Source of the DNA: Bacteroides stercoris ATCC 43183
Lineage (GTDB): Bacteria > Bacteroidota > Bacteroidia > Bacteroidales > Bacteroidaceae
Assembly (NCBI RefSeq): GCF_025147325.1
Contig: NZ_CP102262.1
Location: forward strand, 806,001-870,000
Direction of reading: 5' to 3'
DNA length: 64,000 nucleotides
Shown here: piece after piece, positions 1 through 64,000 of the stretch
How the letters are laid out: each line of letters starts with the position of its first letter
How positions within the stretch are numbered: the stretch's first letter is position 1
Program-made: the position numbers and the translations under genes
Notes under the pieces: model-generated
Seen by the model: the letters and a program-made list of their open reading frames with translations, nothing else
Databases searched by the model: none
What the model was told of the DNA's origin: nothing

Positions 1-129
1 AGCCGTAACCGGATCTGCATCTTCGGAAACAGTACCTAAATCATAAACAGTCTTATTGAAAACTATGTCTTGTGCCACAATTTCACATAAACCCAAAAGA
101 TTCGCAACAATCAGAAAAAGAATTCGCAT
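1..129 (-). CDS. DUF1573-family exported protein, N-terminal fragment
   Basis: An ATG at 129 opens a minus-strand frame that runs off the window after 43 residues. It begins with a hydrophobic signal peptide ending near CEIVAQ. This is followed by IVFNKTVYDLGTVSEDADPV, the typical start of a DUF1573 domain (F-x-K-T-x-Y-D-x-G-T). DUF1573 proteins of Bacteroides are secreted or surface proteins of unknown function. The gene lies 23 nt downstream of the radical SAM gene on the same strand and is probably co-transcribed with it. Only the start is visible, so length and other domains are unknown. Confidence 0.7.
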   Translation of the reverse strand, partial: MRILFLIVANLLGLCEIVAQDIVFNKTVYDLGTVSEDADPVTA

Positions 130-152
130 GAGAATATCGGAAATTATGTTTT

Positions 153-926
153 TCAATAAGAGACACTCACAGCCATCCCTGCTTCTTTCACCAATGCTGC
201 AATACGGTCCAATTCCTCATGAGTAGCCTTTTGCAGGTCATGGTCGGGAGTTTCCCTGTCGATAGTATAAATCATTACCTGGCGGGGAGAAATCTCCTTG
301 ACGGCCTCCAACCAGGGCAAAACATACTTATCGGAAGTATTATCCATATCCTTATCTCCAAAACCGCCTTTCAAGAACATGGTTTGGATAATACAGTTAC
401 CTTTAAAAGCCTTCATTCCCCCGATTATCCCGCGGACGGAATAATGTCCTGCCGGACGATCGAGCTCACGGATATAAGCTTCGTCTGCCGTATCCAGTTT
501 CAGAATATTGTTATCCACTTTGTTCAAAGCCTCGAATACGGCAGGACGATGAATGAAAGTAGAATTGCTCAATACGCTTACCTTGGTTTTCGGAAAGTAT
601 TTATCGCGCAAAGCAAGCGTGTCTTCTATGATTTCAGGAAAATGCGGATGTGCGGTCGGTTCTCCGTTTCCTGCAAAAGTCAGTACATCAGGTACGGGTC
701 CGTTTTTCTGCATATCCTGCAGACGGGCTTCCAATGCGGCACGCACTTCTTCGCGCGTAGGGAGCGGCTTCTTGGGACGATGGTCGGAATTAAACCCGCA
801 CTCGCAATAAATGCAGTCGAAAGTGCACACCTTACCGTCTTCCGGCAACAGATTGATTCCCAAAGATACTCCCAAACGGCGGGAATGGACGGGACCGAAT
901 ATGGGAGACGGATAAATGACAGTCAT
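153..926 (-). CDS. Radical SAM protein (4Fe-4S enzyme of unknown substrate)
   Basis: A 257-residue cytoplasmic protein. Near residue 35 the motif C-TFD-C-IY-C (CX3CX2C) marks the [4Fe-4S] cluster site of radical SAM enzymes. It is followed by FAGNGEPTAHP, the glycine-rich SAM-binding strand of the family, and later by LKLDTADE. Length and layout fit the stand-alone radical SAM proteins common in Bacteroidetes. The substrate cannot be read from the sequence. The start ATG at 926 lies about 80 nt downstream of a -7 box (1013-1020). A DUF1573 gene follows on the same strand. Confidence 0.85.
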   Translation of the reverse strand: MTVIYPSPIFGPVHSRRLGVSLGINLLPEDGKVCTFDCIYCECGFNSDHRPKKPLPTREEVRAALEARLQDMQKNGPVPDVLTFAGNGEPTAHPHFPEIIEDTLALRDKYFPKTKVSVLSNSTFIHRPAVFEALNKVDNNILKLDTADEAYIRELDRPAGHYSVRGIIGGMKAFKGNCIIQTMFLKGGFGDKDMDNTSDKYVLPWLEAVKEISPRQVMIYTIDRETPDHDLQKATHEELDRIAALVKEAGMAVSVSY

Positions 927-1012
927 TTGATTTACTATTTATAAATTATGATTTAACAGCGGCGATTGGCGGTTTTCCGATACTTCAAAGACAAACCGCG
1001 TAATCAGCACAG

Positions 1013-1020
1013 CAAAGATA
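1013..1020 (-). promoter_or_regulatory. -7 box for the radical SAM gene
   Basis: The minus strand reads TATCTTTG, a perfect Bacteroidetes TAnnTTTG box. It implies a leader of about 80 nt before the ATG at 926. Confidence 0.6.
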
Positions 1021-1064
1021 AGAAATAAACATCCAGATATTTCCAAAAATACGACAGTTATTCT

Positions 1065-3089
1065 TCAAAACTTAACACGAAACTGCATCTGCAAGTCTGT
1101 TTTTGTATTTCCTTCTATCAAATCGTTACCCGAACCGATAGTTTCACGGTCCCGATAAACGGTTTGCCCGAACTTAACGAGAAACATAAAAGTTTTGTTC
1201 AAATCACAACGTATATGAGCGGAATAGCGAAAACCTCTGCCGTAGAAAGAAGGAGTATAGAACGTATAAACCAATCCTTTTTCGGAAGCATAAATCCGCG
1301 AATCGTAATCATCCGTATGGAAATAAGTACCTTGTACGGATACGGCCAAAGGGAATCTGGAAAAAGTATAAGCGCAGGACTGGGTACATTGCCAGCCTTG
1401 TTTTCCTTCAAACTCATGTCCTTCCCCACTCTGCTGGCAAAAATAATTGTAATCGACCGTAGTGCGACATGCAAAAGCTCCCGGCGTATAAGCAAGCCTG
1501 CAACGGAGCTTGTGATGAAAGACCGGTAATGTTACTTTCCCGCCTGTTCCCGACACATCCCTCTCCTTGCGCTTATACCGGTAATTGAGATATAGCAATA
1601 AGTTTTTCTGCGGAGAATAGGCAGCCTGAAACATTCCGTCTATTCCCTGCGAAGCCTTGCTGATACGATACTTCCACCAGGGGAAAGAGAACATATCCAA
1701 AGAAGCGAAAAACTTCCAATGCGCCCAGGGAGCAGCTTCCGTAGCCAGATACCAGCCGTTTTCGTTTTGCGGAGCACTTCCCTCGCCGAACGAACGCCCG
1801 AAGAAAGACCAATAATCGTGGGAATAACAACGATGTATTAACAGCAGTTGATAACCTGTTAATAATCTATATTTCAGTTGATTCAGCAAGGCATATCCCT
1901 GTTTGCCAACAGCCCCCTCTCCTACCCATACCCACTTTCCCCAACGGTATTTATAATCCACACCCAGATTATAAAAATCATTTCCATGCAAGTTGTATTT
2001 CGCATACTTCTTTAAATCCGGTTCATAAGGATGACTGAAACGATAATAAATACCTGTCACCCCCACTTTCAATCTATTTTTTTCGTAAGTGAGGTTACCA
2101 CCTGCCGATTGCATGACAAACGCATTCATTTTATCCGCCTCCTTCTCCGTACGATGCAAGCCTGTTTTGTAAATGGAAGCGATTTTTCCGCCTTTCACCA
2201 CCCCATCCATAGAACGGTGCGAATAAAAGGCAGAAAGTTCTAAAAAACGAAGAATTTCCACTGTTACCGCCGTTCCGCGAAAATAGTTATACGAATCCGT
2301 AGAGCTGTGTTTCCGGATTCCCCCTCTGCGGAATTCGGATGCGGACATGGAGAAAGTTTTTCCTAATCCAAAGTCTGCGCCAATCACCAGGCCCAGACCG
2401 AACCCCAGTTTATAATTGCCCAATGCCAAAGCTTTCAGCCTGCCCCTGTTTTTGAGTAAGCCGTAAAACGAATAATAATCATATCCTTTCTTGTCATGCA
2501 AAGCAAAGAACGGTTCACCGGCATCCTTCTCTCCCGTTATTCCCGCCTGAAAGTAATCTCCATAACGAAAACTGTAACGCAGTGAATGGTAAACGGCAGG
2601 TCCCAGATAGTTTTTCTCATATCCCTTGCGGGTATATAAAGGGATATCCAGACGTGTCAATACTTCTTGCACGGCATACTTCAATACCGTTTTTAAAGAA
2701 GGATAGCGGGAAGGGTCCTTAACGGTCTTTATGCAGACAAAGGGTAACAGCAGTTCGATCGTTTGCCGGTCCATCTCCTTCACCAACTGCAACTCATAAA
2801 GAGTCTGCATCTGTCCGTTTATATAAACATACGCCAAAATATTTTCTATTTGAATATCCGTAAGGAAAGGAAATTCCTCCAATTGCCGTTTAGTGGCGGC
2901 ATTGATATTGACAGGTTCTTGCAGACGAGCGGAAAGCGTTTCCAGTTCATCTTCCCAGTTTCTCTCTTCTTCATCGGCGGAGAGTTGTTCCAGATTCTCT
3001 TCCCACAGGGATAATGTCGCATTTTGAGCTACAAGCATAGGAGTTATTAACAGCATACTCATAAAAACTCCTATCTTGATTAGGGTCAT
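1065..3089 (-). CDS. Helix-hairpin-helix / outer-membrane beta-barrel-like protein
   Basis: A 674-residue protein with a signal peptide (about residues 1-21, ending MLVAQ). Residues about 55-115 hold a ComEA-like helix-hairpin-helix region (VNINAATKRQLEEFPFLTD, then a second ENILAYVYINGQ segment). The remaining roughly 550 residues are rich in alternating aromatic and polar strands (for example YSFRYGDYFQAGITGEKDAG) and end in F-R-V-K-F, as in an outer-membrane beta-barrel. Proteins of this architecture are widespread in Bacteroidetes and have no firm function. An exported HhH domain would not be expected to meet chromosomal DNA, so a role in DNA uptake is possible but unproven. A -7-like TAACTTCG lies at 3121-3128. 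Confidence 0.75.
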   Translation of the reverse strand: MTLIKIGVFMSMLLITPMLVAQNATLSLWEENLEQLSADEEERNWEDELETLSARLQEPVNINAATKRQLEEFPFLTDIQIENILAYVYINGQMQTLYELQLVKEMDRQTIELLLPFVCIKTVKDPSRYPSLKTVLKYAVQEVLTRLDIPLYTRKGYEKNYLGPAVYHSLRYSFRYGDYFQAGITGEKDAGEPFFALHDKKGYDYYSFYGLLKNRGRLKALALGNYKLGFGLGLVIGADFGLGKTFSMSASEFRRGGIRKHSSTDSYNYFRGTAVTVEILRFLELSAFYSHRSMDGVVKGGKIASIYKTGLHRTEKEADKMNAFVMQSAGGNLTYEKNRLKVGVTGIYYRFSHPYEPDLKKYAKYNLHGNDFYNLGVDYKYRWGKWVWVGEGAVGKQGYALLNQLKYRLLTGYQLLLIHRCYSHDYWSFFGRSFGEGSAPQNENGWYLATEAAPWAHWKFFASLDMFSFPWWKYRISKASQGIDGMFQAAYSPQKNLLLYLNYRYKRKERDVSGTGGKVTLPVFHHKLRCRLAYTPGAFACRTTVDYNYFCQQSGEGHEFEGKQGWQCTQSCAYTFSRFPLAVSVQGTYFHTDDYDSRIYASEKGLVYTFYTPSFYGRGFRYSAHIRCDLNKTFMFLVKFGQTVYRDRETIGSGNDLIEGNTKTDLQMQFRVKF

Positions 3090-3192
3090 CTATAATAGTG
3101 TGTTTCCGGATAATAGGCAACGAAGTTACCTTAAATTAGTTAATTGAACAAGGAAAAATGAAAGCAATGTAACAACATTACGCAGAATGGTG

Positions 3193-3200
3193 TACTTTTG
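3193..3200 (+). promoter_or_regulatory. -7 box almost touching the DUF4294 start codon
   Basis: TACTTTTG at 3193-3200 matches TAnnTTTG and ends only 4 nt before the ATG at 3205. The expected transcription start is at or next to the start codon, so the mRNA would be nearly leaderless. No clear -33 box was seen. Confidence 0.5.
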
Positions 3201-3204
3201 CGCT

Positions 3205-3819
3205 ATGAGCAAACGGTTTAACATAGTAATACTCATAACATTTCTCTCGGCAGGAGTCCTGACTTGTCATGCCCAGCAGCAACCCCAAACCGGTGCATCC
3301 AAAAGCATCTATCTCACTCCCATGTGCGTGTACAACGGCGATACGATTCCTTACGTGAAACTTCCTACCGTTTACATCTTCAAACCGCTAAAATTCAAGA
3401 ACAGGCGCGAAATGGCGAAATACTACAAACTTATCCGCGACGTAAAGAAAGTGCTTCCCATTTCAAAGGAAATCAACCGGGCGATTATCGAGACTTACGA
3501 ATACCTGCAGACCATTCCCACTCAAAAAGAGCGGCAAAAGCACCTGAAAGCTGTGGAAAAGGGGTTGAAAGAACAATACACTCACCGTATGAAAAAGCTT
3601 TCCTTTGCACAAGGAAAACTGTTAATCAAACTGGTAGACCGGCAAACCCATTCCACTTCCTACGAGCTGGTAAAAGCGTTTATGGGACCTTTTAAAGCCG
3701 GATTCTACCAGACCTTTGCCGCACTGTTCGGAGCCAGTCTGAAAAAACAATACGACCCTACGGGAGATGATGCGCTTACGGAAAGAGTAATCTTACTGGT
3801 AGAGAGCGGGCAGCTCTGA
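3205..3819 (+). CDS. DUF4294 domain protein, exported
   Basis: A 204-residue protein with a signal peptide (MSKRFNIVILITFLSAGVLT, cleavage after CHA). The body has the DUF4294 pattern: NGDTIPYVKLPTVYIF, then KYYKLIRDVKKVLPIS and a late KLLIKLVDRQTHSTSYELVK. Function is unknown; the family is mostly confined to Bacteroidetes. An in-frame ATG at 3187 lies upstream, but it is inside or before the -7 box at 3193-3200, so the start at 3205, which also begins the signal peptide, is preferred. The gene converges on the DUF5131 gene with 13 nt between stops. Confidence 0.85.
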   Translation: MSKRFNIVILITFLSAGVLTCHAQQQPQTGASKSIYLTPMCVYNGDTIPYVKLPTVYIFKPLKFKNRREMAKYYKLIRDVKKVLPISKEINRAIIETYEYLQTIPTQKERQKHLKAVEKGLKEQYTHRMKKLSFAQGKLLIKLVDRQTHSTSYELVKAFMGPFKAGFYQTFAALFGASLKKQYDPTGDDALTERVILLVESGQL

Positions 3820-3832
3820 TAACTTCAGTACA

Positions 3833-4570
3833 TCATTTAAAATTAATGTCCGCCTTACGTGCCTGCGAATGTTGAAACTGACGTTTTACGGTATATAAAG
3901 TGCCTTCTTTAACAAATTTAGAACCTGTCTGTTTAAACCAGAAAGAAACATTGTTTTTCACACAAATATCGTGAAGCTTCATAATCCAGTCGAAATTACA
4001 GATACGGGCCTCATATCCGGACTCTCCCCCTGCAACCACTTGTTCAACCCACTCTCCTATATTATAGGCATCCAAACTGATTTCTTCCAACAACGGCTCA
4101 CAAATAATAATTTTGTGTTTTATGGGAATAGCTTTATAAACAGGCAAACGATTATCCGCACATAACTGATTTTCAACCGTACAACAAACAGTTACATTAT
4201 CATACCCGTCTTTCCAATCGGCAGGCAGACACTCCATAACCCTGTTTATACGTTTGGTTATCATCAGGAAATGAAGATCACTGCGTTGACGAATCATTTC
4301 CCATGCCTCAGTTCGCCACGCATCTGCATCTTCAACAAAAAAATCGGAAGTAAAACAGGTATAAACAAGAGTTCCGGACGGAATTTTAAAACTTCCGTTC
4401 TTATTCGTCCGTACAGGCAAATCGAAATTTTTCGTCTTAACCACAACCGAACTGTCAACATTTCTTTTTGCATCTCCCCGGTAGACATAACAATATCTGC
4501 ATCCTTCACTGAATTTATGGCAACCGTGCCACAAATTCCACATCACCGACCTCTCTGCAATACCATTCAT
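3833..4570 (-). CDS. DUF5131 (phage Gp37/Gp68-like) family protein
   Basis: A 245-residue protein with the family's opening pattern (WNLWHGCHKFSEGCRYCYVY). This supplies a C-X6-C-X2-C cluster resembling a radical SAM iron-sulfur site. Later motifs are TCFTSDFFVEDADAWR, FLMITKRINR and AGGESG. Homologues occur on phages and in bacterial chromosomes; the reaction is not established. It stands alone between DUF4294 (convergent) and an AT-rich 141-nt gap in front of it. No good -7 box was seen upstream of its start. Confidence 0.8.
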   Translation of the reverse strand: MNGIAERSVMWNLWHGCHKFSEGCRYCYVYRGDAKRNVDSSVVVKTKNFDLPVRTNKNGSFKIPSGTLVYTCFTSDFFVEDADAWRTEAWEMIRQRSDLHFLMITKRINRVMECLPADWKDGYDNVTVCCTVENQLCADNRLPVYKAIPIKHKIIICEPLLEEISLDAYNIGEWVEQVVAGGESGYEARICNFDWIMKLHDICVKNNVSFWFKQTGSKFVKEGTLYTVKRQFQHSQARKADINFK

Positions 4571-4711
4571 CCGGATAAAACATCAGTTAATATTATGTTG
4601 ATAAACCTGTTACTAACGTAAACATACAAAGGAAATAAATAACTGTTATATAAGCAAATAAGTTGGTTGATAAATCAAGTATAAAGCTGTTAATTACTAA
4701 TATTTGTCCAC

Positions 4712-5242
4712 TCACTTCAATTTATTGAATAAATCCCAGATAACAATGCCTGCCGTAACCGATACATTCAGAGAATGCTTCGTACCGTATTGCGGAATTT
4801 CAATGCAGCCGTGAGAATGGTCGATAACTTCCTGTTGAACACCTTTCACCTCATTCCCCATTACTATGGCATACTTTCTGTTTTTGTCTAAAGTCAACTC
4901 ATTCAGCATAATACTACCTTCTGCCTGCTCTACGGAGTAAACCGTATAGCCTTCGTTTTTAAGGTTATCAACAGCTTCAACAGTGTTATTAACATACTTC
5001 CAGTCGACGGTAAATTCCGCTCCCAAAGCCGTCTTGTGCATTTCGGCATGGGGTGGAGTAGCCGTAATGCCGCACAGATAGATACATTCAATGCGAAAAG
5101 CATCCGAAGTGCGGAATACGGAACCTATATTATGCAAACTGCGGATATTATCCAATACAACTACAAGCGGCAGTTTTTCCGCTTCCTTAAACTCCTCTGT
5201 ACTAATGCGGTTCAGTTCGGTTATCTTCAGTTTTCTGTTCAT
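4712..5242 (-). CDS. SpoU/TrmH-family RNA 2'-O-methyltransferase
   Basis: A 176-residue SPOUT methyltransferase. The three knotted-fold motifs are present: LDNIRSLHNIGSVFRTSDAF (motif 1), IVMGNEVKGVQ (motif 2) and IPQYGTKHSLNVSVTAGIV (motif 3). It should transfer methyl from SAM to a ribose 2'-OH in tRNA or rRNA; the target nucleotide is unknown. The frame stays open up to a TTG at 5296, but a TATCTTTG box covers 5294-5301. The ATG at 5242, which begins MNRKLKITEL, is therefore the likely start. Confidence 0.88.
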   Translation of the reverse strand: MNRKLKITELNRISTEEFKEAEKLPLVVVLDNIRSLHNIGSVFRTSDAFRIECIYLCGITATPPHAEMHKTALGAEFTVDWKYVNNTVEAVDNLKNEGYTVYSVEQAEGSIMLNELTLDKNRKYAIVMGNEVKGVQQEVIDHSHGCIEIPQYGTKHSLNVSVTAGIVIWDLFNKLK

Positions 5243-5293
5243 AATCGTAAGGCTTTGTACCGGTCTGTACACTATGTACCGGCTCATGTCGTG

Positions 5294-5301
5294 CAAAGAT
5301 A
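5294..5301 (-). promoter_or_regulatory. -7 box for the TrmH-family gene
   Basis: The minus strand reads TATCTTTG followed by C. It gives a leader of about 45 nt to the ATG at 5242 and rules out the TTG start at 5296. Confidence 0.6.
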
Positions 5302-5742
5302 CTTCTTTCCGTTCACATCCCTGTTAATAACCGTTGAAAAGGTGTCAATAGCGTATGGAAAGATTTTTAAAAATAATATTTGCATTATTCAAAGTAACGC
5401 ATAATACGCCTGCATAACGAACAAACCAAAAAAGTTAACCTAAACTTTCAAAGGCTGTATAAACACATTTTTAAGTACTATTTCACTGATTAATCCCTTT
5501 AAAGTTATTAACTTTGCGGTTATCAACAAGATGTTAATGAAGTGAGACTATGGCAGAGTAGGGAGCTTATTATCAAGAGATATAACTTTAATTGCTTACG
5601 TTAATAACCTAAGGATAAAGTTTAGCCTTGTACTAATAACTTCATGGGCAAGAAAATTCGGATTTATTTGTCCACACTATTAACAGCCCATCATCACTAT
5701 CAAAGGATTTTTAAAAAAAGAAGAGAAATAAAAATTATTATT
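5302..5742. other. AT-rich intergenic stretch and long nadA leader
   Basis: About 440 nt between the TrmH-family promoter and the nadA ATG. The left part (5302-5500) is AT-rich with no coding signal. TAACTTTG at 5509-5516 is a plausible nadA -7 box and would leave about 225 nt of untranslated leader. The leader contains TTATCAACA at 5520-5528, which resembles a DnaA box. An in-frame ATG at 5644 would add 33 lysine-rich residues not expected in NadA and was not used. Confidence 0.5.
5509..5516 (+). promoter_or_regulatory. Candidate -7 box for nadA
   Basis: TAACTTTG followed by C matches TAnnTTTG. The distance to the nadA ATG at 5743 is unusually long (about 225 nt). No closer box was found. 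Confidence 0.45.
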
Positions 5743-6681
5743 ATGGATAATCTGATAGAAGCTATCAAGCAACTGAAGAAAGAGAAGAATGCAATCATTC
5801 TGGGGCACTACTACCAGAAGGGTGAAATACAAGACATAGCCGACTATGTAGGCGACAGTCTGGCTCTGGCACAATGGGCGGCAAAGACGGAGGCTGATAT
5901 TATCGTGATGTGCGGTGTCCACTTCATGGGTGAGACGGCAAAGGTACTTTGTCCCGACAAGAAGGTATTGGTGCCCGACATGGCGGCGGGTTGTTCGCTT
6001 GCCGACAGTTGCCCGGCGGATAAGTTTGCACAGTTCGTTAAAGAGCATCCCGGACATACGGTGATATCCTATGTGAATACAACGGCTGTCGTAAAGGCTG
6101 TTACGGATGTAGTGGTAACTTCCACCAATGCCAGACAAATCGTAGAAAGCTTTCCCGAAGATGAGAAAATAATATTCGGTCCTGATAGAAACCTGGGAAA
6201 TTATATCAACTCCGTTACAGGCAGAAATATGTTGTTATGGGACGGGGCGTGCCATGTACACGAACAGTTCTCGGTTGAAAAGATTGTTGAATTGAAGCAG
6301 CAGCATCTCGGTGCAGTGGTATTGGCTCATCCCGAATGCAAGAACACGGTTTTGAAGCTGGCGGATGTGGTAGGTTCTACGGCGGCTTTGCTGAAGTATG
6401 CGGTTGCTCATCCCGAAAAGGAATACATCGTTGCTACGGAATCGGGTATCCTGCACGAGATGCAGAAGAAATGTCCGCAGACGAAGTTTATTCCGGCACC
6501 GCCCAACGACAGTACCTGTGCCTGCAATGAGTGTAACTTTATGCGGTTAAACACATTGGAAAAGCTTTATAATTGCCTGAAAGACGAATCTCCGGAAATC
6601 AAGGTGGATGCGGAAATAGCAGAGAAAGCGGTGAAACCGATCAAGAGGATGCTGGAGATTTCTGCAAAACTGGGATTATAG
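5743..6681 (+). CDS. nadA: Quinolinate synthase A
   Basis: A 312-residue NadA. It condenses iminoaspartate with dihydroxyacetone phosphate to quinolinate in de novo NAD synthesis. Visible motifs are LGHYYQKGEIQDIADYVGDS near the N-terminus, GVHFMGETAKVL, and three cysteines placed as in NadA cluster ligands: Cys84 (AAGCSLADS), Cys170 (DGACHVHE) and Cys259 (DSTCACNEC). The ATG at 5743 gives the normal family length. nadB and nadC are not in the window. A long palindrome (6741-6809) follows the stop and probably terminates both nadA and the facing rdgB operon. Confidence 0.95.
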   Translation: MDNLIEAIKQLKKEKNAIILGHYYQKGEIQDIADYVGDSLALAQWAAKTEADIIVMCGVHFMGETAKVLCPDKKVLVPDMAAGCSLADSCPADKFAQFVKEHPGHTVISYVNTTAVVKAVTDVVVTSTNARQIVESFPEDEKIIFGPDRNLGNYINSVTGRNMLLWDGACHVHEQFSVEKIVELKQQHLGAVVLAHPECKNTVLKLADVVGSTAALLKYAVAHPEKEYIVATESGILHEMQKKCPQTKFIPAPPNDSTCACNECNFMRLNTLEKLYNCLKDESPEIKVDAEIAEKAVKPIKRMLEISAKLGL

Positions 6682-6740
6682 TGAATTATTCCCTTGTCGC
6701 TGGCATTCTTCGATGAGGGTATGAAAATGATTTCAATATT

Positions 6741-6809
6741 TTTTCAGGCACGGATTACATGGAATTTACGGTTTTCATAAACCGGAACCATGTAATCCGT
6801 GCCTGAAAA
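6741..6809. terminator. 22-bp perfect palindrome between nadA and rdgB
   Basis: The arms 6741-6762 and 6788-6809 are perfect reverse complements over 22 bp, beginning TTTTCAGGCACGG and ending CCGTGCCTGAAAA. A second 6-bp stem (CGGTTT/AAACCG) lies in the loop. T- and A-tracts on the outside make it usable as a terminator for both converging genes. It is longer than a normal terminator and may belong to a repeat family. Confidence 0.7.
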
Positions 6810-6850
6810 TTTATCATAATGCAAGCATCCGCATACTTTTGCCACTTTCA

Positions 6851-7429
6851 TTACTTGGACAGGAAGTTGCAAAGCTTATCCGTTGCCACTGCCCGGTGGC
6901 TGATTTTATTCTTCAATTCGCTTCCCATTTCGGCATATGTCTGCGTATATCCTTCCGGAATAAAGACCGGGTCATATCCGAAACCGGAAGTACCGTGCCT
7001 GTGCTTCGTTATTTCGCCTTTTACGATGCCTTCGAACAAGTGTTCCTTTCCATTGACGATAAGTGCGAAAACGGTACGGAATCGGGCTTTTCGGTTCTCC
7101 ATTCCTTCCATATCCTGCAACAGCTTCTGCATATTGGCTTCCGAATTGTGTGCATCGCCGGCATAGCGTGCCGAATACACTCCGGGAGCTCCGTTCAGGG
7201 CTTCCACTTCCAGGCCGGTATCATCGGCAAAACAATCCAGGTGGTAATTTTCAAAGATATACCTTGCCTTCAGCAAAGCGTTTCCTTCAAGCGTATCTGC
7301 TGTTTCGGGAATATCCGCATTGCAATGGATGTCTTTCATGCTGAGAAGCTCTATTTTATCTCCTAAAATAGCGGTTACTTCTTCCAGTTTGTGGGCATTG
7401 TTGGTTGCAAAAACAAATTTCTTTTTCAT
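6851..7429 (-). CDS. rdgB: XTP/dITP diphosphatase (RdgB/HAM1 family)
   Basis: A 192-residue inosine-triphosphate pyrophosphatase that removes non-canonical purine nucleotides (ITP, dITP, XTP) from the pool. Family signatures are [12 protein letters not shown] at the N-terminus, [20 protein letters not shown] around residues 66-85 and SGFGYDPVF. Length is typical. Its ATG overlaps the stop codon of the upstream YitT gene (ATGA at 7426-7429), which suggests translational coupling as the last gene of the leuS-yitT-rdgB operon. Confidence 0.95.
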
Positions 7430-8328
7430 TTTCCTTTCAATTTATCGAATCCTTCTCCATACACGCCGATAACGGAGCTTTGAGAGATGAAAGCATTCGG
7501 GTCGATGTCCTTGACCAGACGGAATATCTCGACAGACTGGCGTTTGTAGGCCAACACAACCAATACTTTCACGTTGCGTTTGCTGTACCAGCCTATACCA
7601 TCGAGTACGGTTACACCGCGATGAGTCTCTTTGGTGATGCGGTCGGCAATCTTTTCGTACTCTTTGGAAAAGATAAAGAACTGTACCGACTGACGCGCAC
7701 CGTTCACGATATAATCCAGTACGATGCCGATGACGAATAGCGTTACAAAACCGAAAATCACCCGTCGCCAATCGTTGAATATGAAGTAGCAGGAACTGAT
7801 GATGATAACGTCGCAAGCCATAATCATGCGTCCCAAAGTGACGTCGCGGTATTTATGGATGATGGCTGCGATAATGTCCGTACCGCCCGTACTTCCGTTG
7901 CAGTTGAACACTACGCCCAGACCCGCACCGCACATGGCGGCGCCTATGAGGCAAGCCATGAAATCCTGTCCCGGTCCCAGTATCTGAGGCGGCACTCCGT
8001 CCGCTCCGTTCACCAGCAACTGGAAAAACCATAGGAAGAAAGTCAGTCCGAAGATGGCAAATGTGGTCTTGATACTGAATTTAGGTCCTAAAATCTTGAT
8101 GGCAAACGTCATCAGGACTGCATTAATGATGAAATACGACCATTGGATAGGAAATCCAGTGGCATAATAGATGATGGCTCCGATACCTGTAGTACCGCCG
8201 GTCGTAATCTGATAGGGGATAAGGAACGCAGCCCATCCCATAGCGTAAGAAATTAATCCGAAAGTGATGAAGACATAGTCTTTCAACTCTCTCATCACTT
8301 CCGCTTTGGTTGGTTTTGTGATTTGCAT
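7426..8328 (-). CDS. YitT-family membrane protein
   Basis: A 300-residue integral membrane protein. The N-terminal two thirds hold about five or six hydrophobic helices of the YitT/DUF161 type ([20 protein letters not shown], then TTGGTTGIG and [10 protein letters not shown]). The C-terminal part (from about residue 215) is a soluble DUF2179-like domain with [15 protein letters not shown] and ending [19 protein letters not shown]. Transport substrate is unknown. The frame continues upstream into leuS, but the ATG at 8328, 5 nt after the leuS stop, matches the family start (MQITKPTK). Confidence 0.88.
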
Positions 8329-8333
8329 ATTTG

Positions 8334-11171
8334 TTATTTGATAACAATGTTTACAATCTTCTTGGGTACTACGATTACTTTGACGATGGTCTTTCCGTCT
8401 GTCCATTTCATGGAACGTTCGTCTGCCAATACCGTTTCCTGAATGACATCCGATGCCGTATCGGCAGGGAATTCCATGTTGAAACGTGCTTTTCCGTTGA
8501 ACGAAATGGTGTAGTTCACCGTATTTTCCACCAGATATTCTTCGTTGTATGCAGGCCATTGCGCGTCGCATACAGAACCTGTGTTACCTAATGTCTCCCA
8601 CAATTCCTCACATACGTGCGGAGCGAAAGGAGCCAACGTAACGGTAAGCTGATTCAATATCTCTTTCTTGCTGCATTTCAGCGCGGACAGCTCGTTTACG
8701 CAAATCATAAAGGCACTGATGCTTGTATTGTAAGAGAATTGTTCAATGTCTCCCGTCACTTTTTTGATGAGCTTGTGCAAGGATTTCAACTCTTCTTTGC
8801 CGGCAGCTTCATCAGTTACCAGGTAGTTGCCGGTACGGTCGTAGAACAGCGACCAGAACTTTCTGATGAAGCGGTGTACGCCGTCGATACCGTTCGTATC
8901 CCAGGGCTTGGACTGTTCTACAGGGCCGAGGAACATCTCATACATACGCAGCGTATCCGCACCGTATTTCTCTACAATCATATCGGGATTAACCACGTTG
9001 AACATGGATTTGCTCATCTTTTCAACAGCCCAGCCGCAGATGTATTTGCCGTCTTCCAGGATAAACTCTGCGGTAGCATACTCAGGACGCCATGCCTTGA
9101 ACGCTTCCGTGTCGAGAACGTCGTTGGACACGATGTTGACATCCACATGGAGCGGGGTAGTGTCGTACTGGTCTTTCAGGTTCAGCGATACGAATGTATT
9201 GGTATCCTTGATGCGATATACAAAGTTGCTTCTTCCCTGGATCATACCCTGGTTCACCAGTTTTTGGAACGGCTCTTCGACGGCGGATACGCCGAGGTCG
9301 TGCAGGAATTTGTTCCAGAAACGGGAGTAGATCAGGTGTCCGGTAGCATGTTCCGTACCGCCTACGTAGAGGTCTACGTTGCGCCAGTATTCATCCACTT
9401 TTTTGTCGATGAGTGCCGTGTGGTTGCGCGGGTCCATATAGCGCAGGTAGTATGCGCTCGAACCTGCAAATCCCGGCATGGTGTTCAGTTCCAGCGGGAA
9501 AACGGTTATATTGTCAATCTTCTCATTATCGACCACGCATTTGTTTGCCGTGTCCCAAGCCCATTTAGAGGCATGTCCCAACGGCGGTTCGCCCGTTTCG
9601 GTGGGCAGGAATTTGGCCACTTCAGGAAGTTCCAGCGGCAGGCAGCTTTCATCAATCATATAAGGCATTCCGTCCTTGTAGTAAACCGGGAACGGTTCGC
9701 CCCAATAGCGCTGGCGCGAGAAGATGGCGTCGCGCAGGCGGAAGTTTACTTTTACGCGTCCCAGATTATGTTCTTTCACATATTTCTTGGTGGCGGCGAT
9801 GGCTTCCTTGACAGTCAGTCCGTTCAGGTTGAGGTCGCAATAAGGCTCTGTACCTGCTTTCGGAGAGTTGCATACGATACCCTCTTTGGCATCGAAACTT
9901 TCTTCGCTTACATCGCAGCCTTCCACCAGCGGAACGATAGGCAGGTTGAAGTGCTTGGCAAAAGCGTAGTCGCGGCTGTCGTGTGCAGGTACGGCCATGA
10001 TGGCGCCTGTTCCGTATCCTGCTAATACGTAGTCGCTAATCCAGATGGGCACTGCTTCGCCCGTAAAGGGATTGACGGCATAGCTTCCGGAGAATACGCC
10101 GGTGACGCTGCGGTCGGAGATGCGTTCGCGTTCGGTACGTTTCTTGGTACGCTCCAGGTAGGCGTCCACATCGGCTTTCTGTTCCAGAGTGGTTACTTGG
10201 GCCACCAATTCGCTTTCGGGAGCCAGTACCATGAAGGTAACTCCGAACATGGTATCTGCACGGGTGGTGAAAATGGTAAATTCCAAATCGCTGTCCTTTA
10301 CCTTGAATTGGATTTCGGCACCTTCACTGCGGCCTATCCAGTTTTTCTGCGTCTCTTTCAGAGATTCGGTCCAGTCGATGGTGTCAAGTCCGTCCAGCAG
10401 GCGTTGTGCGTAGGCAGATACGCGCAGACACCACTGGCGCATCTTTTTCTGGACTACGGGGAAGCCGCCGCGTTCCGATACGCCGTCTACCACCTCGTCA
10501 TTGGCAAGCACGGTACCCAGTTGCGGACACCAGTTTACCATTGTTTCACCCAGATAGGCGATGCGGTAGTTCATCAGGACTTCCTGCTGCTCTTTTTCGC
10601 TCATGGCATTCCACTCATCGGCAGTGAAATGCAGTTCTTCGCTGCATGCGGCATTCAGTCCTTCGTTACCGGATTTGGCGAATGCTTCTGTCAGTTCTTC
10701 GATAGGGCGTGCTTTCTTTTCGTCATTGCAGTAGTAGCTGTTGAACATCTTCTGGAACGCCCATTGTGTCCAGTGATAGTATTCCGGGTCGCAGGTACGG
10801 ATTTCACGGTTCCAATCGAAAGAGAAACCTATCTTATCCAGTTGCTCGCGATAGCGGTTGATATTGTTGACGGTGGTAATGGCCGGATGTTGTCCGGTTT
10901 GTATGGCGTATTGCTCTGCGGGCAGGCCGTAAGCATCGTATCCCATAGGATTCAGGACATTGAAACCTTGCAGACGTTTGTAACGGGCATAGATGTCCGA
11001 AGCGATGTATCCCAACGGATGACCCACGTGCAGACCTGCGCCGCTGGGGTAGGGAAACATGTTCAGTACATAGTATTTTTGCTTTGTTTCGTCTTCCGTC
11101 ACCTGGTAGGTTTTGTTCTCCACCCACCGTTTCTGCCATTTCTTTTCAATCTCTCTGAAATTGTATTCCAT
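8334..11171 (-). CDS. leuS: Leucyl-tRNA synthetase
   Basis: A 945-residue class I aminoacyl-tRNA synthetase charging tRNA-Leu. HVGH (residues 48-51) is the HIGH signature and KMSKS lies near residue 718. Between them is the CP1 editing domain ([21 protein letters not shown]). An anticodon-binding helical domain and a C-terminal extension complete the protein. It is the first gene of the leuS-yitT-rdgB operon. The leader of about 90 nt behind the -7 box at 11270-11277 carries a 14-nt tandem repeat (11194-11229). Confidence 0.97.
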
Positions 11172-11193
11172 AATGGTTGTAATTATATTGTTG

Positions 11194-11229
11194 AAAACTT
11201 GTTGATATACTTACTAAAACTTGTTGATA
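11194..11229 (-). repeat. Tandem 14-nt repeat in the leuS leader
   Basis: AAAACTTGTTGATA occurs at 11194-11207 and again at 11216-11229 (22-nt period). On the transcribed strand this reads TATCAACAAGTTTT twice. The same TATCAACAAG 10-mer occurs at 5521-5530. The repeat lies between the -7 box and the leuS ATG, so it would be in the mRNA leader. Confidence 0.6.
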
Positions 11230-11269
11230 GCCCGTTTAATTTGGTTTATATCCTGTTAATTAAACGGTG

Positions 11270-11277
11270 CAAAGTTA
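11270..11277 (-). promoter_or_regulatory. -7 box for the leuS operon
   Basis: The minus strand reads TAACTTTG followed by C, a perfect TAnnTTTG box about 100 nt upstream of the leuS ATG. Confidence 0.6.
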
Positions 11278-11331
11278 AGGGTTTATTTTCAGATTTGTAG
11301 CGAAGTAGGGTAAAAAAACAGCATGGAATAC

Positions 11332-11362
11332 TTGACAATACGCTTTTTATTCGCTATATTTG
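11332..11362 (+). promoter_or_regulatory. Complete -33/-7 promoter of a small-RNA candidate
   Basis: TTGAC starts at 11332 and TATATTTG occupies 11355-11362. The 20-nt gap between TTG and TA is the Bacteroides spacing. Transcription is expected to begin near 11368. Confidence 0.65.
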
Positions 11363-11367
11363 TGAAG

Positions 11368-11492
11368 TGCTTTTAAAACTAATTTTTTGTTTGTAATACA
11401 AATAATGGCTGAATTACTTCAATAGGATTTTACAAAAAAGATTTTTTAGGATATTTCAAAGGGTGTAATCTGTGAAGATTGCATCCTTTTTT
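11368..11492 (+). ncRNA. Candidate small RNA of about 125 nt
   Basis: The unit is bounded by a full promoter (11332-11362) and an intrinsic terminator. The terminator has stem GGGTGTAATC (11461-11470) pairing with GATTGCATCC (11477-11486), a 6-nt loop, then six T. GAAGT near the 5' end can pair with ACTTC at about 11416-11420. The only frame inside is a 6-codon MAELLQ. The gene 470 nt downstream has its own -7 box. A 6S RNA homologue is possible, but I cannot establish the family. Confidence 0.5.
11461..11492 (+). terminator. Intrinsic terminator of the small-RNA candidate
   Basis: A 10-bp stem with two G-U pairs (11461-11470 with 11477-11486) is followed directly by six T (11487-11492). Confidence 0.7.
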
Positions 11493-11893
11493 GTTTGTAT
11501 TTATTACAAGTGTCGCGATAGGGGGAAAACAGGCTGTTAATAAATTCGGAGAGAATTTTACTATAATTTTTTTCGAATTATAGTAAAATTGCAGAAAGGT
11601 TTATTAAGAGCGTTTTTTTGTTGTACTGAAAAAGGAAACCACTTGTTGTGAATACCGGCTTTTCCATATAATATATGGGAGCGAAGAATCATTACATTTC
11701 CCGTTCTGTTGTGCCGTCCGGATGGTATGTATCGGGCGGAAAAAAAGGAAAGAAATCCATGTTTTCGGGGTAAATATCCCCTTGTTTTATGCTGTTTACG
11801 CCAAATAAATTTTTAATATTCAATATTTTAACGAGATGTTTTCATTCTGTATTTATCCCCCTGCATCTATGTTCTTGTTTGTGTTTTGCTTTC

Positions 11894-11901
11894 TATATTT
11901 G
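11894..11901 (+). promoter_or_regulatory. Candidate -7 box of the YbjN-like/protease pair
   Basis: TATATTTG matches TAnnTTTG and lies about 63 nt upstream of the ATG at 11965. The -33 region is not clear. Confidence 0.45.
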
Positions 11902-11964
11902 TTTTCCGGCATTCCGCAGGGCGGGATACGGTTATTATTATTTCTTTAAATACAATATCATGAT

Positions 11965-13260
11965 ATGAAACAGACATTTGCTTTTATTTCTCCCGTAGTA
12001 GATTCTACGCAAAGTGCTATCCGTACCGAAGCCTACGAACAGGGTGTGGACTTGTATAACCGGGGTGAGTATGTACAGGCTTTTCATAGTTTGCTGGATT
12101 ATTTGAACGCGGACTTTCGTACCAAGTACGGTAATGCCGACGGTACGGAGTTTCACATTCCTCACGGTTCCATTCTTGTACATATCCGTATTGCCGACGG
12201 TTTTTTCCATATCAATGCCGATTTCCTGAATCTGCCGGAAAAGGGTAGGGTAGCCATGCTCCGTCAGGTGGCGGACTTGAACCTGAATAAATTGTTATTG
12301 CCCCGCTTCGTAAAGAACGGTGATAAGTTGAATATGGAATATGTTTGTCCGCTTTCACAGAGTCATCCGCATAAAATGTATTTCGTGCTTCAGAATATCT
12401 GCCACATAGGCGATAAGTATGACGATGAGTTCTGTACGAAATTTGGCGCTACCCGCTGTTACGAGCCGCAGGTGACTCCGTATCCGCAGGAAGAGGTAGA
12501 CCGCATTTATGAAGGCATACAGACATTGGGACGCGAAACGTTGGAGGCACTCAAAGAGTATGGGGCCGACCGCCGGTACGGTTATTCGTGGAATGTGCTG
12601 GATACCGCTTTCTACCAGATTTCCTATTTTGCACATCCTCAGGGACAATTGCTGAACGACCTCGACAAGGCAGTGAATGATATGGATGCCGACCTGCCTA
12701 CGGAAGAGGTTGTATCAAAAGGAAAAGCGTTCCTTGAAAAGCTGCTTGCCGTTCCGAAGGAAAAACTGGCGGAAGACCTTTACTACACGGATACGTTGGT
12801 GTCTGCAAAGCGCCGTTCTTCCCTGAAAAACGTGCAGGAGAATTTTATGAATGTCTATAAAGAAGCCACCGAAGCCATCCAGTCGGAGAATTATGAACGC
12901 AGTGCGGTACGCTTGCTTTATGTGTTCTACGAAGCTTATTTCTATAATGATATGCAGGACGATATCAATGCCGTTATATCAAAAGCTTTGAAGAAGGCAG
13001 GCAACCGCTCTTTGGAAGAGGCCTCTGAAATTCTTTACAATGCTATGGACAAGATTATGGAAGGCGATTTGGACGATGAGGATGAGACGGACTTTGCTGC
13101 CGGCATGGAACAGGTGCAGAAAATTACGGAAACCATGGGAAGTGACGACATGCAGGTGTTGCAACAGAAAATGGCGGAAGCCATGATGAGCGGTAATATG
13201 CAGGAATACTCCCGACTGATGCTTGAAATGCAGAAGAAGGTGATGGGAATTATGAATTAA
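11965..13260 (+). CDS. Unknown protein with an N-terminal YbjN/type III chaperone-like domain
   Basis: A 431-residue cytoplasmic protein without signal peptide or membrane segment. It is not recognised as a named family. Residues about 15-135 alternate strands and helices in the pattern of YbjN-like chaperone folds (SILVHIRIADGFFHINADFL, then VADLNLNKLLLPRF and LNMEYVCPL). The middle and C-terminal parts are helical. There is an acidic patch (EGDLDDEDETD) near residue 370 and a methionine-rich amphipathic tail ending MQKKVMGIMN. The protease gene starts 25 nt downstream on the same strand, so the two are probably one operon. The fold assignment is inference from the sequence pattern. Confidence 0.7.
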   Translation: MKQTFAFISPVVDSTQSAIRTEAYEQGVDLYNRGEYVQAFHSLLDYLNADFRTKYGNADGTEFHIPHGSILVHIRIADGFFHINADFLNLPEKGRVAMLRQVADLNLNKLLLPRFVKNGDKLNMEYVCPLSQSHPHKMYFVLQNICHIGDKYDDEFCTKFGATRCYEPQVTPYPQEEVDRIYEGIQTLGRETLEALKEYGADRRYGYSWNVLDTAFYQISYFAHPQGQLLNDLDKAVNDMDADLPTEEVVSKGKAFLEKLLAVPKEKLAEDLYYTDTLVSAKRRSSLKNVQENFMNVYKEATEAIQSENYERSAVRLLYVFYEAYFYNDMQDDINAVISKALKKAGNRSLEEASEILYNAMDKIMEGDLDDEDETDFAAGMEQVQKITETMGSDDMQVLQQKMAEAMMSGNMQEYSRLMLEMQKKVMGIMN

Positions 13261-13285
13261 CTTAACGGTATCTAAACTATATATT

Positions 13286-14365
13286 ATGGATCAGAACATT
13301 TATAAACTCGTATATAAGGTGACACATGCCGGCGGTTCCGGAAGCTGTTTCTATCTGAAATCTTATAATCTTTTTGTAACGAACTACCATGTGGTGAACG
13401 GTTTCCATACTGTTGCCATACATGATAACGACCGGAATCCTTACCTTGCCAAAGTGGTGCTCGTAAATCCTTCTTTGGATATTGCCTTATTGGCTGTGGA
13501 TGCAGACTTTTCAGCTCTTCCCGAACTGAGTCTGGCCGCGGACGATTCATTGGCCATCGGCGGAAAGGTCAGTGTGGCGGGGTATCCTTACGGCATGCCT
13601 TTTACGGTAACGGAAGGGTCGGTTTCCTCGCCCAAGCAGCTTATGGAAGGAAAATATTATATACAGACCGATGCTGCCGTAAATCCCGGTAATTCGGGCG
13701 GACCTATCTTCAATGAAAACAGTGAAGTGGTGGGAGTAACGGTAAGCAAGTTCACCAATGCGGACAATATGGGGTTCGGTGTGCGTGTAGAGGCATTGCG
13801 TAAGCTTTTGGAGTCGGTTGACGAGGTTGACCGCAATACATTCCAGGTACAGTGCGACAGTTGCGATGAGCTGATATCCGAGGAAGAGGAATTTTGTCCT
13901 TCCTGCGGCGAAAAGTTGCCGGAAGAAGTTTTTGCGGAGCGTGAACAGTCGCCTTTGAGTGTGTTCTGCGAACAGGCTATTGCCGAAATGGGAGTTAACC
14001 CTATCCTTGCGCGGGACGGTTACGATTCGTGGACGTTTCATAAAGGGAGTTCGGAGATTCGTATTTTTGTGTATGAAAACACTTATCTGTTTGCTGTTTC
14101 TCCCATTAACCTCTTGCCTAAGAAAGAGGTGGAACGTGTATTGGACTATATCCTGAGTGAGGATTTCGCTCCCTATAAACTGGGCATTGAAGGCCGGCAG
14201 ATTTACATGGCTTATCGCATCCATCTGTCCGACCTCACGGAAGAGTCGGAAGATGAAATCCGTACGAATCTGGTGAATCTTGCCTTTAAGGCCGATGACA
14301 TGGATAATATGCTGGTGGAACAGTTCGGATGTGAGTTTTCGGAATATTCCAAGCAGGAAGCATAA
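13286..14365 (+). CDS. Cytoplasmic trypsin-like serine protease with zinc ribbon and YbjN-like C-terminus
   Basis: A 359-residue protein. Residues 1-175 form a trypsin/HtrA-like protease: His in FVTNYHVV, Asp in SLDIALLAV and Ser in NPGNSGGPIF are the catalytic triad. No signal peptide and no PDZ domain are visible, unlike DegP. A four-cysteine zinc ribbon follows (CDSCDE and CPSCGE, about residues 190-212). The last 130 residues (SSEIRIFVYENTYLFAVSPI and on) resemble the N-terminal domain of the preceding gene product. That suggests the two proteins are related or partners. The substrate is unknown. Confidence 0.8.
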   Translation: MDQNIYKLVYKVTHAGGSGSCFYLKSYNLFVTNYHVVNGFHTVAIHDNDRNPYLAKVVLVNPSLDIALLAVDADFSALPELSLAADDSLAIGGKVSVAGYPYGMPFTVTEGSVSSPKQLMEGKYYIQTDAAVNPGNSGGPIFNENSEVVGVTVSKFTNADNMGFGVRVEALRKLLESVDEVDRNTFQVQCDSCDELISEEEEFCPSCGEKLPEEVFAEREQSPLSVFCEQAIAEMGVNPILARDGYDSWTFHKGSSEIRIFVYENTYLFAVSPINLLPKKEVERVLDYILSEDFAPYKLGIEGRQIYMAYRIHLSDLTEESEDEIRTNLVNLAFKADDMDNMLVEQFGCEFSEYSKQEA

Positions 14366-14391
14366 CGGCTTTAGCCGGAATTACAGGATAG

Positions 14392-14453
14392 AAGAAGGTG
14401 TGTCCGATTGAATTTCACGAATGCGTGTTCATATCACAATAGCACACCTTCTT
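14392..14453. terminator. Terminator-like hairpin sharing ends with the IS1182-type element
   Basis: AAGAAGGTGTGTC (14392-14404) faces GCACACCTTCTT (14442-14453), followed by TTTATTTG. It is well placed to terminate the protease operon. The 13-nt left end is identical to the outer end of the IS1182-type element at 28932-28944, so a miniature derivative of such an element is an alternative. Confidence 0.55.
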
Positions 14454-14716
14454 TTATTTGGATTAGAAAGAAAAAGTATTCTATGAATAGAGAAAAATGG
14501 ATACAAAACAATAAAGAAACATTAGTTGGATACCTGCTTTTCCATTTTCTTTATTTGCTTTGAAAAATTATAACGTATATTTTTATTGATATATAAATAT
14601 ACCCTTGCATACCTCTTTGTATATCATGATAATGAGTTGTAAAATAAATATTTATCGGGTGTGAAGTATCCCGTAATTATACCCCTTGTCCGTTTTCTTA
14701 TTCAGTACCTATCTTT

Positions 14717-14724
14717 TATTTTTG
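14717..14724 (+). promoter_or_regulatory. Candidate -7 box of the MORN/BatD-like/TPR operon
   Basis: TATTTTTG matches TAnnTTTG, about 100 nt upstream of the MORN-repeat gene. Confidence 0.4.
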
Positions 14725-14820
14725 TCCTATAGGCCCGTTGGTGCGTTATACGACTGTTTTCAACTTTTATAAAAAGTAATAATTATGGATAAAAAGAGTA
14801 GGATTTTGAAAGAAAAAGCT

Positions 14821-15933
14821 ATGAAGAAATGTGTGGCATTGATTTCTTTTCTGATGTTTCTGCCTGTTATGGTACAGGCACAGAAGGAGTATCCGATTGA
14901 ACAGGTATCGGCTATCAATGTGGGTGACGGACGTATTCTTTTTCGTGACCTGAAAACAGAAAAACCCTTGAACGGAGACCACCGCATCATAGACGGTTAT
15001 CACTCTGCTTATATACAGGCTGAATTTAAGGACGGTTTTTACAACGGCAAGTATGGAGAGTATGAATACAACAAGCTGAAATGCGACGGTACATACAAGG
15101 ACGGCAAGAAAGACGGCGTATTTAAGATGTACGATAGCGAGGGGCGTGTGCAGGAAGAGAAGTCCTATAAGGACGGCAAGCTGCACGGCGCCCATAAAAC
15201 CTATTTTACTACCGGCAAGGTAGAGCGCGAGGTGAACTACCGCAACGGCAAGCAGGATGGAAAGGATATGGTTTATGAGTGGGACGGTACGTTGCGCAGG
15301 GACCATACTTATAAGGACGGTAAGCAGGTAGGCAAACAGTTTACTTTCCTGAAAGGGACGTACGAACTTTATGAGACGGAATATTATAATGAATACGGCA
15401 TGAAAGACGGTGAATACTCCTCGATGTTCACTTTCGGGCAGCCGCATATTCTGGGGCATTATAAGAACGACCAAAAGGACGGCCGGTGGATTGAAATTGC
15501 CGAAAGTGGCGATACATTGTCAGTGAAGACCTACGTCAACGGCAGGGAAGAAGGACTGCATATATCGTATGACCGTAATACGGGCGCCCGCAGCCGTGAA
15601 TTTTACCTGAAAGCCGACCGTAAGGACGGGCTTTATCGCGAATATAATCCTGGCAATGGAGAGCTTGTTTACGAAGCGACCTACCAACACGGCCGTCTGC
15701 ATGGTAAGGAGCGCCGGCTGATTGTTACCAACCGTTATGATTATTGGGAAATATCCACTTATGTAAACGGGCGGAAAACCGGACTGTTCGAATCGCGTTA
15801 CGTGAAGAACGACGCCGTTCGTGAAACGGGCGAATACCTCAACGGCAGACGTGTAGGCCGGTGGAAAATGTATGACATAGACGGTAAGCTGGAAAAAGAG
15901 TGGGAAGAAACAAAACAGTACCGGGATGAATGA
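14821..15933 (+). CDS. Exported MORN-repeat (YwqK-type) protein
   Basis: A 370-residue protein with signal peptide MKKCVALISFLMFLPVMVQA. It carries at least eight MORN_2-type repeats of about 23 residues built on YKDGKxDGxxxxY (YKDGKKDGVFKMYDSEG, YKDGKLHGAHKTYFTTG, YRNGKQDGKDMVYEWDG and others), up to residue 360. Databases often name such proteins after the YwqK antitoxin, but nothing here indicates a toxin-antitoxin pair. An ATG at 14785 would add 12 residues before the signal peptide. It overlaps the next gene by 8 nt and opens a four-gene operon. Confidence 0.85.
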   Translation: MKKCVALISFLMFLPVMVQAQKEYPIEQVSAINVGDGRILFRDLKTEKPLNGDHRIIDGYHSAYIQAEFKDGFYNGKYGEYEYNKLKCDGTYKDGKKDGVFKMYDSEGRVQEEKSYKDGKLHGAHKTYFTTGKVEREVNYRNGKQDGKDMVYEWDGTLRRDHTYKDGKQVGKQFTFLKGTYELYETEYYNEYGMKDGEYSSMFTFGQPHILGHYKNDQKDGRWIEIAESGDTLSVKTYVNGREEGLHISYDRNTGARSREFYLKADRKDGLYREYNPGNGELVYEATYQHGRLHGKERRLIVTNRYDYWEISTYVNGRKTGLFESRYVKNDAVRETGEYLNGRRVGRWKMYDIDGKLEKEWEETKQYRDE

Positions 15934-16663
15934 GATACGCTATCCGAAAGTGCTTGTCGTTTTGTGCTGTCTGGCATTGCATATTGCAACCTTGTCGGCG
16001 CAAAATGACAGTGTAAGATTCTTTAATGAAGTAGATACGTCTTTTTGCAAAGTGCATGTGGGGCAGGATGTCCGGGTCGGCTATTACAGTACCGGAGAGA
16101 TTTACGACATGTCCGTTCCCCGGTGGGACGACTGTGAGGCGGAGCTGGTGTCGGGCCCGCATTCTACGCGGTCGTCAAGGACTTCTTTTGTAAACGGCAA
16201 GCAGGAGAATCTTTCACTCCACGGAAACTATTACATAGTCCGTTTCAAGAAAGCCGGTTGGGTTACTCTGCCTTCGGTACGGGCCATGACAGGAGGGAAG
16301 ATGCGTACCTGCTCTACGATGAAGGTCTGCGTACTTCCTGCAGAGAATATAGAAGAAGTGGTCTGTAGTGTCAGTACCGAGCCTGAAACACTCCGGCCGG
16401 GAGAAGTCTTTAAATTCGTCCTGACCTGCAACCGCCATCCCGATGAGAGCAGACCCGAACTGGAGCATCCCGGTATCAGGCAACTGTCGTTTTCCACCCG
16501 GTATAGCAAGAAGGACGGGAAAGAGGAGTATGCGTTTGTGTACAGAATGGAAGTGGTACGGTCCGGAAGCAATATCATCAGAGTCAGGAAGTTGACCTTC
16601 GGCGGTACGGACTATCCGATAAAACCTTTTTTGCTGAAAATAGACGGTGAGACCTATTTGTAG
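15926..16663 (+). CDS. BatD-like exported protein
   Basis: A 245-residue protein with a signal peptide (cleavage near ATLSAQ) and two immunoglobulin-like beta regions. The pattern resembles the first part of BatD: an early VHVGQDVRVGYY, NYYIVRFKKAGWVTLPSVRA ending the first domain, and RPGEVFKFVLTCNR opening the second. Full BatD proteins are longer and have a C-terminal membrane anchor, which is absent here. No Bat operon surrounds it. It begins inside the end of the MORN-repeat gene, so the two are translated together. The function is unknown. Confidence 0.65.
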   Translation: MNEIRYPKVLVVLCCLALHIATLSAQNDSVRFFNEVDTSFCKVHVGQDVRVGYYSTGEIYDMSVPRWDDCEAELVSGPHSTRSSRTSFVNGKQENLSLHGNYYIVRFKKAGWVTLPSVRAMTGGKMRTCSTMKVCVLPAENIEEVVCSVSTEPETLRPGEVFKFVLTCNRHPDESRPELEHPGIRQLSFSTRYSKKDGKEEYAFVYRMEVVRSGSNIIRVRKLTFGGTDYPIKPFLLKIDGETYL

Positions 16664-17174
16664 GAAACCGGCTGATAACCGTACTGCCATATGAGTAGGA
16701 AAAAGCAAAGATTGAAGCACACACCCGGACAGCGGTGCCATGAGGAAAGCATACGGGCGGAATCTGCCGGGCGAAAGGGCAGGATTGCTTTGTGGAAGAT
16801 TGCAGTTCCGGTGATAATCGTACTGTTTTTGCTGCATTGCCGTGCCTGGCATCCGGAAGAAGCATGGTTGCTGCGCACGGCTTTTTCAACGGGCAGCTAT
16901 CAAAGTCTGAATGCGGTTGTCGCTTCTGTTCTGTTCGTTATCGGCATGGGGGGCCGGATGCTGTATGTGTATCTCTGTTGCGGCCGGGACGAGAAGAAAG
17001 GAGCAAGGCGGCTGGGGAGAAACATGCTTTACGGTTTGTTCTGGGGGGTAGGTTTGTCGGCATTGTGTACGAATGTGGTAGTCGTTTCTCTCTTTTGGCT
17101 GAATGCGTGCTTTACTTCCGCCGATAAAACCTGCGACTATAGGATTATAGCCGCCAAGGTGCACGACCGTAGGC

Positions 17175-17182
17175 CTAAATCC
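17175..17182 (+). repeat. Left copy of 8-bp target duplication
   Basis: CTAAATCC directly before the left inverted repeat. The same 8-mer follows the right end at 18647-18654. Eight bases is the usual ISL3 duplication length. Confidence 0.85.
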
Positions 17183-17223
17183 GGCTCAGCGGAAATATCT
17201 GGTTGGTAAGTTTTAAAATTAGC

Positions 17224-17241
17224 TATCTTTGCTTACCTTTG
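17224..17241 (+). promoter_or_regulatory. Two overlapping -7 boxes of the insertion sequence
   Basis: TATCTTTG (17224-17231) and TACCTTTG (17234-17241) both match TAnnTTTG and lie just before the ATG at 17246. The second would leave an almost leaderless message. Confidence 0.5.
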
Positions 17242-17245
17242 TTTT

Positions 17246-17596
17246 ATGAAACCCGCACAACTCCTTCGTGCCATCCTTCCGGATGTGCTTATAGACAACT
17301 TTGATATTGTCAATTTCGACAAGAGTGCTGACCGTTTTGATATTTATCTTGATGAAAAAAAAGTTCAACTAAAAGAAGATAAGATCAATCCGGATATCAT
17401 ATCCTATGGTTTTGGTGAGTATCGTACAATCCAAGACTATCCTATTCGTGGTCGCGCCACTTATCTCCATGTTCGTAAACGTAAATGGCTTGACAAATCT
17501 TCCAATGAAATCTTCAGTTATGACTGGGATTTATCCGAATTTGACGGTACACGGCTCAATTCTGAGTTCGTCTCTTTTTTAAAAGAAGGAGATTGA
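17246..17596 (+). CDS. ISAon1-type transposase N-terminal region protein
   Basis: A 116-residue protein from the upstream frame of the element. It contains a compact beta-rich N-terminal region (FDIVNFDKSADRFDIYLDEK, then RGRATYLHVRKRKW) that corresponds to the zinc-finger/DNA-binding part of ISL3 transposases in other elements. The stop (17594-17596) lies 10 nt before the GTG that begins the transposase frame. T6A4-GAAGGAG (17575-17590) lies just before the stop. Joining the two frames would need a +1 (or -2) shift; restart at the GTG is the simpler reading. Confidence 0.85.
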   Translation: MKPAQLLRAILPDVLIDNFDIVNFDKSADRFDIYLDEKKVQLKEDKINPDIISYGFGEYRTIQDYPIRGRATYLHVRKRKWLDKSSNEIFSYDWDLSEFDGTRLNSEFVSFLKEGD

Positions 17597-17606
17597 ATCT
17601 ACTCCT

Positions 17607-18611
17607 GTGAGCATCAGTGTGCTTGCGGAACGTTATGGCGTAAAAGGGCAGACTCTTCGTAAACAATACAAGGAGAAAATCAGTGATTACCGGAACTGGG
17701 ATCAGCTCGAACATGCGCATGACTATCTCCTTTATCCTGAAAATATTGGAGAAAAGCTTTCTTTGGATGAAACTTGCCTGAGCAATGGAGATGTTTATAC
17801 GATTCTGACCAATAAAGCAGCTAAAGGTCGTAAGGGTGCTTTAGTTGCAATAGTTCGTGGAGTGGCCACAGATGCGGTAAGCGGAATCTTGCGCAGGCTT
17901 CCGCACCGGAAACGGCTGTCTGTCAAGACTGTCACTACAGATTTATCTTCAGCCATGATGCTGACAGTCAGAAAGGTGTTTCCTGCCGCAAAGCTGATCA
18001 ATGACCGTTTTCATGTACAGCAGCTCATGTCTGAAGCTGTTGACCAGTTAAGAATACGCTATCGGTGGAAAGTACTTGATGCGGAAAATCAGGCTATCAG
18101 GGAGCATCGCCAAAAGAAGAAAGAAACAAAGAGTAAGGCGGAAAGGGAAAGAATAGGGAAATGGGAACCTGAAAGAATGGAGAACGGAGAAACCCTGTCA
18201 CAGATAGTAAGCAGAAGCAAGCACATTATACTGAAACACTGGAGCAAATGGAATGAACAGCAAAAGACCAGGGCTGCCATTCTCTTTGATAAATTCCCCA
18301 AGCTTCTGGAAGGATACAGCCTTAGCATGAAACTGACAGACATCTTCAACAAGAAGTCAGGTCTCGATGAAGCAAGGCTAAATCTCGCAAGATGGTACAA
18401 TGAAGTGGAAAAGTTTGACTATATGGAGTTCAACAAGGTACTTGATACGTTTTCAAACCATAGTACGACCATCATAAATTATTTTGAAGAACGATTGACA
18501 AATGCTTCAGCGGAGTCGTTCAATGCTAAAATCAAAGCTTTTCGAAGCCAGTTAAGAGGGGTGGCTGATCTGAAATTCTTCATGTTCAGACTGGCTAGGC
18601 TATACGCTTAA
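17607..18611 (+). CDS. ISAon1-type transposase (DDE_Tnp_ISL3)
   Basis: A 334-residue DDE transposase of the ISL3 group. LSLDETCLSNGDVYTIL carries the first catalytic Asp region. VTTDLSSAMMLTVRKVFPAA with NDRFHVQQLM carries the second. The late NASAESFNAKIKAFRSQLRG block is characteristic of the family's C-terminal catalytic segment. Translation probably starts at GTG 17607, with AAGGAG 14 nt upstream. The frame is open back to 17583, so a fusion with the upstream product is possible. The stop lies just inside the right inverted repeat. Confidence 0.9.
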   Translation: MSISVLAERYGVKGQTLRKQYKEKISDYRNWDQLEHAHDYLLYPENIGEKLSLDETCLSNGDVYTILTNKAAKGRKGALVAIVRGVATDAVSGILRRLPHRKRLSVKTVTTDLSSAMMLTVRKVFPAAKLINDRFHVQQLMSEAVDQLRIRYRWKVLDAENQAIREHRQKKKETKSKAERERIGKWEPERMENGETLSQIVSRSKHIILKHWSKWNEQQKTRAAILFDKFPKLLEGYSLSMKLTDIFNKKSGLDEARLNLARWYNEVEKFDYMEFNKVLDTFSNHSTTIINYFEERLTNASAESFNAKIKAFRSQLRGVADLKFFMFRLARLYA

Positions 18612-18646
18612 AAGAAAGCTTGCCAACCGGGGAAATCCGCTGACCC

Positions 18647-18654
18647 CTAAATCC
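18647..18654 (+). repeat. Right copy of 8-bp target duplication
   Basis: CTAAATCC following the right inverted repeat, identical to 17175-17182. Confidence 0.85.
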
Positions 18655-19169
18655 CGTTCTTCGCGCTATTCCGCTTCCTGGCTGCTGAATACCTTTTCGT
18701 ATGGCGAACTGTTTGTGGAAGGAGACCGGTACACATGTGTCAATGTGTCGCCCCGCATGGCACGGCAGTTTGAAGGTTCGGAACGTGTTTACCTGAAAAT
18801 AGACCTGGCGGACGGTTGGCTGGGCTGGGGAGTAGTCAAGGGAATACATCCGGTGGCAACCGTGTATCCGCAGCCGCAGGATGAAATCCGTTATTCTGCC
18901 GGTGCGCAGGCCGGGGTGGCAGCGGGTTCGTCCGGGCAGGTTAAAAAGAAGCACACTTTTCTGTATACATGGCAGGATATTCATATATTTGCTAAACTGC
19001 GTGGCATAAATCTGTCGGACACGGCACATGTCAGTGTAAACCGTTATGTGGATGCAAGCCGGGATATGCCGTTATGGGAGATTGATGTACGCGACTCCGT
19101 GCAGCCGGATAAAGTGAGGGTAATACTTGTGCACGGGGAAACCGGTGAAGTGGTAATGGATTCTTATGA

Positions 19170-20828
19170 ATGACAAATTTTGGAACGATGAGGTATAAAC
19201 ATATAATTTCGGTTGTTTTGTGGAGTATGTTTCTGGTAGCGTGCGGTCCCAACCGCCGGGTAGCGCTGGCGGAAAAACTGATGGCGGAGAAAGAGACGGA
19301 CAGTGCTATCGCCGTGATGCAGGAAATCAAAGAGCCGCAGAACAACCTTACCGACCGCGACTATGCGCTCTACGCTTTATTATTGTCCGAAGCCATGCAC
19401 CGGAAACAGCAGTTGAATGCGGAAACCGATACATTGCTGCTGCCGGCCATCAAATACTTCAGTGAGTCGGGAGATTCTCTGTATGCCGAACGGGCGTTGT
19501 ACTGCAAAGCGCATCTGGACAGGCGGCTGTACCGCATGAAGGATGCCATGCAGTCTTTTCTGAAAGCCTTGCTTTTCCTGCAGGGAAGCGGCAATGACGA
19601 GCAGCTCTACAGGGTCAATACATGGCTGGGAGTCGTCTGCCTGAACCAGGAAGAGTATGAGGGCAAGATGCGCTATTCCAAAGAGGCGTTGAAGGCGGCG
19701 TTGAGGATGGACAATCTGTTTTACAAGAACCTGGCGTTGTGCGATATCGCCACCGGCTATTACTTTCTGAACAGGCTGGACAGCGCCCTTTATTATGCAC
19801 AGGCCGTCTATGATGCGGCAATAGCGGATTCCCTGCCGTCGCAATTACCTCATGTATATACCGATTTGGGCAGTATCTATGCCAAAATGGGAGAGAACGG
19901 AAAGGCACTGGAGTATATAGACAAAGCTATCGGGTTGCGTCCCCGTAAAGATACCCTTGCCATTCTCGGCCTGTATGCCGATAAGGTGGATTTGTTCGGG
20001 AAGCTGGGGCAGTATGACTCCGCTTATCATTATTTCCGGAAAGTCGTTGCCAGCCCGAATTTGGCAACACAGGCAGATGCCTATAACCATATGTCCGGAG
20101 CGTATTATAAAATGGGACGGTGCAATGAGGCATACTCTCTTCTGCTGCGTTTTACGGAACTGGCGGACAGCGTGAGGAAGCAACGCCATACGGCGGAAGT
20201 CATTGCGTTGCAGGAGCTTTACAAGCACGAGCAACTGTCCGTGGAGAACCTTTATTGGCGCACTCAGGCCGCCGAAAGGCAGAGCAATGTATATCTGATG
20301 GCTACCTTGTCCCTATTGTCGCTGTGGATAGCAAGTACCATTTATTTCTTTTATTGGCGCAACCGCCGCCGGCTGGTGGAGCAGCAGCACCAGCTTGCCA
20401 GTCAGCAGGAAGAATTGCATCATCAGCGGCAAGTGACTACCGAGAACTTGCAGCGTATGGCCGAAATGGAGCAGAAGGAAGCCCGGCTGAAGGAGACTTT
20501 CTTCAGAAGGCTGAACCAGCGTATCGTTCAGGAGATAGAGAAGGGGAGCAATATCCTTCTTTCGGACGATGACTGGGAAGACATTGTGCAGAACGCGGAC
20601 ATTATTTTCGATAACTTCACCAGGCGGCTGCAACAACACTATCCTGCTTTGAATAAAGAGGATTTGCGCTACTGCTGTATGGTGAAGATGCAACTGTCAC
20701 AACTGGAAATGTCGCAAATCATGCATCTGGAGAAAGATTCGGTAAAGAAGCGCCTGAAGCGTATTCGTATGGAGAAGATGAAAGCGGACAGCGGTGTGAC
20801 GCTCGAGGAACTTTTGCGCCGGTTTTAG
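19170..20828 (+). CDS. TPR lipoprotein with C-terminal regulator-like domain
   Basis: A 552-residue protein. A lipobox (FLVAC, Cys about residue 25) implies membrane anchoring outside the cytoplasm. Residues about 30-350 form TPR-type helical repeats (for example VYTDLGSIYAKMGENGKALE). One membrane helix follows (MATLSLLSLWIASTIYFFYW), then a glutamine-rich coiled coil. A cytoplasmic C-terminal domain ends the protein, with an HTH-like DLRYCCMVKMQLSQLEMSQI followed by SVKKRLKRIR. This layout is common for Bacteroides membrane-linked regulators. The ATG at 19170 overlaps the stop of the split gene (ATGA); the ATG at 19188 begins the signal peptide proper and is an alternative. Confidence 0.85.
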   Translation: MTNFGTMRYKHIISVVLWSMFLVACGPNRRVALAEKLMAEKETDSAIAVMQEIKEPQNNLTDRDYALYALLLSEAMHRKQQLNAETDTLLLPAIKYFSESGDSLYAERALYCKAHLDRRLYRMKDAMQSFLKALLFLQGSGNDEQLYRVNTWLGVVCLNQEEYEGKMRYSKEALKAALRMDNLFYKNLALCDIATGYYFLNRLDSALYYAQAVYDAAIADSLPSQLPHVYTDLGSIYAKMGENGKALEYIDKAIGLRPRKDTLAILGLYADKVDLFGKLGQYDSAYHYFRKVVASPNLATQADAYNHMSGAYYKMGRCNEAYSLLLRFTELADSVRKQRHTAEVIALQELYKHEQLSVENLYWRTQAAERQSNVYLMATLSLLSLWIASTIYFFYWRNRRRLVEQQHQLASQQEELHHQRQVTTENLQRMAEMEQKEARLKETFFRRLNQRIVQEIEKGSNILLSDDDWEDIVQNADIIFDNFTRRLQQHYPALNKEDLRYCCMVKMQLSQLEMSQIMHLEKDSVKKRLKRIRMEKMKADSGVTLEELLRRF

Positions 20829-20885
20829 CGGTTGAAGCCGGACATGCGCGGGCGTTGCGGATGTATGAACCGGACGTACGGGCAT

Positions 20886-20950
20886 AAAAAAAGGAGTACC
20901 GCTGTACTCCAACCTTTGTTAACCTTAAATCTAATACTATGAAAAACACA
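20886..20950 (-). ncRNA. Candidate small RNA of about 65 nt, minus strand
   Basis: On the minus strand a TTTG (20984-20981), a 19-nt spacer and TACCTTTG (20961-20954) form a textbook Bacteroides promoter. About 40 nt after the predicted start comes a perfect 7-bp hairpin GGAGTAC/GTACTCC with a 4-nt loop (20893-20910), then seven T (20892-20886). Promoter and terminator delimit a transcript with no reading frame of useful length. The TPR gene upstream runs the opposite way. Function unknown. Confidence 0.65.
20893..20910 (-). terminator. Terminator of the minus-strand small-RNA candidate
   Basis: GGAGTAC and GTACTCC pair perfectly around a 4-nt loop. The T7 tract is on the minus strand and A7 is on the plus strand. 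It could also stop plus-strand transcription from the TPR gene only weakly, as no T-run follows on that strand. Confidence 0.7.
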
Positions 20951-20953
20951 GTG

Positions 20954-20984
20954 CAAAGGTACGGACTTTCGGGAAATTTCCAAA
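20954..20984 (-). promoter_or_regulatory. -33/-7 promoter of the minus-strand small-RNA candidate
   Basis: Read on the minus strand: TTTG, 19 nt, TACCTTTG. Both boxes match the Bacteroides consensus exactly. Confidence 0.7.
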
Positions 20985-21094
20985 TAAAGCAAATAAAAAA
21001 GTGTGTTTTATAACATGTTTTAGCAAAAATGCCGGCTTTGTTAAGGCTTGCTAAGGATTGAAACCCTTTACATACGTATTTTCTAAAAAAGGAT

Positions 21095-21102
21095 TATCTT
21101 TG
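21095..21102 (+). promoter_or_regulatory. -7 box for mutS
   Basis: TATCTTTG, about 137 nt upstream of the mutS ATG at 21239. The whole palindrome 21118-21220 would lie in the leader RNA. Confidence 0.55.
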
Positions 21103-21117
21103 TGACATTAATCAATG

Positions 21118-21220
21118 AACACAGAGATACGGTGGCACAGAGTTGCTTGTGCAGAGCGTCTGCTTCATGAAACCGGGAGTTCATACCGTTAAAAACTCTG
21201 CGCCACCGTGCTTCTGTGTT
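21118..21220. repeat. Imperfect palindrome in the mutS leader
   Basis: The arms 21118-21144 and 21194-21220 match as reverse complements at 23 of 27 positions (core ACGGTGGC-x-CAGAGTT). A small inner hairpin GCAGA/TCTGC (21151-21163) lies between them. It resembles the short palindromic repeats scattered between genes in Bacteroides. Confidence 0.65.
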
Positions 21221-21238
21221 CCGCAAAGATATACCTGT

Positions 21239-23854
21239 ATGCACGAAGATATTGTCCTTACCCCGATGATGAAGCAGTTTCTTGAGTTGAAGGCAAAGCA
21301 CCCCGATGCGGTCATGCTGTTTCGTTGCGGCGACTTCTATGAAACTTATTCCACCGATGCCGTCCTGGCTTCTGAAATATTAGGCATTACCTTGACTAAG
21401 CGCGCCAACGGCAAGGGAAAAACGATTGAAATGGCAGGCTTTCCCCACCATGCGCTCGATACGTATCTGCCCAAACTGATACGTGCGGGCAAGCGCGTAG
21501 CCATTTGCGACCAGTTGGAAGATCCGAAGCTCACCAAGAAACTGGTGAAACGCGGTATCACCGAATTGGTAACGCCGGGCGTATCCATTAACGACAATAT
21601 ACTGAATTACCGTGAAAACAACTTCCTCGCCGCTGTTCATTTCGGTAAAGGCGCCTGCGGGGTGGCGTTTCTGGATATCTCCACCGGTGAGTTTCTGACC
21701 GCCGAAGGCTCCTTTGACCATATAGACAAACTGCTGAACAACTTCGCCCCGAAAGAGGTGCTGTTTGAGCGTGGCCGCCGGGGAATGTTCGAAGGCAATT
21801 TCGGCAGCAAGTTCTTTACGTTCGAGCTGGACGACTGGGTGTTTACGGAAACCACCGCCCGCGAAAAACTGCTGAAACACTTTGAAGTGAAAAACCTGAA
21901 GGGGTTCGGCGTGGAGCATCTCAAAAACGGTATCATCGCTTCGGGGGCTATCTTGCAGTACCTCATTATGACGCAGCATACGCAGATAGGGCATATCACT
22001 TCGCTGGCACGTATAGAGGAAGATAAGTACGTCCGTCTGGATAAGTTTACGGTGCGCAGCCTGGAGCTGATGGGCAGCATGAACGACGGCGGCAGCAGCT
22101 TGTTGGATGTGATAGATAAAACAATCAGCCCGATGGGGGCCCGCCTGCTGAAGCGTTGGATGGTATTCCCCCTGAAGGATGTGAAGCCCATTAACGGACG
22201 GCTGGACGTGGTGGAGTATTTCTTCCGGAAACCTGAGTTCAAGGGAGTGATTGAAGAGCAGTTGCACTTGATAGGCGACCTGGAACGCATTATCTCCAAA
22301 GTAGCCGTAGGACGTGTTTCTCCCCGCGAGGTAGTCGCTCTGAAAGTGGCCCTGCAGGCTATTGAACCGATTAAGGAAGCCTGTATGGATGCCGATAACG
22401 CCAGTCTGAACCATATCGGCGGACAACTGGACATCTGCCGTTCCATCCGCGACCGCATCGAAAGGGAAATCAACAACGACCCGCCGTTGCTTGTCAATAA
22501 AGGCGGTGTGATAAAATCCGGCGTGAATGCCGAATTGGACGAGCTGCGCCGGATAGCCTATTCCGGCAAGGACTATCTTTTGCAGATACAGCAGCGGGAG
22601 AGTGAGCTTACGGGCATTCCCAGCCTGAAAATCGGCTATAACAATGTGTTCGGTTACTATATCGAAGTGCGCAACGTGCACAAGGATAAAGTGCCGCAGG
22701 AGTGGATTCGCAAGCAGACACTGGTCAATGCCGAGCGTTACATTACGCAGGAATTGAAAGAATATGAGGAAAAGATACTCGGCGCCGAGGACAAGATACT
22801 GGTGCTGGAAACACAGCTTTATGCAGAGCTGGTGCAGTCCTTGAGCGAGTTTATTCCTGCCATTCAGACCGATGCAAACCAGATAGCCCGGCTGGACTGC
22901 CTGCTGTCTTTTGCCACCGCAGCCCGCGAAAACAATTATATCCGTCCCGTAATCTCCGACGACGAGGTGCTGGAGATACACCAGGGACGTCATCCGGTCA
23001 TCGAGAAGCAGCTTCCGATAGGCGAGAAGTATGTAGCCAACGATGTGATGCTGGACAGCAGTACGCAGCAGATAATCATCATTACCGGTCCCAACATGGC
23101 GGGTAAGTCGGCATTGCTCCGTCAGACCGCCCTGATTACGCTTATGGCGCAAATCGGCTGTTTCGTTCCGGCGGAAAGCGCGCATATCGGTCTGGTGGAC
23201 AAGATATTCACCCGTGTGGGAGCCAGCGACAACATCTCCGTGGGCGAGTCTACGTTTATGGTGGAGATGAACGAGGCGGCCGACATCCTGAATAACCTTT
23301 CTCCCCGCAGCCTGGTGCTTTTTGACGAGTTGGGGCGCGGTACTTCCACCTACGACGGCATCTCCATTGCCTGGGCCATTGTGGAGTATATCCACGAACA
23401 TCCGCATGCCAAGGCGCGTACGCTCTTTGCCACGCACTACCATGAACTGAACGAAATGGAGAAATCCTTCAAGCGCATCAAGAACTATAATGTATCGGTG
23501 AAGGAAATCGACAATAAGGTCATTTTCCTGCGCAAACTGGAGCGCGGCGGCAGCGAGCATTCCTTCGGTATCCATGTAGCCAAAATGGCGGGTATGCCCA
23601 AAAGTATCGTGAAACGCGCCGGTGATATATTGAAACAGCTTGAAAAGGACAACCGCCAGCAAGGCATCGCGGCCAAGCCGATGGTTGAAGTGGGAGAGAC
23701 GCTCGGCGGCATGCAGCTCAGTTTCTTCCAGCTCGACGACCCGGTGTTGTGCCAGATACGCGACGAGATACTGAACCTGGATGTGAACAACCTGACACCG
23801 CTCGAAGCGCTGAACAAGCTGAATGACATCAAGCGGATAGTCAAAGGAAAGTAA
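21239..23854 (+). CDS. mutS: DNA mismatch repair protein MutS
   Basis: An 871-residue MutS1. The mismatch-binding Phe-X-Glu motif is F33-Y-E35 (GDFYETY). The Walker [12 protein letters not shown] is near residue 617. The Walker [15 protein letters not shown] and the H-loop [10 protein letters not shown] follow. The protein recognises base mismatches as a dimer and acts with MutL, which is not in the window. The ATG at 21239 ([11 protein letters not shown]) matches the normal start. A frame open back to 21143 would translate the palindrome and is rejected. Confidence 0.97.
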
Positions 23855-23910
23855 CCTGCGACGTAAGTCGGGTTTCAAAGAATAAAACAAAAAATTTCTC
23901 CTGAGGGAAC

Positions 23911-24019
23911 GGTTTGTTTCCCCGTGAGAAACTCTTTGTTTCACGTAGTGGAACAAGAAGTATCAAGGCATGGAACTTTCAGTTTCCTTAGGTGGAACTG
24001 TCGGTTTCATGCCTTGATA
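23911..24019. terminator. Compound palindromic region between mutS and lgt
   Basis: The arms 23961-23976 (TATCAAGGCATGGAAC) and 24003-24019 (GGTTTCATGCCTTGATA) form a long stem followed by T7, with an inner CAGTTTCC/GGAACTG hairpin. Two shorter imperfect palindromes precede it: GTTTCCCCGTGAGAAAC near 23915 and GTTTCACGTAGTGGAAC near 23938. It lies between the converging mutS and lgt stops and probably terminates both. Confidence 0.65.
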
Positions 24020-24041
24020 TTTTTTTATTGTTGCGGAGTTC

Positions 24042-24959
24042 TTATTTTCCTGCCGTTTTCTTGCCATGGAAACACATGAAGTACACTCCGATAAGTATGA
24101 ATGGAATGCTGAGCCATTGCCCCATATTCAGCGTCATTGCGCTTTCAAAATCCACCTGATCCTCTTTCAGAAACTCGATGAAGAAGCGGAATACGAATAT
24201 TTCAGTCAGGCAGAGGCCGAAGAAGAAACCGCGGTGATAGGGTAGGGTAGCGTCGGTTTGCATTGCGGTGGACTTGGCTTTGGTGGTGCTGAAGTCCGTT
24301 TTGAGCTTGTTTTCCTGCTGCTTTTGTCCGCGCCTGTACAAGTAGACCATGCCCAGGAAGAAGATGAAGTAGGCGATTGCCTCGTAGAGCTGTGCCGGAT
24401 GGCGGGGTAGCATATCCACCCGTTCAAAGACGAAAGCCCAGGGCACATCGGCCGGCTTGCCGATAATCTCGGAGTTCATCAGGTTGGCAAGGCGGATGCA
24501 ACAGGCAGTGACAGGTGTGGCTACGGCTATCATGTCCAGCACATCCATATAGTGCATCTTGGTTTTGCGGCAGTACATCCAGAGGGCGATAATCAGTCCC
24601 AGCGTACCGCCGTGACTGGCAAGCCCTTCGTAGCCGGTAAACTTCCAGCCGCCGTCCGGCAGGAACTTCACGGGAAGTATCATTTCCCAGAAGTGATTCA
24701 GGTAATAATCCGGCTGGTAGAACAGACAGTGCCCCAGTCTCGCTCCTATCAGGATGCCGAAGAAGCAGTAGAAGAACAGCGGTTCGAATGTCTTTTCGTC
24801 GATTTTCCGGTCGTGGTATTGGCGGTGTACTATTACGTAGGCAAGAGCAATACCTACCACCCATAACAGGCCGTAATACCGGATTGGAAGGCTGCCGAAA
24901 AGGTTGAACAGTTCCGGGTTGGGATTCCAGTTGATAGAGAGGAGAGTCAGCATATTCAT
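24042..24959 (-). CDS. lgt: Prolipoprotein diacylglyceryl transferase
   Basis: A 305-residue inner-membrane enzyme that moves diacylglycerol from phosphatidylglycerol to the lipobox cysteine of prolipoproteins. Several membrane helices are visible. Lgt signatures are [49 protein letters not shown] and [11 protein letters not shown] soluble insertion of about 30 residues ([17 protein letters not shown]) interrupts the C-terminal part. The ATG at 24959 is used; TTG at 24965 and ATG at 24953 are alternatives. Confidence 0.95.
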
Positions 24960-24991
24960 AAGCAATTTAAGTTAGTTTATATCTTTGTTTT

Positions 24992-25070
24992 CGTCCTTCG
25001 GAGCGTAGCGCAGAATCTGCTCTTTTTATGTATTGCACGGAAGAGGTTCTGCGCTACGCTCCGGAAGATG
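24992..25070. repeat. Palindromic repeat in the lgt leader
   Basis: Core arms GGAGCGTAGCGCAGAA (25000-25015) and TTCTGCGCTACGCTCC (25047-25062) are perfect 16-bp inverted repeats. Weaker pairing extends on both sides. It lies between the lgt -7 box (25092-25099) and the lgt ATG, so it would be transcribed. Confidence 0.75.
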
Positions 25071-25091
25071 AAACTGTATAAGATGGTGAGG

Positions 25092-25099
25092 CAAAGGTA
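25092..25099 (-). promoter_or_regulatory. -7 box for lgt
   Basis: The minus strand reads TACCTTTG followed by C, giving a leader of about 125 nt that contains the palindrome 24992-25070. Confidence 0.5.
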
Positions 25100-25104
25100 T
25101 AAAA

Positions 25105-26049
25105 TTATTTGAATTTCTCCGCTACCATTCTGTATGTAGGGATGTCGATATTCTGTTCTTCGGCTGCCGCAATCATGTCGAAAAGCAATCCCTGCACTTC
25201 GCTTTGGTGGCCGCGCGCCATGTCTTTTTGCATGGAAGCGGTGCTTTCGGGGGCAAGTTTGTCGATTACCTTGAGGTTGTACGCTACGATGTCTTCCTCG
25301 AACCCGATGCCCAGTTTCCGTCCCAAGGCCGCGCTTTCTTGCGAAAGCCCGATGAAGGTGTCGCGTACTTTGCCGGGCTTCTGCACTTCGCCCATAGGCA
25401 CGTCGTAGTAAGCTCCGGTAACGGCCATGGCCGAGATGAAAGACCATTTGACGAAGGTGTCGCGGTTGATGTCGGGAGATATGTCGGCCTTGATGCCGCT
25501 TTCCTGCAAATCCCGCTGTATGGCTGCCAATGTTTCACGGGAAACAATGGTGTCTTTGTGTGCCCCGTAAACCAACCGGAATATCTTGCCCATTTGCGTG
25601 ATTTCGCCTTTGCCGGATACGAATCCTACGATGTAGATGCAGCCGTCCAGTACCGTGACGCCGGGAACCAGCCGCTGGATGCGCGGACCTGTGCCATGGA
25701 CGTTCAGGATGGGGATTACTACCGTGTCCTTGTGTGCGGCGTGCCTGATTAATTCCGTAATGGAGTCTACGGAATAGCCTTTGACGCATACGAAAATAAC
25801 GTCTGCCTTGTAAGCGTCCGCCGAAGAGGCGAGGGCGGCATATTCCTCTGCCGTATAAGCCGGAACGTCCAATGTATGCTCGCCTTTTAAATCGGAATGT
25901 AACTTCAATCCGTTTTCACGTAAGGCGGCAAGATGTCCGCCACGGGCAATACAGGTGACGTCCTTTCCGGCGAGAGCGAGAAATGCGGCTATTGAACCGC
26001 CTACACCGCCGGTTCCTGCAATGAGATACTTCAGGTTGTTATTTTTCAT
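25105..26049 (-). CDS. Ketopantoate reductase-family protein
   Basis: A 314-residue NADPH-dependent reductase of the PanE/ApbA type. The N-terminal Rossmann fold has GTGGVGGSIAAFLA and the family's CVKGYSVDS strand. The C-terminal helical domain has KWSFISAMAVTGAYY and a late RGHQSEVQGLL. A true PanE makes pantoate for coenzyme A. Bacteroides genomes often carry paralogues and no pan genes are adjacent, so the substrate is uncertain. It lies 25 nt downstream of the RhuM-like gene, probably in one operon from ychF. Confidence 0.8.
   Translation of the reverse strand: MKNNNLKYLIAGTGGVGGSIAAFLALAGKDVTCIARGGHLAALRENGLKLHSDLKGEHTLDVPAYTAEEYAALASSADAYKADVIFVCVKGYSVDSITELIRHAAHKDTVVIPILNVHGTGPRIQRLVPGVTVLDGCIYIVGFVSGKGEITQMGKIFRLVYGAHKDTIVSRETLAAIQRDLQESGIKADISPDINRDTFVKWSFISAMAVTGAYYDVPMGEVQKPGKVRDTFIGLSQESAALGRKLGIGFEEDIVAYNLKVIDKLAPESTASMQKDMARGHQSEVQGLLFDMIAAAEEQNIDIPTYRMVAEKFK
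25531..25546. other. parS-like 16-mer inside the reductase gene
   Basis: TGTTTCACGGGAAACA differs at one position from the bacterial parS consensus TGTTTCACGTGAAACA. It lies in coding sequence, encoding VSRET in the reductase. A second 14/16 match is at 39815-39830. Confidence 0.45.
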
Positions 26050-26074
26050 TTGTAGCGTATCTTTAGAAGATTAA

Positions 26075-26953
26075 TTATTTCTGTATTTCTGTCAGCATCC
26101 TCTCAATCAGCTCTTGCGGGGAGAAATGCAGTTTTGAAAAAGCAAACCATTTTTTTCCAAGATCTTTCAAGGAAGCCCCTATGTGGAAAACTTCGGAGTC
26201 TATGATGAGGAAACGGTCATGAGACTGCTTGTATTCATGGATGGCTATTGCCGGATATTCAGCATTGTGTCGTTGCAGGTCCAATTGCAACTGTTTGGTG
26301 AGTTTGGCTGTATATACAGTAGCTTCCACTTTTTCATTTCTCTTACTAAGTATCATAAGGGTATTTTCATCAATATAATTGTCAATGAGAACAATTGTCT
26401 TTTGGGCTGATTTTATCAGATTAGAGGCGAAAACATAGGCATCGAAGATTTGTCCTTCAAAAAAGATACCTTCTACGGGTGGAAGGGCGGTACGGACAAA
26501 GAAATCTATTTTTTCTTCTATTTGCCCGATACGTTGTTCGTGTTTCGGTAAATCATTGTTTATTCTTTGCTCGATGTTGTTTAGCCGTTTATTAATCGAA
26601 TATCCTCTCAGCAGGTATTCTTTTAATATTTTGTTTGCCCAACATCTGAAAGAGGTTGCATTTTTACTATTGACACGATATCCTACGGATAAAATCGCAT
26701 CAAGATTATATATCTTGGTTTTATAGGTTTTGCCGTCCGCAGCAGTTAGTTCCAAAATGGAACATACTGAATTTTCTTCCAATTCATTGCTGTTGAAGAT
26801 ATTTTTCAGATGTTTGGTAATGGCTTGTCTGCCGGTACCGAATAATTCTGCAATTTGTGCTTGCGTGAGCCAAACTGTTTCGTTTTCTAATCGCACTTCG
26901 AGCTTGAAGGTTGTTTCTGGCTGATAAAGTACTATTTCTCCTTGCTGTTCCAT
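26075..26953 (-). CDS. RhuM-type DNA-binding domain fused to a PLD-like domain
   Basis: A 292-residue protein. Residues 1-110 match the RhuM N-terminal region (VWLTQAQIAELFGTGRQAI as helix-turn-helix, then YNLDAILSVGYRVNSKNATS and FRCWANKILKEYLLRGYSIN). A short coiled coil follows (residues about 120-150). Residues 165-292 resemble a phospholipase D-like fold, with VLIDNYIDENTLMIL and an HKD-like SHDRFLIIDSEVFHIGAS, in which Arg replaces the usual Lys. RhuM proteins are accessory genes of unclear role. Catalysis by a single degenerate motif is uncertain. Confidence 0.75.
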   Translation of the reverse strand: MEQQGEIVLYQPETTFKLEVRLENETVWLTQAQIAELFGTGRQAITKHLKNIFNSNELEENSVCSILELTAADGKTYKTKIYNLDAILSVGYRVNSKNATSFRCWANKILKEYLLRGYSINKRLNNIEQRINNDLPKHEQRIGQIEEKIDFFVRTALPPVEGIFFEGQIFDAYVFASNLIKSAQKTIVLIDNYIDENTLMILSKRNEKVEATVYTAKLTKQLQLDLQRHNAEYPAIAIHEYKQSHDRFLIIDSEVFHIGASLKDLGKKWFAFSKLHFSPQELIERMLTEIQK

Positions 26954-26958
26954 AAATT

Positions 26959-27084
26959 TTAGGAGTAAAAAGGATGATTATTGAATTGTCTCGAAATGCC
27001 GAATTCAGCTTTATGATTGAGGATGTCGAAATTTTTGATTGCTACATCATTGGCCCTGCCCAAAACATATAGTTTGTCATTCAT
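26959..27084 (-). CDS. Small reading frame (41 aa) between ychF and the RhuM-like gene
   Basis: ATG at 27084 to TAA at 26959 encodes 41 residues starting MNDKLYVLGRANDVAIKNFD and ending NNHPFYS. The frame starts 26 nt after the ychF stop and ends 5 nt before the RhuM-like ATG, so it fits an operon. GGAAGAGGG lies upstream of the start. It has no recognised family. It may be a real small gene, a regulatory leader of the RhuM-like gene, or the remnant of a longer one. Confidence 0.4.
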   Translation of the reverse strand: MNDKLYVLGRANDVAIKNFDILNHKAEFGISRQFNNHPFYS

Positions 27085-27110
27085 TTCGACATACCCTCTT
27101 CCTGTTATTT

Positions 27111-28214
27111 TTATACGTTGAAGCGGAAGTGCATGATGTCTCCGTCCTGCACCACGTATTCCTTGCCTTCCACGCCCAGTTTTCCGGCTTCGCGCACGGC
27201 GGCTTCACTGCCATACTTAATGTAGTCTTCGTACTTGATGACTTCTGCACGGATAAATCCTTTCTCGAAGTCGGTGTGGATAACACCGGCGCATTGCGGG
27301 GCTTTCCAGCCTTTGCGGTAGGTCCATGCCTTTACTTCCATTTCGCCGGCGGTGATGAAGGTTTCGAGGTTCAGCAGGCTGTAGATAGCTTTAATCAACC
27401 GGTTGCAACCGCTTTCTTTCAGGCCGAGGTCTTCGAGGAACATCTGCTTTTCTTCGTAAGTTTCCAATTCGGCGATGTCGGCTTCGGTCTGTGCGGAGAT
27501 GATGATGAGCTGGGCATCTTCGTCTTTGATGGCCTCGCGCACCTGCTCTACGTATTGGTTGCCGGTGGCGGCGCTGGTGTCGTCTACGTTGCAGACGTAG
27601 AGTACCGGTTTCGTGGTGAGCAGGAACATCTGTTTGGCGCATTGCTCCTCGTCATCGTTCTGAGGTATTACGGTGCGGGCGCTCTGTCCCTGTTCCAATG
27701 CGTCTTTGTAGCGGAGCAGGAGTTCGTACTCTACTTTCGCCATTTTATCTCCGCCAACTTTGGCTATCTTCTCTACACGCTTGATGCGGTTTTCTACCGT
27801 ATCGAGGTCCTTGAGCTGGAGTTCGGTATCGATGATTTCCTTGTCGCGCACCGGATCTACGCTTCCGTCCACGTGTACGATGTTGCCGTTGTCGAAGCAA
27901 CGCAGCACATGGATAATGGCGTCGCACTCGCGGATGTTGCCCAGAAACTGGTTGCCCAGTCCTTCACCTTTGCTGGCGCCTTTCACCAGTCCGGCAATAT
28001 CGACAATGTCGCATACGGCGGGCACGATGCGTCCCGGATGAACGATTTCGGCGAGTTTGGTCAGTCGCTCGTCAGGCACGGATACCTGACCCATTTGGGC
28101 GTCGATAGTACAAAAAGGAAAGTTTGCCGCCTGTGCCTTTGCACTGGACAGACAGTTGAAAAGAGTGGATTTCCCTACGTTGGGCAGTCCCACTATACCT
28201 GCTTTTAATGCCAT
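27111..28214 (-). CDS. ychF: Redox-regulated ATPase YchF (OLA1-like)
   Basis: A 367-residue Obg-like P-loop ATPase. G1 is GLPNVGKST, the G2/G3 region is FPFCTIDAQMG and DIAGLVKGASKGEGLGNQF, and the C-terminal TGS domain ends EYVVQDGDIMHFRFNV. YchF binds ribosomes and prefers ATP; its physiological role is linked to stress and translation fidelity. A -7 box lies at 28257-28264. The small frame, RhuM-like and reductase genes follow closely on the same strand. Confidence 0.96.
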   Translation of the reverse strand: MALKAGIVGLPNVGKSTLFNCLSSAKAQAANFPFCTIDAQMGQVSVPDERLTKLAEIVHPGRIVPAVCDIVDIAGLVKGASKGEGLGNQFLGNIRECDAIIHVLRCFDNGNIVHVDGSVDPVRDKEIIDTELQLKDLDTVENRIKRVEKIAKVGGDKMAKVEYELLLRYKDALEQGQSARTVIPQNDDEEQCAKQMFLLTTKPVLYVCNVDDTSAATGNQYVEQVREAIKDEDAQLIIISAQTEADIAELETYEEKQMFLEDLGLKESGCNRLIKAIYSLLNLETFITAGEMEVKAWTYRKGWKAPQCAGVIHTDFEKGFIRAEVIKYEDYIKYGSEAAVREAGKLGVEGKEYVVQDGDIMHFRFNV

Positions 28215-28256
28215 AAATATATTTTGTTTTTTAATTATTATTCAGTTAATTGGCTG

Positions 28257-28264
28257 CAAAGATA
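28257..28264 (-). promoter_or_regulatory. -7 box for ychF
   Basis: The minus strand reads TATCTTTG followed by C, about 43 nt upstream of the ychF ATG and just past the stop of the HD gene. Confidence 0.6.
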
Positions 28265-28269
28265 GTCTT

Positions 28270-28896
28270 TTATCTTTTCTCTTCTTCGAACATGCGGTGA
28301 AAAATGCTTTTCAGACGCACCTCATCCGCTATGATGCTTTGCAGTTCTTTCAGCCTTTCGGCGTTCTTTGAGTCGGGAAGCCAAAGTTTAAGGTAGCCGC
28401 CGGGTGCGTATTTTTCCATCAGATGTTTGTGAAAACGTTGGTAGTGCCATGCTTCGTCCGCCGCAGGATTTTGTTTCAGTCCGTACTGTACGGTACGGCG
28501 CAGGGTGGTGTCTGTGTCGATGATACGGTCGGCTTCGGCCACGATTTTGCCGTAGATGCTGCGCGGCTCATGGTCGCTGGATGCCCGATGGTCTTCCACG
28601 GCTTCCCGCATGATTGCTATCTCCTCTTTGCCGAACCATTGCAGAAGGTTGCTGTCGGCGGCTATGATTTCTCCCGAAACAAGGTGATGCGTGGCGCGGT
28701 CGCGGCAAAGCCCTGTGTCGTGATAGGCTGCTATGGTGTAGACAAGGCGTTCGTCTGCCTGGGGGTAGAGCTTGGCAAGAGCGAGGCTTTCGTCAATGAC
28801 TGTTTGTACATGCGAACGGTTGTGTGCCTTGTCGAAGTGTTCGTATCGGGGGATAATCTCCGTTTCGATGTAGTGGATAAGGTTTTGAGGTATCAT
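28270..28896 (-). CDS. HD-domain phosphohydrolase
   Basis: A 208-residue protein of the HD superfamily. Metal-binding residues are visible as His in HNRSHVQTV (about residue 27), the HD pair in AAYHDTG (about residue 73) and a later Asp in EADRIIDTD. It resembles the small HD hydrolases related to YedJ. The substrate, probably a nucleotide, is unknown. The IS1182-type element ends 35 nt upstream of the start, so the native promoter may be separated from the gene. A weaker TATTTTTA box remains between them. Confidence 0.8.
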   Translation of the reverse strand: MIPQNLIHYIETEIIPRYEHFDKAHNRSHVQTVIDESLALAKLYPQADERLVYTIAAYHDTGLCRDRATHHLVSGEIIAADSNLLQWFGKEEIAIMREAVEDHRASSDHEPRSIYGKIVAEADRIIDTDTTLRRTVQYGLKQNPAADEAWHYQRFHKHLMEKYAPGGYLKLWLPDSKNAERLKELQSIIADEVRLKSIFHRMFEEEKR

Positions 28897-29000
28897 GCTT
28901 CTATGTTTTTATTGGAAAGTAAAAATACAAAAAGAAGGTGTGTCGTAATGCACGATGCACCTCTTTTTTGTTCATCACTATACAAATCTGTTCATTTTCT

Positions 29001-30656
29001 TTAAGCTGCGATAATTCGAAGATTTCTTTGATTTATGTGTCTCCAGCATCTAAATAAAGCGACAGTAAGTTCATAAAACCATCCAATCAGCCATTTCGTA
29101 TCTTCTTTTGTCAGTTTTGCACACATTTTTTTTATATTGAAGGCAATGGCTAGGAAGGCAAAGTCCATGAAGACCTTGTCCTTTCCAAAATGTCGGAAAC
29201 GTTTGTAGTTCATATTGTTTTTAATTTGTCCGAACACGGCCTCCGGTTCTATGCATCTCTGCCCTCTGTGTTTCAGTCCTTTCTCAGAGCAGAGCAGTTC
29301 TTTGGCTCTCCGCTTGTATTGTCTAAGCCTATGATTCAGTTCTATCGTCCTGTTTCCTTTTGCTTTAAAACAGCGGCATCGCAGGGGACAACCTTCACAC
29401 CTGACAGCTCTGTACCGTGCATTTTCGCTGACATATCCGGATGCGGTTTTCACATTCCTGGTGCCTATCCTCCGCATCCTTTGCCCCATAGGGCAGATGC
29501 AGAAGTCATGTTCTTCATTGTAGTAGAAGTTTTCGGCCTTGAACGGGGCCGGTTTGAATCTCGGCCGCTGCTCCATGTGGAAATAGTTGTACTTTACGTA
29601 GGCTTCCATGCCGTTTTCGGACATGAAGCGGTAATTCTCTTCGGAGCCATAGCCGGAATCAGCAACCACCGTATGGGCCATCCGTTCATACCTGTTTGAA
29701 AAAGATTGCAGGAAAGGAATCAGGGTCAGTGTATCCGTAGGGTTCGGGAAGAGTGCAAAATCGGTGATGAACTGATTTTCGGTGCCGATTTGAAGGTTGT
29801 AACCGGGCTTCGTCTGTCCGTTGCGCATGGCATCCTCCTTCATTCTCATAAAAGTAGCGTCCTTGTCCGTCTTGGAATAGGAATTCCTCTCTTGCAGTGT
29901 TTCCAGATGGCAGTCGTATTCCTGCAGTTTGTCCCTGTGTTCTTCCAGTTCCTTCAGCTGTTTGCGTTTCTTTTTCAGTTCAGTCTTTTCCTCTTTCGCG
30001 GATGGCTCGGAAACCTGTTCCAGTGCATGACGCAATTCTCCTGCCATTTCAGTCAGCATGGCCGGAGTGAACTCAACTTCCTCATTGTTCTCTGATGACT
30101 TCTCCTGAGCAATGACATCGTCTATCTGCCCTAACAGGACATGTATCTTCTTCATCAGGCGTTCACGGTTCCGCTCAACCGTTTTTCGCCAGACGAAAGT
30201 GTACTTGTTGGCTTTGGATTCGAGCTTTGTCCCGTCAATATATTCCACATTCAGGCTGATGAAGCCTTTGGAAGAGAGAAGAAGTACGGTTTGCGTAAAC
30301 ACTTCGTTAATTTCCTTCTTCACCCGGTTGCGGAAACGGTTGATGGTAATGAAATCCGGTTTCTCATATCCGGCCAGCCAGATATAATGGATGTCACGGT
30401 GAAGGAGTTTTTCAATTTTCCGGCAGGAGTAGATGTTGTTCATATAGGCATACAGAATGACCTTGAGCATCATCTTGGGGTGGTAAGGGCTGCGACCGCA
30501 TTCCTTATACAGTTTTCTGAAACTTTCAAGATTCAAGCCCTCAACCAGGGCGTCAACCATGCGCACCGGATCGTTTTCTGCAATATCCTCATCAATTCTT
30601 TGAGGAAAAAGAACGGTTTGGTTGGGATTGTAAGGACGAAAATGTATCTTTGTCAT
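29001..30656 (-). CDS. IS1182-family transposase
   Basis: A 551-residue DDE transposase. The start (TKIHFRPYNPNQTVLFPQRI) with SPYHPKMMLKVILYAYMNNI and the YIDGTKLESKANKYTFVWRK block is characteristic of IS1182. VADSGYGSEENYRFM carries the second catalytic Asp. A cysteine cluster (CPMG, then CEGCPLRCRC) precedes the last block EPEAVFGQIKNNMNYKRFRH with the final Glu. No frameshift or internal stop was seen, so it may be functional. Confidence 0.93.
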   Translation of the reverse strand: MTKIHFRPYNPNQTVLFPQRIDEDIAENDPVRMVDALVEGLNLESFRKLYKECGRSPYHPKMMLKVILYAYMNNIYSCRKIEKLLHRDIHYIWLAGYEKPDFITINRFRNRVKKEINEVFTQTVLLLSSKGFISLNVEYIDGTKLESKANKYTFVWRKTVERNRERLMKKIHVLLGQIDDVIAQEKSSENNEEVEFTPAMLTEMAGELRHALEQVSEPSAKEEKTELKKKRKQLKELEEHRDKLQEYDCHLETLQERNSYSKTDKDATFMRMKEDAMRNGQTKPGYNLQIGTENQFITDFALFPNPTDTLTLIPFLQSFSNRYERMAHTVVADSGYGSEENYRFMSENGMEAYVKYNYFHMEQRPRFKPAPFKAENFYYNEEHDFCICPMGQRMRRIGTRNVKTASGYVSENARYRAVRCEGCPLRCRCFKAKGNRTIELNHRLRQYKRRAKELLCSEKGLKHRGQRCIEPEAVFGQIKNNMNYKRFRHFGKDKVFMDFAFLAIAFNIKKMCAKLTKEDTKWLIGWFYELTVALFRCWRHINQRNLRIIAA

Positions 30657-30700
30657 AGTAAAGAACTTATGCTTAAAGATACAAAATCTTTAGGTAATAA

Positions 30701-30732
30701 CAAAGCCCCAGCTTGTGAAAGTCGGGGCTTTG
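30701..30732. terminator. Hairpin guarding the transposase promoter side
   Basis: CAAAGCCCC (30701-30709) pairs perfectly with GGGGCTTTG (30724-30732). It lies between the element's right end and the transposase start. It would block transcription entering from outside, as found in several insertion sequences. Confidence 0.65.
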
Positions 30733-30836
30733 TGCGTAAAAAACAGAAGGTGTGCATTTTGACACACCTTCTTCAGTTTATGAAAAGGTTTTGGGTTATT
30801 ATTAGTAGAGTATCTTTATGAGAGAAAATGAATGGA

Positions 30837-31220
30837 TTACATATTGGGATTATCCATTGTTATTGTCATTTCAGGGATAAGAATATAGGTATTCTTCTTA
30901 TTGCTCCATTTATAATAAGTAGTAGTTATGGATTTACCTTGATAGGCATAGCGGATGCACATGTCATGAGTCCATGCGTTTTTTACGGCATTCCATTTCA
31001 ACGCTTCGCTTTCTGTTATACGCTTTTGGTCATCGTATTTATAATTGTACTTCATATAGTTGGCAAGCGTACTGCCATCCATCTTGTAAACAGTTTCGGC
31101 AACTTTCATTCCATTTACTTCTTCCGAATTGTAAATAAGGTTACTTTTGTTGTCTGCTGACGCATTCATTCCACACACAAAAAGAAAAGAGAATAAAATC
31201 AAAGTTTTTAAAGTTTTCAT
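30837..31220 (-). CDS. DUF3836 exported protein
   Basis: A 127-residue protein with a signal peptide (cleavage near MNASA). The body repeats a Y-x-Y-D pattern: MKYNYKYDDQKRITESEALK, then WNAVKNAWTHDMCIRYAYQG and TTYYKWSNKKNTYIL. This is the DUF3836 family, largely restricted to Bacteroides. Function is unknown. A -7 box lies at 31281-31288. Confidence 0.88.
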   Translation of the reverse strand: MKTLKTLILFSFLFVCGMNASADNKSNLIYNSEEVNGMKVAETVYKMDGSTLANYMKYNYKYDDQKRITESEALKWNAVKNAWTHDMCIRYAYQGKSITTTYYKWSNKKNTYILIPEMTITMDNPNM

Positions 31221-31280
31221 GATTTATGTTTTTTAGAGTATTACTTACTATTTTCTATCATATATTTCTTAAAAGCGGTG

Positions 31281-31288
31281 CAAAGGTA
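31281..31288 (-). promoter_or_regulatory. -7 box for the DUF3836 gene
   Basis: The minus strand reads TACCTTTG followed by C, with a leader of about 55 nt. Confidence 0.55.
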
Positions 31289-31383
31289 CGAATATAATTG
31301 ACATAAATAAAATATATGACTAATATTTTATCAAATTGTCAAAAACAACAAGGATGATATGCTTTCTTTTTGGAGCGGTTTGT

Positions 31384-31420
31384 GAATAAAAAATATCCGG
31401 CAGCAAAGGTGCCGGATATT
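31384..31420 (-). terminator. Terminator of polA
   Basis: AATATCCGGC (31392-31401) pairs perfectly with GCCGGATATT (31411-31420). On the minus strand a T-rich run follows. It lies about 80 nt beyond the polA stop. Confidence 0.8.
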
Positions 31421-31497
31421 CTGATGAGCAAACTGTATTTTAAAGCGATTGCTTCTGTTGCTTTCTGATTGTAAGTTAAATAAAGTTATCGAGCGGA

Positions 31498-34356
31498 TTA
31501 GTGCGCTTCCAGCCAGTTCTTTCCCCACCCGAAATCGGCTTTCAAGGGTACCAGCATGCGATATGCCCGTTCCATCTCTTCGATTACAATTTTTTGTATA
31601 ATCTCTTTTTCTGCCTCGGGAACGCTGAAATTCAGTTCGTCATGGACCTGTAAAATCATCTTTGCTTTCAGATTGTTACTTTGAAGGCGCTGGTAGATGA
31701 GCGACATGGCTACTTTGATAATGTCGGCAGCACTTCCCTGAATGGGAGCGTTAATGGCATTGCGCTCTGCATAACCGCGTACTACGGCATTCCGTGAGTT
31801 GATGTCGGGCAGGAAGCGCTTGCGGTGGAAGATGGTTTCTACATATCCGTTTTCGCGCGCTACCTGTATGCTTCTGTCCATGTATTCCTTGACTTGCGGG
31901 TAGGTTTCAAAATACCCGTCTATCAGTTCTTTGGCTTCCTGACGGGGAACGTTCATACGCTCCGCCAGCCCGAAGACAGAGATGCCGTAGATGATACCGA
32001 AGTTGGCTGTCTTGGCTTTACGGCGCATATCGGCGGTTACGTCATTAATATCCACCTTATATATTTTGGCGGCAGTGGCGGCATGAATGTCATAACCGCT
32101 GAGGAAGGCATCAATCATATTCTTGTCCTGGCTCAGATGTGCCATGATGCGCAGTTCGATCTGCGAGTAGTCGGCAGAGAAGAACTCGCATCCGTCATCG
32201 GGAATGAAGGCTTTGCGGATTTCCTTGCCGTCCTCGTCACGAATGGGTATGTTTTGCAGGTTCGGATTGCTTGAGCTGAGTCGTCCGGTAGCGGTTACCG
32301 CCTGGTTGAACGAGGTATGGATACGTCCCGTACGCGGATTTATCAGCTGGGGCAATGCATCGATGTAGGTACTTAGCAGCTTTTTCAGTCCGCGGTATTC
32401 AAGTATCTTACCGATGATTGCGTGTTTGTTCCGAAGGCTCTCGAGTACTTCCTCGGAAGTGACATACTGTCCGGTCTTGGTTTTTTTGGCTTTCTCTACG
32501 ATTTTGAGTCTGTCAAACAACACTTCGCCTACCTGTTTGGGTGAGCCGATATTGAAGGTTTCGCCACCTGCCAGTGCATAGATTTCTTTTTCAATCTCCT
32601 GCAGGCGGAGCGTGAAATGCTCGGACGATTGTTTAAGCGCTTCCGTATCGATACGCACTCCGTTGCTTTCGATGTTGACGAGCACCGGTACGAGCGGCAT
32701 CTCTATTTCGTAAAAGAGATGTTCGGCAGCGTGCTCTTTCAGTTCTTTTTCGAGTACGTTCTTCAGTTTCAGTGTAACGTCCGCATCTTCGCAAGCGTAG
32801 CGGTATACGTCTTCCGGCGGAAGGTCGCGCATGTTCTTTTGGTTCTTGCCTTTGGCTCCTATAAGTTCGTCGATGTGGATGGTCTGGTAGTGCAGATAGA
32901 TTTCGGCAAGGTAGTCCATGTTGTGCCGGAGCTCCGGTTGCAATACATAATGGGCAAGCATGGTGTCGAAAAGTTTTCCTTTTACCTGTACTCCGTAGTT
33001 TTGAAGGACAATCATATCGTACTTGATATTTTGTCCTACTTTCATGGAATTTTCATTTTCGTAAAGAGGGCGGAATTCATTGACGATTTTTAACGCTTCG
33101 TCACGATTTGCCGGAACGGGTACATAGTAAGCCTGGTTTTCGGCATCACTGAAGCTCATTCCCACCAGTTCCGCTTCCATCGGTTCGGTTCCGGTGGTTT
33201 CCGTATCTATTGAGAGAATTTCTTTTGTAAGTAACTTTTGAATAATTTTCTTTCTTTTCTCTTCTGTATCAATTAGTTGATAGTCTACATCGAACATTTC
33301 TAAGCGCGTGAGAATCGAATTTTTTGCATCACCCGTCCCGTTGTCCGCAAAATTTGCAAACAAATCGCCTTGAACCGGAGCGTTGTTTCCGGAAGTTGTG
33401 CCGTCGGTGGGTTGGGCAAACAAAGTTCCCGCATAAGGATCGGGCGAAGCGGAATTGGAAGAAGAGGGAAGGGGAGAGCCTGTCTTTTTCAGGACACGGT
33501 CGATGAGGGTACGAAATTCCAGCTCTTCAAAAATCTTGCGGAGCTCTTCTTCGTTCGGCTCTTCGCGGACGAGTGTATTCATGTCGAGTTTGATAGGTAC
33601 GTCCACTTTGATGGTTGCAAGGAATTTGGAGAAAGCAATCATTTCCCGGTTTGCCTCTACTTTGGTTTTAAGCGCACCTTTCAGCCGGTCGGTATGGGCA
33701 AGCAGGTTTTCGATGCTGCCGAATTCAGTCACCAGCTTTTGTGCGGTTTTTTCTCCCACGCCCGGACAGCCGGGGATGTTATCGGAAGAGTCGCCCATCA
33801 GTCCCAGCATGTCGATGACTTGCTCTGTGGACTGAATATCGAACTTCGCTTTTATCTCCTCGATGCCCATGACTTCGAATCCGCCGCTGTGTTTGGGGCG
33901 GTACATGAATACATTCTCCGACACCAGTTGGCCGTAGTCTTTGTCGGGCGTCATCATGTAAGTGACAATACCTTGTCTGCCGGCTTCGGTGGCAAGCGTG
34001 CCTATTACGTCGTCGGCTTCATAACCGGGCACTTCCAGGATAGGAATGCGGTAGGCACGGATAATATCCTTTATAATAGGTACGGAAAGGCGGATAGCCT
34101 CGGGAGTCTCTTCCCGTTGCGCTTTATATTGTTTGTAAGCCTCGTGGCGGAATGTAGGTCCCGAAGGGTCGAAAGCTACTCCTATATGTGTGGGATTTTC
34201 CTTTTTCAGCACCTCTTCCAGGGTGTTCACAAACCCCAGAATGGCGGAAGTGTTGAATCCTTTGGAGTTGATTCGCGGATTTTTGATGAACGCGTAATAA
34301 GCACGGTATATCAATGCGTAGGCATCAAGCAAGAAAAGTTTATCGGTTGAATTCAT
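31498..34356 (-). CDS. polA: DNA polymerase I
   Basis: A 952-residue family A polymerase for Okazaki-fragment processing and repair. The N-terminal 5' nuclease has LFLLDAYALIYRAYYAF and GLMGDSSDNIPGCPGVGEKT. The 3'-5' exonuclease keeps LSIDTETTGTEP and a late YACEDADVTLKL. The polymerase motifs are DYSQIELRIMAHLS (A), the RRKAKTANFGIIYGIS O-helix (B) and VHDELNF (C). The ATG at 34356 (MNSTDKLFL) is preferred to an upstream start at 34389. Confidence 0.96.
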   Translation of the reverse strand: MNSTDKLFLLDAYALIYRAYYAFIKNPRINSKGFNTSAILGFVNTLEEVLKKENPTHIGVAFDPSGPTFRHEAYKQYKAQREETPEAIRLSVPIIKDIIRAYRIPILEVPGYEADDVIGTLATEAGRQGIVTYMMTPDKDYGQLVSENVFMYRPKHSGGFEVMGIEEIKAKFDIQSTEQVIDMLGLMGDSSDNIPGCPGVGEKTAQKLVTEFGSIENLLAHTDRLKGALKTKVEANREMIAFSKFLATIKVDVPIKLDMNTLVREEPNEEELRKIFEELEFRTLIDRVLKKTGSPLPSSSNSASPDPYAGTLFAQPTDGTTSGNNAPVQGDLFANFADNGTGDAKNSILTRLEMFDVDYQLIDTEEKRKKIIQKLLTKEILSIDTETTGTEPMEAELVGMSFSDAENQAYYVPVPANRDEALKIVNEFRPLYENENSMKVGQNIKYDMIVLQNYGVQVKGKLFDTMLAHYVLQPELRHNMDYLAEIYLHYQTIHIDELIGAKGKNQKNMRDLPPEDVYRYACEDADVTLKLKNVLEKELKEHAAEHLFYEIEMPLVPVLVNIESNGVRIDTEALKQSSEHFTLRLQEIEKEIYALAGGETFNIGSPKQVGEVLFDRLKIVEKAKKTKTGQYVTSEEVLESLRNKHAIIGKILEYRGLKKLLSTYIDALPQLINPRTGRIHTSFNQAVTATGRLSSSNPNLQNIPIRDEDGKEIRKAFIPDDGCEFFSADYSQIELRIMAHLSQDKNMIDAFLSGYDIHAATAAKIYKVDINDVTADMRRKAKTANFGIIYGISVFGLAERMNVPRQEAKELIDGYFETYPQVKEYMDRSIQVARENGYVETIFHRKRFLPDINSRNAVVRGYAERNAINAPIQGSAADIIKVAMSLIYQRLQSNNLKAKMILQVHDELNFSVPEAEKEIIQKIVIEEMERAYRMLVPLKADFGWGKNWLEAH

Positions 34357-34417
34357 ATATTTATCCTTTTTTTCATGGTAAAAGTACAAAAAAATACCGT
34401 ATTAACCGTTTTATTAC

Positions 34418-34425
34418 TATTTTTG
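34418..34425 (+). promoter_or_regulatory. -7 box of the polyprenyl synthetase gene
   Basis: TATTTTTG, 17 nt before the ATG at 34443, leaving a leader of about 10 nt. Confidence 0.5.
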
Positions 34426-34442
34426 TGCTCAAATAGCGATGT

Positions 34443-35417
34443 ATGGACAGTATATCCCTTATAAAATCCCCGATTTCTGCGGAGTTGGAAGACTTCAAAA
34501 AGCATTTTGATAGTTGCCTTTCCAGTTCTAACCTTTTGCTGAACAGCGTGATTGCGCATATACGGCAGAAGAATGGGAAGATGATGCGCCCGATTCTGGT
34601 TTTGCTTGCGGCGAAGCTGTACAATGAGATTTGTCCGGCAACGCTTCATGCTGCGGTTGCTTTGGAGCTGCTGCATACGGCAAGCCTGGTGCATGACGAT
34701 GTGGTGGACGAGAGTACCGAACGCCGGGGGCAGCTCTCTGTGAATGCCGTTTTTAATAATAAGGTGGCGGTGCTTACGGGAGATTATTTACTGGCAACGG
34801 CTTTGGTGGAAGTGGGGATGACGCGCAATTACGGCATTATCGATATTGTTTCGAAGCTGGGACAGGATTTGGCGGAAGGGGAGCTGTTGCAGCTTTCCAA
34901 TGTCAGCAATCCCGAATATTCCGAGGATATTTACTTTGATGTCATCCGCAAGAAGACGGCCGTACTGTTTGCCGCATGCATGAAAGCGGGTGCGCTTTCG
35001 GTGGGAGCTGGCGATGAAAAGGCGGAATATGCACGTCTCTTTGGCGAATACATCGGTCTTTGCTTTCAAATCAAGGATGATATATTCGATTACTACGAAA
35101 GCAAGGAAATCGGCAAACCTACCGGCAATGATATGCTGGAAGGAAAGCTGACCTTACCTGCACTTTATGCCCTTAATTCAACCCGCGACAAGCAGGCACA
35201 GGAGATTGCCGCGAAAGTAAAGAGCGGAACGGCTACAACTGATGAAATAGCCCGATTGATCGAGTTTTCCAAGGCAAACGGCGGCATTGAATACGCTACG
35301 AAAGTTATGATTGAGTTTAAGGAAAAGGCGCTTTCGTTATTAGCTTCCATGGAAGATACGGATGTCAAGAAAGCGCTTGTTTGCTATCTTGATTACGTAG
35401 TGGAACGCGAAAAATAA
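34443..35417 (+). CDS. Polyprenyl diphosphate synthase
   Basis: A 324-residue trans-prenyltransferase. The first Asp-rich motif is LVHDDVVDESTERRG and the second is FQIKDDIFDYYE; GKMMRPILVLLAAK and GDYLLATAL are further family blocks. It elongates isoprenoid diphosphates, probably to the long chain needed for menaquinone, the usual role of such enzymes in Bacteroides. Chain length cannot be fixed from the sequence. It diverges from polA. Confidence 0.92.
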   Translation: MDSISLIKSPISAELEDFKKHFDSCLSSSNLLLNSVIAHIRQKNGKMMRPILVLLAAKLYNEICPATLHAAVALELLHTASLVHDDVVDESTERRGQLSVNAVFNNKVAVLTGDYLLATALVEVGMTRNYGIIDIVSKLGQDLAEGELLQLSNVSNPEYSEDIYFDVIRKKTAVLFAACMKAGALSVGAGDEKAEYARLFGEYIGLCFQIKDDIFDYYESKEIGKPTGNDMLEGKLTLPALYALNSTRDKQAQEIAAKVKSGTATTDEIARLIEFSKANGGIEYATKVMIEFKEKALSLLASMEDTDVKKALVCYLDYVVEREK

Positions 35418-35486
35418 GTTTGTTTTTTATACAATAAAGACGGAATATCTATCAAAGTTTCTTTTATATCCCGTCATTCAAAAACG

Positions 35487-35532
35487 AAGCGAAGAACCTT
35501 TTCTCCTTATATAGAGAGCAGGTTCTTCGCTT
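35487..35532. terminator. Terminator between the polyprenyl synthase gene and deoC
   Basis: AAGCGAAGAACCT (35487-35499) pairs perfectly with AGGTTCTTCGCTT (35520-35532), with a further short AGAGA/TCTC pairing inside. It serves the two converging genes. Confidence 0.75.
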
Positions 35533-35567
35533 TGTTTTATATAACGGATATATCAACCGTATTCCTC

Positions 35568-36470
35568 TTAAAAGAACTTCATTTCTTCGCCTTTGATTTC
35601 CGACAGCAGGAGATTTGCCAGACGGCTGGTTCCCAAACGGAACAATCCGTTGTTCAGCCATTCTTCGCCCAGCACTTCTTTTACAATGGTGTAGTAGATG
35701 AGCGCATCGTTTACGCAGTTGATGCCGCCTGCCGGTTTGAAACCTATCTTGTTGCCCGTCAAGGCATGGTATTCCTTAATAGCCTGACACATTACATAGG
35801 CTGCTTCCGGAGTGGCGGCAGGCTGCTGTTTGCCGGTGGAAGTCTTGATGAAATCGGCTCCGGCATACATGGATAGGATAGAGGCCTTTTTGATATTGGC
35901 TGCCGTTTTCAACGCGCCGGTCTCCAGGATTACCTTCAGGTGATGCTCCTTGCAGGTGGCTTTCAGCTCCTGTATCTCATCGCACATGGTTTCATAGTCG
36001 CCGCTCAGGAACTTTCCTACGGAGATTACAATGTCTATCTCATCCGCGCCTTCCATGATTGCCATGGCGGTTTCGGCTACTTTTACTTCTATGAAAGTCT
36101 GTGAAGAGGGGAAACCTGCCGATACGCAGGCTATCTTTACGTCTTCCACTTCCAGCGTATCCTTTACTACTTCCGCAAAGTTGGGATATACGCAGATGGC
36201 CGCTACGTTCTTCAAATCGGGAAATTCTTCGTCAAACTGGTTTACCTTTTGGGTGAATTTCATGACGCTTTCATCGCTGTCCGTACTGTTGAGCGTGGTC
36301 AGGTCGATGCAGTTGAACAGGAACTTCTTTACTTCCGGAGTATTGTTTGCAGGGACTTTCTCTGCGATTATTCCGGCTACTTCCGCTGCCACTTCCGCAT
36401 CATTCAAATTGGTGTTGTACTTCGCCAGAGCGGCATCGTACTTACTCTGTGTAGATTCGTTATTCTCCAT
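35568..36470 (-). CDS. deoC: Deoxyribose-phosphate aldolase
   Basis: A 300-residue class I aldolase that cleaves deoxyribose-5-phosphate to glyceraldehyde-3-phosphate and acetaldehyde. The Schiff-base lysine lies in ADFIKTSTGK. Other conserved blocks are DEIDIVISVGKFLSGDYE, KVILETGALKT and KPAGGINCVNDAL. It overlaps the end of the mazG-like gene by 11 nt. Together with that gene and dtd it forms a nucleotide and translation clean-up operon. Confidence 0.95.
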   Translation of the reverse strand: MENNESTQSKYDAALAKYNTNLNDAEVAAEVAGIIAEKVPANNTPEVKKFLFNCIDLTTLNSTDSDESVMKFTQKVNQFDEEFPDLKNVAAICVYPNFAEVVKDTLEVEDVKIACVSAGFPSSQTFIEVKVAETAMAIMEGADEIDIVISVGKFLSGDYETMCDEIQELKATCKEHHLKVILETGALKTAANIKKASILSMYAGADFIKTSTGKQQPAATPEAAYVMCQAIKEYHALTGNKIGFKPAGGINCVNDALIYYTIVKEVLGEEWLNNGLFRLGTSRLANLLLSEIKGEEMKFF

Positions 36471-36795
36471 GGTCGGATAATTTAGGATTATTGATATGTC
36501 TTGCCTGGTCGCGTTTGGTTTTCTTCTCGATGCTGCGTGCAAATGCTTCGGTGATGTCTACACCGGTCTGGTTGGCAATGCAGAGAAGTACCCAAAGGAC
36601 GTCCGCGATTTCTTCTTCAACGTTGTCTTTCTCTCCTTCCTTAAAAGACTGGTCGCCGTATTTGCGTGCCATAACTCGTGCCAGCTCGCCGACTTCTTCG
36701 GTCAATACGGCCATATTGGTGAGCTCGCTGAAGTAACGTACTCCGTATTTTTTTATCCAGGAGTCCACTTCTTGTTGTGCTTCTTTTAACGTCAT
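36460..36795 (-). CDS. MazG-type nucleotide pyrophosphohydrolase
   Basis: A 111-residue all-alpha NTP-PPase. The metal-binding pattern is EEVGELARVMARKYGDQ followed by EEEIADVLWVLLCIAN, the MazG EExxE...ExxD arrangement. It hydrolyses nucleoside triphosphates to monophosphate and pyrophosphate, probably to remove aberrant nucleotides. It shares one base with the dtd stop (TAATG) and overlaps deoC by 11 nt. Confidence 0.9.
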   Translation of the reverse strand: MTLKEAQQEVDSWIKKYGVRYFSELTNMAVLTEEVGELARVMARKYGDQSFKEGEKDNVEEEIADVLWVLLCIANQTGVDITEAFARSIEKKTKRDQARHINNPKLSDHGE

Positions 36796-37247
36796 TATTC
36801 CTTGTTTTTTGTATCCATACAGATGGTCACAGGGCCATCGTTCACTAATTCTACCTTCATATCGGCTCCAAATTCGCCGGTACCTATCTCTTTACCTAAT
36901 GCAAAACTCAATTCCTTGCAGAATTGTTCGTACAGCGGAACGGATATTTCCGGTTTTGCCGCCCGTATGTAAGAGGGGCGATTGCCTTTCCTGGTAGATG
37001 CGTGCAGCGTAAACTGGCTGATTACCAATATCTCACCGTCAATGTCGAGTATGGATTTATTCATAACGCCATTCTCGTCGTCAAAAACACGCAGGTTGAC
37101 AATCTTTTTACACAACCAGTCGATGTCTTCCTTGCCGTCCGTCTCCTCTATGCCTACCAATATCATAAATCCTTTGCGGATGGCGGACTTACAGGTTCCG
37201 TTGATTGTGACAGACGCATGCCCGGTACGTTGTATAACTACTCTCAT
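36795..37247 (-). CDS. dtd: D-aminoacyl-tRNA deacylase
   Basis: A 150-residue DTD that hydrolyses D-amino acids from mischarged tRNA. Signatures are MRVVIQRTGHASVTING, VISQFTLHASTRKGNRPSYI and the cis Gly-Pro loop NDGPVTICMD near the C-terminus. First gene after a clear -7 box (37280-37287), ahead of mazG-like and deoC. Confidence 0.95.
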   Translation of the reverse strand: MRVVIQRTGHASVTINGTCKSAIRKGFMILVGIEETDGKEDIDWLCKKIVNLRVFDDENGVMNKSILDIDGEILVISQFTLHASTRKGNRPSYIRAAKPEISVPLYEQFCKELSFALGKEIGTGEFGADMKVELVNDGPVTICMDTKNKE

Positions 37248-37279
37248 GTTTTAGTCCTAAAAAATTATTTTGCAGGTTG

Positions 37280-37287
37280 CAAAGTTA
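37280..37287 (-). promoter_or_regulatory. -7 box for dtd-mazG-deoC
   Basis: The minus strand reads TAACTTTG followed by C, with a leader of about 26 nt. It separates this unit from uvrC upstream. Confidence 0.6.
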
Positions 37288-37338
37288 CGAATAAATTCGT
37301 GATTGCCGCGGTGTGGGACAAGAATTTGTATTGAAGGA

Positions 37339-39159
37339 CTATTTGTCTGTGAAATAGTCCTTTATGATTTTCGCTTTCGCCTCTCCAATCACTTTGACAA
37401 TATCTTCCGCCGATGCCTCCTTGATTCGTTTTACGCTTTTGAACTCCTTTAGCAGAGCGTTCTTTGTCTTTTCTCCAATCCCTTTTATCTCGTCTAAGGC
37501 CGAAGCTATCTGCCGCTTGCTGCGCTTGTCGCGGTGGAAGGTAATGGCAAACCTGTGTACCTCGTCCTGTATTTGCGTCAGCAGACGGAAAAGGGGAGAG
37601 TTTTGTTTCAGTCCGATGGTCTGCGGCGGGAAACCGTATAGCAGTTCCGATGTGCGGTGTTTCCCGTCTTTGGCAAGTCCGGCAATGGGGATGTCAAGGT
37701 TCAGTTCGTCGACAACCTCTTTTACGGCGCTCATTTGCCCTTTTCCGCCGTCGGTGATAAGAAGGTCGGGCAGGGGGGCGTTCTCCTCGATAGCGCGCTG
37801 ATAACGCCGTTTTACAACCTCTTTCATGGATGTATAGTCATCCGGTCCTTCCACGGTCTTGATGTTATACTTCCGGTAGTCTTTCTTGGACGGCTTTCCT
37901 TTGATGAAGACAACGCATCCGGCAACAGGATCCGAGCCTTGGATGTTGGAGTTGTCGAAACACTCTATCCGCATAGGCAGCCTGTCGAGGTGCAATTCTT
38001 GCTGGATTTCCTTTAAAAGGCGTACCGTGCGTTGTTCCGGATTCAGCTTTTCCGCTTGTTTCAGACGGTCGGCCTTGTATTGTTTAACGTTAAGGATGGA
38101 GAGTTCAAGCAATTTCTTCTTGTCACCGCGTTGCGGGATGGTAAAGATAACGTCTTTAAGCTCCATGTCCAGCTCAAAGGGCACGATGATTTCGCGGGAA
38201 AGGCTCTTGTACCGTTCGCGCATCTCGATAATGCCCAGTGACAGGAGCTCTTCTTTCGTTTCGTTCAGCCGTTTCTTGTACTCAAAGGTGAAAGCCTGGT
38301 TGATAGCCCCGTTCGTGATATGCAGATAGTTGATGAATGCGGACTTTTCATCGGTGTCTTCCTCGATGGAGAACACGTCGATATTGTGCAATACGTTGCT
38401 TACCACTTCCGATTTGGAACGGTAATTTTCCAGCAGCAGATACTTTTCCTTGATTTTCTGCGCCTCTTCAAACTTCATTTCCGCCGCAAGCTCCTGCATC
38501 TGCTGATACAGCATCCGCTCTATCTCCTGGGTATTTCCCTTGAGTATTTCCTTTATTTCGGCAATGTTTTTGAGGTATTCTTCCTGATTCTGCTTGCCTA
38601 TGCAGGGGCCTGCGCAGTTCTTGATGTGGTATTCCAGGCATACATTGAACTTCCCTGCCCGGATGTTTTCGGGCGAGAGATTCAAGTTGCAGGTGCGTAG
38701 CGGGTACAAATGCTTGATGAGGTCGAGCACTGCATACATGGATGGTATGTGGCTGTACGGGCCGTAGTAGGAAGAACCGTTGCGTATGATTCTCCGCGTC
38801 TTGAATACGCGGGGGAAATATTCGTTCTGCACGCAGATGGACGGGTAGGTCTTGTCGTCTTTCAGCAGTACGTTGTAACGGGGTTTGTATTTCTTGATAA
38901 GATTGTTCTCCAGCAGCAAGGCATCCTCTTCCGTGTTGACCACGATATACCGGATATCTGCAATCTTGCTCACCAGTACCCGTGTCTTTCCCGGTTCATG
39001 TTCTCTGTTGAAGTAGGAAGAGACCCGGCGCTTCAGGTTTTTTGCTTTCCCTACGTATATAATCGTTCCCTCGGCATTCAGATATTGGTAAATACCGGGA
39101 CTTTCGGGAAGGTTCAGAACGATACCCTTCAGGTAATCATTTGTTTTTAGTTCGTCCAT
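37339..39159 (-). CDS. uvrC: Excinuclease ABC subunit C
   Basis: A 606-residue nucleotide-excision repair nuclease. The N-terminal GIY-YIG domain is seen as SPGIYQYLNAEGTIIYVGKA. The UvrB-interacting UVR region is around EMKFEEAQKIKEKYLLLENY. The UvrC RNase H-like domain has ECFDNSNIQG and LPDLLITDGGKGQ. The tail carries helix-hairpin-helix motifs (IKGIGEKTKNALLKEF). It acts with UvrA and UvrB, which are not in the window. Confidence 0.96.
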   Translation of the reverse strand: MDELKTNDYLKGIVLNLPESPGIYQYLNAEGTIIYVGKAKNLKRRVSSYFNREHEPGKTRVLVSKIADIRYIVVNTEEDALLLENNLIKKYKPRYNVLLKDDKTYPSICVQNEYFPRVFKTRRIIRNGSSYYGPYSHIPSMYAVLDLIKHLYPLRTCNLNLSPENIRAGKFNVCLEYHIKNCAGPCIGKQNQEEYLKNIAEIKEILKGNTQEIERMLYQQMQELAAEMKFEEAQKIKEKYLLLENYRSKSEVVSNVLHNIDVFSIEEDTDEKSAFINYLHITNGAINQAFTFEYKKRLNETKEELLSLGIIEMRERYKSLSREIIVPFELDMELKDVIFTIPQRGDKKKLLELSILNVKQYKADRLKQAEKLNPEQRTVRLLKEIQQELHLDRLPMRIECFDNSNIQGSDPVAGCVVFIKGKPSKKDYRKYNIKTVEGPDDYTSMKEVVKRRYQRAIEENAPLPDLLITDGGKGQMSAVKEVVDELNLDIPIAGLAKDGKHRTSELLYGFPPQTIGLKQNSPLFRLLTQIQDEVHRFAITFHRDKRSKRQIASALDEIKGIGEKTKNALLKEFKSVKRIKEASAEDIVKVIGEAKAKIIKDYFTDK

Positions 39160-39164
39160 ATCGT

Positions 39165-39245
39165 AAGAAAAAGGTGGTAAAGCAATACGCTGCCAAGAGC
39201 ATGCGGCGATACATTCTCATGCAGCGATGTGATTGCTTTACCACC
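39165..39245 (-). terminator. Terminator after apt
   Basis: GGTGGTAAAGCAAT (39173-39186) pairs perfectly with ATTGCTTTACCACC (39232-39245) around a GC-rich 45-nt insert. The minus strand continues into T-rich sequence (39172-39165). The loop contains a further GCATG-based pairing. Confidence 0.75.
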
Positions 39246-39256
39246 CGGTTGTTTCT

Positions 39257-39781
39257 TTAGAGTGTCAATACCGATTCTACATCTACATCTTTGCTGAATA
39301 TATCCTTTCCATGCAACTCTTTCAATTCGATAATGAAGTTTACATATACCTTTTTAGGGTTCAGTTTCTTCACCAGTTTGCAGGCTGCTTCCATTGTTCC
39401 GCCCGTAGCCAGAAGGTCGTCGTGCAGCAATACTACATCGTCCGGCTCAATGGCATCCTTGTGGATTTGTACCGTATCTTTGCCGTACTCTTTGTCGTAG
39501 CTTTCTTCGATTGTTTCCGCAGGCAACTTTCCGGGCTTGCGCATGGGTACGAATCCTGCACCTAAGCGGGTGGCGAGAATGGGGCCCATGATGAAGCCTC
39601 TGGATTCTATACCTACCACTTTGGTTATCCCTTTATCCTTGTACATTTCATACAAGGTGTCTGAAAGTTCTTGCAGCGCCGACGGGTTTTTAAACAGAGT
39701 GGTCACATCGTAGAATAAAATCCCGGGGATGGGGAAGTCGGGAATTTCCCGAATGGTCTTGGCAAGTGTTTCTTTGCTCAT
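39257..39781 (-). CDS. apt: Adenine phosphoribosyltransferase
   Basis: A 174-residue type I phosphoribosyltransferase salvaging adenine to AMP. It starts MSKETLAKTIREIPDFPIPG. The PRPP loop is VVLLHDDLLATGGTMEAA and the substrate segment is GIESRGFIMGPILATRLG. It lies 56 nt downstream of mnmG without an obvious promoter, so it probably shares the mnmG transcript. The intergenic gap contains a parS-like 16-mer. Confidence 0.95.
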   Translation of the reverse strand: MSKETLAKTIREIPDFPIPGILFYDVTTLFKNPSALQELSDTLYEMYKDKGITKVVGIESRGFIMGPILATRLGAGFVPMRKPGKLPAETIEESYDKEYGKDTVQIHKDAIEPDDVVLLHDDLLATGGTMEAACKLVKKLNPKKVYVNFIIELKELHGKDIFSKDVDVESVLTL

Positions 39782-39814
39782 AATCAGTTTATTTAATACG
39801 TTTATTGAATTCTT

Positions 39815-39830
39815 TGTTTCACGTGGAACG
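39815..39830. other. parS-like 16-mer between mnmG and apt
   Basis: TGTTTCACGTGGAACG matches the parS consensus TGTTTCACGTGAAACA at 14 of 16 positions, including the whole central TTTCACGTG. mnmG (gidA) is often near the replication origin in bacteria. Confidence 0.4.
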
Positions 39831-39837
39831 TTGCCCC

Positions 39838-41730
39838 TTATCGCCCGCAAAGCACCAGCAGCACGTTGATATCGCTGGGAGACACTCCCGGGATTCGGCT
39901 TGCCTGGGCTATCGTTTCCGGATCTATCTTCACCAGCTTCTGGCGGGCTTCGGTAGAAAGAGACTGGATGGAATTATAGTCGAACCTTCCTTTAATCTTT
40001 ATGCTTTCCAGCCGTGCCAGTTTGTCTGCTATGATTCGCTCGCGTCCGATATAGCCTTCGTACTTAATAAGTATTTCCGCAGCTTCGACTATTTCGTCTC
40101 TTCTGTCTGCAACTTTATCCTGTTCCGTAATCTTGTCCAGTTCCCGACGGAAAGCGCTGACATGTTCTGCCATGTTTTCCAAGGTTACTTGCGGACGGTT
40201 TATTAAGTCTACCAGCTTGCATCCCTGGCGGAGCGGGGTAGTGCCGAGCTGTTCCAGCACCGGGTTGATTAATGCCGGTTTCATCGAATAACTCCGGGTG
40301 AACTCTATGATGCTTGTAACGGCTTCGCGCTTGCTCTTTAATAGTTCGTAGCGGTCTTCTTTGGCAAGTCCCAGTTTCCAGGCTCTTTCGGTTAGCCTCA
40401 TATCGGCATCGTCCATTCGGAGCAGGATGCGGTATTCCGCACGTGAAGTAAACATGCGGTAAGGCTCATCGACGCCTTTGGTAACCAAATCGTCGATTAA
40501 TACGCCTATATAGGCTTCGTCGCGTGCCAGGGTGAACGGTTCTCCGCCGTGGCAGTTGATATGCGCGTTGATACCTGCAATGATTCCTTGTCCGGCAGCT
40601 TCTTCGTAGCCGGTCGTTCCGTTTACTTGTCCGGCAAAGAATAGGTTCTTGATTTTCTTCGTTTCCAACGTATGTTTCAGTTGGGTGGGATCAAAGTAAT
40701 CGTATTCTATTGCGTAGCCGGGGCGGTAAATCACCAGGTCGCGGAATGCTGGAATCTTTTTCAGCGCTGCAATCTGTATGTCCATCGGCAGGGAAGAAGA
40801 GAAGCCGTTCAGGTAAAGTTCCTGCGTCGTTTCACCTTCCGGTTCCAGGAAAAGCTGGTGCTGTTCCTTGTCGGGGAAGGTTACGATTTTGGTTTCTATA
40901 CTGGGGCAATAGCGGGGCCCTATGCTTTGAATCTGCCCGTTGAAAAGGGGAGAATCAGGCAGCCCTTCACGAAGGATGCGGTGTGTTTCCTCATTGGTGA
41001 AGCAAGTCCAGCACGGCAGTTGCTTCAGGTGGCGTACGCCGTTGTTCATAAAGGAGAATTTATGGAAGTCGTTTTCCCCTTCCTGAATCTCCATATCTTC
41101 GTAATGCACGCTCCGTCCGTCGATGCGTACGGGGGTTCCCGTTTTCATTCGTCCGTATGTGATGCCGTGCCGGGCGATGGATTCGGTCAGTTGGTAAGAT
41201 GCGGGTTCTGCCATGCGCCCGCCCGGAAGCATGGTGCGCCCTACGTGCATCAGTCCGTTCAGGAAAGTTCCGGCAGTCAGTACAACGCATTTGGCGCGGA
41301 AGGTCACTCCCCAAACGGTGGTGAGTCCGGTTACCTCGCCGTTTTCAACGAGGATTTCCTGTACGGTGTCCTGCCAGATGTGCAGGTTGGGAATATTCTC
41401 CAGAATCTCGCGCCATGTCCAGATGAATTTGTTGCGGTCGCACTGCGCGCGCGGACTCCACATGGCGGGGCCTTTGGAGCGGTTCAATATGCGGAACTGG
41501 ATAGCCGTTTTATCGGTTACCAATCCCATATATCCGCCTAAGGCGTCTATTTCGCGTACAATCTGTCCTTTGGCAATACCTCCTACGGCAGGGTTACAAC
41601 TCATCTGTCCTATCTTATTCATGTCCATTGTGATAAGACAGGTCTTTGAACCCAGGTTTGCGGCGGCGGCAGCGGCTTCACAGCCGGCATGTCCGGCGCC
41701 GATTACGATAACGTCATACTTAAACTCCAT
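39838..41730 (-). CDS. mnmG: tRNA uridine-5-carboxymethylaminomethyl modification enzyme MnmG (GidA)
   Basis: A 630-residue FAD protein that, with MnmE, modifies wobble uridine 34. FAD binding is seen in VIVIGAGHAGCEAAAAAANLG-type sequence at the N-terminus. Further signatures are MSCNPAVGGIAKGQIVREID, GTFLNGLMHVGR and AGQVNGTTGYEEAAGQG. The frame extends to 41754, but the -7 box at 41756-41763 leaves the ATG at 41730 as the sensible start. MnmE is not in the window. Confidence 0.96.
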   Translation of the reverse strand: MEFKYDVIVIGAGHAGCEAAAAAANLGSKTCLITMDMNKIGQMSCNPAVGGIAKGQIVREIDALGGYMGLVTDKTAIQFRILNRSKGPAMWSPRAQCDRNKFIWTWREILENIPNLHIWQDTVQEILVENGEVTGLTTVWGVTFRAKCVVLTAGTFLNGLMHVGRTMLPGGRMAEPASYQLTESIARHGITYGRMKTGTPVRIDGRSVHYEDMEIQEGENDFHKFSFMNNGVRHLKQLPCWTCFTNEETHRILREGLPDSPLFNGQIQSIGPRYCPSIETKIVTFPDKEQHQLFLEPEGETTQELYLNGFSSSLPMDIQIAALKKIPAFRDLVIYRPGYAIEYDYFDPTQLKHTLETKKIKNLFFAGQVNGTTGYEEAAGQGIIAGINAHINCHGGEPFTLARDEAYIGVLIDDLVTKGVDEPYRMFTSRAEYRILLRMDDADMRLTERAWKLGLAKEDRYELLKSKREAVTSIIEFTRSYSMKPALINPVLEQLGTTPLRQGCKLVDLINRPQVTLENMAEHVSAFRRELDKITEQDKVADRRDEIVEAAEILIKYEGYIGRERIIADKLARLESIKIKGRFDYNSIQSLSTEARQKLVKIDPETIAQASRIPGVSPSDINVLLVLCGR

Positions 41731-41755
41731 TCGTTCAATCTCTTTTAAAACCATG

Positions 41756-41763
41756 CAAAGTTA
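41756..41763 (-). promoter_or_regulatory. -7 box for mnmG-apt
   Basis: The minus strand reads TAACTTTG followed by C, giving a leader of about 20 nt. Confidence 0.6.
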
Positions 41764-41921
41764 CTAAAAAGTTATTTTGTAGCCGCGATTTATCTCCTTT
41801 CCTTGTGAATTCTTAGGAAATACCTCGCGGGTTTCTTTCTGTTTTGCCTGTATGTAATCTCCTTTCACCTTGTATATAATCTCTTATTCGTTTAAGGGAA
41901 ATATCCGAAAGGCAGGTTCTT

Positions 41922-42017
41922 TTCTTCGTCCCGCAGTTGCGGGACGGACGGTTGCCGGCTGCGGGCCCGGCAGCCCGCAATTGGCAACCGCGGAGCCTGC
42001 AATTGGAAAACGAAGAA
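41922..42017. repeat. GC-rich branched palindromic element
   Basis: Outer arms TTCTTCG (about 41922-41928) and CGAAGAA (42011-42017) enclose two hairpins. The first is GTCCCGC/GCGGGAC (41929-41945). The second is larger: CGGTTGCC (41949-41956) with GGCAACCG (41983-41990) and an inner TGCGGGC/GCCCGCA. The result is a three-way-junction-like fold, GC-rich against AT-rich surroundings. Confidence 0.6.
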
Positions 42018-42217
42018 AGTAACGTGGTAAAGCGGTATTATATACGGTGCGAAACAAAGAAAAGAAAGAGGGAATGGAACATTTATCTACGGGATTAGCT
42101 TCCCGATTGCCCGTATAAAACCTTTTCAGACCTCGGAAATCGTTGAAAAAGTCGCTTATATGGAATTTCTGATTATTGGGTTAATGCATTGACCCATAGT
42201 GCATAGCCTGTTTTTGA

Positions 42218-42312
42218 GGGTGACGACCGATTGTTTGTCATCACCCTTATCATGTTTGTCGTCACATCCGCAATCCCTCTCTGGTAAAGGGATGCGAGGT
42301 GGTTAGTGACGA
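42218..42312 (-). terminator. Two hairpins after ybeY
   Basis: GGGTGACGAC (42218-42227) pairs with GTCATCACCC (42237-42246) with one G-T pair. TCGTCAC (42259-42265) pairs with GTGACGA (42306-42312), enclosing ATCCCT/AGGGAT. They lie downstream of ybeY on its strand. Confidence 0.55.
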
Positions 42313-42383
42313 GTGACGAGAGATTGTGCAAAAAAACAATAGGGGGGAGAGTTGAACTTTGCTTGCCGATGCGCCTTTTGATT

Positions 42384-42797
42384 TTATCGCATGGCGAGCG
42401 CCTTGTTTTCGGCGGCTTCCATGATTTCCCGTTCTCCCGGTCCTTTGTCGTTAATGCCGCAAAGGTGCAGGATGCCGTGGATGATGACGCGGTACAGCTC
42501 CCGTTCGTAGTCATTGCCGGCAAACTGTTCGGCGTTGGTGCGTACCGTATCCAGGCTGATGAAGAGGTCGCCGCTCAGGCGGTTGCCTTCGCAGTAGTCG
42601 AAAGTGATGATGTCCGTGTAGTAATCGTGCTGAAGGTACTGTCGGTTCACTTCGAGGATTTTCTCGTCCGAACAGAAGATGTAGGCTATTTCGCCGATTC
42701 TCTTGTTGTAGGTGGCGGCAACGGCTTTGATCCATTCCGTTGTTTCGCGCTTCTTGATTGCGGGCATTTCGATGCCGTCTGTCTGATAACTTATCAT
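42384..42797 (-). CDS. ybeY: Endoribonuclease YbeY
   Basis: A 137-residue zinc-dependent RNase for 16S rRNA 3'-end maturation and ribosome quality control. The family motif HGxLHLxGYDH appears as HGILHLCGINDKGPGE. Two histidines are kept, while the third metal ligand position reads Asp-Lys, a variant I recall from other Bacteroidetes. YCEGNRLSGDLFISLDTV is the other conserved block. It is the last gene of an operon with an M28 peptidase and a nucleoside-gate protein. Confidence 0.92.
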   Translation of the reverse strand: MISYQTDGIEMPAIKKRETTEWIKAVAATYNKRIGEIAYIFCSDEKILEVNRQYLQHDYYTDIITFDYCEGNRLSGDLFISLDTVRTNAEQFAGNDYERELYRVIIHGILHLCGINDKGPGEREIMEAAENKALAMR

Positions 42798-42813
42798 ACT
42801 ATTTCCAGTTTTT

Positions 42814-44046
42814 TTAAAAGAAGAATATATAGCTGATGATGATAGCGGCGATGATACCGGAAAAGTCGGCTATCAGACCGCAGGTGACGGCGTTGCGGGT
42901 TTTCGTGATGCCTACGCTGCCGAAGTAGACGGCAAGGATGTAGAACGTGGTATCCGAGGCGCCGCGTGCCACGCAGCTCATGCGGCCGACAAAAGAGTCG
43001 GCGCCGTATTGCTTCATTGTATCAATCATCAGTCCGTTGGCCCCGCTGCCGCTTAACGATTTCATCAATGCAGTGGGCAGCGCACCTACAAACTCGGTGT
43101 CCGCTCCGGATAGTCCGACGATGTAACCGATGCCGTTTACGATGATGTCCATCGCTCCCGAAGTGCGGAAAACGGCGATTCCAACGAGGAATGCCACCAG
43201 ATAGGGAACGATGCGTATGGCGGTTGTAAATCCTTCCTTGGCGCCTTCGATGAAAGCATCGTACACATTAATCTTTTTCCATAATCCCCACAGGATGAAA
43301 AGCAGGATGATGGTAAAGAGAATGATGTTGGCAACCAGCGTGGAGTAAACGCCCATTTCTTCGCGGCTTACTTGGGTGAACAGGTAAATAAGCCCGGAGA
43401 AGAACAGGCTGATGCAACCGATCAGAATAAGAATGGGTTTGTTCAGCAGGTTTATCCGTTGCGCAATGCTGACGGCGGTGACACCGACAATGGTAGAGAT
43501 GGCGGTAGTAATCAGCGTAGGGATGAAAATGTCCGTAGGCTGCGCAGCGCCCATTTGCGAGCGGTACATCATGATGCTGACGGGTATCAGTATCAACCCG
43601 GATGTGTTCATTACCAGAAACATAATCATCGGGTTGGTAGCGGTATCTTTTTTCGGATTCAGCTCCTGAAGCTCTTTCATGGCTTTCAGCCCCATCGGGG
43701 TGGCGGCATTGTCCAACCCCAGCATGTTGGCGGAAAGGTTCATGAAAATGGAACCCATGGCGGGGTGTCCTTTGGGAATTTCCGGGAAGAGGCGGCAGAA
43801 CACGGGACTCAGCCAGCGCGAAAGCGCGTTTATCATACCGCTGTTTTCGCCGATTTTCATGATGCCCAACCATAAGGACAGAATGCCGGTGAGCCCCAGT
43901 GATATTTCGAATGCGGTCTTGGATGAGTCGAATGTGGAGTTGACAAGTTCCGTAAATATCTCCGTATCTCCCATAAACAGGAGTTTGCAGAGCGCCACAA
44001 TGAAGGCGATTACGAAAAATGCTACCCAGATGTAATTTAAAACCAT
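42814..44046 (-). CDS. Nucleoside-recognition (Gate) domain membrane protein, SpmA-SpmB-like
   Basis: A 410-residue polytopic protein with two Gate domains. The first is around GLTGILSLWLGIMKIGENSG and SANMLGLDNAATPMGLKAM. The second is around IRIVPYLVAFLVGIAVFRTSG and LMKSLSGSGANGLMIDTM, ending RGASDTTFYILAVYFGSVG. It looks like the fusion of spore-maturation proteins SpmA and SpmB found in non-sporulating bacteria. Transport of nucleosides or another solute is inferred. It lies 16 nt upstream of ybeY. Confidence 0.85.
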   Translation of the reverse strand: MVLNYIWVAFFVIAFIVALCKLLFMGDTEIFTELVNSTFDSSKTAFEISLGLTGILSLWLGIMKIGENSGMINALSRWLSPVFCRLFPEIPKGHPAMGSIFMNLSANMLGLDNAATPMGLKAMKELQELNPKKDTATNPMIMFLVMNTSGLILIPVSIMMYRSQMGAAQPTDIFIPTLITTAISTIVGVTAVSIAQRINLLNKPILILIGCISLFFSGLIYLFTQVSREEMGVYSTLVANIILFTIILLFILWGLWKKINVYDAFIEGAKEGFTTAIRIVPYLVAFLVGIAVFRTSGAMDIIVNGIGYIVGLSGADTEFVGALPTALMKSLSGSGANGLMIDTMKQYGADSFVGRMSCVARGASDTTFYILAVYFGSVGITKTRNAVTCGLIADFSGIIAAIIISYIFFF

Positions 44047-44071
44047 GTGTCCTTACTCTTCTTCTTAAATA

Positions 44072-45076
44072 TTAATAGTTGCTTTCGTTGGCAAGATTCC
44101 ATACGTTGAGGAAGGATGCCTTGGTTATCTCCACGACTTTTTCCCAGTTCAGTAATGCGGCGTGGTCTGACGGCTGGTGATAGTCGGGATGGCCGTCGGT
44201 GTGATACCAGATGACGGGGATGCCGGAACGGGCGAACGAGGCATTGTCACTTCCGCCCACGGGGTTGTCCCAGGGACGGTAGTCGGGTTGCAGTTGCAGT
44301 CCGTAGCGGGTGATGTCCCGTTTCAGCCATTCGCCGAAGGCAGGATGGGCGGCTGTGTAGAAGTAGACTACGTGCTGCGGTTGTTCGGGCTTGTTGTTAC
44401 GCCCTATCATGTCGAAGTTGAGATAACCCTTTATCTGTTTGAGAAACGGACAGTGCTGTACGAAATGTTTTGAACCGAGCAATCCTTTTTCCTCGCCGTC
44501 CCAAAAGGCGAAGATAACATTTCTCAGCGGCTTTTCTCCGCTGAGGGCAAATGCACGTGCTATCTGCAATACGGCGGAGACGCCGGATGCGTTATCATCC
44601 GCACCGTTGTATATCTTATCGTCCGCCAGCGTTTCGTCTACGCCCAGGTGGTCGAAATGAGCGCCTACAATGACATATTCATCGCTGCGCTTGCCGGGAA
44701 TGTATGCCAGCACATTATCCATTTTCAGGGAACGGTGCGTGCCTTGTTTCAGTACGGCAACGGAGTCGGGGTGTACCTGCCAGCGTCCGCGTTGCTGCCT
44801 TTCCTTGGCGTATGCCTCGAAAGGCTGGTAATAGCCGTTCTTGTCCAAAGGGCGGATACCGGCTTCTTTCAGGCAGGATACGATGTAGCGGGCTGCTACC
44901 CGCGAACCATGCATGCCTGCTTCGCGTCCTTGCAGTTCGTCATCGGCCAGAAACTCCACAATGGCTTCTGCGGAAGTACGGTTGATGCTTTGCAATCCTT
45001 TTTCGAGCGGGGACTGTGCATGTAGCGACAGGGCGGAAAACAGGAAACAGGCGGTTCCTAAAAATACTTTATGCAT
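44072..45076 (-). CDS. M28-family zinc peptidase, exported
   Basis: A 334-residue aminopeptidase-like protein with signal peptide (ending LSLHAQ). Metal ligands fit family M28: His in VIVGAHFDHLGVD, Asp in NGADDNASGVSA, Glu pair in FAFWDGEEKGLLGS, Asp in YLNFDMIGR and a late His in WYHTDGHPDYHQPSDH. It probably trims peptides in the periplasm. It lies 25 nt upstream of the Gate-domain gene and starts the operon that ends with ybeY. Confidence 0.92.
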   Translation of the reverse strand: MHKVFLGTACFLFSALSLHAQSPLEKGLQSINRTSAEAIVEFLADDELQGREAGMHGSRVAARYIVSCLKEAGIRPLDKNGYYQPFEAYAKERQQRGRWQVHPDSVAVLKQGTHRSLKMDNVLAYIPGKRSDEYVIVGAHFDHLGVDETLADDKIYNGADDNASGVSAVLQIARAFALSGEKPLRNVIFAFWDGEEKGLLGSKHFVQHCPFLKQIKGYLNFDMIGRNNKPEQPQHVVYFYTAAHPAFGEWLKRDITRYGLQLQPDYRPWDNPVGGSDNASFARSGIPVIWYHTDGHPDYHQPSDHAALLNWEKVVEITKASFLNVWNLANESNY

Positions 45077-45114
45077 GGTGTTCCGTTTTTAGTGACTAAA
45101 GTGTGTATCTGTTG

Positions 45115-45122
45115 CAAAATTA
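45115..45122 (-). promoter_or_regulatory. -7 box for the M28 peptidase operon
   Basis: The minus strand reads TAATTTTG followed by C, about 40 nt upstream of the ATG at 45076. Confidence 0.55.
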
Positions 45123-45156
45123 AAGATAACTTTTCATAGTTTCTATAGATTTGTCG

Positions 45157-45164
45157 TATTTTTG
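45157..45164 (+). promoter_or_regulatory. -7 box for the AlkD-like gene
   Basis: TATTTTTG, about 46 nt upstream of the ATG at 45211, divergent from the M28 promoter. Confidence 0.5.
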
Positions 45165-45210
45165 TCTGCTGGCAAGATAATTCAAGTACATGTAAATCAA
45201 ACGGTGAGTG

Positions 45211-45978
45211 ATGAGAAAAAGGAAAATTCCATTGGCAGGCACGCTGCAGAATAATCCGATTTCAACGGAAGAAATAGCGGATATTGCCGCAGATATCCAA
45301 AGGGAATTGGAGACGTATGCCGATCCGGTAAAAAGGGAATATCTTCCCCGTTTCTTCAAGACGGGAAAGGGAGAATACGGCGAAGGCGATAAATTTCTGG
45401 GTGTAGTGGTTCCGAATACCCGCACGGTGGCGAAGCAACACAAGGATGCTCCGTTTGCTGTAATGGCGGAACTGCTGCAAAGCCAGTGGCACGAGTGCCG
45501 GCTTTGCGCTTTGCTGATGCTGGTGGAGCGTTTTAAGAAAAGCGGTGAAAAGGAAAGGAAGCTTATTTATGACTTCTACCTTTCGCAGACGGCACGTATC
45601 AACAACTGGGATTTGGTAGACTTGTCCGCTCCGGGTATCGTGGGAGAATATCTGAAAGACAAATCCCGCGACGACCTTTATCGCCTGGCAGACGGTGCGT
45701 TGCTCTGGGAGCAACGCATTGCGGTGGTTTCTACTTATACGCTTATCAAAAACGGTGATTTCACCGATATTCTGGCGCTTTCGGAACGGTTGCTGCACCA
45801 TCCGCACGATTTGATGCGGAAAGCGGTGGGCTGGATGCTGCGTGAGATGGGAAAGAGGGATAAGGATTTGCTGGTGCAGTTTCTTGAGAAACACAGCAAG
45901 GTGATGCCGCGGACAATGCTGCGCTATGCCATAGAGAAATTCCCGGAAGAAGAAAGGAAGGAGTTTATGAAACGTTGA
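45211..45978 (+). CDS. AlkD-like DNA alkylation repair protein
   Basis: A 255-residue HEAT-like helical repeat protein. Family blocks are YLPRFFKTGKGEYGEGDKFL, GVVVPNTRTVAKQ, NNWDLVDLSAPGIVGEYL and HDLMRKAVGWMLREMGKRD. AlkD removes bulky alkylated bases without base flipping. The Trp and Asp in NNWDLVD agree with the family's active site. GTG at 45208 precedes the ATG chosen here. Confidence 0.9.
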   Translation: MRKRKIPLAGTLQNNPISTEEIADIAADIQRELETYADPVKREYLPRFFKTGKGEYGEGDKFLGVVVPNTRTVAKQHKDAPFAVMAELLQSQWHECRLCALLMLVERFKKSGEKERKLIYDFYLSQTARINNWDLVDLSAPGIVGEYLKDKSRDDLYRLADGALLWEQRIAVVSTYTLIKNGDFTDILALSERLLHHPHDLMRKAVGWMLREMGKRDKDLLVQFLEKHSKVMPRTMLRYAIEKFPEEERKEFMKR

Positions 45979-45988
45979 AAGATTTCTT

Positions 45989-45996
45989 TATCTTTG
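45989..45996 (+). promoter_or_regulatory. Upstream -7 box ahead of the ruvB leader element
   Basis: TATCTTTG ends 7 nt before the 75-nt element at 46004-46078. Equivalent boxes precede the other two copies. Confidence 0.5.
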
Positions 45997-46003
45997 TCCG
46001 GAA

Positions 46004-46078
46004 GCGGAGATAAGCGGCATTTCGATATAAAAAATGAATGGATTCATTTTATTCTGCTCTCGGTTTGCACTATCTTTG
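46004..46078 (+). repeat. Leader/promoter element, copy A (ruvB)
   Basis: 75 nt, starting GCGGAGATAAGC and ending CTCTCGGTTTGCACTATC then TTTG. It aligns without gaps to copy B (59195-59269, minus strand) at 56 of 75 positions. The last 8 nt are the ruvB -7 box. Confidence 0.7.
46071..46078 (+). promoter_or_regulatory. -7 box for ruvB
   Basis: TATCTTTG, 22 nt before the ruvB ATG. It is the right end of element copy A. Confidence 0.6.
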
Positions 46079-46100
46079 TCGTTGTATAGATTGAATTTTA

Positions 46101-47132
46101 ATGGAACAAGAAGATTTTAACATACGCGAGCATCAGCTCACCAGCAAGGAGCGTGACTTCGAGAACGCTCTCCGCCCTTTGAACTTCGAGGATTTCAGCG
46201 GACAGGATAAGGTGGTTGATAATTTGCGCATTTTCGTGAAGGCTGCCCGTCTCAGGGGCGAGGCCCTGGATCATGTGTTGCTTCACGGTCCTCCCGGATT
46301 GGGAAAGACCACACTTTCCAACATTATAGCCAATGAATTGGGAGTAGGTTTCAAGATTACTTCCGGTCCGGTGCTCGACAAGCCGGGCGACCTGGCAGGC
46401 GTACTCACCAGCCTGGAGCCGAACGATGTGCTTTTCATCGACGAGATACATCGGCTGAGTCCCGTAGTGGAAGAGTATCTGTATTCGGCAATGGAAGACT
46501 ACCGCATCGACATCATGATAGACAAAGGCCCGTCGGCGCGAAGCATACAGATTGATTTGAATCCGTTTACGCTGGTGGGGGCCACCACCCGCAGCGGTTT
46601 GCTGACGGCTCCGCTACGTGCCCGTTTCGGCATCAATCTCCATCTGGAGTATTATGACGATGATGTGCTGAGCGGTATTATCCGCCGTTCGGCAAGCATA
46701 CTGGACGTACCCTGCTCCACAAGAGCCGCTTCGGAAATCGCAAGCCGCAGCCGCGGTACGCCGCGTATCGCCAATGCCTTGCTGCGTCGCGTGAGGGACT
46801 TTGCACAGGTGAAAGGTTCGGGCAGCATCGATACGGAAATCGCCAATTTCGCACTCGAGGCGCTTAACATTGACAAGTACGGACTGGATGAGATAGACAA
46901 TAAGATACTTTGTACGATTATCGATAAGTTCAAGGGCGGTCCGGTGGGACTTACAACCATCGCTACGGCCTTGGGAGAAGATGCGGGAACCATCGAAGAA
47001 GTTTATGAACCGTTCCTGATAAAGGAAGGCTTCCTGAAACGCACTCCCCGCGGTCGTGAAGTAACGGAACTGGCCTATAAACATTTGGGGCGGAGCCTCT
47101 ACAATAGCCAGAAGACGTTATTTAATGATTGA
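46101..47132 (+). CDS. ruvB: Holliday junction helicase RuvB
   Basis: A 343-residue AAA+ motor for branch migration with RuvA and RuvC. Walker A is [20 protein letters not shown] (about residues 62-81) and Walker B is [12 protein letters not shown]. Sensor and arginine-finger region are [18 protein letters not shown]. The C-terminal winged helix ends [14 protein letters not shown]. ruvA and ruvC are not adjacent. The flippase gene follows 52 nt downstream. Confidence 0.97.
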
Positions 47133-47184
47133 CGCTTATTGATAAGCGACCGGTTAGAGAGAGTATAATAAAACACTGAATAAC

Positions 47185-48630
47185 GTGGCTGGATTGAAAT
47201 CATTGGCAAAAGAAACTGCCATTTACGGGTTGAGCAGTATTGTGGGGCGTTTCCTCAACTATCTGTTAGTGCCCGTATACACCATGGCCTTGTCTGCACA
47301 GTCGGGGGGCTATGGCGTTGTGACTAATATCTATGCGTGGGTGGCACTGTTGCTGGTGCTGCTGACGTGCGGCATGGAAACGGGCTTTTTCCGCTTTGCC
47401 AATAAAGGAGAAGACGACCCGATGCGGGTGTATTCCACAACATTGCTCAGCGTAGGCATCGGTGCGCTGACATTCCTTGCGCTGGGACTGCTGTTTCTTC
47501 AACCGGTTGCCGACTGGCTGGAATACGGAGAGCATCCCTGGTACGTGGGAATGATGATGATTGTAGTGGCGATGGATGCCATTCAAAGCATTCCTTTCGC
47601 TTATTTGCGCTATAAGAAACGGCCCGTCAAGTTTGCAGCGCTCAAACTGCTGTTCATCTTCCTGAACATAGCCTTGAACCTGATTTATTATGTCTGGATG
47701 AAGGGCGATGATGTGGCGTATGCCTTCCTCTTCAATCTTGTGTGCACTTCTACCATCATGCTGTGCATGATACCCGAATTGCGCGGTTTCGCTTATGTAC
47801 TGGACAGGAAACTGCTGAAGCGGATGCTTGCTTATAGCCTGCCGTTGCTGGTGTTGGGCATTGCGGGCATCCTGAATCAGGTGGCGGACAAGATTATCTT
47901 TCCCTTTGTCTATCCCGACCAGGCGGAAGCTACCGTACAACTCGGCATCTATGGAGCCGCCAGCAAGATTGCCATGGTGATGGCGATGCTGACACAGGCT
48001 TTCCGTTACGCCTACGAGCCTTTTGTATTCGGCAAGAGCCGCGATAAGGACAACAAGCAGGTGTATGCGCAGGCCATGAAGTTCTTTATCATCTTTACAC
48101 TGGTGGCTTTTCTGGCAGTGATGTTCTATCTGGATATTCTCCGCTACATCATCGGCCGCGACTATTGGCCGGGGTTGCGTGTTGTGCCCATTGTAATGGC
48201 TGCGGAAATCTTCATGGGAATTTATTTCAATCTCTCTTTCTGGTACAAGCTGATTGACGAAACGCGTTGGGGAGCTTATTTCTCACTGATAGGCTGCACG
48301 ATTCTGGTGGTGATGAATATCTTTTTAATTCCGAAGTTCGGGTATATGGCTTGCGCATGGGCCGGATTTACGGGTTACGGCGTTGCGATGCTGCTCTCTT
48401 ATTTTGTCGGTCAGAAGAAATACCCGATTCAGTACGATTTAAAGTCGATCGGGTGCTATGTGCTGTTGGCTGCGGTGCTTTATGTGGCTGCGGAATGTGT
48501 ACCTATTGAAAACATCTGTCTGCGTATGACGTTCCGTACGCTGTTGTTATGCCTGTTTATAGCCTATATTATAAAGCGCGATTTGCCGCTTAGTCAAATA
48601 CCTGTTATCAATCGTTTTATCCGAAAATAG
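47185..48630 (+). CDS. Wzx-like polysaccharide flippase (MOP family)
   Basis: A 481-residue membrane protein with about 12-14 helices and the N-terminal pattern of lipid-linked oligosaccharide flippases (TAIYGLSSIVGRFLNYLLVP, then SGGYGVVTNIYAW). The C-terminal half has the PolySacc_synt_C-like run (PIVMAAEIFMGIYFNLSFWY). It should export an undecaprenyl-linked glycan, but no glycosyltransferases are nearby. The start is GTG. The DUF389 gene follows 10 nt downstream. Confidence 0.85.
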   Translation: MAGLKSLAKETAIYGLSSIVGRFLNYLLVPVYTMALSAQSGGYGVVTNIYAWVALLLVLLTCGMETGFFRFANKGEDDPMRVYSTTLLSVGIGALTFLALGLLFLQPVADWLEYGEHPWYVGMMMIVVAMDAIQSIPFAYLRYKKRPVKFAALKLLFIFLNIALNLIYYVWMKGDDVAYAFLFNLVCTSTIMLCMIPELRGFAYVLDRKLLKRMLAYSLPLLVLGIAGILNQVADKIIFPFVYPDQAEATVQLGIYGAASKIAMVMAMLTQAFRYAYEPFVFGKSRDKDNKQVYAQAMKFFIIFTLVAFLAVMFYLDILRYIIGRDYWPGLRVVPIVMAAEIFMGIYFNLSFWYKLIDETRWGAYFSLIGCTILVVMNIFLIPKFGYMACAWAGFTGYGVAMLLSYFVGQKKYPIQYDLKSIGCYVLLAAVLYVAAECVPIENICLRMTFRTLLLCLFIAYIIKRDLPLSQIPVINRFIRK

Positions 48631-48640
48631 AATTATTTTT

Positions 48641-50011
48641 ATGGAACAGCCTGTCAATCCCAACCGGAATGTATTTGCCGTCAAGAACTTCCTGAAAGAG
48701 TATCTCGATTTGCGCAAAGATAAAGACAATGAACTTGCCACTGTAGACTCCATCCGTAAGGGTGTCGAGTTTAAAGGAGCCAATTTATGGATTCTGATAT
48801 TTGCCATCTTTATGGCTTCACTCGGTCTGAATGTCAATTCTACCGCTGTAATTATCGGTGCGATGCTTATTTCGCCGTTGATGGGACCTATCATGGGAGT
48901 GGGGCTTTCAGTGGGTCTGAACGATTTCGAGCTGATGAAGCGCTCGTTGAAAAGTTTCCTGATAACTACGCTGTTCAGTGTCACCACGGCTACCGTCTTC
49001 TTCCTGGTGAGCCCGGTTGCCGAGGGGCAGTCGGAGTTGCTGGCGCGTACCTCACCGACGATTTATGACGTATTCATCGCACTGATGGGCGGTCTTGCGG
49101 GAGTAGTGGCACTCTCCACGAAGGAGAAAGGCAATGTGATTCCGGGTGTCGCCATTGCCACGGCATTGATGCCGCCGCTGTGTACGGCAGGTTATGGACT
49201 GGCAACGGGAAACCTGATTTATTTCCTCGGTGCATTCTACCTTTATTTCATTAACTCCGTATTCATCAGTCTGGCTACTTTTATCGGCGTACGGGTAATG
49301 CACTTCCAGCGCAAGGAGTTTGTGGATAAGAACCGTGAAAAGAAGGTGCGGAAGTATATCGTGCTGATAGCTGTCCTTACGATGTGTCCGGCGGTGTATC
49401 TCACAGTGGGAATAATTCAGGATACCTTCTTTGAAAGTGCGGCCAACCGCTTTGTAAACGAGCAGCTTGCCTTTGAGAATACGCAGGTATTGGATAAGAA
49501 AATCCACCATGAGGGCAAGCACCATGAGATACGGGTGGTCCTGATAGGTCAGGAAGTGCCGGAAGCCTCTATTGCCATCGCCCGCAGTAAAATGAAAGAT
49601 TATAAACTGGACAATACCAAGCTGGTTGTGCTCCAGGGAATGAATAACGAGTCATTGGATATGTCGTCTATCCGCGCCATGGTTATGGAAGATTTCTACA
49701 AGAACAGCGAACAGCGTCTGGTGGAGCAGAAGCAGCAGATTTCTTCTTTGGAAAAGAACTTGGAACAGTACCGTAAATACGATGAATTGGGCAAAAAGAT
49801 TATCCCTGAGCTGAAGGTGCTTTATCCCTCCGTCAAGTCGGTTTCCATTTCGCACGCACTTGAGCTGACGGTCGATTCGGTACGGATAGATACCGTTACG
49901 CTTGCCGTCCTGAAGTTCGGCAAGCATCCGGATGCCCGTGAAAGGGAGAAAATAACCGAATGGCTGAGAGCGCGTACGGGTTCCGAAAAGCTGAGGCTGA
50001 TTGCGGAGTGA
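48641..50011 (+). CDS. DUF389 membrane protein
   Basis: A 456-residue protein. Residues about 45-250 carry the DUF389 membrane region (FAIFMASLGLNVNSTAVIIG, then AMLISPLMGPIMGVGLSVGL and GVAIATALMPPLCTAGYGLA). The C-terminal 200 residues are soluble, with a coiled coil (EQKQQISSLEKNLEQYRKY) and a mixed alpha/beta tail. Function is unknown. It is co-directional with the flippase and the S46 peptidase gene. Confidence 0.88.
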   Translation: MEQPVNPNRNVFAVKNFLKEYLDLRKDKDNELATVDSIRKGVEFKGANLWILIFAIFMASLGLNVNSTAVIIGAMLISPLMGPIMGVGLSVGLNDFELMKRSLKSFLITTLFSVTTATVFFLVSPVAEGQSELLARTSPTIYDVFIALMGGLAGVVALSTKEKGNVIPGVAIATALMPPLCTAGYGLATGNLIYFLGAFYLYFINSVFISLATFIGVRVMHFQRKEFVDKNREKKVRKYIVLIAVLTMCPAVYLTVGIIQDTFFESAANRFVNEQLAFENTQVLDKKIHHEGKHHEIRVVLIGQEVPEASIAIARSKMKDYKLDNTKLVVLQGMNNESLDMSSIRAMVMEDFYKNSEQRLVEQKQQISSLEKNLEQYRKYDELGKKIIPELKVLYPSVKSVSISHALELTVDSVRIDTVTLAVLKFGKHPDAREREKITEWLRARTGSEKLRLIAE

Positions 50012-50112
50012 TGTCCGGATGCGGTGAAAGAGAAGCGTCCGGCCGCACAGGCTGTCGGTGTGGGAATACAAAACGGGCAGGCAAACTTATATAAAGTTAA
50101 GTAGAGAACGAT

Positions 50113-52254
50113 ATGGTTTTGAGATTTGTAGCAGTGGTTGTTTGCTGCCTTTCTGCGTGGGTGGTGCAGGCGGATGAGGGCATGTGGATGCTGGGTAATC
50201 TGAATAAACAGACGCGCCGGGCAATGAAAGAGCTCGGTTTGCAAATGCCGGCAGACAAGCTATACAGTGCCAGACATCCCTCATTGAAAGATGCCGTAGT
50301 GAGTTTCGGCGGTTTCTGTTCGGGGGTGGTCGTGTCGGAAGACGGACTGGTATTTACGAATCACCATTGCGGTTTCAGCAGCGTCCAGCAGCATTCTTCC
50401 GTGGAGCATGACTATCTGAAAGACGGCTTTGTGGCACGTAACCGCAGCGAGGAACTGCCGAATCCGGAGCTTTATGTCCGCTTTCTGCTGCGGACGGAGA
50501 ATGTAACGAAACGGGTGCTTGGTGCGGTAAAGCCGGAGATGACCGATCCGGAGCGTTCCGGTGCGGTGGATTCGGTGATGTTTGCCATCAGTGAGGAAGT
50601 GGCGCGTAAGGACTCTACTTTGGTGGGAATTGTAGATGCGTACTATGGCGGCAATGAGTTTTGGCTGTCTGTTTACCGCGACTATAACGATGTCCGGCTG
50701 GTATTTGCACCGCCTTCCTCGGTAGGCAAGTTCGGTTGGGATACGGACAATTGGGTGTGGCCGCGTCATACGGGCGATTTCTGCGTATTTCGCATCTATG
50801 CCGGTAAGAACAACCGCCCGGCGGATTATTCGCCGGAAAACGTCCCTTATCGTCCCGAATACGTAGCGCCGATTTCTCTGGACGGGTATAAAGAGGGTTC
50901 TTTCTGCATGACATTGGGCTATCCGGGCAGCACGGAGCGTTATCTCTCTTCGTTTGGCATCGAAGAGATGATGAACAACGGCAATCAGGCACAAATAGAT
51001 GTCCGGGGCATCAAGCAGGCTATCTGGAAGCGCGAAATGGACAGGCGGGACAGTATCCGCATAAAGTATGCTTCCAAATACGATGAAAGCTCCAATTACT
51101 GGAAGAACAGCATCGGGGTGAACCGGGCCATCCGGAAATTGCATGTCTTGGAAAAGAAGCGTGCCATGGAGCGGGAGCTTCGCCGCTGGATACAACAGAC
51201 ACCCGGAGAACGTGAGAAGCTGTTGCGGCTGTTTCCCGATTTGGAACTGGACTATAAAAATACCCGTGAAGCCAACCGTGCTTTGGCCTATTTTGCCGAA
51301 TCTTTCCTGAACGGTCCCGAACTGATACAATTGGCGTTGTCCATTTTGAATTTTGATTTTGAAGGGGAACGGAAAACGGTCGAGGCCAATCTGAAGGCGA
51401 TTGTAGAAAAGTACGCCAATCTGGATTTGGAAATCGACAAGGAAGTCTTTACCGCCATGGTGAAAGAATATCGTTCCAAGGTCGATTCTACCTATTTACC
51501 GGAGTTTTACGGTACGATTGCCACCCGGTACGGCGGTAACGACAAGGCCTATGCGGATAGTTTGTATGCCGCTTCGGAACTGACTACCCCTCGCGGATTA
51601 AAACGTTTTCTGGAGCGGGACACTACCTATAACATTTATGACGACCCTGCCATAAACCTGGGCATAGACCTGATTGGCAAGATGTTTGAAATCAATATGC
51701 AGACGAGAGAGTCCGCCATGAATATCGCCCGTAATGAGCGCTTGCTGAATGCTGCCGTACGCAGGATGTATTCATCGCGTAATTTCTATCCGGACGCCAA
51801 TTCCACCATGCGCTTGAGCTTCGGTACGGTATGCGGATACACCCCATTTGACGGTGCTGAATACGATTATTATACCACGACCAAAGGTATTCTTGAAAAG
51901 GTAAAGACCCATGCAGGCGATGTGGATTTTGAGGTGCAGCCGGAACTTCTTTCTTTGTTCTCCAACCGCGACTTTGGCAGATATGCCGGTGAAAAGGGAG
52001 AAATGAACGTTTGCTTTATCTCCAATAACGATATAACTGGCGGCAATTCGGGAAGCGCCATGTTCAATGCCAGAGGCGAACTTCTGGGACTGGCTTTTGA
52101 CGGCAATTGGGAAGCGATGAGCAGCGATATACTCTATGAACCGAAGATGCAGCGCTGCATCGGGGTCGATGTGCGCTACATCCTGTTCATGATAGAGAAG
52201 TACGGCAAAGCCGGAAATTTGATACGGGAGCTGAAAATCGTTTCCGGAAAATAG
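50113..52254 (+). CDS. S46-family dipeptidyl-peptidase, DPP7-like
   Basis: A 713-residue exported serine exopeptidase (signal peptide ending VVQADEG). The catalytic His is His85 in FTNHHCG and the nucleophile is Ser646 in GGNSGSA. An Asp in the middle block (YRDYNDVRLVFAPP) completes the triad by family alignment. The residue 18 after the nucleophile is Gly664 (FDGNWEAMS). In Porphyromonas enzymes Gly there is typical of DPP7, which prefers hydrophobic or aliphatic P1 residues, while Arg marks Asp/Glu-specific DPP11. It releases dipeptides from oligopeptides in the periplasm. Confidence 0.93.
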   Translation: MVLRFVAVVVCCLSAWVVQADEGMWMLGNLNKQTRRAMKELGLQMPADKLYSARHPSLKDAVVSFGGFCSGVVVSEDGLVFTNHHCGFSSVQQHSSVEHDYLKDGFVARNRSEELPNPELYVRFLLRTENVTKRVLGAVKPEMTDPERSGAVDSVMFAISEEVARKDSTLVGIVDAYYGGNEFWLSVYRDYNDVRLVFAPPSSVGKFGWDTDNWVWPRHTGDFCVFRIYAGKNNRPADYSPENVPYRPEYVAPISLDGYKEGSFCMTLGYPGSTERYLSSFGIEEMMNNGNQAQIDVRGIKQAIWKREMDRRDSIRIKYASKYDESSNYWKNSIGVNRAIRKLHVLEKKRAMERELRRWIQQTPGEREKLLRLFPDLELDYKNTREANRALAYFAESFLNGPELIQLALSILNFDFEGERKTVEANLKAIVEKYANLDLEIDKEVFTAMVKEYRSKVDSTYLPEFYGTIATRYGGNDKAYADSLYAASELTTPRGLKRFLERDTTYNIYDDPAINLGIDLIGKMFEINMQTRESAMNIARNERLLNAAVRRMYSSRNFYPDANSTMRLSFGTVCGYTPFDGAEYDYYTTTKGILEKVKTHAGDVDFEVQPELLSLFSNRDFGRYAGEKGEMNVCFISNNDITGGNSGSAMFNARGELLGLAFDGNWEAMSSDILYEPKMQRCIGVDVRYILFMIEKYGKAGNLIRELKIVSGK

Positions 52255-52258
52255 CCGG

Positions 52259-53818
52259 TTATGCGATTCCCCTGATGCGGTCGTCGAAAGCGGACAATGC
52301 CGCTTTGGCCCCTTCACCCATAGCTATGACAATCTGTTTGTAGGGTACGTCGGACACGTCTCCGGCTGCATAAACACCCGGAAGCGTGGTGCGGCAGAAT
52401 GCGTCTGTCTTGATTTCACCGGTCGGTGTCGTTTCCAATGCGTCCCGGAAAGGTGCGCTGTTGGCTGCCAGGCCGATTTGTACGAAGATACCGTCCAAAG
52501 GATAGTCGCGCTCCTCGTTGGTGATGCGGTCTTTGATGCGGATACCGGTTACTTTCTCTCCGTCGCCCGTCACTCGGGTGGTTTGTGAAGAAGTGAATAT
52601 CTCCACGTTGGGAAGGCTTCCGGCTTTTTCCTGCAATACCTGGTCGGCTTTTAGCGTATCGGCAAATTCGAAGACGGTAACTTTCCTGCAGATTCCCGCC
52701 AGGTCGATGGCCGCTTCTATGCCGGAGTTCCCGCCGCCGATGACGGCTACATGCTTGCCTTGGTAGAAGGGGCCGTCACAATGCGGGCAGAAGGCTACAC
52801 CGCGTCCGAGGTATTCGGCTTCTCCCTCTACGTTCAGTTTACGCCAGCTTGCGCCTGTGGCAATGATTACCGCAGGGGCTGTAAACGTTTCTCCGCCACC
52901 GGAGAAAACCTTTTTCTCTTTGCCCTGAAGCTCTGCTCTTTCAATCTTCCGGTCTTCAAAAATCTCTATCGGGTAATGTTCTATGTGCGTCCTGAGTGCG
53001 TCGGCAAGCTGTGAACCTGTTGTCCGGGGTACGGAGATAAGGTTCTCGATGCCTACGGTTTCTTTTACCTGTCCGCCTATTCGTTCGGCAATAATGGCTA
53101 CGCGCAATCCTTTGCGGGCGGAATAAACGGCTGCCGAAGCCCCGGCAGGACCCCCGCCCAGGACCAGTACGTCGAACTCCCTTAAGATGGGTGCTGCATT
53201 CTCTTGCGGCAGGCTGCCGAAGGTATCTTCCAGTTTTTTCAGGAGTTCCCCTAAAGAACCGCGTCCCACATGAAGTTGCTTCCCATTGGCGTAAACGGAC
53301 GGTACGGCTTGTATTTTCAGCGCATCCGCTTCTTCCTGAAAGACGGCTCCGTCTATTGTGTCGTGGGTGATATGGGGATGCAGCAGTGCTACGGCATTGA
53401 GCGCCTGCACAATGTCCGGGCAGTTGGTACAGGCCAGCGACACATAGGTTTGCAGGTGGATTGGGCCTTGCAATGCCTTGATGCGGCGGCCGATACCCTC
53501 GTCCGGGAGATTTTTGCCCTTTCCATCGGCGTTTAGCACGGCAAGAAGCAGCGAACTGAATTCATGTCCGCCCGGAACGGCACGGAATTTTATTCCGGTT
53601 TCTTTCCCTTCTTTCAGGAGCGTAAACTCCAGTTTGGGCTCATCGGTTTCGGTCACCTGGCAGGACAGTTTGTCGGAACAGCTCGCTATGTCATTCAGAA
53701 AATCAATCATCTCACCGGCCTGTTCATGTTCCGGATTGCAGGTGATGTGAAAGGTATAGCGGGCTTCCAATGGTTGGAATATGCTCCGCACTTGGTCTAA
53801 TATAGTTGCTTCTAACAT
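52259..53818 (-). CDS. ahpF: Alkyl hydroperoxide reductase subunit F
   Basis: A 519-residue flavoprotein that moves electrons from NAD(P)H to AhpC. The N-terminal double thioredoxin-like domain carries CTNC (about residues 130-133). The FAD site is VLVLGGGPAGASAAVYSARK, the redox-active CPHC is near residues 341-344 (GVAFCPHCDGPFYQG), and the nucleotide site is VAVIGGGNSGIEAAIDLAG. It follows ahpC on the same strand with a hairpin between them (53853-53905). Confidence 0.96.
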   Translation of the reverse strand: MLEATILDQVRSIFQPLEARYTFHITCNPEHEQAGEMIDFLNDIASCSDKLSCQVTETDEPKLEFTLLKEGKETGIKFRAVPGGHEFSSLLLAVLNADGKGKNLPDEGIGRRIKALQGPIHLQTYVSLACTNCPDIVQALNAVALLHPHITHDTIDGAVFQEEADALKIQAVPSVYANGKQLHVGRGSLGELLKKLEDTFGSLPQENAAPILREFDVLVLGGGPAGASAAVYSARKGLRVAIIAERIGGQVKETVGIENLISVPRTTGSQLADALRTHIEHYPIEIFEDRKIERAELQGKEKKVFSGGGETFTAPAVIIATGASWRKLNVEGEAEYLGRGVAFCPHCDGPFYQGKHVAVIGGGNSGIEAAIDLAGICRKVTVFEFADTLKADQVLQEKAGSLPNVEIFTSSQTTRVTGDGEKVTGIRIKDRITNEERDYPLDGIFVQIGLAANSAPFRDALETTPTGEIKTDAFCRTTLPGVYAAGDVSDVPYKQIVIAMGEGAKAALSAFDDRIRGIA

Positions 53819-53852
53819 GATGATGCAGGTTTTTAAATGTTGGAGTATAAAA

Positions 53853-53905
53853 AAAGACTATCTCATTTCTTGTACTCTTGCAAGGAAGAAATGGAGATAG
53901 TCTTT
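53853..53905 (-). terminator. Hairpin between ahpC and ahpF
   Basis: On the minus strand AAAGACTATCTCCATTTCTT (53905-53886) pairs with AAGAAATGAGATAGTCTTT (53871-53853), with one bulged base, and is followed by T-rich sequence. It lies after the ahpC stop and before ahpF in the same direction, so it may be a partial terminator. Confidence 0.75.
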
Positions 53906-53936
53906 ACATAGTAATGTCTATCGTATGGGGGTACGA

Positions 53937-54503
53937 TTAAATCTTGCCGACTAAATCGATGCTCGGCTTCAACGTTGCACCGCCTTTCTTCCATTTGGCG
54001 GGACAGACTTCACCGTCGTGAGTGGCTACGAATTGCGCAGCTTCCACCTTACGGAGCAGTTCGTCCGCATTGCGTCCGATGTTGTTGTCCTGAATCTCGG
54101 CAATCTTGATTTTTCCTTCAGGATTTACAAGGAATGTACCGCGATAAGCCATACCTTCTTCTTCGATCATCACACCGAATGCACGGCTCAATGTTCCTGT
54201 CGGGTCTGCCAACATCGGGTATTTAATCTTGCGGATGCTTTCGGAAGCATCATGCCATGCTTTATGTACAAGGTGAGAGTCTGTACTTACGGAATAGACC
54301 TCTACGCCCATGGCTTGGAACTGGTCGTATTTTTCTGCAATATCCACCAGTTCGGTAGGACATACAAACGTAAAATCTGCCGGATAGAAGAAGAAAATGG
54401 CCCATTTGCCTTTTACATCTTCGTTAGTTACTGTTTTGAAACTTCCGTTTTGGAAGGCCTGAACTTTGAATTCAGGGAGTTGAGAGTTGATAATCGGTTC
54501 CAT
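53937..54503 (-). CDS. ahpC: Alkyl hydroperoxide reductase C (typical 2-Cys peroxiredoxin)
   Basis: A 188-residue peroxiredoxin reducing H2O2 and organic peroxides. The peroxidatic Cys48 lies in FTFVCPTEL and the resolving Cys167 in GEVCPAKW. The start ATG at 54503 (MEPIINSQLPEF) gives the normal length; a frame open to 54656 runs through the promoter region. Upstream lie the leader element copy C, a -33/-7 promoter and an OxyR-type array, so peroxide induction through OxyR is likely. Confidence 0.97.
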   Translation of the reverse strand: MEPIINSQLPEFKVQAFQNGSFKTVTNEDVKGKWAIFFFYPADFTFVCPTELVDIAEKYDQFQAMGVEVYSVSTDSHLVHKAWHDASESIRKIKYPMLADPTGTLSRAFGVMIEEEGMAYRGTFLVNPEGKIKIAEIQDNNIGRNADELLRKVEAAQFVATHDGEVCPAKWKKGGATLKPSIDLVGKI

Positions 54504-54544
54504 AATTATACTTTTTAAAAGGTTTGGTTTTTGTTTTACCGGTG

Positions 54545-54612
54545 CAAAGATTGTGCAGACCGAATGCAGAAGCAGGCTTGCCTGATTATGCCGAGGTGCA
54601 GCCGATCTTTGC
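54545..54612 (-). repeat. Leader/promoter element, copy C (ahpC)
   Basis: 68 nt on the minus strand, starting GCAAAGATCGGCTGCACCTC and ending GGTCTGCACAATCTTTG. The first 27 nt match copy B at 22 positions and the last 28 nt at about 19. The middle is about 7 nt shorter. Confidence 0.65.
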
Positions 54613-54624
54613 TTTTCCTGTTTG

Positions 54625-54657
54625 CAAAAATATAGCATTTTTCTCCGGTAGAACAAA
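54625..54657 (-). promoter_or_regulatory. -33/-7 promoter of ahpC
   Basis: Minus strand: TTTG (54657-54654), a 21-nt spacer, TATTTTTG (54632-54625). Transcription would start near 54618, about 115 nt before the ahpC ATG, with element copy C in the leader. The OxyR-type array at 54665-54700 lies directly upstream. Confidence 0.6.
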
Positions 54658-54664
54658 AAATCCG

Positions 54665-54700
54665 ATTGAAAGGTTTTATGGGCCGATAGACAAAATCTAT
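54665..54700. promoter_or_regulatory. OxyR-type operator array upstream of ahpC
   Basis: Plus-strand tetrads ATTG (54665), TTAT (54676), ATAG (54686) and CTAT (54697) are spaced 7, 6 and 7 nt. They match ATAG-N7-CTAT-N6-ATAG-N7-CTAT at 14 of 16 positions. The array overlaps the oxyR stop codon and lies about 46-82 nt upstream of the predicted ahpC start site. Confidence 0.6.
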
Positions 54701-55623
54701 ACGAGTACCTGAGTGGCTTTCAGGGAGAGCATTTCTTTGGGCACTGCCGCTGTTACCTCTTGGACGATTGTATTTAAAAGCGTGTTGCGGATAAAACTCC
54801 GGTTGGTCAGCATGATGATTTGCCGGGTAGGACAGGGGATGGCAAAAGGATGTACCAGTTCTTTCTGCGTGCCGTTCAGTTGCAGGACAGCCAGTTCGGG
54901 AATGAAAGTAATGCCCTTGCCGCTTTCTACCATGCGCATAAAGGTTTCCATGCTGCCCAGATGATAGGCCAACTGGCTGGCACGGGCTGCCTTCAGTTGG
55001 CAGAAACGCTCCAGCTGGTCGCGAAAACAATGCCCTTCATCCAGCAGCCAAAGCTGTTCTCCCGTCAAGTCCGAAGTCCGTATGACTTCATTGCTGAAAA
55101 GACGGTTTTCCCGCGCAATATACGTGTAGAACTGTTCGTAGAATAACGGTATTTGCCGGAATTCTTCCATTCCTGCCAGACCGGCTACGATTCCGGCATC
55201 TATGTCTCCCGTTTGCAGGGCTTTCTTGATGTCGTTCGTCTTCATCTCTACCACCCGGATATCAAGCTGCGGATATTTCTTCATCAATTGCGGAAAGAAG
55301 CGCGGCAGCAGATAGGGGGCTATGGTGGGAAGTATGCCCAGTTTGAAAATTCCGCTGAGCGAATGCTTTTCTTCTTCTATAATGTTTTTTATACGATGGG
55401 TCTGAACCAACACATTCCGGGCTTGTTCTATGATGTGAATGCCGATGGGAGTAGGGCACACAGGCTGCTGGCTGCGGTCGAAAATCTTTGTGTCCAACTC
55501 TTCTTCCAACTTTTGAATCATGGCGCTCAAGGTGGGTTGTGTGACCCGGCAATATTCAGCGGCTTTGGCGAAATGACGGAACTGATTGACAGCAAGTATG
55601 TATTCCAATTGTTGTAAAGTCAT
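54697..55623 (-). CDS. oxyR: Peroxide-sensing regulator OxyR (LysR family)
   Basis: A 308-residue LysR-type regulator. The winged helix covers residues 1-60 (MTLQQLEYILAVNQFRHFAK and AAEYCRVTQPTLSAMIQKLE). The redox switch of OxyR is present at the same numbers as in E. coli: Cys199 in EGHCFRDQ and Cys208 in ERFCQL. LGSMETFMRMVESGKGITFI is the family's helix before the second domain. It activates peroxide-defence genes. It lies between ahpC and dps, and arrays fitting its operator lie at both ends of the gene. The ATG at 55623 is used. Confidence 0.95.
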   Translation of the reverse strand: MTLQQLEYILAVNQFRHFAKAAEYCRVTQPTLSAMIQKLEEELDTKIFDRSQQPVCPTPIGIHIIEQARNVLVQTHRIKNIIEEEKHSLSGIFKLGILPTIAPYLLPRFFPQLMKKYPQLDIRVVEMKTNDIKKALQTGDIDAGIVAGLAGMEEFRQIPLFYEQFYTYIARENRLFSNEVIRTSDLTGEQLWLLDEGHCFRDQLERFCQLKAARASQLAYHLGSMETFMRMVESGKGITFIPELAVLQLNGTQKELVHPFAIPCPTRQIIMLTNRSFIRNTLLNTIVQEVTAAVPKEMLSLKATQVLV

Positions 55624-55649
55624 AGAAACAGGGCTTTTGAATGTTATAT

Positions 55650-55685
55650 ATAGAATCGTTCTATGCAAAGATAGAAATTATCTGT
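55650..55685. promoter_or_regulatory. OxyR-type operator array between oxyR and dps
   Basis: ATAG (55650), CTAT (55661), ATAG (55671) and CTGT (55682) are spaced 7, 6 and 7 nt and match the tetrad consensus at 15 of 16 positions. The array covers the oxyR -7 box and ends at the dps -33 box. That fits autoregulation of oxyR and activation of dps. Confidence 0.65.
55666..55673 (-). promoter_or_regulatory. -7 box for oxyR
   Basis: The minus strand reads TATCTTTG followed by C, about 43 nt upstream of the oxyR ATG and inside the operator array. Confidence 0.6.
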
Positions 55686-55716
55686 TTGACAAGCACTTAT
55701 TTGCCGCTTATCTTTG
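55685..55716 (+). promoter_or_regulatory. -33/-7 promoter of dps
   Basis: TTTG (55685-55688), a 20-nt spacer, TATCTTTG (55709-55716). Transcription starts near 55722, about 42 nt before the dps ATG. Confidence 0.7.
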
Positions 55717-55763
55717 CAACAGGAACAAAGAAAAATAGTATGAACTTTTAAAATAGAAAGATT

Positions 55764-56252
55764 ATGAAAACTTTAGATTACTTACATTTGAATGAAAAGA
55801 AAGTTGCTGACGTAGTATCGGCATTGCATCAGCTATTGGCAGACTTTCAGGTACATTATACCAATTTGCGCGGTTTCCATTGGGATATTAAAGGACACGG
55901 GTTCTTCGTGCTGCACGGCAAATTTGAAGATATGTACAACGATGCCGCAGAGAAAGTGGATGAAATCGCAGAACGTATCCTGATGTTGGGCGGTACACCC
56001 GAAAACAAATTCAGTGAATATCTCAAGGTTGCCAAAGTGAAGGAAATCTCCGGTATTACTTGTGGCGGTGAGGCTGTTGAGCATATCCTCGAAACTTACA
56101 GCTATCTTATCGGTGAAGAAAGAAAAGTGATAGAACTGGCCAATGAAGCCGGTGATGATGCAACGGCCGACTTAATGACCGGTTACCTGAAAGAGCAGGA
56201 AAAAATGGTTTGGATGCTCGTTGCTTTCAGTACCAAGAGCTGTACGAAATAG
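55764..56252 (+). CDS. dps: DNA-protection ferritin-like protein Dps
   Basis: A 162-residue mini-ferritin that oxidises and stores iron and protects DNA from peroxide. Ferroxidase ligands fall at His39, His51, Glu55, Asp66 and Glu70, the same spacing as in E. coli Dps (Glu for Asp at the third). The opening LHQLLADFQVHYTNLRGFHW is typical. It has its own promoter next to an OxyR-type array. Confidence 0.95.
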   Translation: MKTLDYLHLNEKKVADVVSALHQLLADFQVHYTNLRGFHWDIKGHGFFVLHGKFEDMYNDAAEKVDEIAERILMLGGTPENKFSEYLKVAKVKEISGITCGGEAVEHILETYSYLIGEERKVIELANEAGDDATADLMTGYLKEQEKMVWMLVAFSTKSCTK

Positions 56253-56272
56253 GAGATAAAAAGCAATAAGAT

Positions 56273-56315
56273 AATAGGGTGATAAAGTGATGATGCATTG
56301 CTTTGTCACCCTATT
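56273..56315. terminator. Terminator between dps and the EamA gene
   Basis: AATAGGGTGATAAAG (56273-56287) pairs with CTTTGTCACCCTATT (56301-56315) over 15 bp with one G-T pair. Flanking AGCAATA/TATTGCT can extend it. It separates the converging genes. Confidence 0.75.
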
Positions 56316-56352
56316 GCTTTGTTACACTGTTATTTATCACCTTGTCACTCCA

Positions 56353-57219
56353 TCATTTTTTTAGAATAATGACGGTTACGGCTGAAATGATGAGCAGGAT
56401 GCCCAGTGCTATGCTTCGGGTAAACGGCTCTCCGAAGATGGCAATGCCTACGCATACCGCCGTTACAGGTTCCATAGCTCCCAATACGGATGTCAGTGTG
56501 GAGCCTATGTTTTTGATGGCGCGTACCAGTGCAAGGTTGGATATTACGGTAGGTACTAACGCAAGCATCACCAGATTGCCCAATGTGGTGCGGTCCGGAA
56601 TGGCCTGTAACCCTATCCCGGAGATTTCCGTTCCGGTGAATAACAGGATACCGCCGAACAAAAAGACGTAAAACGTCATTTTAAGCCCTTTCATCTCGAG
56701 ATTTTTCAGTTGGCTTACCGTTACCAGGTAAAGGGCATATCCCAATGCAGAAAGCAAAACAATGAATATGCCGGACCAGGTGACGCTTCCCGTACCGTCT
56801 CCGCTGGACAGGAAAAATACGCCGGTTACTGCCAGTGCAATGGCCGCCATGCGCCACAAAGATTTCTTCTCGTGGAAGAATATCATCATGATAAGCGTAG
56901 TCAGCACCGGATACATGAAATGAAGGGTGGTGGCCACACCGCTCGACATGAACTGATACCCCCAAAAGAGGAATACTGCGGAACTGTCGTAAAGGCATGC
57001 CAGCAGCAGAAGCGGCAATATCTCCTTACGGCGTATGCGGAAAGACTGCTTGTCGAGCAGCAGTATGCCTGCCAGTGCCAGCATGGCGAAAAGAAAACGA
57101 TATAATAGAATAGACCAGAAACCCATTCCTTGCTGCATGGCCGGGATTGTAAATAGCGGAATCAATCCGAAGCTGGCAGAAGACAATAGTCCATATAAAA
57201 AACCGTTGACTTTGTTCAC
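56353..57219 (-). CDS. EamA/DMT-family transporter
   Basis: A 288-residue protein with ten predicted hydrophobic helices in two EamA repeats. The first starts LLSSASFGLIPLFTIPAM and the second WSGIFIVLLSALGYALYL. The late LGAMEPVTAVCVGIAIFGEP is the typical EamA ending. The substrate, a metabolite or amino acid, is unknown. The start is GTG at 57219, 9 nt after the helicase stop, so it is co-transcribed with the helicase. Confidence 0.9.
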   Translation of the reverse strand: MNKVNGFLYGLLSSASFGLIPLFTIPAMQQGMGFWSILLYRFLFAMLALAGILLLDKQSFRIRRKEILPLLLLACLYDSSAVFLFWGYQFMSSGVATTLHFMYPVLTTLIMMIFFHEKKSLWRMAAIALAVTGVFFLSSGDGTGSVTWSGIFIVLLSALGYALYLVTVSQLKNLEMKGLKMTFYVFLFGGILLFTGTEISGIGLQAIPDRTTLGNLVMLALVPTVISNLALVRAIKNIGSTLTSVLGAMEPVTAVCVGIAIFGEPFTRSIALGILLIISAVTVIILKK

Positions 57220-57228
57220 GTCGTTTGC

Positions 57229-59163
57229 TTATTTCTTTTTAGGTGTCCGTTTTGCCCAGCCTTCTTCGCTGAAGTCCGGTTCTGAATCTTTAAATTCGTT
57301 ATTGCCTTGAAAGAACTGTTTCCAATCGTCTTTTTTGCCGCGTGCCTTGGTATAACCGCGTTCTTCGCGACTGGGCTTGTTCTTTTTCTTGTCGGTAGCG
57401 GCATATTCGGTCTTATCACTGCGTTTGCCGGCAACCTCGCTGCGACGCTCATCCTTGTAGCTGCGTTTTTTGCCGTCAAATTCCTTTTTGCCGTAGTTGC
57501 CGCCTTCGTTCCTGCGTTTTCCTTTGGGAGCGTCTTTCCCTTCTTCTCCCGCAATCTCTACAGAAACCTTACGGCCGTTCCAGTTGGCCCGGTTTAAGGC
57601 TTTTATAACGTTGCCCGCTTCTTTGTCTTCCACTTCAAAGAAAGAGAACTTCTGCATCAGGTCGATACGGCCTAATTCAACACGCCCGCGGGTATTGTTG
57701 TTCAGGAGGCTGATCAGTTCGTTGGGGAAGAAGTTGTCCATTTTACCGAGATTGATAAACAGACGTTTAAAGCCCGGAGTTGCCTTACGGGCATTGCTGC
57801 CGCGTTCGCCGCTTTTGGCGCTGCGTTCGCTGCCGGTGGCAATTTCTATTTCCTCACGGTCGCGATAGTAGTCCAGGAAGCGGTTGAATTCGAGGGAAAC
57901 CATGCGTTTAATCAGGTCTTCCTTACTCAACCAGTCCAGCTTGCGGTAAATGTCGGACATGAAATCACGGATTTCATCCTCATTTACTTTTACTTTTTCG
58001 AGTTCGTCAATAACCTTCAGCAACTGCTTCTCGCAGATTTGCTTGCCGGTAGGCATTTCTCCCTGAATGAATTTCTTGCCGATGATGCGTTCGATTTCAC
58101 GCATTTTGCCTTTTTCGCGCAGGTTGATGATGGCGATGGATGTGCCTGTTTTTCCGGCACGTCCCGTACGTCCGCTGCGGTGTGTGTAGCTTTCCGTATC
58201 ATCGGGCAGGCCGTAGTTGATGACGTGGGTGAGGTCGTCAACGTCCAGACCGCGTGCGGCAACGTCGGTAGCCACCAGCAGTTGCAGGTTGCGTATGCGG
58301 AATTTCTGCATGACGGCATCGCGCTGCGCCTGGCTCAGTTCACCGTGTAAAGAGTCGGCATTGTAACCTTCCTGCATCAGTTTGTCGGCAATTTCCTGAG
58401 TTTCCTTGCGGGTACGGCAGAAGATGATGCCGTATATCTGCGGATAGTAATCTACGATGCGTTTCAGGGCGGCGTACTTATCTTTGGCATGAACGGTGAA
58501 CACCACGTGTTTCACGTTGCTGGTTCCTTCATTTCTGCGTCCGATGGTGATTTCCTTTGCATTGTGCAGGTATTTTTTGGAAATACGTGCGATTTCGGGA
58601 CTCATGGTCGCGGAGAACAGCAGTGTGTTACGCTCTTGGGGCACATCTGCGAGAATGGCATTAATGCTGTCCGTAAATCCCATGTTCAGCATTTCGTCCG
58701 CCTCGTCCATAACCACGTTCTGGATGGTGGAGAGTGAGACGGTCTTGCGTTCCATAAGGTCGAGCAGACGTCCGGGGGTAGCTACGATGATGTGTACCCC
58801 CCGCTTCAGGGCACGTATCTGGCTTTCGATGGACGAACCGCCGTACACGGGCAATACCCGCAGACCGTCGATGTACTTGGAGTAATCATTCAGGTCGCCC
58901 GCTATCTGTAAACAGAGTTCGCGGGTAGGGCAAAGAATAAGTGATTGGGGTATTCGGTTGTTAACGTTGATTTGCTGTATAAGCGGCAGACCGAACGCTG
59001 CGGTCTTTCCTGTTCCTGTTTGTGCCAGTGCTACTACATCATTATTTTCTCCCAAAAGGTAAGGGATTACTTCCTCTTGTACCGGCATGGGACACGCATA
59101 TCCCATTTCTTCAATGGCGCGGCGTATCTCCGGCGACACACCGAGCTCTTCAAATGTCTTCAT
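57229..59163 (-). CDS. DEAD-box RNA helicase (DeaD/CsdA-like)
   Basis: A 644-residue RNA helicase for ribosome assembly and RNA turnover. Motifs are ALAQTGTGKTAAF (I), VMDEADEMLNMGF (II), LFSATM (III) and YTHRSGRTGRAGKTG (VI). Residues about 460-545 form a DbpA-type RNA-binding domain. The C-terminal 90 residues are a lysine/arginine/glutamate-rich disordered tail. Element copy B and two -7 boxes precede it. Confidence 0.94.
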   Translation of the reverse strand: MKTFEELGVSPEIRRAIEEMGYACPMPVQEEVIPYLLGENNDVVALAQTGTGKTAAFGLPLIQQINVNNRIPQSLILCPTRELCLQIAGDLNDYSKYIDGLRVLPVYGGSSIESQIRALKRGVHIIVATPGRLLDLMERKTVSLSTIQNVVMDEADEMLNMGFTDSINAILADVPQERNTLLFSATMSPEIARISKKYLHNAKEITIGRRNEGTSNVKHVVFTVHAKDKYAALKRIVDYYPQIYGIIFCRTRKETQEIADKLMQEGYNADSLHGELSQAQRDAVMQKFRIRNLQLLVATDVAARGLDVDDLTHVINYGLPDDTESYTHRSGRTGRAGKTGTSIAIINLREKGKMREIERIIGKKFIQGEMPTGKQICEKQLLKVIDELEKVKVNEDEIRDFMSDIYRKLDWLSKEDLIKRMVSLEFNRFLDYYRDREEIEIATGSERSAKSGERGSNARKATPGFKRLFINLGKMDNFFPNELISLLNNNTRGRVELGRIDLMQKFSFFEVEDKEAGNVIKALNRANWNGRKVSVEIAGEEGKDAPKGKRRNEGGNYGKKEFDGKKRSYKDERRSEVAGKRSDKTEYAATDKKKNKPSREERGYTKARGKKDDWKQFFQGNNEFKDSEPDFSEEGWAKRTPKKK

Positions 59164-59194
59164 TAAATCTTTGTATATCTTTATATTTCAGGTG

Positions 59195-59269
59195 CAAAGA
59201 TAATGCAAGCCGGGAGCATAATAAAATAAACTTGTCTGTTTTTTATGCCGAGGTGCGGTTTATCTTCGC
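59195..59269 (-). repeat. Leader/promoter element, copy B (DEAD-box helicase)
   Basis: 75 nt on the minus strand, starting GCGAAGATAAACCGCACCTC and ending CGGCTTGCATTATCTTTG. Its first and last 9 nt are near-perfect inverted repeats (GCGAAGATA with TATCTTTGC). The -7 box of the helicase gene (59202-59195) is its right end, and another -7 box (59285-59278) lies 8 nt before its left end. Confidence 0.7.
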
Positions 59270-59277
59270 ATTTGGCG

Positions 59278-59285
59278 CAAAGATA
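59278..59285 (-). promoter_or_regulatory. Upstream -7 box ahead of element copy B
   Basis: The minus strand reads TATCTTTG followed by C, 8 nt before the element. Confidence 0.55.
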
Positions 59286-59307
59286 AGAGTTTTTTGGCGA
59301 TTAATCA

Positions 59308-60369
59308 TTAATTACTGAGCAAAATACTCCGTAACCTTTTTATTTCGTTCTTGCTTAGTCCGATACCTTTCCGCAGGTAAGTATCCATGTCACCGTATCG
59401 GCGTTCCGCTTCGTCTTTGGCAGCGTTCAGGAAATCCTCGCGTGCGGAGAAAAGGGTAGTGATGGCTTCCTGCGAGCGTGCAGGCAACTGATAAGCGTAT
59501 TTGGAGGCGCTTGGAATGTTGAAGTAATCATTGCTCAGCCGGTAATCTTCCATGATTATGTCCTCGTTTATTCCCAGTGCGGCAAGCACCAGTGCGGACA
59601 CGATGCCGGTACGTCCTTTGCCGGAGGAACAGTGTATGACTACCGGATAACTGTTTTTATCCAACAGGATATCGAATATCTGCCGGTATTCTTTGGTATA
59701 TTGGTCTATTAAAATGCGGTTCATACGCTCTACCATGCGGTAGACGGTGTCACTTTTGATTTTTTCTTCCCGTATGCCTTTCAGTATGCCTTCCATATCT
59801 CCTGTGGCAAGCGGAATATGCACGACGTTGAACCCTTTTTGCAGCGGAGACTGCCTGCCTATCTCCGAAGAAGCCCGCAAGTCGATAAGTGTCTTGATGC
59901 CGAGGTTTTTGAGCTCCCTGCGTGAGGAACATTCAAGGCTGTCTATCTCTGCCGAGCGGTAAATCATTCCCCAGCGCATCTGTTTCTTGGTGGAATAAGA
60001 AGGATAGCCGCCCAAATCACGGAAGTTCTGTACACCGGGAATGTTGATGTTGCGCGTGGCAATCTTAACACGATATTTGTCGTCGAACAAAAGGGTGTAA
60101 TAATAACGTTTGGTCGGATCGTTCGTGACGATGGTCATTTTCAAGTCCGAGATATCGGCCATGGCCACGGGAACATCTTCCGGAATGAAGTCAGGATCGG
60201 TCGAAGCATATACTTTTATGTTCCCTTTGATAAGCGGAGCCATTTCCCATTTGACGATACAGTTCCCTACATTATTTTCTTCGCATACAACGGATATGTG
60301 TGGAGCTGTGCCGCTGCAAGAAGGAAGCAACACTGCCAGAACAAGCAAGTTCAACAGATTCTTATACAT
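59308..60369 (-). CDS. Tyrosine/dual-specificity phosphatase lipoprotein
   Basis: A 353-residue protein. A lipobox-like LLPSC near residue 18 suggests a lipoprotein. The N-terminal 110 residues form a beta domain (HISVVCEENNVGNC and on). The phosphatase part has FRDLGGYPS, LIDLRASSEIG and the CX5R loop VIHCSSGKGRTGIVSALVLA (Cys near residue 245). Such enzymes remove phosphate from phosphotyrosine or phosphoinositides; the target is unknown. A TATATTTG box lies at 60400-60407. Confidence 0.88.
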   Translation of the reverse strand: MYKNLLNLLVLAVLLPSCSGTAPHISVVCEENNVGNCIVKWEMAPLIKGNIKVYASTDPDFIPEDVPVAMADISDLKMTIVTNDPTKRYYYTLLFDDKYRVKIATRNINIPGVQNFRDLGGYPSYSTKKQMRWGMIYRSAEIDSLECSSRRELKNLGIKTLIDLRASSEIGRQSPLQKGFNVVHIPLATGDMEGILKGIREEKIKSDTVYRMVERMNRILIDQYTKEYRQIFDILLDKNSYPVVIHCSSGKGRTGIVSALVLAALGINEDIIMEDYRLSNDYFNIPSASKYAYQLPARSQEAITTLFSAREDFLNAAKDEAERRYGDMDTYLRKGIGLSKNEIKRLRSILLSN

Positions 60370-60399
60370 AATTCGTAAACTCTCTAATGTCGTTTACAG

Positions 60400-60407
60400 C
60401 AAATATA
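60400..60407 (-). promoter_or_regulatory. -7 box for the phosphatase gene
   Basis: The minus strand reads TATATTTG followed by C, about 31 nt before the ATG at 60369. Confidence 0.55.
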
Positions 60408-60497
60408 TGGTTTTTCGTTGCAGATTATACAGCGTATATGAAGCTTTTATAATTTTTAAATGATAATTTATTTTTAAGTGCTGGTTGGAGAGGAGCC

Positions 60498-61421
60498 TCA
60501 ATATTTGCATCTCTCCGCAAACTCGTTTGACACCGAATTGCTGTAGCTTTTGCAGACTTCTGCGGCAAATTCCATGCCGTAACGGATAATCTGGTCCCAC
60601 TTGGCTTCACCGATTGTATTCAGATCGTCATAGCGGACATCGTATTTCAGCAAGCCGTAAATGATGCCTGCATTGAAGTTGTCGCCCGCTCCGACGGTAC
60701 TTACGGCTTTCAGTAGCGGTATGTCATATTCTTTGGAGACGGAAGCGGTGCGGAGCGCAATCTTTTCCGCTCCTGCCGTGCATAGGAAATTGGGACAGTA
60801 GAATTTAATCTTGTCCTTGTATATCTTGTCTGCTTCGCGCAGGTTGTACATATAGAAGAAATCGTCCTGCGAGCCGCGTACAATGTTCGCGTATTCCAGA
60901 TTTTCAATAATGGTCGGCGCCAATTTTATGGCCTCTTCCTTATGGGATGAACGAAAATTGGGGTCGTAGTACACGATGGCTTTCCTTTCGCGTGCCTGGT
61001 CGAGCAACTCCAACACTTTCTCGCGCAGCACCGGATTCAATGCGTAGTAAGAACCGATGACAACAATGTCGTCCTCTTCCAGTTTGGGGTATATGACATC
61101 CAGCCGCTGTTTGGGATAATCCTTGTAGAAGATATATTCGGCATCGCTGTTGTCATCCAGAAAGGCAAGCGAAACGGGCGATTTCCCATCAGGAAATACG
61201 TTGACGTAGTCCGTAGAGATATGATTGTCACGCATGAACCTGAGGATGATATTGCCTACATGGTCGTTGCCGGTTTCACTGATGAAACAGACAGGAACGC
61301 CGGTGCGGCTCAATGAAACGATTCCATTGAATACGGAACCGCCCGCAACGGCAGCCGAAGGTTGCTCGTTACGGAAAATAATGTCTAATATCGTTTCCCC
61401 GATGCCGATTACTTTACGCAT
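60498..61421 (-). CDS. PfkB-family carbohydrate kinase
   Basis: A 307-residue ribokinase-fold sugar kinase. The N-terminal signature is GIGETILDIIFRN with AVAGGSVFNGIVSLSRTGVP. YYDPNFRSSHK is in the middle and VSTVGAGDNFNAGIIYGLLK carries the catalytic Asp and anion hole. It is probably a fructokinase-like enzyme, but the sugar cannot be fixed. Its start overlaps the SIS-domain gene by 13 nt, so the two act in one operon and possibly on related sugar phosphates. Confidence 0.9.
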   Translation of the reverse strand: MRKVIGIGETILDIIFRNEQPSAAVAGGSVFNGIVSLSRTGVPVCFISETGNDHVGNIILRFMRDNHISTDYVNVFPDGKSPVSLAFLDDNSDAEYIFYKDYPKQRLDVIYPKLEEDDIVVIGSYYALNPVLREKVLELLDQARERKAIVYYDPNFRSSHKEEAIKLAPTIIENLEYANIVRGSQDDFFYMYNLREADKIYKDKIKFYCPNFLCTAGAEKIALRTASVSKEYDIPLLKAVSTVGAGDNFNAGIIYGLLKYDVRYDDLNTIGEAKWDQIIRYGMEFAAEVCKSYSNSVSNEFAERCKY

Positions 61422-62014
61422 AACGCTCTTGATTTTTCTCCGAGGTAACCACCGTGGTGACGTTTGGAGTAGTCTTCAATGGTAAATCCGGTTTTCTTCA
61501 TGGTCTGTACTACCAGAATATCTCCTATAACGGTCATTACCGTTGTGGAAGTGGTAGGGGTCATGCCCAGTATGCAGACTTCCTTGGGACTTCCTGTGCT
61601 GAGACATACATCCGATTCCTGTGCCAGCGGACTGTCCGGATTTCCTGTAATGACGATAAATTTCAGTTTCGGATTCAGGTTATGCGCCAACTGTGTCAGT
61701 TCGACGATTTCCCGTGTTTTGCCCGAATTGGAGATGAGCAGCAGCAGGTCATTCTCCTGCAGGATACCCAGGTCTCCATGCTGTGCTTCGCTGGGATGCA
61801 GAAATACGGAAGGAATGCCGGTCGAGCAAAAGGTTGTAGCAATATTCATGGCTATTTGCCCTGCTTTACCCATGCCGGAAGTTACCAGTTTGCCTTTTTT
61901 ACGGTGTACCTGTTCTACGATAAGTTCTACCGCCTTTTCGTATGCGTCCGTTACAGGGATATTCAATACGGCCTGCGCTTCTTTCTGCAAAAGCTCTTGA
62001 ATGGATGCTATCAT
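61409..62014 (-). CDS. SIS-domain sugar-phosphate isomerase
   Basis: A 201-residue SIS protein. VTSGMGKAGQIAMNIATTFC, then FLHPSEAQHGDLGILQENDL and LISNSGKTREIVELTQLA match the KdsD/KpsF arabinose-5-phosphate isomerase type. It lacks the two CBS domains found in KdsD. It probably interconverts a ketose and aldose phosphate. 3-Deoxy-octulosonate synthesis or a pathway shared with the neighbouring kinase are both possible. Confidence 0.88.
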   Translation of the reverse strand: MIASIQELLQKEAQAVLNIPVTDAYEKAVELIVEQVHRKKGKLVTSGMGKAGQIAMNIATTFCSTGIPSVFLHPSEAQHGDLGILQENDLLLLISNSGKTREIVELTQLAHNLNPKLKFIVITGNPDSPLAQESDVCLSTGSPKEVCILGMTPTTSTTVMTVIGDILVVQTMKKTGFTIEDYSKRHHGGYLGEKSRALCVK

Positions 62015-62089
62015 TGTCTCAATTTTGATTTATGGATTATAAGTCTACAAATATCCGTAATTTTCCATAAACGGCAATAAGTTTTATTG

Positions 62090-62097
62090 TATTTTTG
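62090..62097 (+). promoter_or_regulatory. -7 box for the M16 peptidase gene
   Basis: TATTTTTG, 27 nt before the ATG at 62125. Confidence 0.55.
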
Positions 62098-62124
62098 TGC
62101 CGGTAAACTGTTTGTAGCGTAAGA

Positions 62125-63372
62125 ATGAAGAATTTAACAGAAGAAATACAGCCTCGCCATAATCAGCACACATTGCCGAACGGCTTGCGCATCATCCATG
62201 AACCCTCCTTGTCGAAGGTGGCTTATTGTGGTTTTGCGGTGGATGCCGGAACACGCGATGAACTCGAAAACGAGCAGGGGATGGCGCATTTTGTGGAGCA
62301 TCTTATTTTTAAAGGCACCAGGAAGCGCAGGGCGTGGCATATTCTGAACCGCATGGAGAATGTGGGCGGCGATTTGAACGCTTACACCAATAAGGAAGAA
62401 ACCGTAATTTATTCCGCATTTCTTACCGAACATTTCGGGCGTGCTTTTGAGTTGCTGACGGATATTGTATTCCATTCCACTTTCCCTCAGCGGGAGGTTG
62501 AAAAGGAGACAGAGGTCATTATAGACGAAATCCAGTCGTACGAAGACAACCCGTCCGAACTGATTTTTGATGATTTTGAGGATTTAATCTTTCGCGGGCA
62601 TCCTCTGGGACGTAATATCCTCGGCAATCCGGAACAGTTGAAGAAGTTCCGCAGCGAAGATGCGGCGGCCTTTACTTCCCGCTTTTACCGTCCGGGCAAT
62701 ATGGTGTTCTTTGTTTTAGGCAATATGGATTTCAGACAAGTGGTGCGTTGGGCGGAAAAACTATTGGCTGATATTCCGGCTGAGGCTGTCGATAACCGTC
62801 GTACGCCCCCGCCTTTATATGTTCCGAAAAATCTGGTTTTACACAAAGATACCCATCAGGCGCACATCATGATTGGCAGTAGGGGGTACAATGCGTATGA
62901 AGACAAGCGTACGGCGCTCTATCTGCTGAATAACATCCTCGGAGGTCCAGGCATGAACAGCCGGCTGAATGTGGCCTTGCGCGAACGGCGCGGGTTGGTC
63001 TATAATGTAGAGTCCAACCTGACTTCTTATACCGATACCGGAACTTTCTGTATTTATTTCGGTTGCGACCCGGAGGATGCGGAGCTTTGTACCCGCCTTG
63101 TGTATAAAGAACTGAAACGCCTGCGCGATACCCGGATGACTTCTTCCCAGCTTGCCGCCGCCCAAAAACAGCTTATCGGGCAGATAGGCGTGGCTTCGGA
63201 CAATAACGAGAACAATGCCCTCGGCATGGCAAAGACTTTCCTGCATTACAATAAATATGAAACAGCCGAAGCCGTGTTCCGGCGTATCGGACAACTGACT
63301 CCCGAAATTCTGTTGGAAGTGGCAAACGAGATGTTTGCGGAGGATTATTTATCGACACTTGTTTACGATTGA
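62125..63372 (+). CDS. M16-family zinc peptidase
   Basis: A 415-residue metallopeptidase of the inverzincin group. The inverted zinc motif HxxEH is His55-F-V-Glu58-His59 (GMAHFVEHLIFKGT), with the later Glu in TEVIIDEIQSYEDNPSE. The second half (GGPGMNSRLNVALRERRGL and on) is the non-catalytic M16 domain. No signal peptide is visible, so it probably acts in the cytoplasm like the processing-peptidase-like YmxG group. A palindromic region (63440-63533) follows. Confidence 0.93.
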   Translation: MKNLTEEIQPRHNQHTLPNGLRIIHEPSLSKVAYCGFAVDAGTRDELENEQGMAHFVEHLIFKGTRKRRAWHILNRMENVGGDLNAYTNKEETVIYSAFLTEHFGRAFELLTDIVFHSTFPQREVEKETEVIIDEIQSYEDNPSELIFDDFEDLIFRGHPLGRNILGNPEQLKKFRSEDAAAFTSRFYRPGNMVFFVLGNMDFRQVVRWAEKLLADIPAEAVDNRRTPPPLYVPKNLVLHKDTHQAHIMIGSRGYNAYEDKRTALYLLNNILGGPGMNSRLNVALRERRGLVYNVESNLTSYTDTGTFCIYFGCDPEDAELCTRLVYKELKRLRDTRMTSSQLAAAQKQLIGQIGVASDNNENNALGMAKTFLHYNKYETAEAVFRRIGQLTPEILLEVANEMFAEDYLSTLVYD

Positions 63373-63439
63373 CAGCCTTTTCCGTTGCTGAACTCTGGTG
63401 TTGAAGCAGGGATTGTTATGCCGGACTCTTATTGAATTT

Positions 63440-63533
63440 AATTCGTTAGACGGATGTTGCCCTTTCGTCAGACATCCGTTATCTTTTCGTTAGACAGTTG
63501 TTGAACGAAAGGGTAACAACTGTCTGACGAATT
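63440..63533. repeat. Two hairpins with complementary loops in an outer stem
   Basis: Hairpin 1 has stem ACGGATGT/ACATCCGT (63450-63457, 63472-63479). Hairpin 2 has stem AGACAGTTGTT/AACAACTGTCT (63492-63502, 63515-63525). The loops contain CCCTTTCGT (63460-63468) and ACGAAAGGG (63505-63513), exact complements over 9 nt. Outer arms 63440-63451 and 63522-63533 match at 11 of 12. It lies between the converging M16 peptidase gene and queH. Confidence 0.7.
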
Positions 63534-63586
63534 AGGATGTGTGGTCCGGCTGCTTGTTTTTGGAATCTCCCTTTACTAAAAATGCC

Positions 63587-64000
63587 TTATTCCCGCTTAT
63601 TCTCTTCAGGCTGTTCCAACCGTTTTCTGCTGAATTCACAGCCGCAGTACAGTTGGTTATAGAAGTCATACTCTTTGAGGAGCTGGTTGCGGCGGTCTTG
63701 CAATCCGCCTTTCCGCCAGTTCTGTTCCCAAAAGATTGTACCGGGATAAAGGGCGGCTGCCCGTTTTCCCGCTTCGTTTATCTGGTCGAGGCTTTTCCAA
63801 CGCGAAGATGCGAGGGTAGTGGTAAAGACAGAGAAGCCGTGTTCGGAAGCATAGCGCGCCGTTTCCGTCAGGCGTAATGTAAAGCATTTCAGGCAACGGC
63901 TGCCTCGTTCCGGTTCGTTTTCCAGTCCCAGCATTGTGTTCCGCCAGTGGGTATAATCGTAATCCGCATCGATGAAATCGAGGTTTTGGGACGTTACGAA
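63587..64000 (-). CDS. queH: Epoxyqueuosine reductase QueH, partial (5' end outside the window)
   Basis: The visible 137 residues are the C-terminal part of a QueH (DUF208) protein. They continue upstream of the internal ATG at 63934 to the window edge as FVTSQNLDFIDADYDYTHWR. QueH signatures are PERGSRCLKCFTLRLTETA, FTTTLASSRWKSLDQINEAG and the end NQLYCGCEFSRK. The protein binds a [4Fe-4S] cluster and reduces epoxyqueuosine to queuosine in tRNA. The N-terminal cysteines are outside the window. Confidence 0.9.
   Translation of the reverse strand, partial: FVTSQNLDFIDADYDYTHWRNTMLGLENEPERGSRCLKCFTLRLTETARYASEHGFSVFTTTLASSRWKSLDQINEAGKRAAALYPGTIFWEQNWRKGGLQDRRNQLLKEYDFYNQLYCGCEFSRKRLEQPEENKRE

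Follow-up and report, generated by a model that had tools for sequence, protein, structure and literature searches.

Why should three genes that share no function be preceded by the same short sequence? In the window, the 64,000-nucleotide stretch of the Bacteroides stercoris genome analysed here, copy A (46004..46078, + strand, 75 nt) lies upstream of ruvB (ORF 46101..47132, +; Pfam RuvB_N, AAA_lid_4 and RuvB_C). It ends in a −7 box, TATCTTTG, at 46071-46078 (+), and an older −7 box with the same letters stands at 45989..45996 (+), separated from the copy by a 7-nt spacer (45997-46003). Copy B (59195..59269, − strand, 75 nt) precedes a DEAD-box RNA helicase gene (ORF 57229..59163, −; Pfam DEAD, Helicase_C and DbpA), with its right-end box at 59195-59202 (−) and the older box TATCTTTG at 59278..59285 (−), beyond an 8-nt spacer (59270-59277). 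Copy C (54545..54612, − strand, 68 nt) precedes ahpC (ORF 53937..54503, −; Pfam AhpC-TSA); its right-end box at 54545-54552 (−) is AATCTTTG, and the older box TATTTTTG (54625..54632, −) is reached across a 12-nt spacer (54613-54624). In an ungapped alignment, copies A and B share 56 of their 75 positions, and the next-best ungapped place for copy A on either strand of the window gives 39/75. These positions, strands, lengths, box distances and downstream genes, and the agreement between A and B, are all as given in the original prediction, which suggested two putative tandem start sites because each copy is associated with two −7 boxes.

The three copies belong to a larger family. A covariance model built from the eight strong copies of the 4.0-Mb genome scores these copies, its own training set, at 74-101 bits (E 2.1e-14 to 3.3e-21), with 83.5, 90.3 and 74.4 bits for copies A, B and C, respectively. 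When copy B is compared with the genome by BLAST (self-match E 8.7e-34), four more matches are full length (E 6.1e-19 to 4.4e-11), two are partial with E <1e-4 and 17 are weaker. Three of the eight strong copies fall within 13.3 kb (p ~0.002 under random placement). According to the original prediction, a lack of further copies in related genomes would reduce the similarity to chance plus promoter conservation; of 119 genomes from the same genus, 80 were found to contain related copies. Their distribution is very uneven, with pattern counts of 39-45 in G007, G069, G085 and G091 against 0-5 in nine same-genus genomes. In favour of chance similarity, the copies terminate in the most frequent promoter motif, the −7 box, but the full-length matches extend beyond the box, a reversed-pattern control gives counts of only 0-2 and filled and empty sites exist, so this reading is refuted. 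The presence of copies in many other genomes is a spread that the prediction had understated. Subtypes of the element are lineage-specific. Core genes with the element at their promoter in several Bacteroides genomes include ruvB, recF, miaA, tsaE, topB, purL and DEAD-box helicases, and ruvB of some Prevotella and Xylanibacter also carries it.

Copies A, B and C match no covariance model of Rfam release 15, even with E values up to 1. The sole Rfam family above the cut-off in the window, the FopS sRNA (RF04319), was considered as a candidate because it is a paralogous family, and was rejected as a different sequence; several FopS leaders share a GTTATAA-like upstream box, and the element is present in none of ten. 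One right-end pattern has no exact match in viral contigs, and the plasmid search gave no match. Among phage records, there are ten matches labelled 'Bacteriophage sp.', unannotated records from human faecal samples that are perhaps bacterial fragments. Searches of the openly licensed literature yielded no description of the element, which is weak evidence of absence.

The element is a non-coding, imperfect palindrome of ~76 bp (68-85 nt), an inverted repeat over its whole length, and a 1-12-nt spacer adjoins its left end. Polarity, ORF and box counts were taken from 62 aligned copies, whose consensus ends are GAnAAGATAGG (left) and CACTATCTTTGC (right). The strict box TANNTTTG is found at the right end in 55/62 copies and at the left end, read backwards, in 1/62. 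An ORF lies downstream of the right end in 60/62, whereas the same test on the left end gives 25. In 45/62 copies, a TANNTTT motif precedes the left end by no more than 25 nt, compared with 216/2480 random windows. A Bacteroides promoter study (PMC7366714) describes the sigma-ABfr promoter as TANNTTTG at −7 with TTTG near −33. Judged by their letters, the right ends resemble this promoter in the box (55/62) and, less uniformly, in TTTG, which lies 17-23 nt upstream of the right-end box, often at 19-20 nt, in only 28 of 62 copies; the remainder have TTTA (15), neither (18) or no box found (1). The left arm is complementary both to the target box and to the right end. In nine copies with an unusual box, arm and box covary, with pairing judged by eye; the combinations include TAACTTTG with AAGTTA, TTTTTTTG with AAAAAA and TATATTTG with ATATA.

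To see where the element is inserted, we compared filled and empty sites, of which there are 13 pairs at 11 genes. Twelve contain a single unit of 73-84 bp and one, at aroK, a double unit of 166 bp. In all 13 the unit starts directly 3' of a −7 box, and the gene-side flank resumes after it. Among the best pairs, miaA in G018/G043 has matching flanks of 25/25 and 19/20, and pepP in G085/G069 of 25/25 and 20/20. Weak pairs are g115 (15/25 and 8/20), aroK (15/25 upstream), miaA of G091/G096 (16/25 upstream) and deaD of G043 (7/20 downstream, due to an indel). For the genes of the window, G043 has the upstream −7 boxes of ruvB and ahpC with no element after them, and G018 has that of deaD, the helicase gene, likewise with no element; G018 and G091 do carry a copy at ahpC. 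At deaD, the identical nucleotide has been targeted in separate lineages (G000/G043, G007 and G011; G000 is the genome of the window) by different subtypes. A gain is seen at pepP, where one of two close relatives has an additional copy that differs in sequence from its neighbour, and G043 seems to have lost its ruvB and ahpC copies. More copies in related genomes, a constant position relative to genes and empty sites thus support the mobile promoter cassette of the original prediction.

The spacer does not behave uniformly. It matches the right flank at 8/8 positions in tsaE and 7/8 in deaD of G043, as a target duplication would give, and at 0-5 positions in the other 11 pairs. A target-site duplication of fixed length, as expected of a MITE, is therefore not consistent among the 13 pairs; as a rule it had first been suggested by the case 1160495 together with tsaE, and it is contradicted by typA, ruvB, asn, miaA and pepP. 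In the cleanest duplication-free cases, miaA and pepP, the unit entered the right end of a pre-existing copy (a decayed one at miaA), and exchange between copies could account for both. Another conceivable route of spread involves no dedicated enzyme, only template switching or short-homology recombination among the many TATCTTTG boxes and the ends of the elements. Each unit is flanked by the box as a direct repeat, the insertion and the older copy have the end in common at miaA and pepP, and the loss in G043 leaves a single box, as repeat slippage would. We nevertheless regard this route as unlikely, since the targets at deaD, purL, typA, tsaE and asn share little beyond the box, the typA box itself deviates (TACCTTTG), and copy numbers differ strongly between related genomes, which suggests lineage-specific activity.

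With dispersed copies, filled and empty sites, fixed position and polarity, a promoter-like right end, covarying arms, gain and apparent loss, the element is very probably a palindromic promoter cassette that is mobile, targets −7 boxes and provides a new box in their place. The unit lies immediately 3' of the TANNTTTG box at −7 in a pre-existing promoter, oriented towards the gene. A second −7 box, often preceded by TTTG at 19-20 nt, terminates its right arm; after insertion the gene therefore has a new −7 box as far from its 5' UTR as before, and the old one is found ~83 nt further upstream. The recipient gene thus probably keeps its normal transcription start, since the element brings its own promoter box. 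Both boxes may fire, and insertion may be nearly neutral for expression. Every right end is itself a new target, and tandem arrays result. The left arm, complementary to the −7 box, could act as a guide or as one half of a recombination site.

The eight-copy alignment gives 30 consensus pairs across the whole element. In a covariation analysis of the arms, paired cells amount to 87.7%, compared with 82.3% in shuffled and 32-53% in slid alignments, and two-sided changes number 55 against 16.8. The number of pairs with a two-sided change (6 versus 5.8) and of pair types (21 versus 23.1) shows no excess over shuffles. A strand test gives 103 G-U cells and 56 A-C cells, but the distinct states number 14 and 12, respectively. 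No pairs are present in the consensus fold computed from the 62-row MAFFT alignment; therefore, model R2 is sequence-only. Paired changes between the arms are also found among the ahpC copies of G000, G018 and G091, and together with the covariation they support the predicted pairing of the element ends. Pairing extends beyond the ends over the whole element, further than had been proposed. A covarying hairpin with such paired changes is what a non-mobile, conserved structured leader or regulatory RNA would display. This alternative, also raised in the original prediction, is not supported as a general explanation and is very improbable: the element is absent from the leaders of deaD in 26/30 and of ruvB in 27/30 relatives, its subtypes are lineage-specific, one of two close relatives has an extra copy, the genes share no function and there is no Rfam match. 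The ahpC copy may still be kept for its hairpin.

Within the mobile-cassette explanation, we compared candidates for the enzyme that moves the unit. In IS200/IS605 elements, a guide pairs with the target. Similarly, an HUH-type or other transposase could move the unit in the form of a single-stranded hairpin whose left arm pairs with the target box. The complementarity of this arm to the target box and right end, the joint changes of arm and box in the nine unusual copies, and insertion 3' of a fixed motif with no consistent duplication all fit such a route, which we consider somewhat unlikely. The distribution of the known enzymes argues against it. Y1_Tnp (PF01797) has no match in G000; of the seven other rich genomes examined, three lack it, namely G007, G008 (74% complete) and G013 (89% complete), and G006, G011, G018 and G026 have it. 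Overall, it is present in 6/17 genomes, rich and poor alike. Nine Y1 loci were scanned; the two places that loosely fit the pattern do not look like the element on inspection, and no element is present at the Y1 loci examined in three Y1-bearing rich genomes. Y2_Tnp (PF04986) occurs in one of 21 genomes (G130) and not in G000. RAYT and IS91 transposases are therefore not supported as the mover. If a hairpin of ~83 nt does move in this way, it might represent a mobile-element class parasitic on transcription initiation, with a left-arm guide, an unrecognised enzyme, a replacement promoter and a preserved start site, an idea that we consider possible but doubtful. Insertion would then perhaps occur as a single strand into an open promoter, and since arm and box change together, lineages could shift to new target boxes.

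The second candidate is a tyrosine recombinase of the CTnDOT/IntDOT type, which amounts to the cassette explanation with its mover named. The IntDOT core is GTANNTTTGC. Conservative recombination would occur at a TANNTTTGC-like core, and the spacer would be a coupling sequence brought along from the site occupied before. The fixed box as insertion point fits this scheme, as do variable spacers of 7-8 nt, spacers common to several loci (CAACAAAA three times and CTCTAAAA twice in G018) and spacers equal to the new flank. A double-stranded circle of 83 bp is not likely to form, however, and the unit lacks the gene of such an element, which leaves this candidate rather improbable.

The element was also compared with known systems. 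Like a MITE, it is short and non-coding with terminal inverted repeats. It may resemble IS200/IS605 elements in insertion 3' of a short fixed motif with no consistent duplication, and in an end complementary to the target; the position 3' of the motif is found in 13 pairs, the two cleanest of which lie within older copies and two of which have a matching spacer. The unit differs in having no transposase gene, and G000, G007, G008 and G013 lack Y1_Tnp. The CTnDOT core resembles the TANNTTTG target and its coupling sequence resembles the spacer, but CTnDOT is a large conjugative element. REPs are likewise dispersed palindromes outside genes, but the genome of the window has no Y1_Tnp, the element is absent beside the Y1 loci examined and REPs are not known to be promoters. 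IS91/ISCR elements differ by their Y2 transposase, found in 1/21 genomes and not in G000. Integron attC sites end in GTTRRRY/RYYYAAC, unlike the 62-copy consensus.

Correia repeat-enclosed elements (CREE) of Neisseria are described as small, dispersed and non-coding (PMC9330008). Where they insert at a box-like target, promoters form more readily, and they are flanked by TA or by 3-5 bp duplications similar to a −10 hexamer. The likeness, drawn from the description and not from sequence, covers size, non-coding nature, dispersal, box-like target and promoter formation, but the Bacteroides unit lies 3' of a complete −7 box and re-supplies it with no consistent duplication. BrickBuilt MITEs of Porphyromonas gingivalis, also in Bacteroidales, are described in PMC4596501 as intergenic, dispersed elements of hundreds of nucleotides with stem-loops and promoter activity, with 23-nt internal repeats, ends common to IS5-family ISPg elements and bidirectional promoters 49-591 nt from genes. 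Both are dispersed intergenic elements with hairpins; the promoter of the Bacteroides element is predicted, and this element is ~76 nt and one-directional. Promoter motif 2 (PM2) of B. thetaiotaomicron is described in PMC7366714 as a near-palindromic promoter motif at 75 coding genes with boxes at −10 and −30, and it precedes GibS. Compared by the description of PM2 and not by its letters, the element is unlikely to be PM2.

In several Bacteroides genomes, a single type of very small element has repeatedly remodelled the promoters of core genes, which accounts for recurrent hairpins and double −7 boxes in leaders. The element offers a clear example of mobile DNA that probably does no harm because it restores the signal it interrupts, and it raises the question of what activity recognises promoter boxes as targets. 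Should the mover be found, it could enable insertion at promoters in a genus that is poor in tools.

Three copies of the element lie in the window where the original prediction had placed them: copy A at 46004–46078 (+) ahead of ruvB, copy B at 59195–59269 (−) ahead of the DEAD-box helicase gene (deaD) and copy C at 54545–54612 (−) ahead of ahpC. The resemblance claimed for A and B holds, with 56 of 75 positions identical against 39 for the runner-up ungapped site for A in the window, and a further -7 box does precede the left end of every copy (TATCTTTG at A and B, TATTTTTG at C). Pfam bears out the gene identities as RuvB, a DEAD-box helicase with a DbpA domain, and AhpC; the closest named relative of RuvB, in a search from which records very near the window were possibly left out, is that of Bacteroides finegoldii (96%), and the genus is accordingly taken to be Bacteroides. 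Each copy is an imperfect palindrome that folds into a long hairpin. In the genome holding the window (G000, a single contig of 4,007,931 bp; the window is bases 806001–870000), BLAST with copy B recovers four more copies over the full length; it also gives two part matches with E below 1e-4, the one at recF being in fact a full copy. A covariance model trained on eight G000 copies scores those eight at 74–101 bits. Weaker sites among the best 150 of 1304 candidates score 33–25 bits (E up to 0.05); a miaA leader is one of them, a recR-like leader another, and a third is a palindrome that looks, by eye, unrelated to the element. The genes behind the eight strong copies encode RuvB, the DEAD-box helicase, AhpC, a PASTA-domain protein, TsaE, a PurL-like FGAR amidotransferase, an asparaginase and a RecF-like protein. 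Three of the eight fall inside 13.3 kb (p about 0.002 under random placement).

The palindrome is polar, with a promoter-like right end and a left end that is its degraded complement, as the following counts show. The strict TANNTTTG stands at the right end in 55 of 62 aligned copies and at the left end, on the other strand, in one. Upstream of the right-end box, TTTG occurs at 19–20 nt in 28 copies and TTTA at 17–23 nt in 15; neither is found in 18, and in one copy the box is not recognised. In 60/62 copies an ORF begins no more than 140 nt from the right end, compared with 25/62 for the left side (ORFs counted had 60 codons or more, or ran open to where the stretch stops). TANNTTT is found in the 25 nt before the left end in 45/62 copies, against 216 of 2480 random windows.

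The original prediction had looked to related genomes for further copies; these were found, at positions fixed relative to genes, together with empty sites. We compared 13 filled and empty pairs at 11 genes. The size difference is one unit of 73–84 bp in 12 pairs and two units (166 bp) at aroK. The first base of the unit comes after TTTG in a -7 box, or after TTT at pepP; on the gene side, the flank resumes behind the unit's own box. The clearest flanks are at miaA (filled G018 versus empty G043; 25/25 and 19/20) and pepP (25/25 and 20/20), where G085 has an extra copy, absent in G069, that is not a duplicate of the adjoining one. At both genes the unit has gone into an older copy's right end, and at miaA that older copy is decayed; no older copy was seen at the empty sites of deaD, purL, asn, tsaE, typA, ruvB, ahpC, aroK and g115. 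Weaker pairs are g115 (15/25 and 8/20), aroK (15/25 upstream), miaA of G091 versus G096 (16/25 upstream) and deaD of G043 (7/20 downstream, with an indel). The target box can differ from the element's own (TACCTTTG at typA, TATTTTTG at ahpC). At tsaE the spacer between older box and left end matches the right flank in full (8/8), and at deaD of G043 nearly so (7/8); a target duplication of fixed kind is not the rule, because the other 11 pairs match at only 0–5 positions. In part the spacer seems to be carried along with the element, since within G018 CAACAAAA is the spacer at three places and CTCTAAAA at two.

At the cut-off used, deaD was found in 114 and ruvB in 112 of 119 genomes, and 30 leaders of each were read by eye. 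The deaD leader is filled in four, at the same position (G000 and G043 share one subtype; G007 and G011 have their own), with no element seen in the other 26. Among the ruvB leaders, G000 and G018 are filled, G018 also having a second unit; the element in G107 is degenerate, and none was seen in 27. The G011 locus, fetched separately, is also filled. In a deaD and ruvB tree of 21 genomes, G000 groups with G043 (support 0.996) and G018 falls outside. Because G018 nevertheless carries both the ruvB and ahpC copies of G000, and the G043 leader resembles an empty site, the sequences are best read as a loss of both copies by G043; separate gains in G000 and G018 are a possible alternative.

The eight-copy model (E up to 0.01; best 150 candidates per genome, one copy being able to count on both strands) matches in 11 of 31 genomes: at least 15 times each in G000, G006, G007, G008, G011, G013 and G018, six times in G026, from another family, and one to three times in G001, G002 and G016. 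A sequence-only model from 62 copies matches 80 of 119 same-genus genomes (E up to 1e-4); its counts are lower bounds, since 40 candidates were scored per genome and several genomes came to about that number, and zero means not detected. Several of the comparison genomes are incomplete. With three mismatches allowed, the right-end pattern was counted in 19 genomes: it occurs 45 times in G007 and in G085, 44 in G069, 39 in G091, 23 in G011, 17 in G018, 15 in G074, 13 in G000, 11 in G052 and 10 in G043, and 0–5 times in G012, G033, G038, G003, G017, G056, G093, G119 and G123; the reversed control gives 0–2. Subtypes are lineage-specific with a common core. Among 80 named Bacteroidales ruvB leaders judged by eye, three carry the element (Prevotella bivia, Xylanibacter muris and, in tandem, one Prevotella MAG), one more has perhaps a partial element, and none was seen in the other 76, although a diverged subtype might be missed there. 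A copy at 80–92% identity is also present in ten faecal contigs that carry the label 'Bacteriophage sp.' and no annotation, including MT837568.1; these contigs could be bacterial fragments, or the copies could genuinely be phage-borne.

The idea that the ends pair is supported by covariation. Two-sided changes number 55 against 16.8 in shuffles; the pairs changed (6 versus 5.8) and pair types (21 versus 23.1) do not exceed shuffles. Over 62 copies, 17 named pairs are paired in 87.7% of cells, against 82.3% when shuffled and 32–53% when slid. The mean folding z is −3.17 on the gene strand (51/62 below −2) and −3.63 on the opposite strand. RNAalifold returns 30 consensus pairs from an 8-row alignment and none from the 62-row one. 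In nine copies with an unusual right box, each left arm pairs by eye with at least five box bases; however, the pair separating AAGATA from AAAATA or AACATA is unpaired in 14/62. At ahpC, joint change in both arms is seen between the copies in G000, G018 and G091.

Several other features were noted alongside. A FopS-family sRNA (RF04319) lies at 20883–20949 (−) in the window with 78.2 bits, and G000 has nine copies that pass the family cut-off, besides others scoring lower. Ahead of the LysR-type (OxyR-like) regulator gene adjoining ahpC lies an inverted repeat of 53 nt (55665–55717, −), GCAAAGATAAGC...TATCTTTGC; the element model gives it 19.2 bits (E 2.2), and it is perhaps a shortened copy. 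A Bacteroidales MAG carries a different palindrome, GAGAGCAATAGC...GCTATTGCCGA, twice in its ruvB leader (L216). The leader of a second DEAD-box gene (G000 2799315, also in G043 and G018) matches the element in its right half, and a different, nested palindrome makes up its left half; G043 has, in addition, a complete unit behind the right end. The locus G006:C61:28781-29627 holds a series of three related palindromes, one about every 90 nt, with pairing arms and right ends without a -7 box.

Several ways of moving are possible. An IntDOT-like recombinase would account for the core and spacer; a transposase acting on single strands, with the left arm as its guide, would account for that arm's complementarity. 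Y1_Tnp is absent from G000, G007, G008 and G013, present in G006, G011, G018, G026 and two of nine poor genomes (G005, G012), and no element was seen at its loci; Y2_Tnp occurs in 1 of 21 genomes. Spread by template switching would need no enzyme. The REP/RAYT marks tested were not those of the element, which is probably not promoter motif 2 of B. thetaiotaomicron either. No description of it was found in the part of the openly licensed literature covered. Correia elements (PMC9330008) and BrickBuilt (PMC4596501) likewise carry a promoter, but the present element differs from them in size, polarity and exact target and has no regular duplication.

The elements are dispersed, polar, promoter-like palindromes that sit 3' of -7 boxes and have been gained and, apparently, lost; they behave like a promoter-carrying MITE. 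Transcription would begin behind the right-end box with the old start kept, and the older box would drive another transcript, starting close to the left arm, since at FopS-like places the Rfam model start, taken as the 5' end, lies 4 nt after TTTG in 9 of 10. Every right end would be a fresh target for insertion, which would explain the tandem copies at 75–90 nt spacing.
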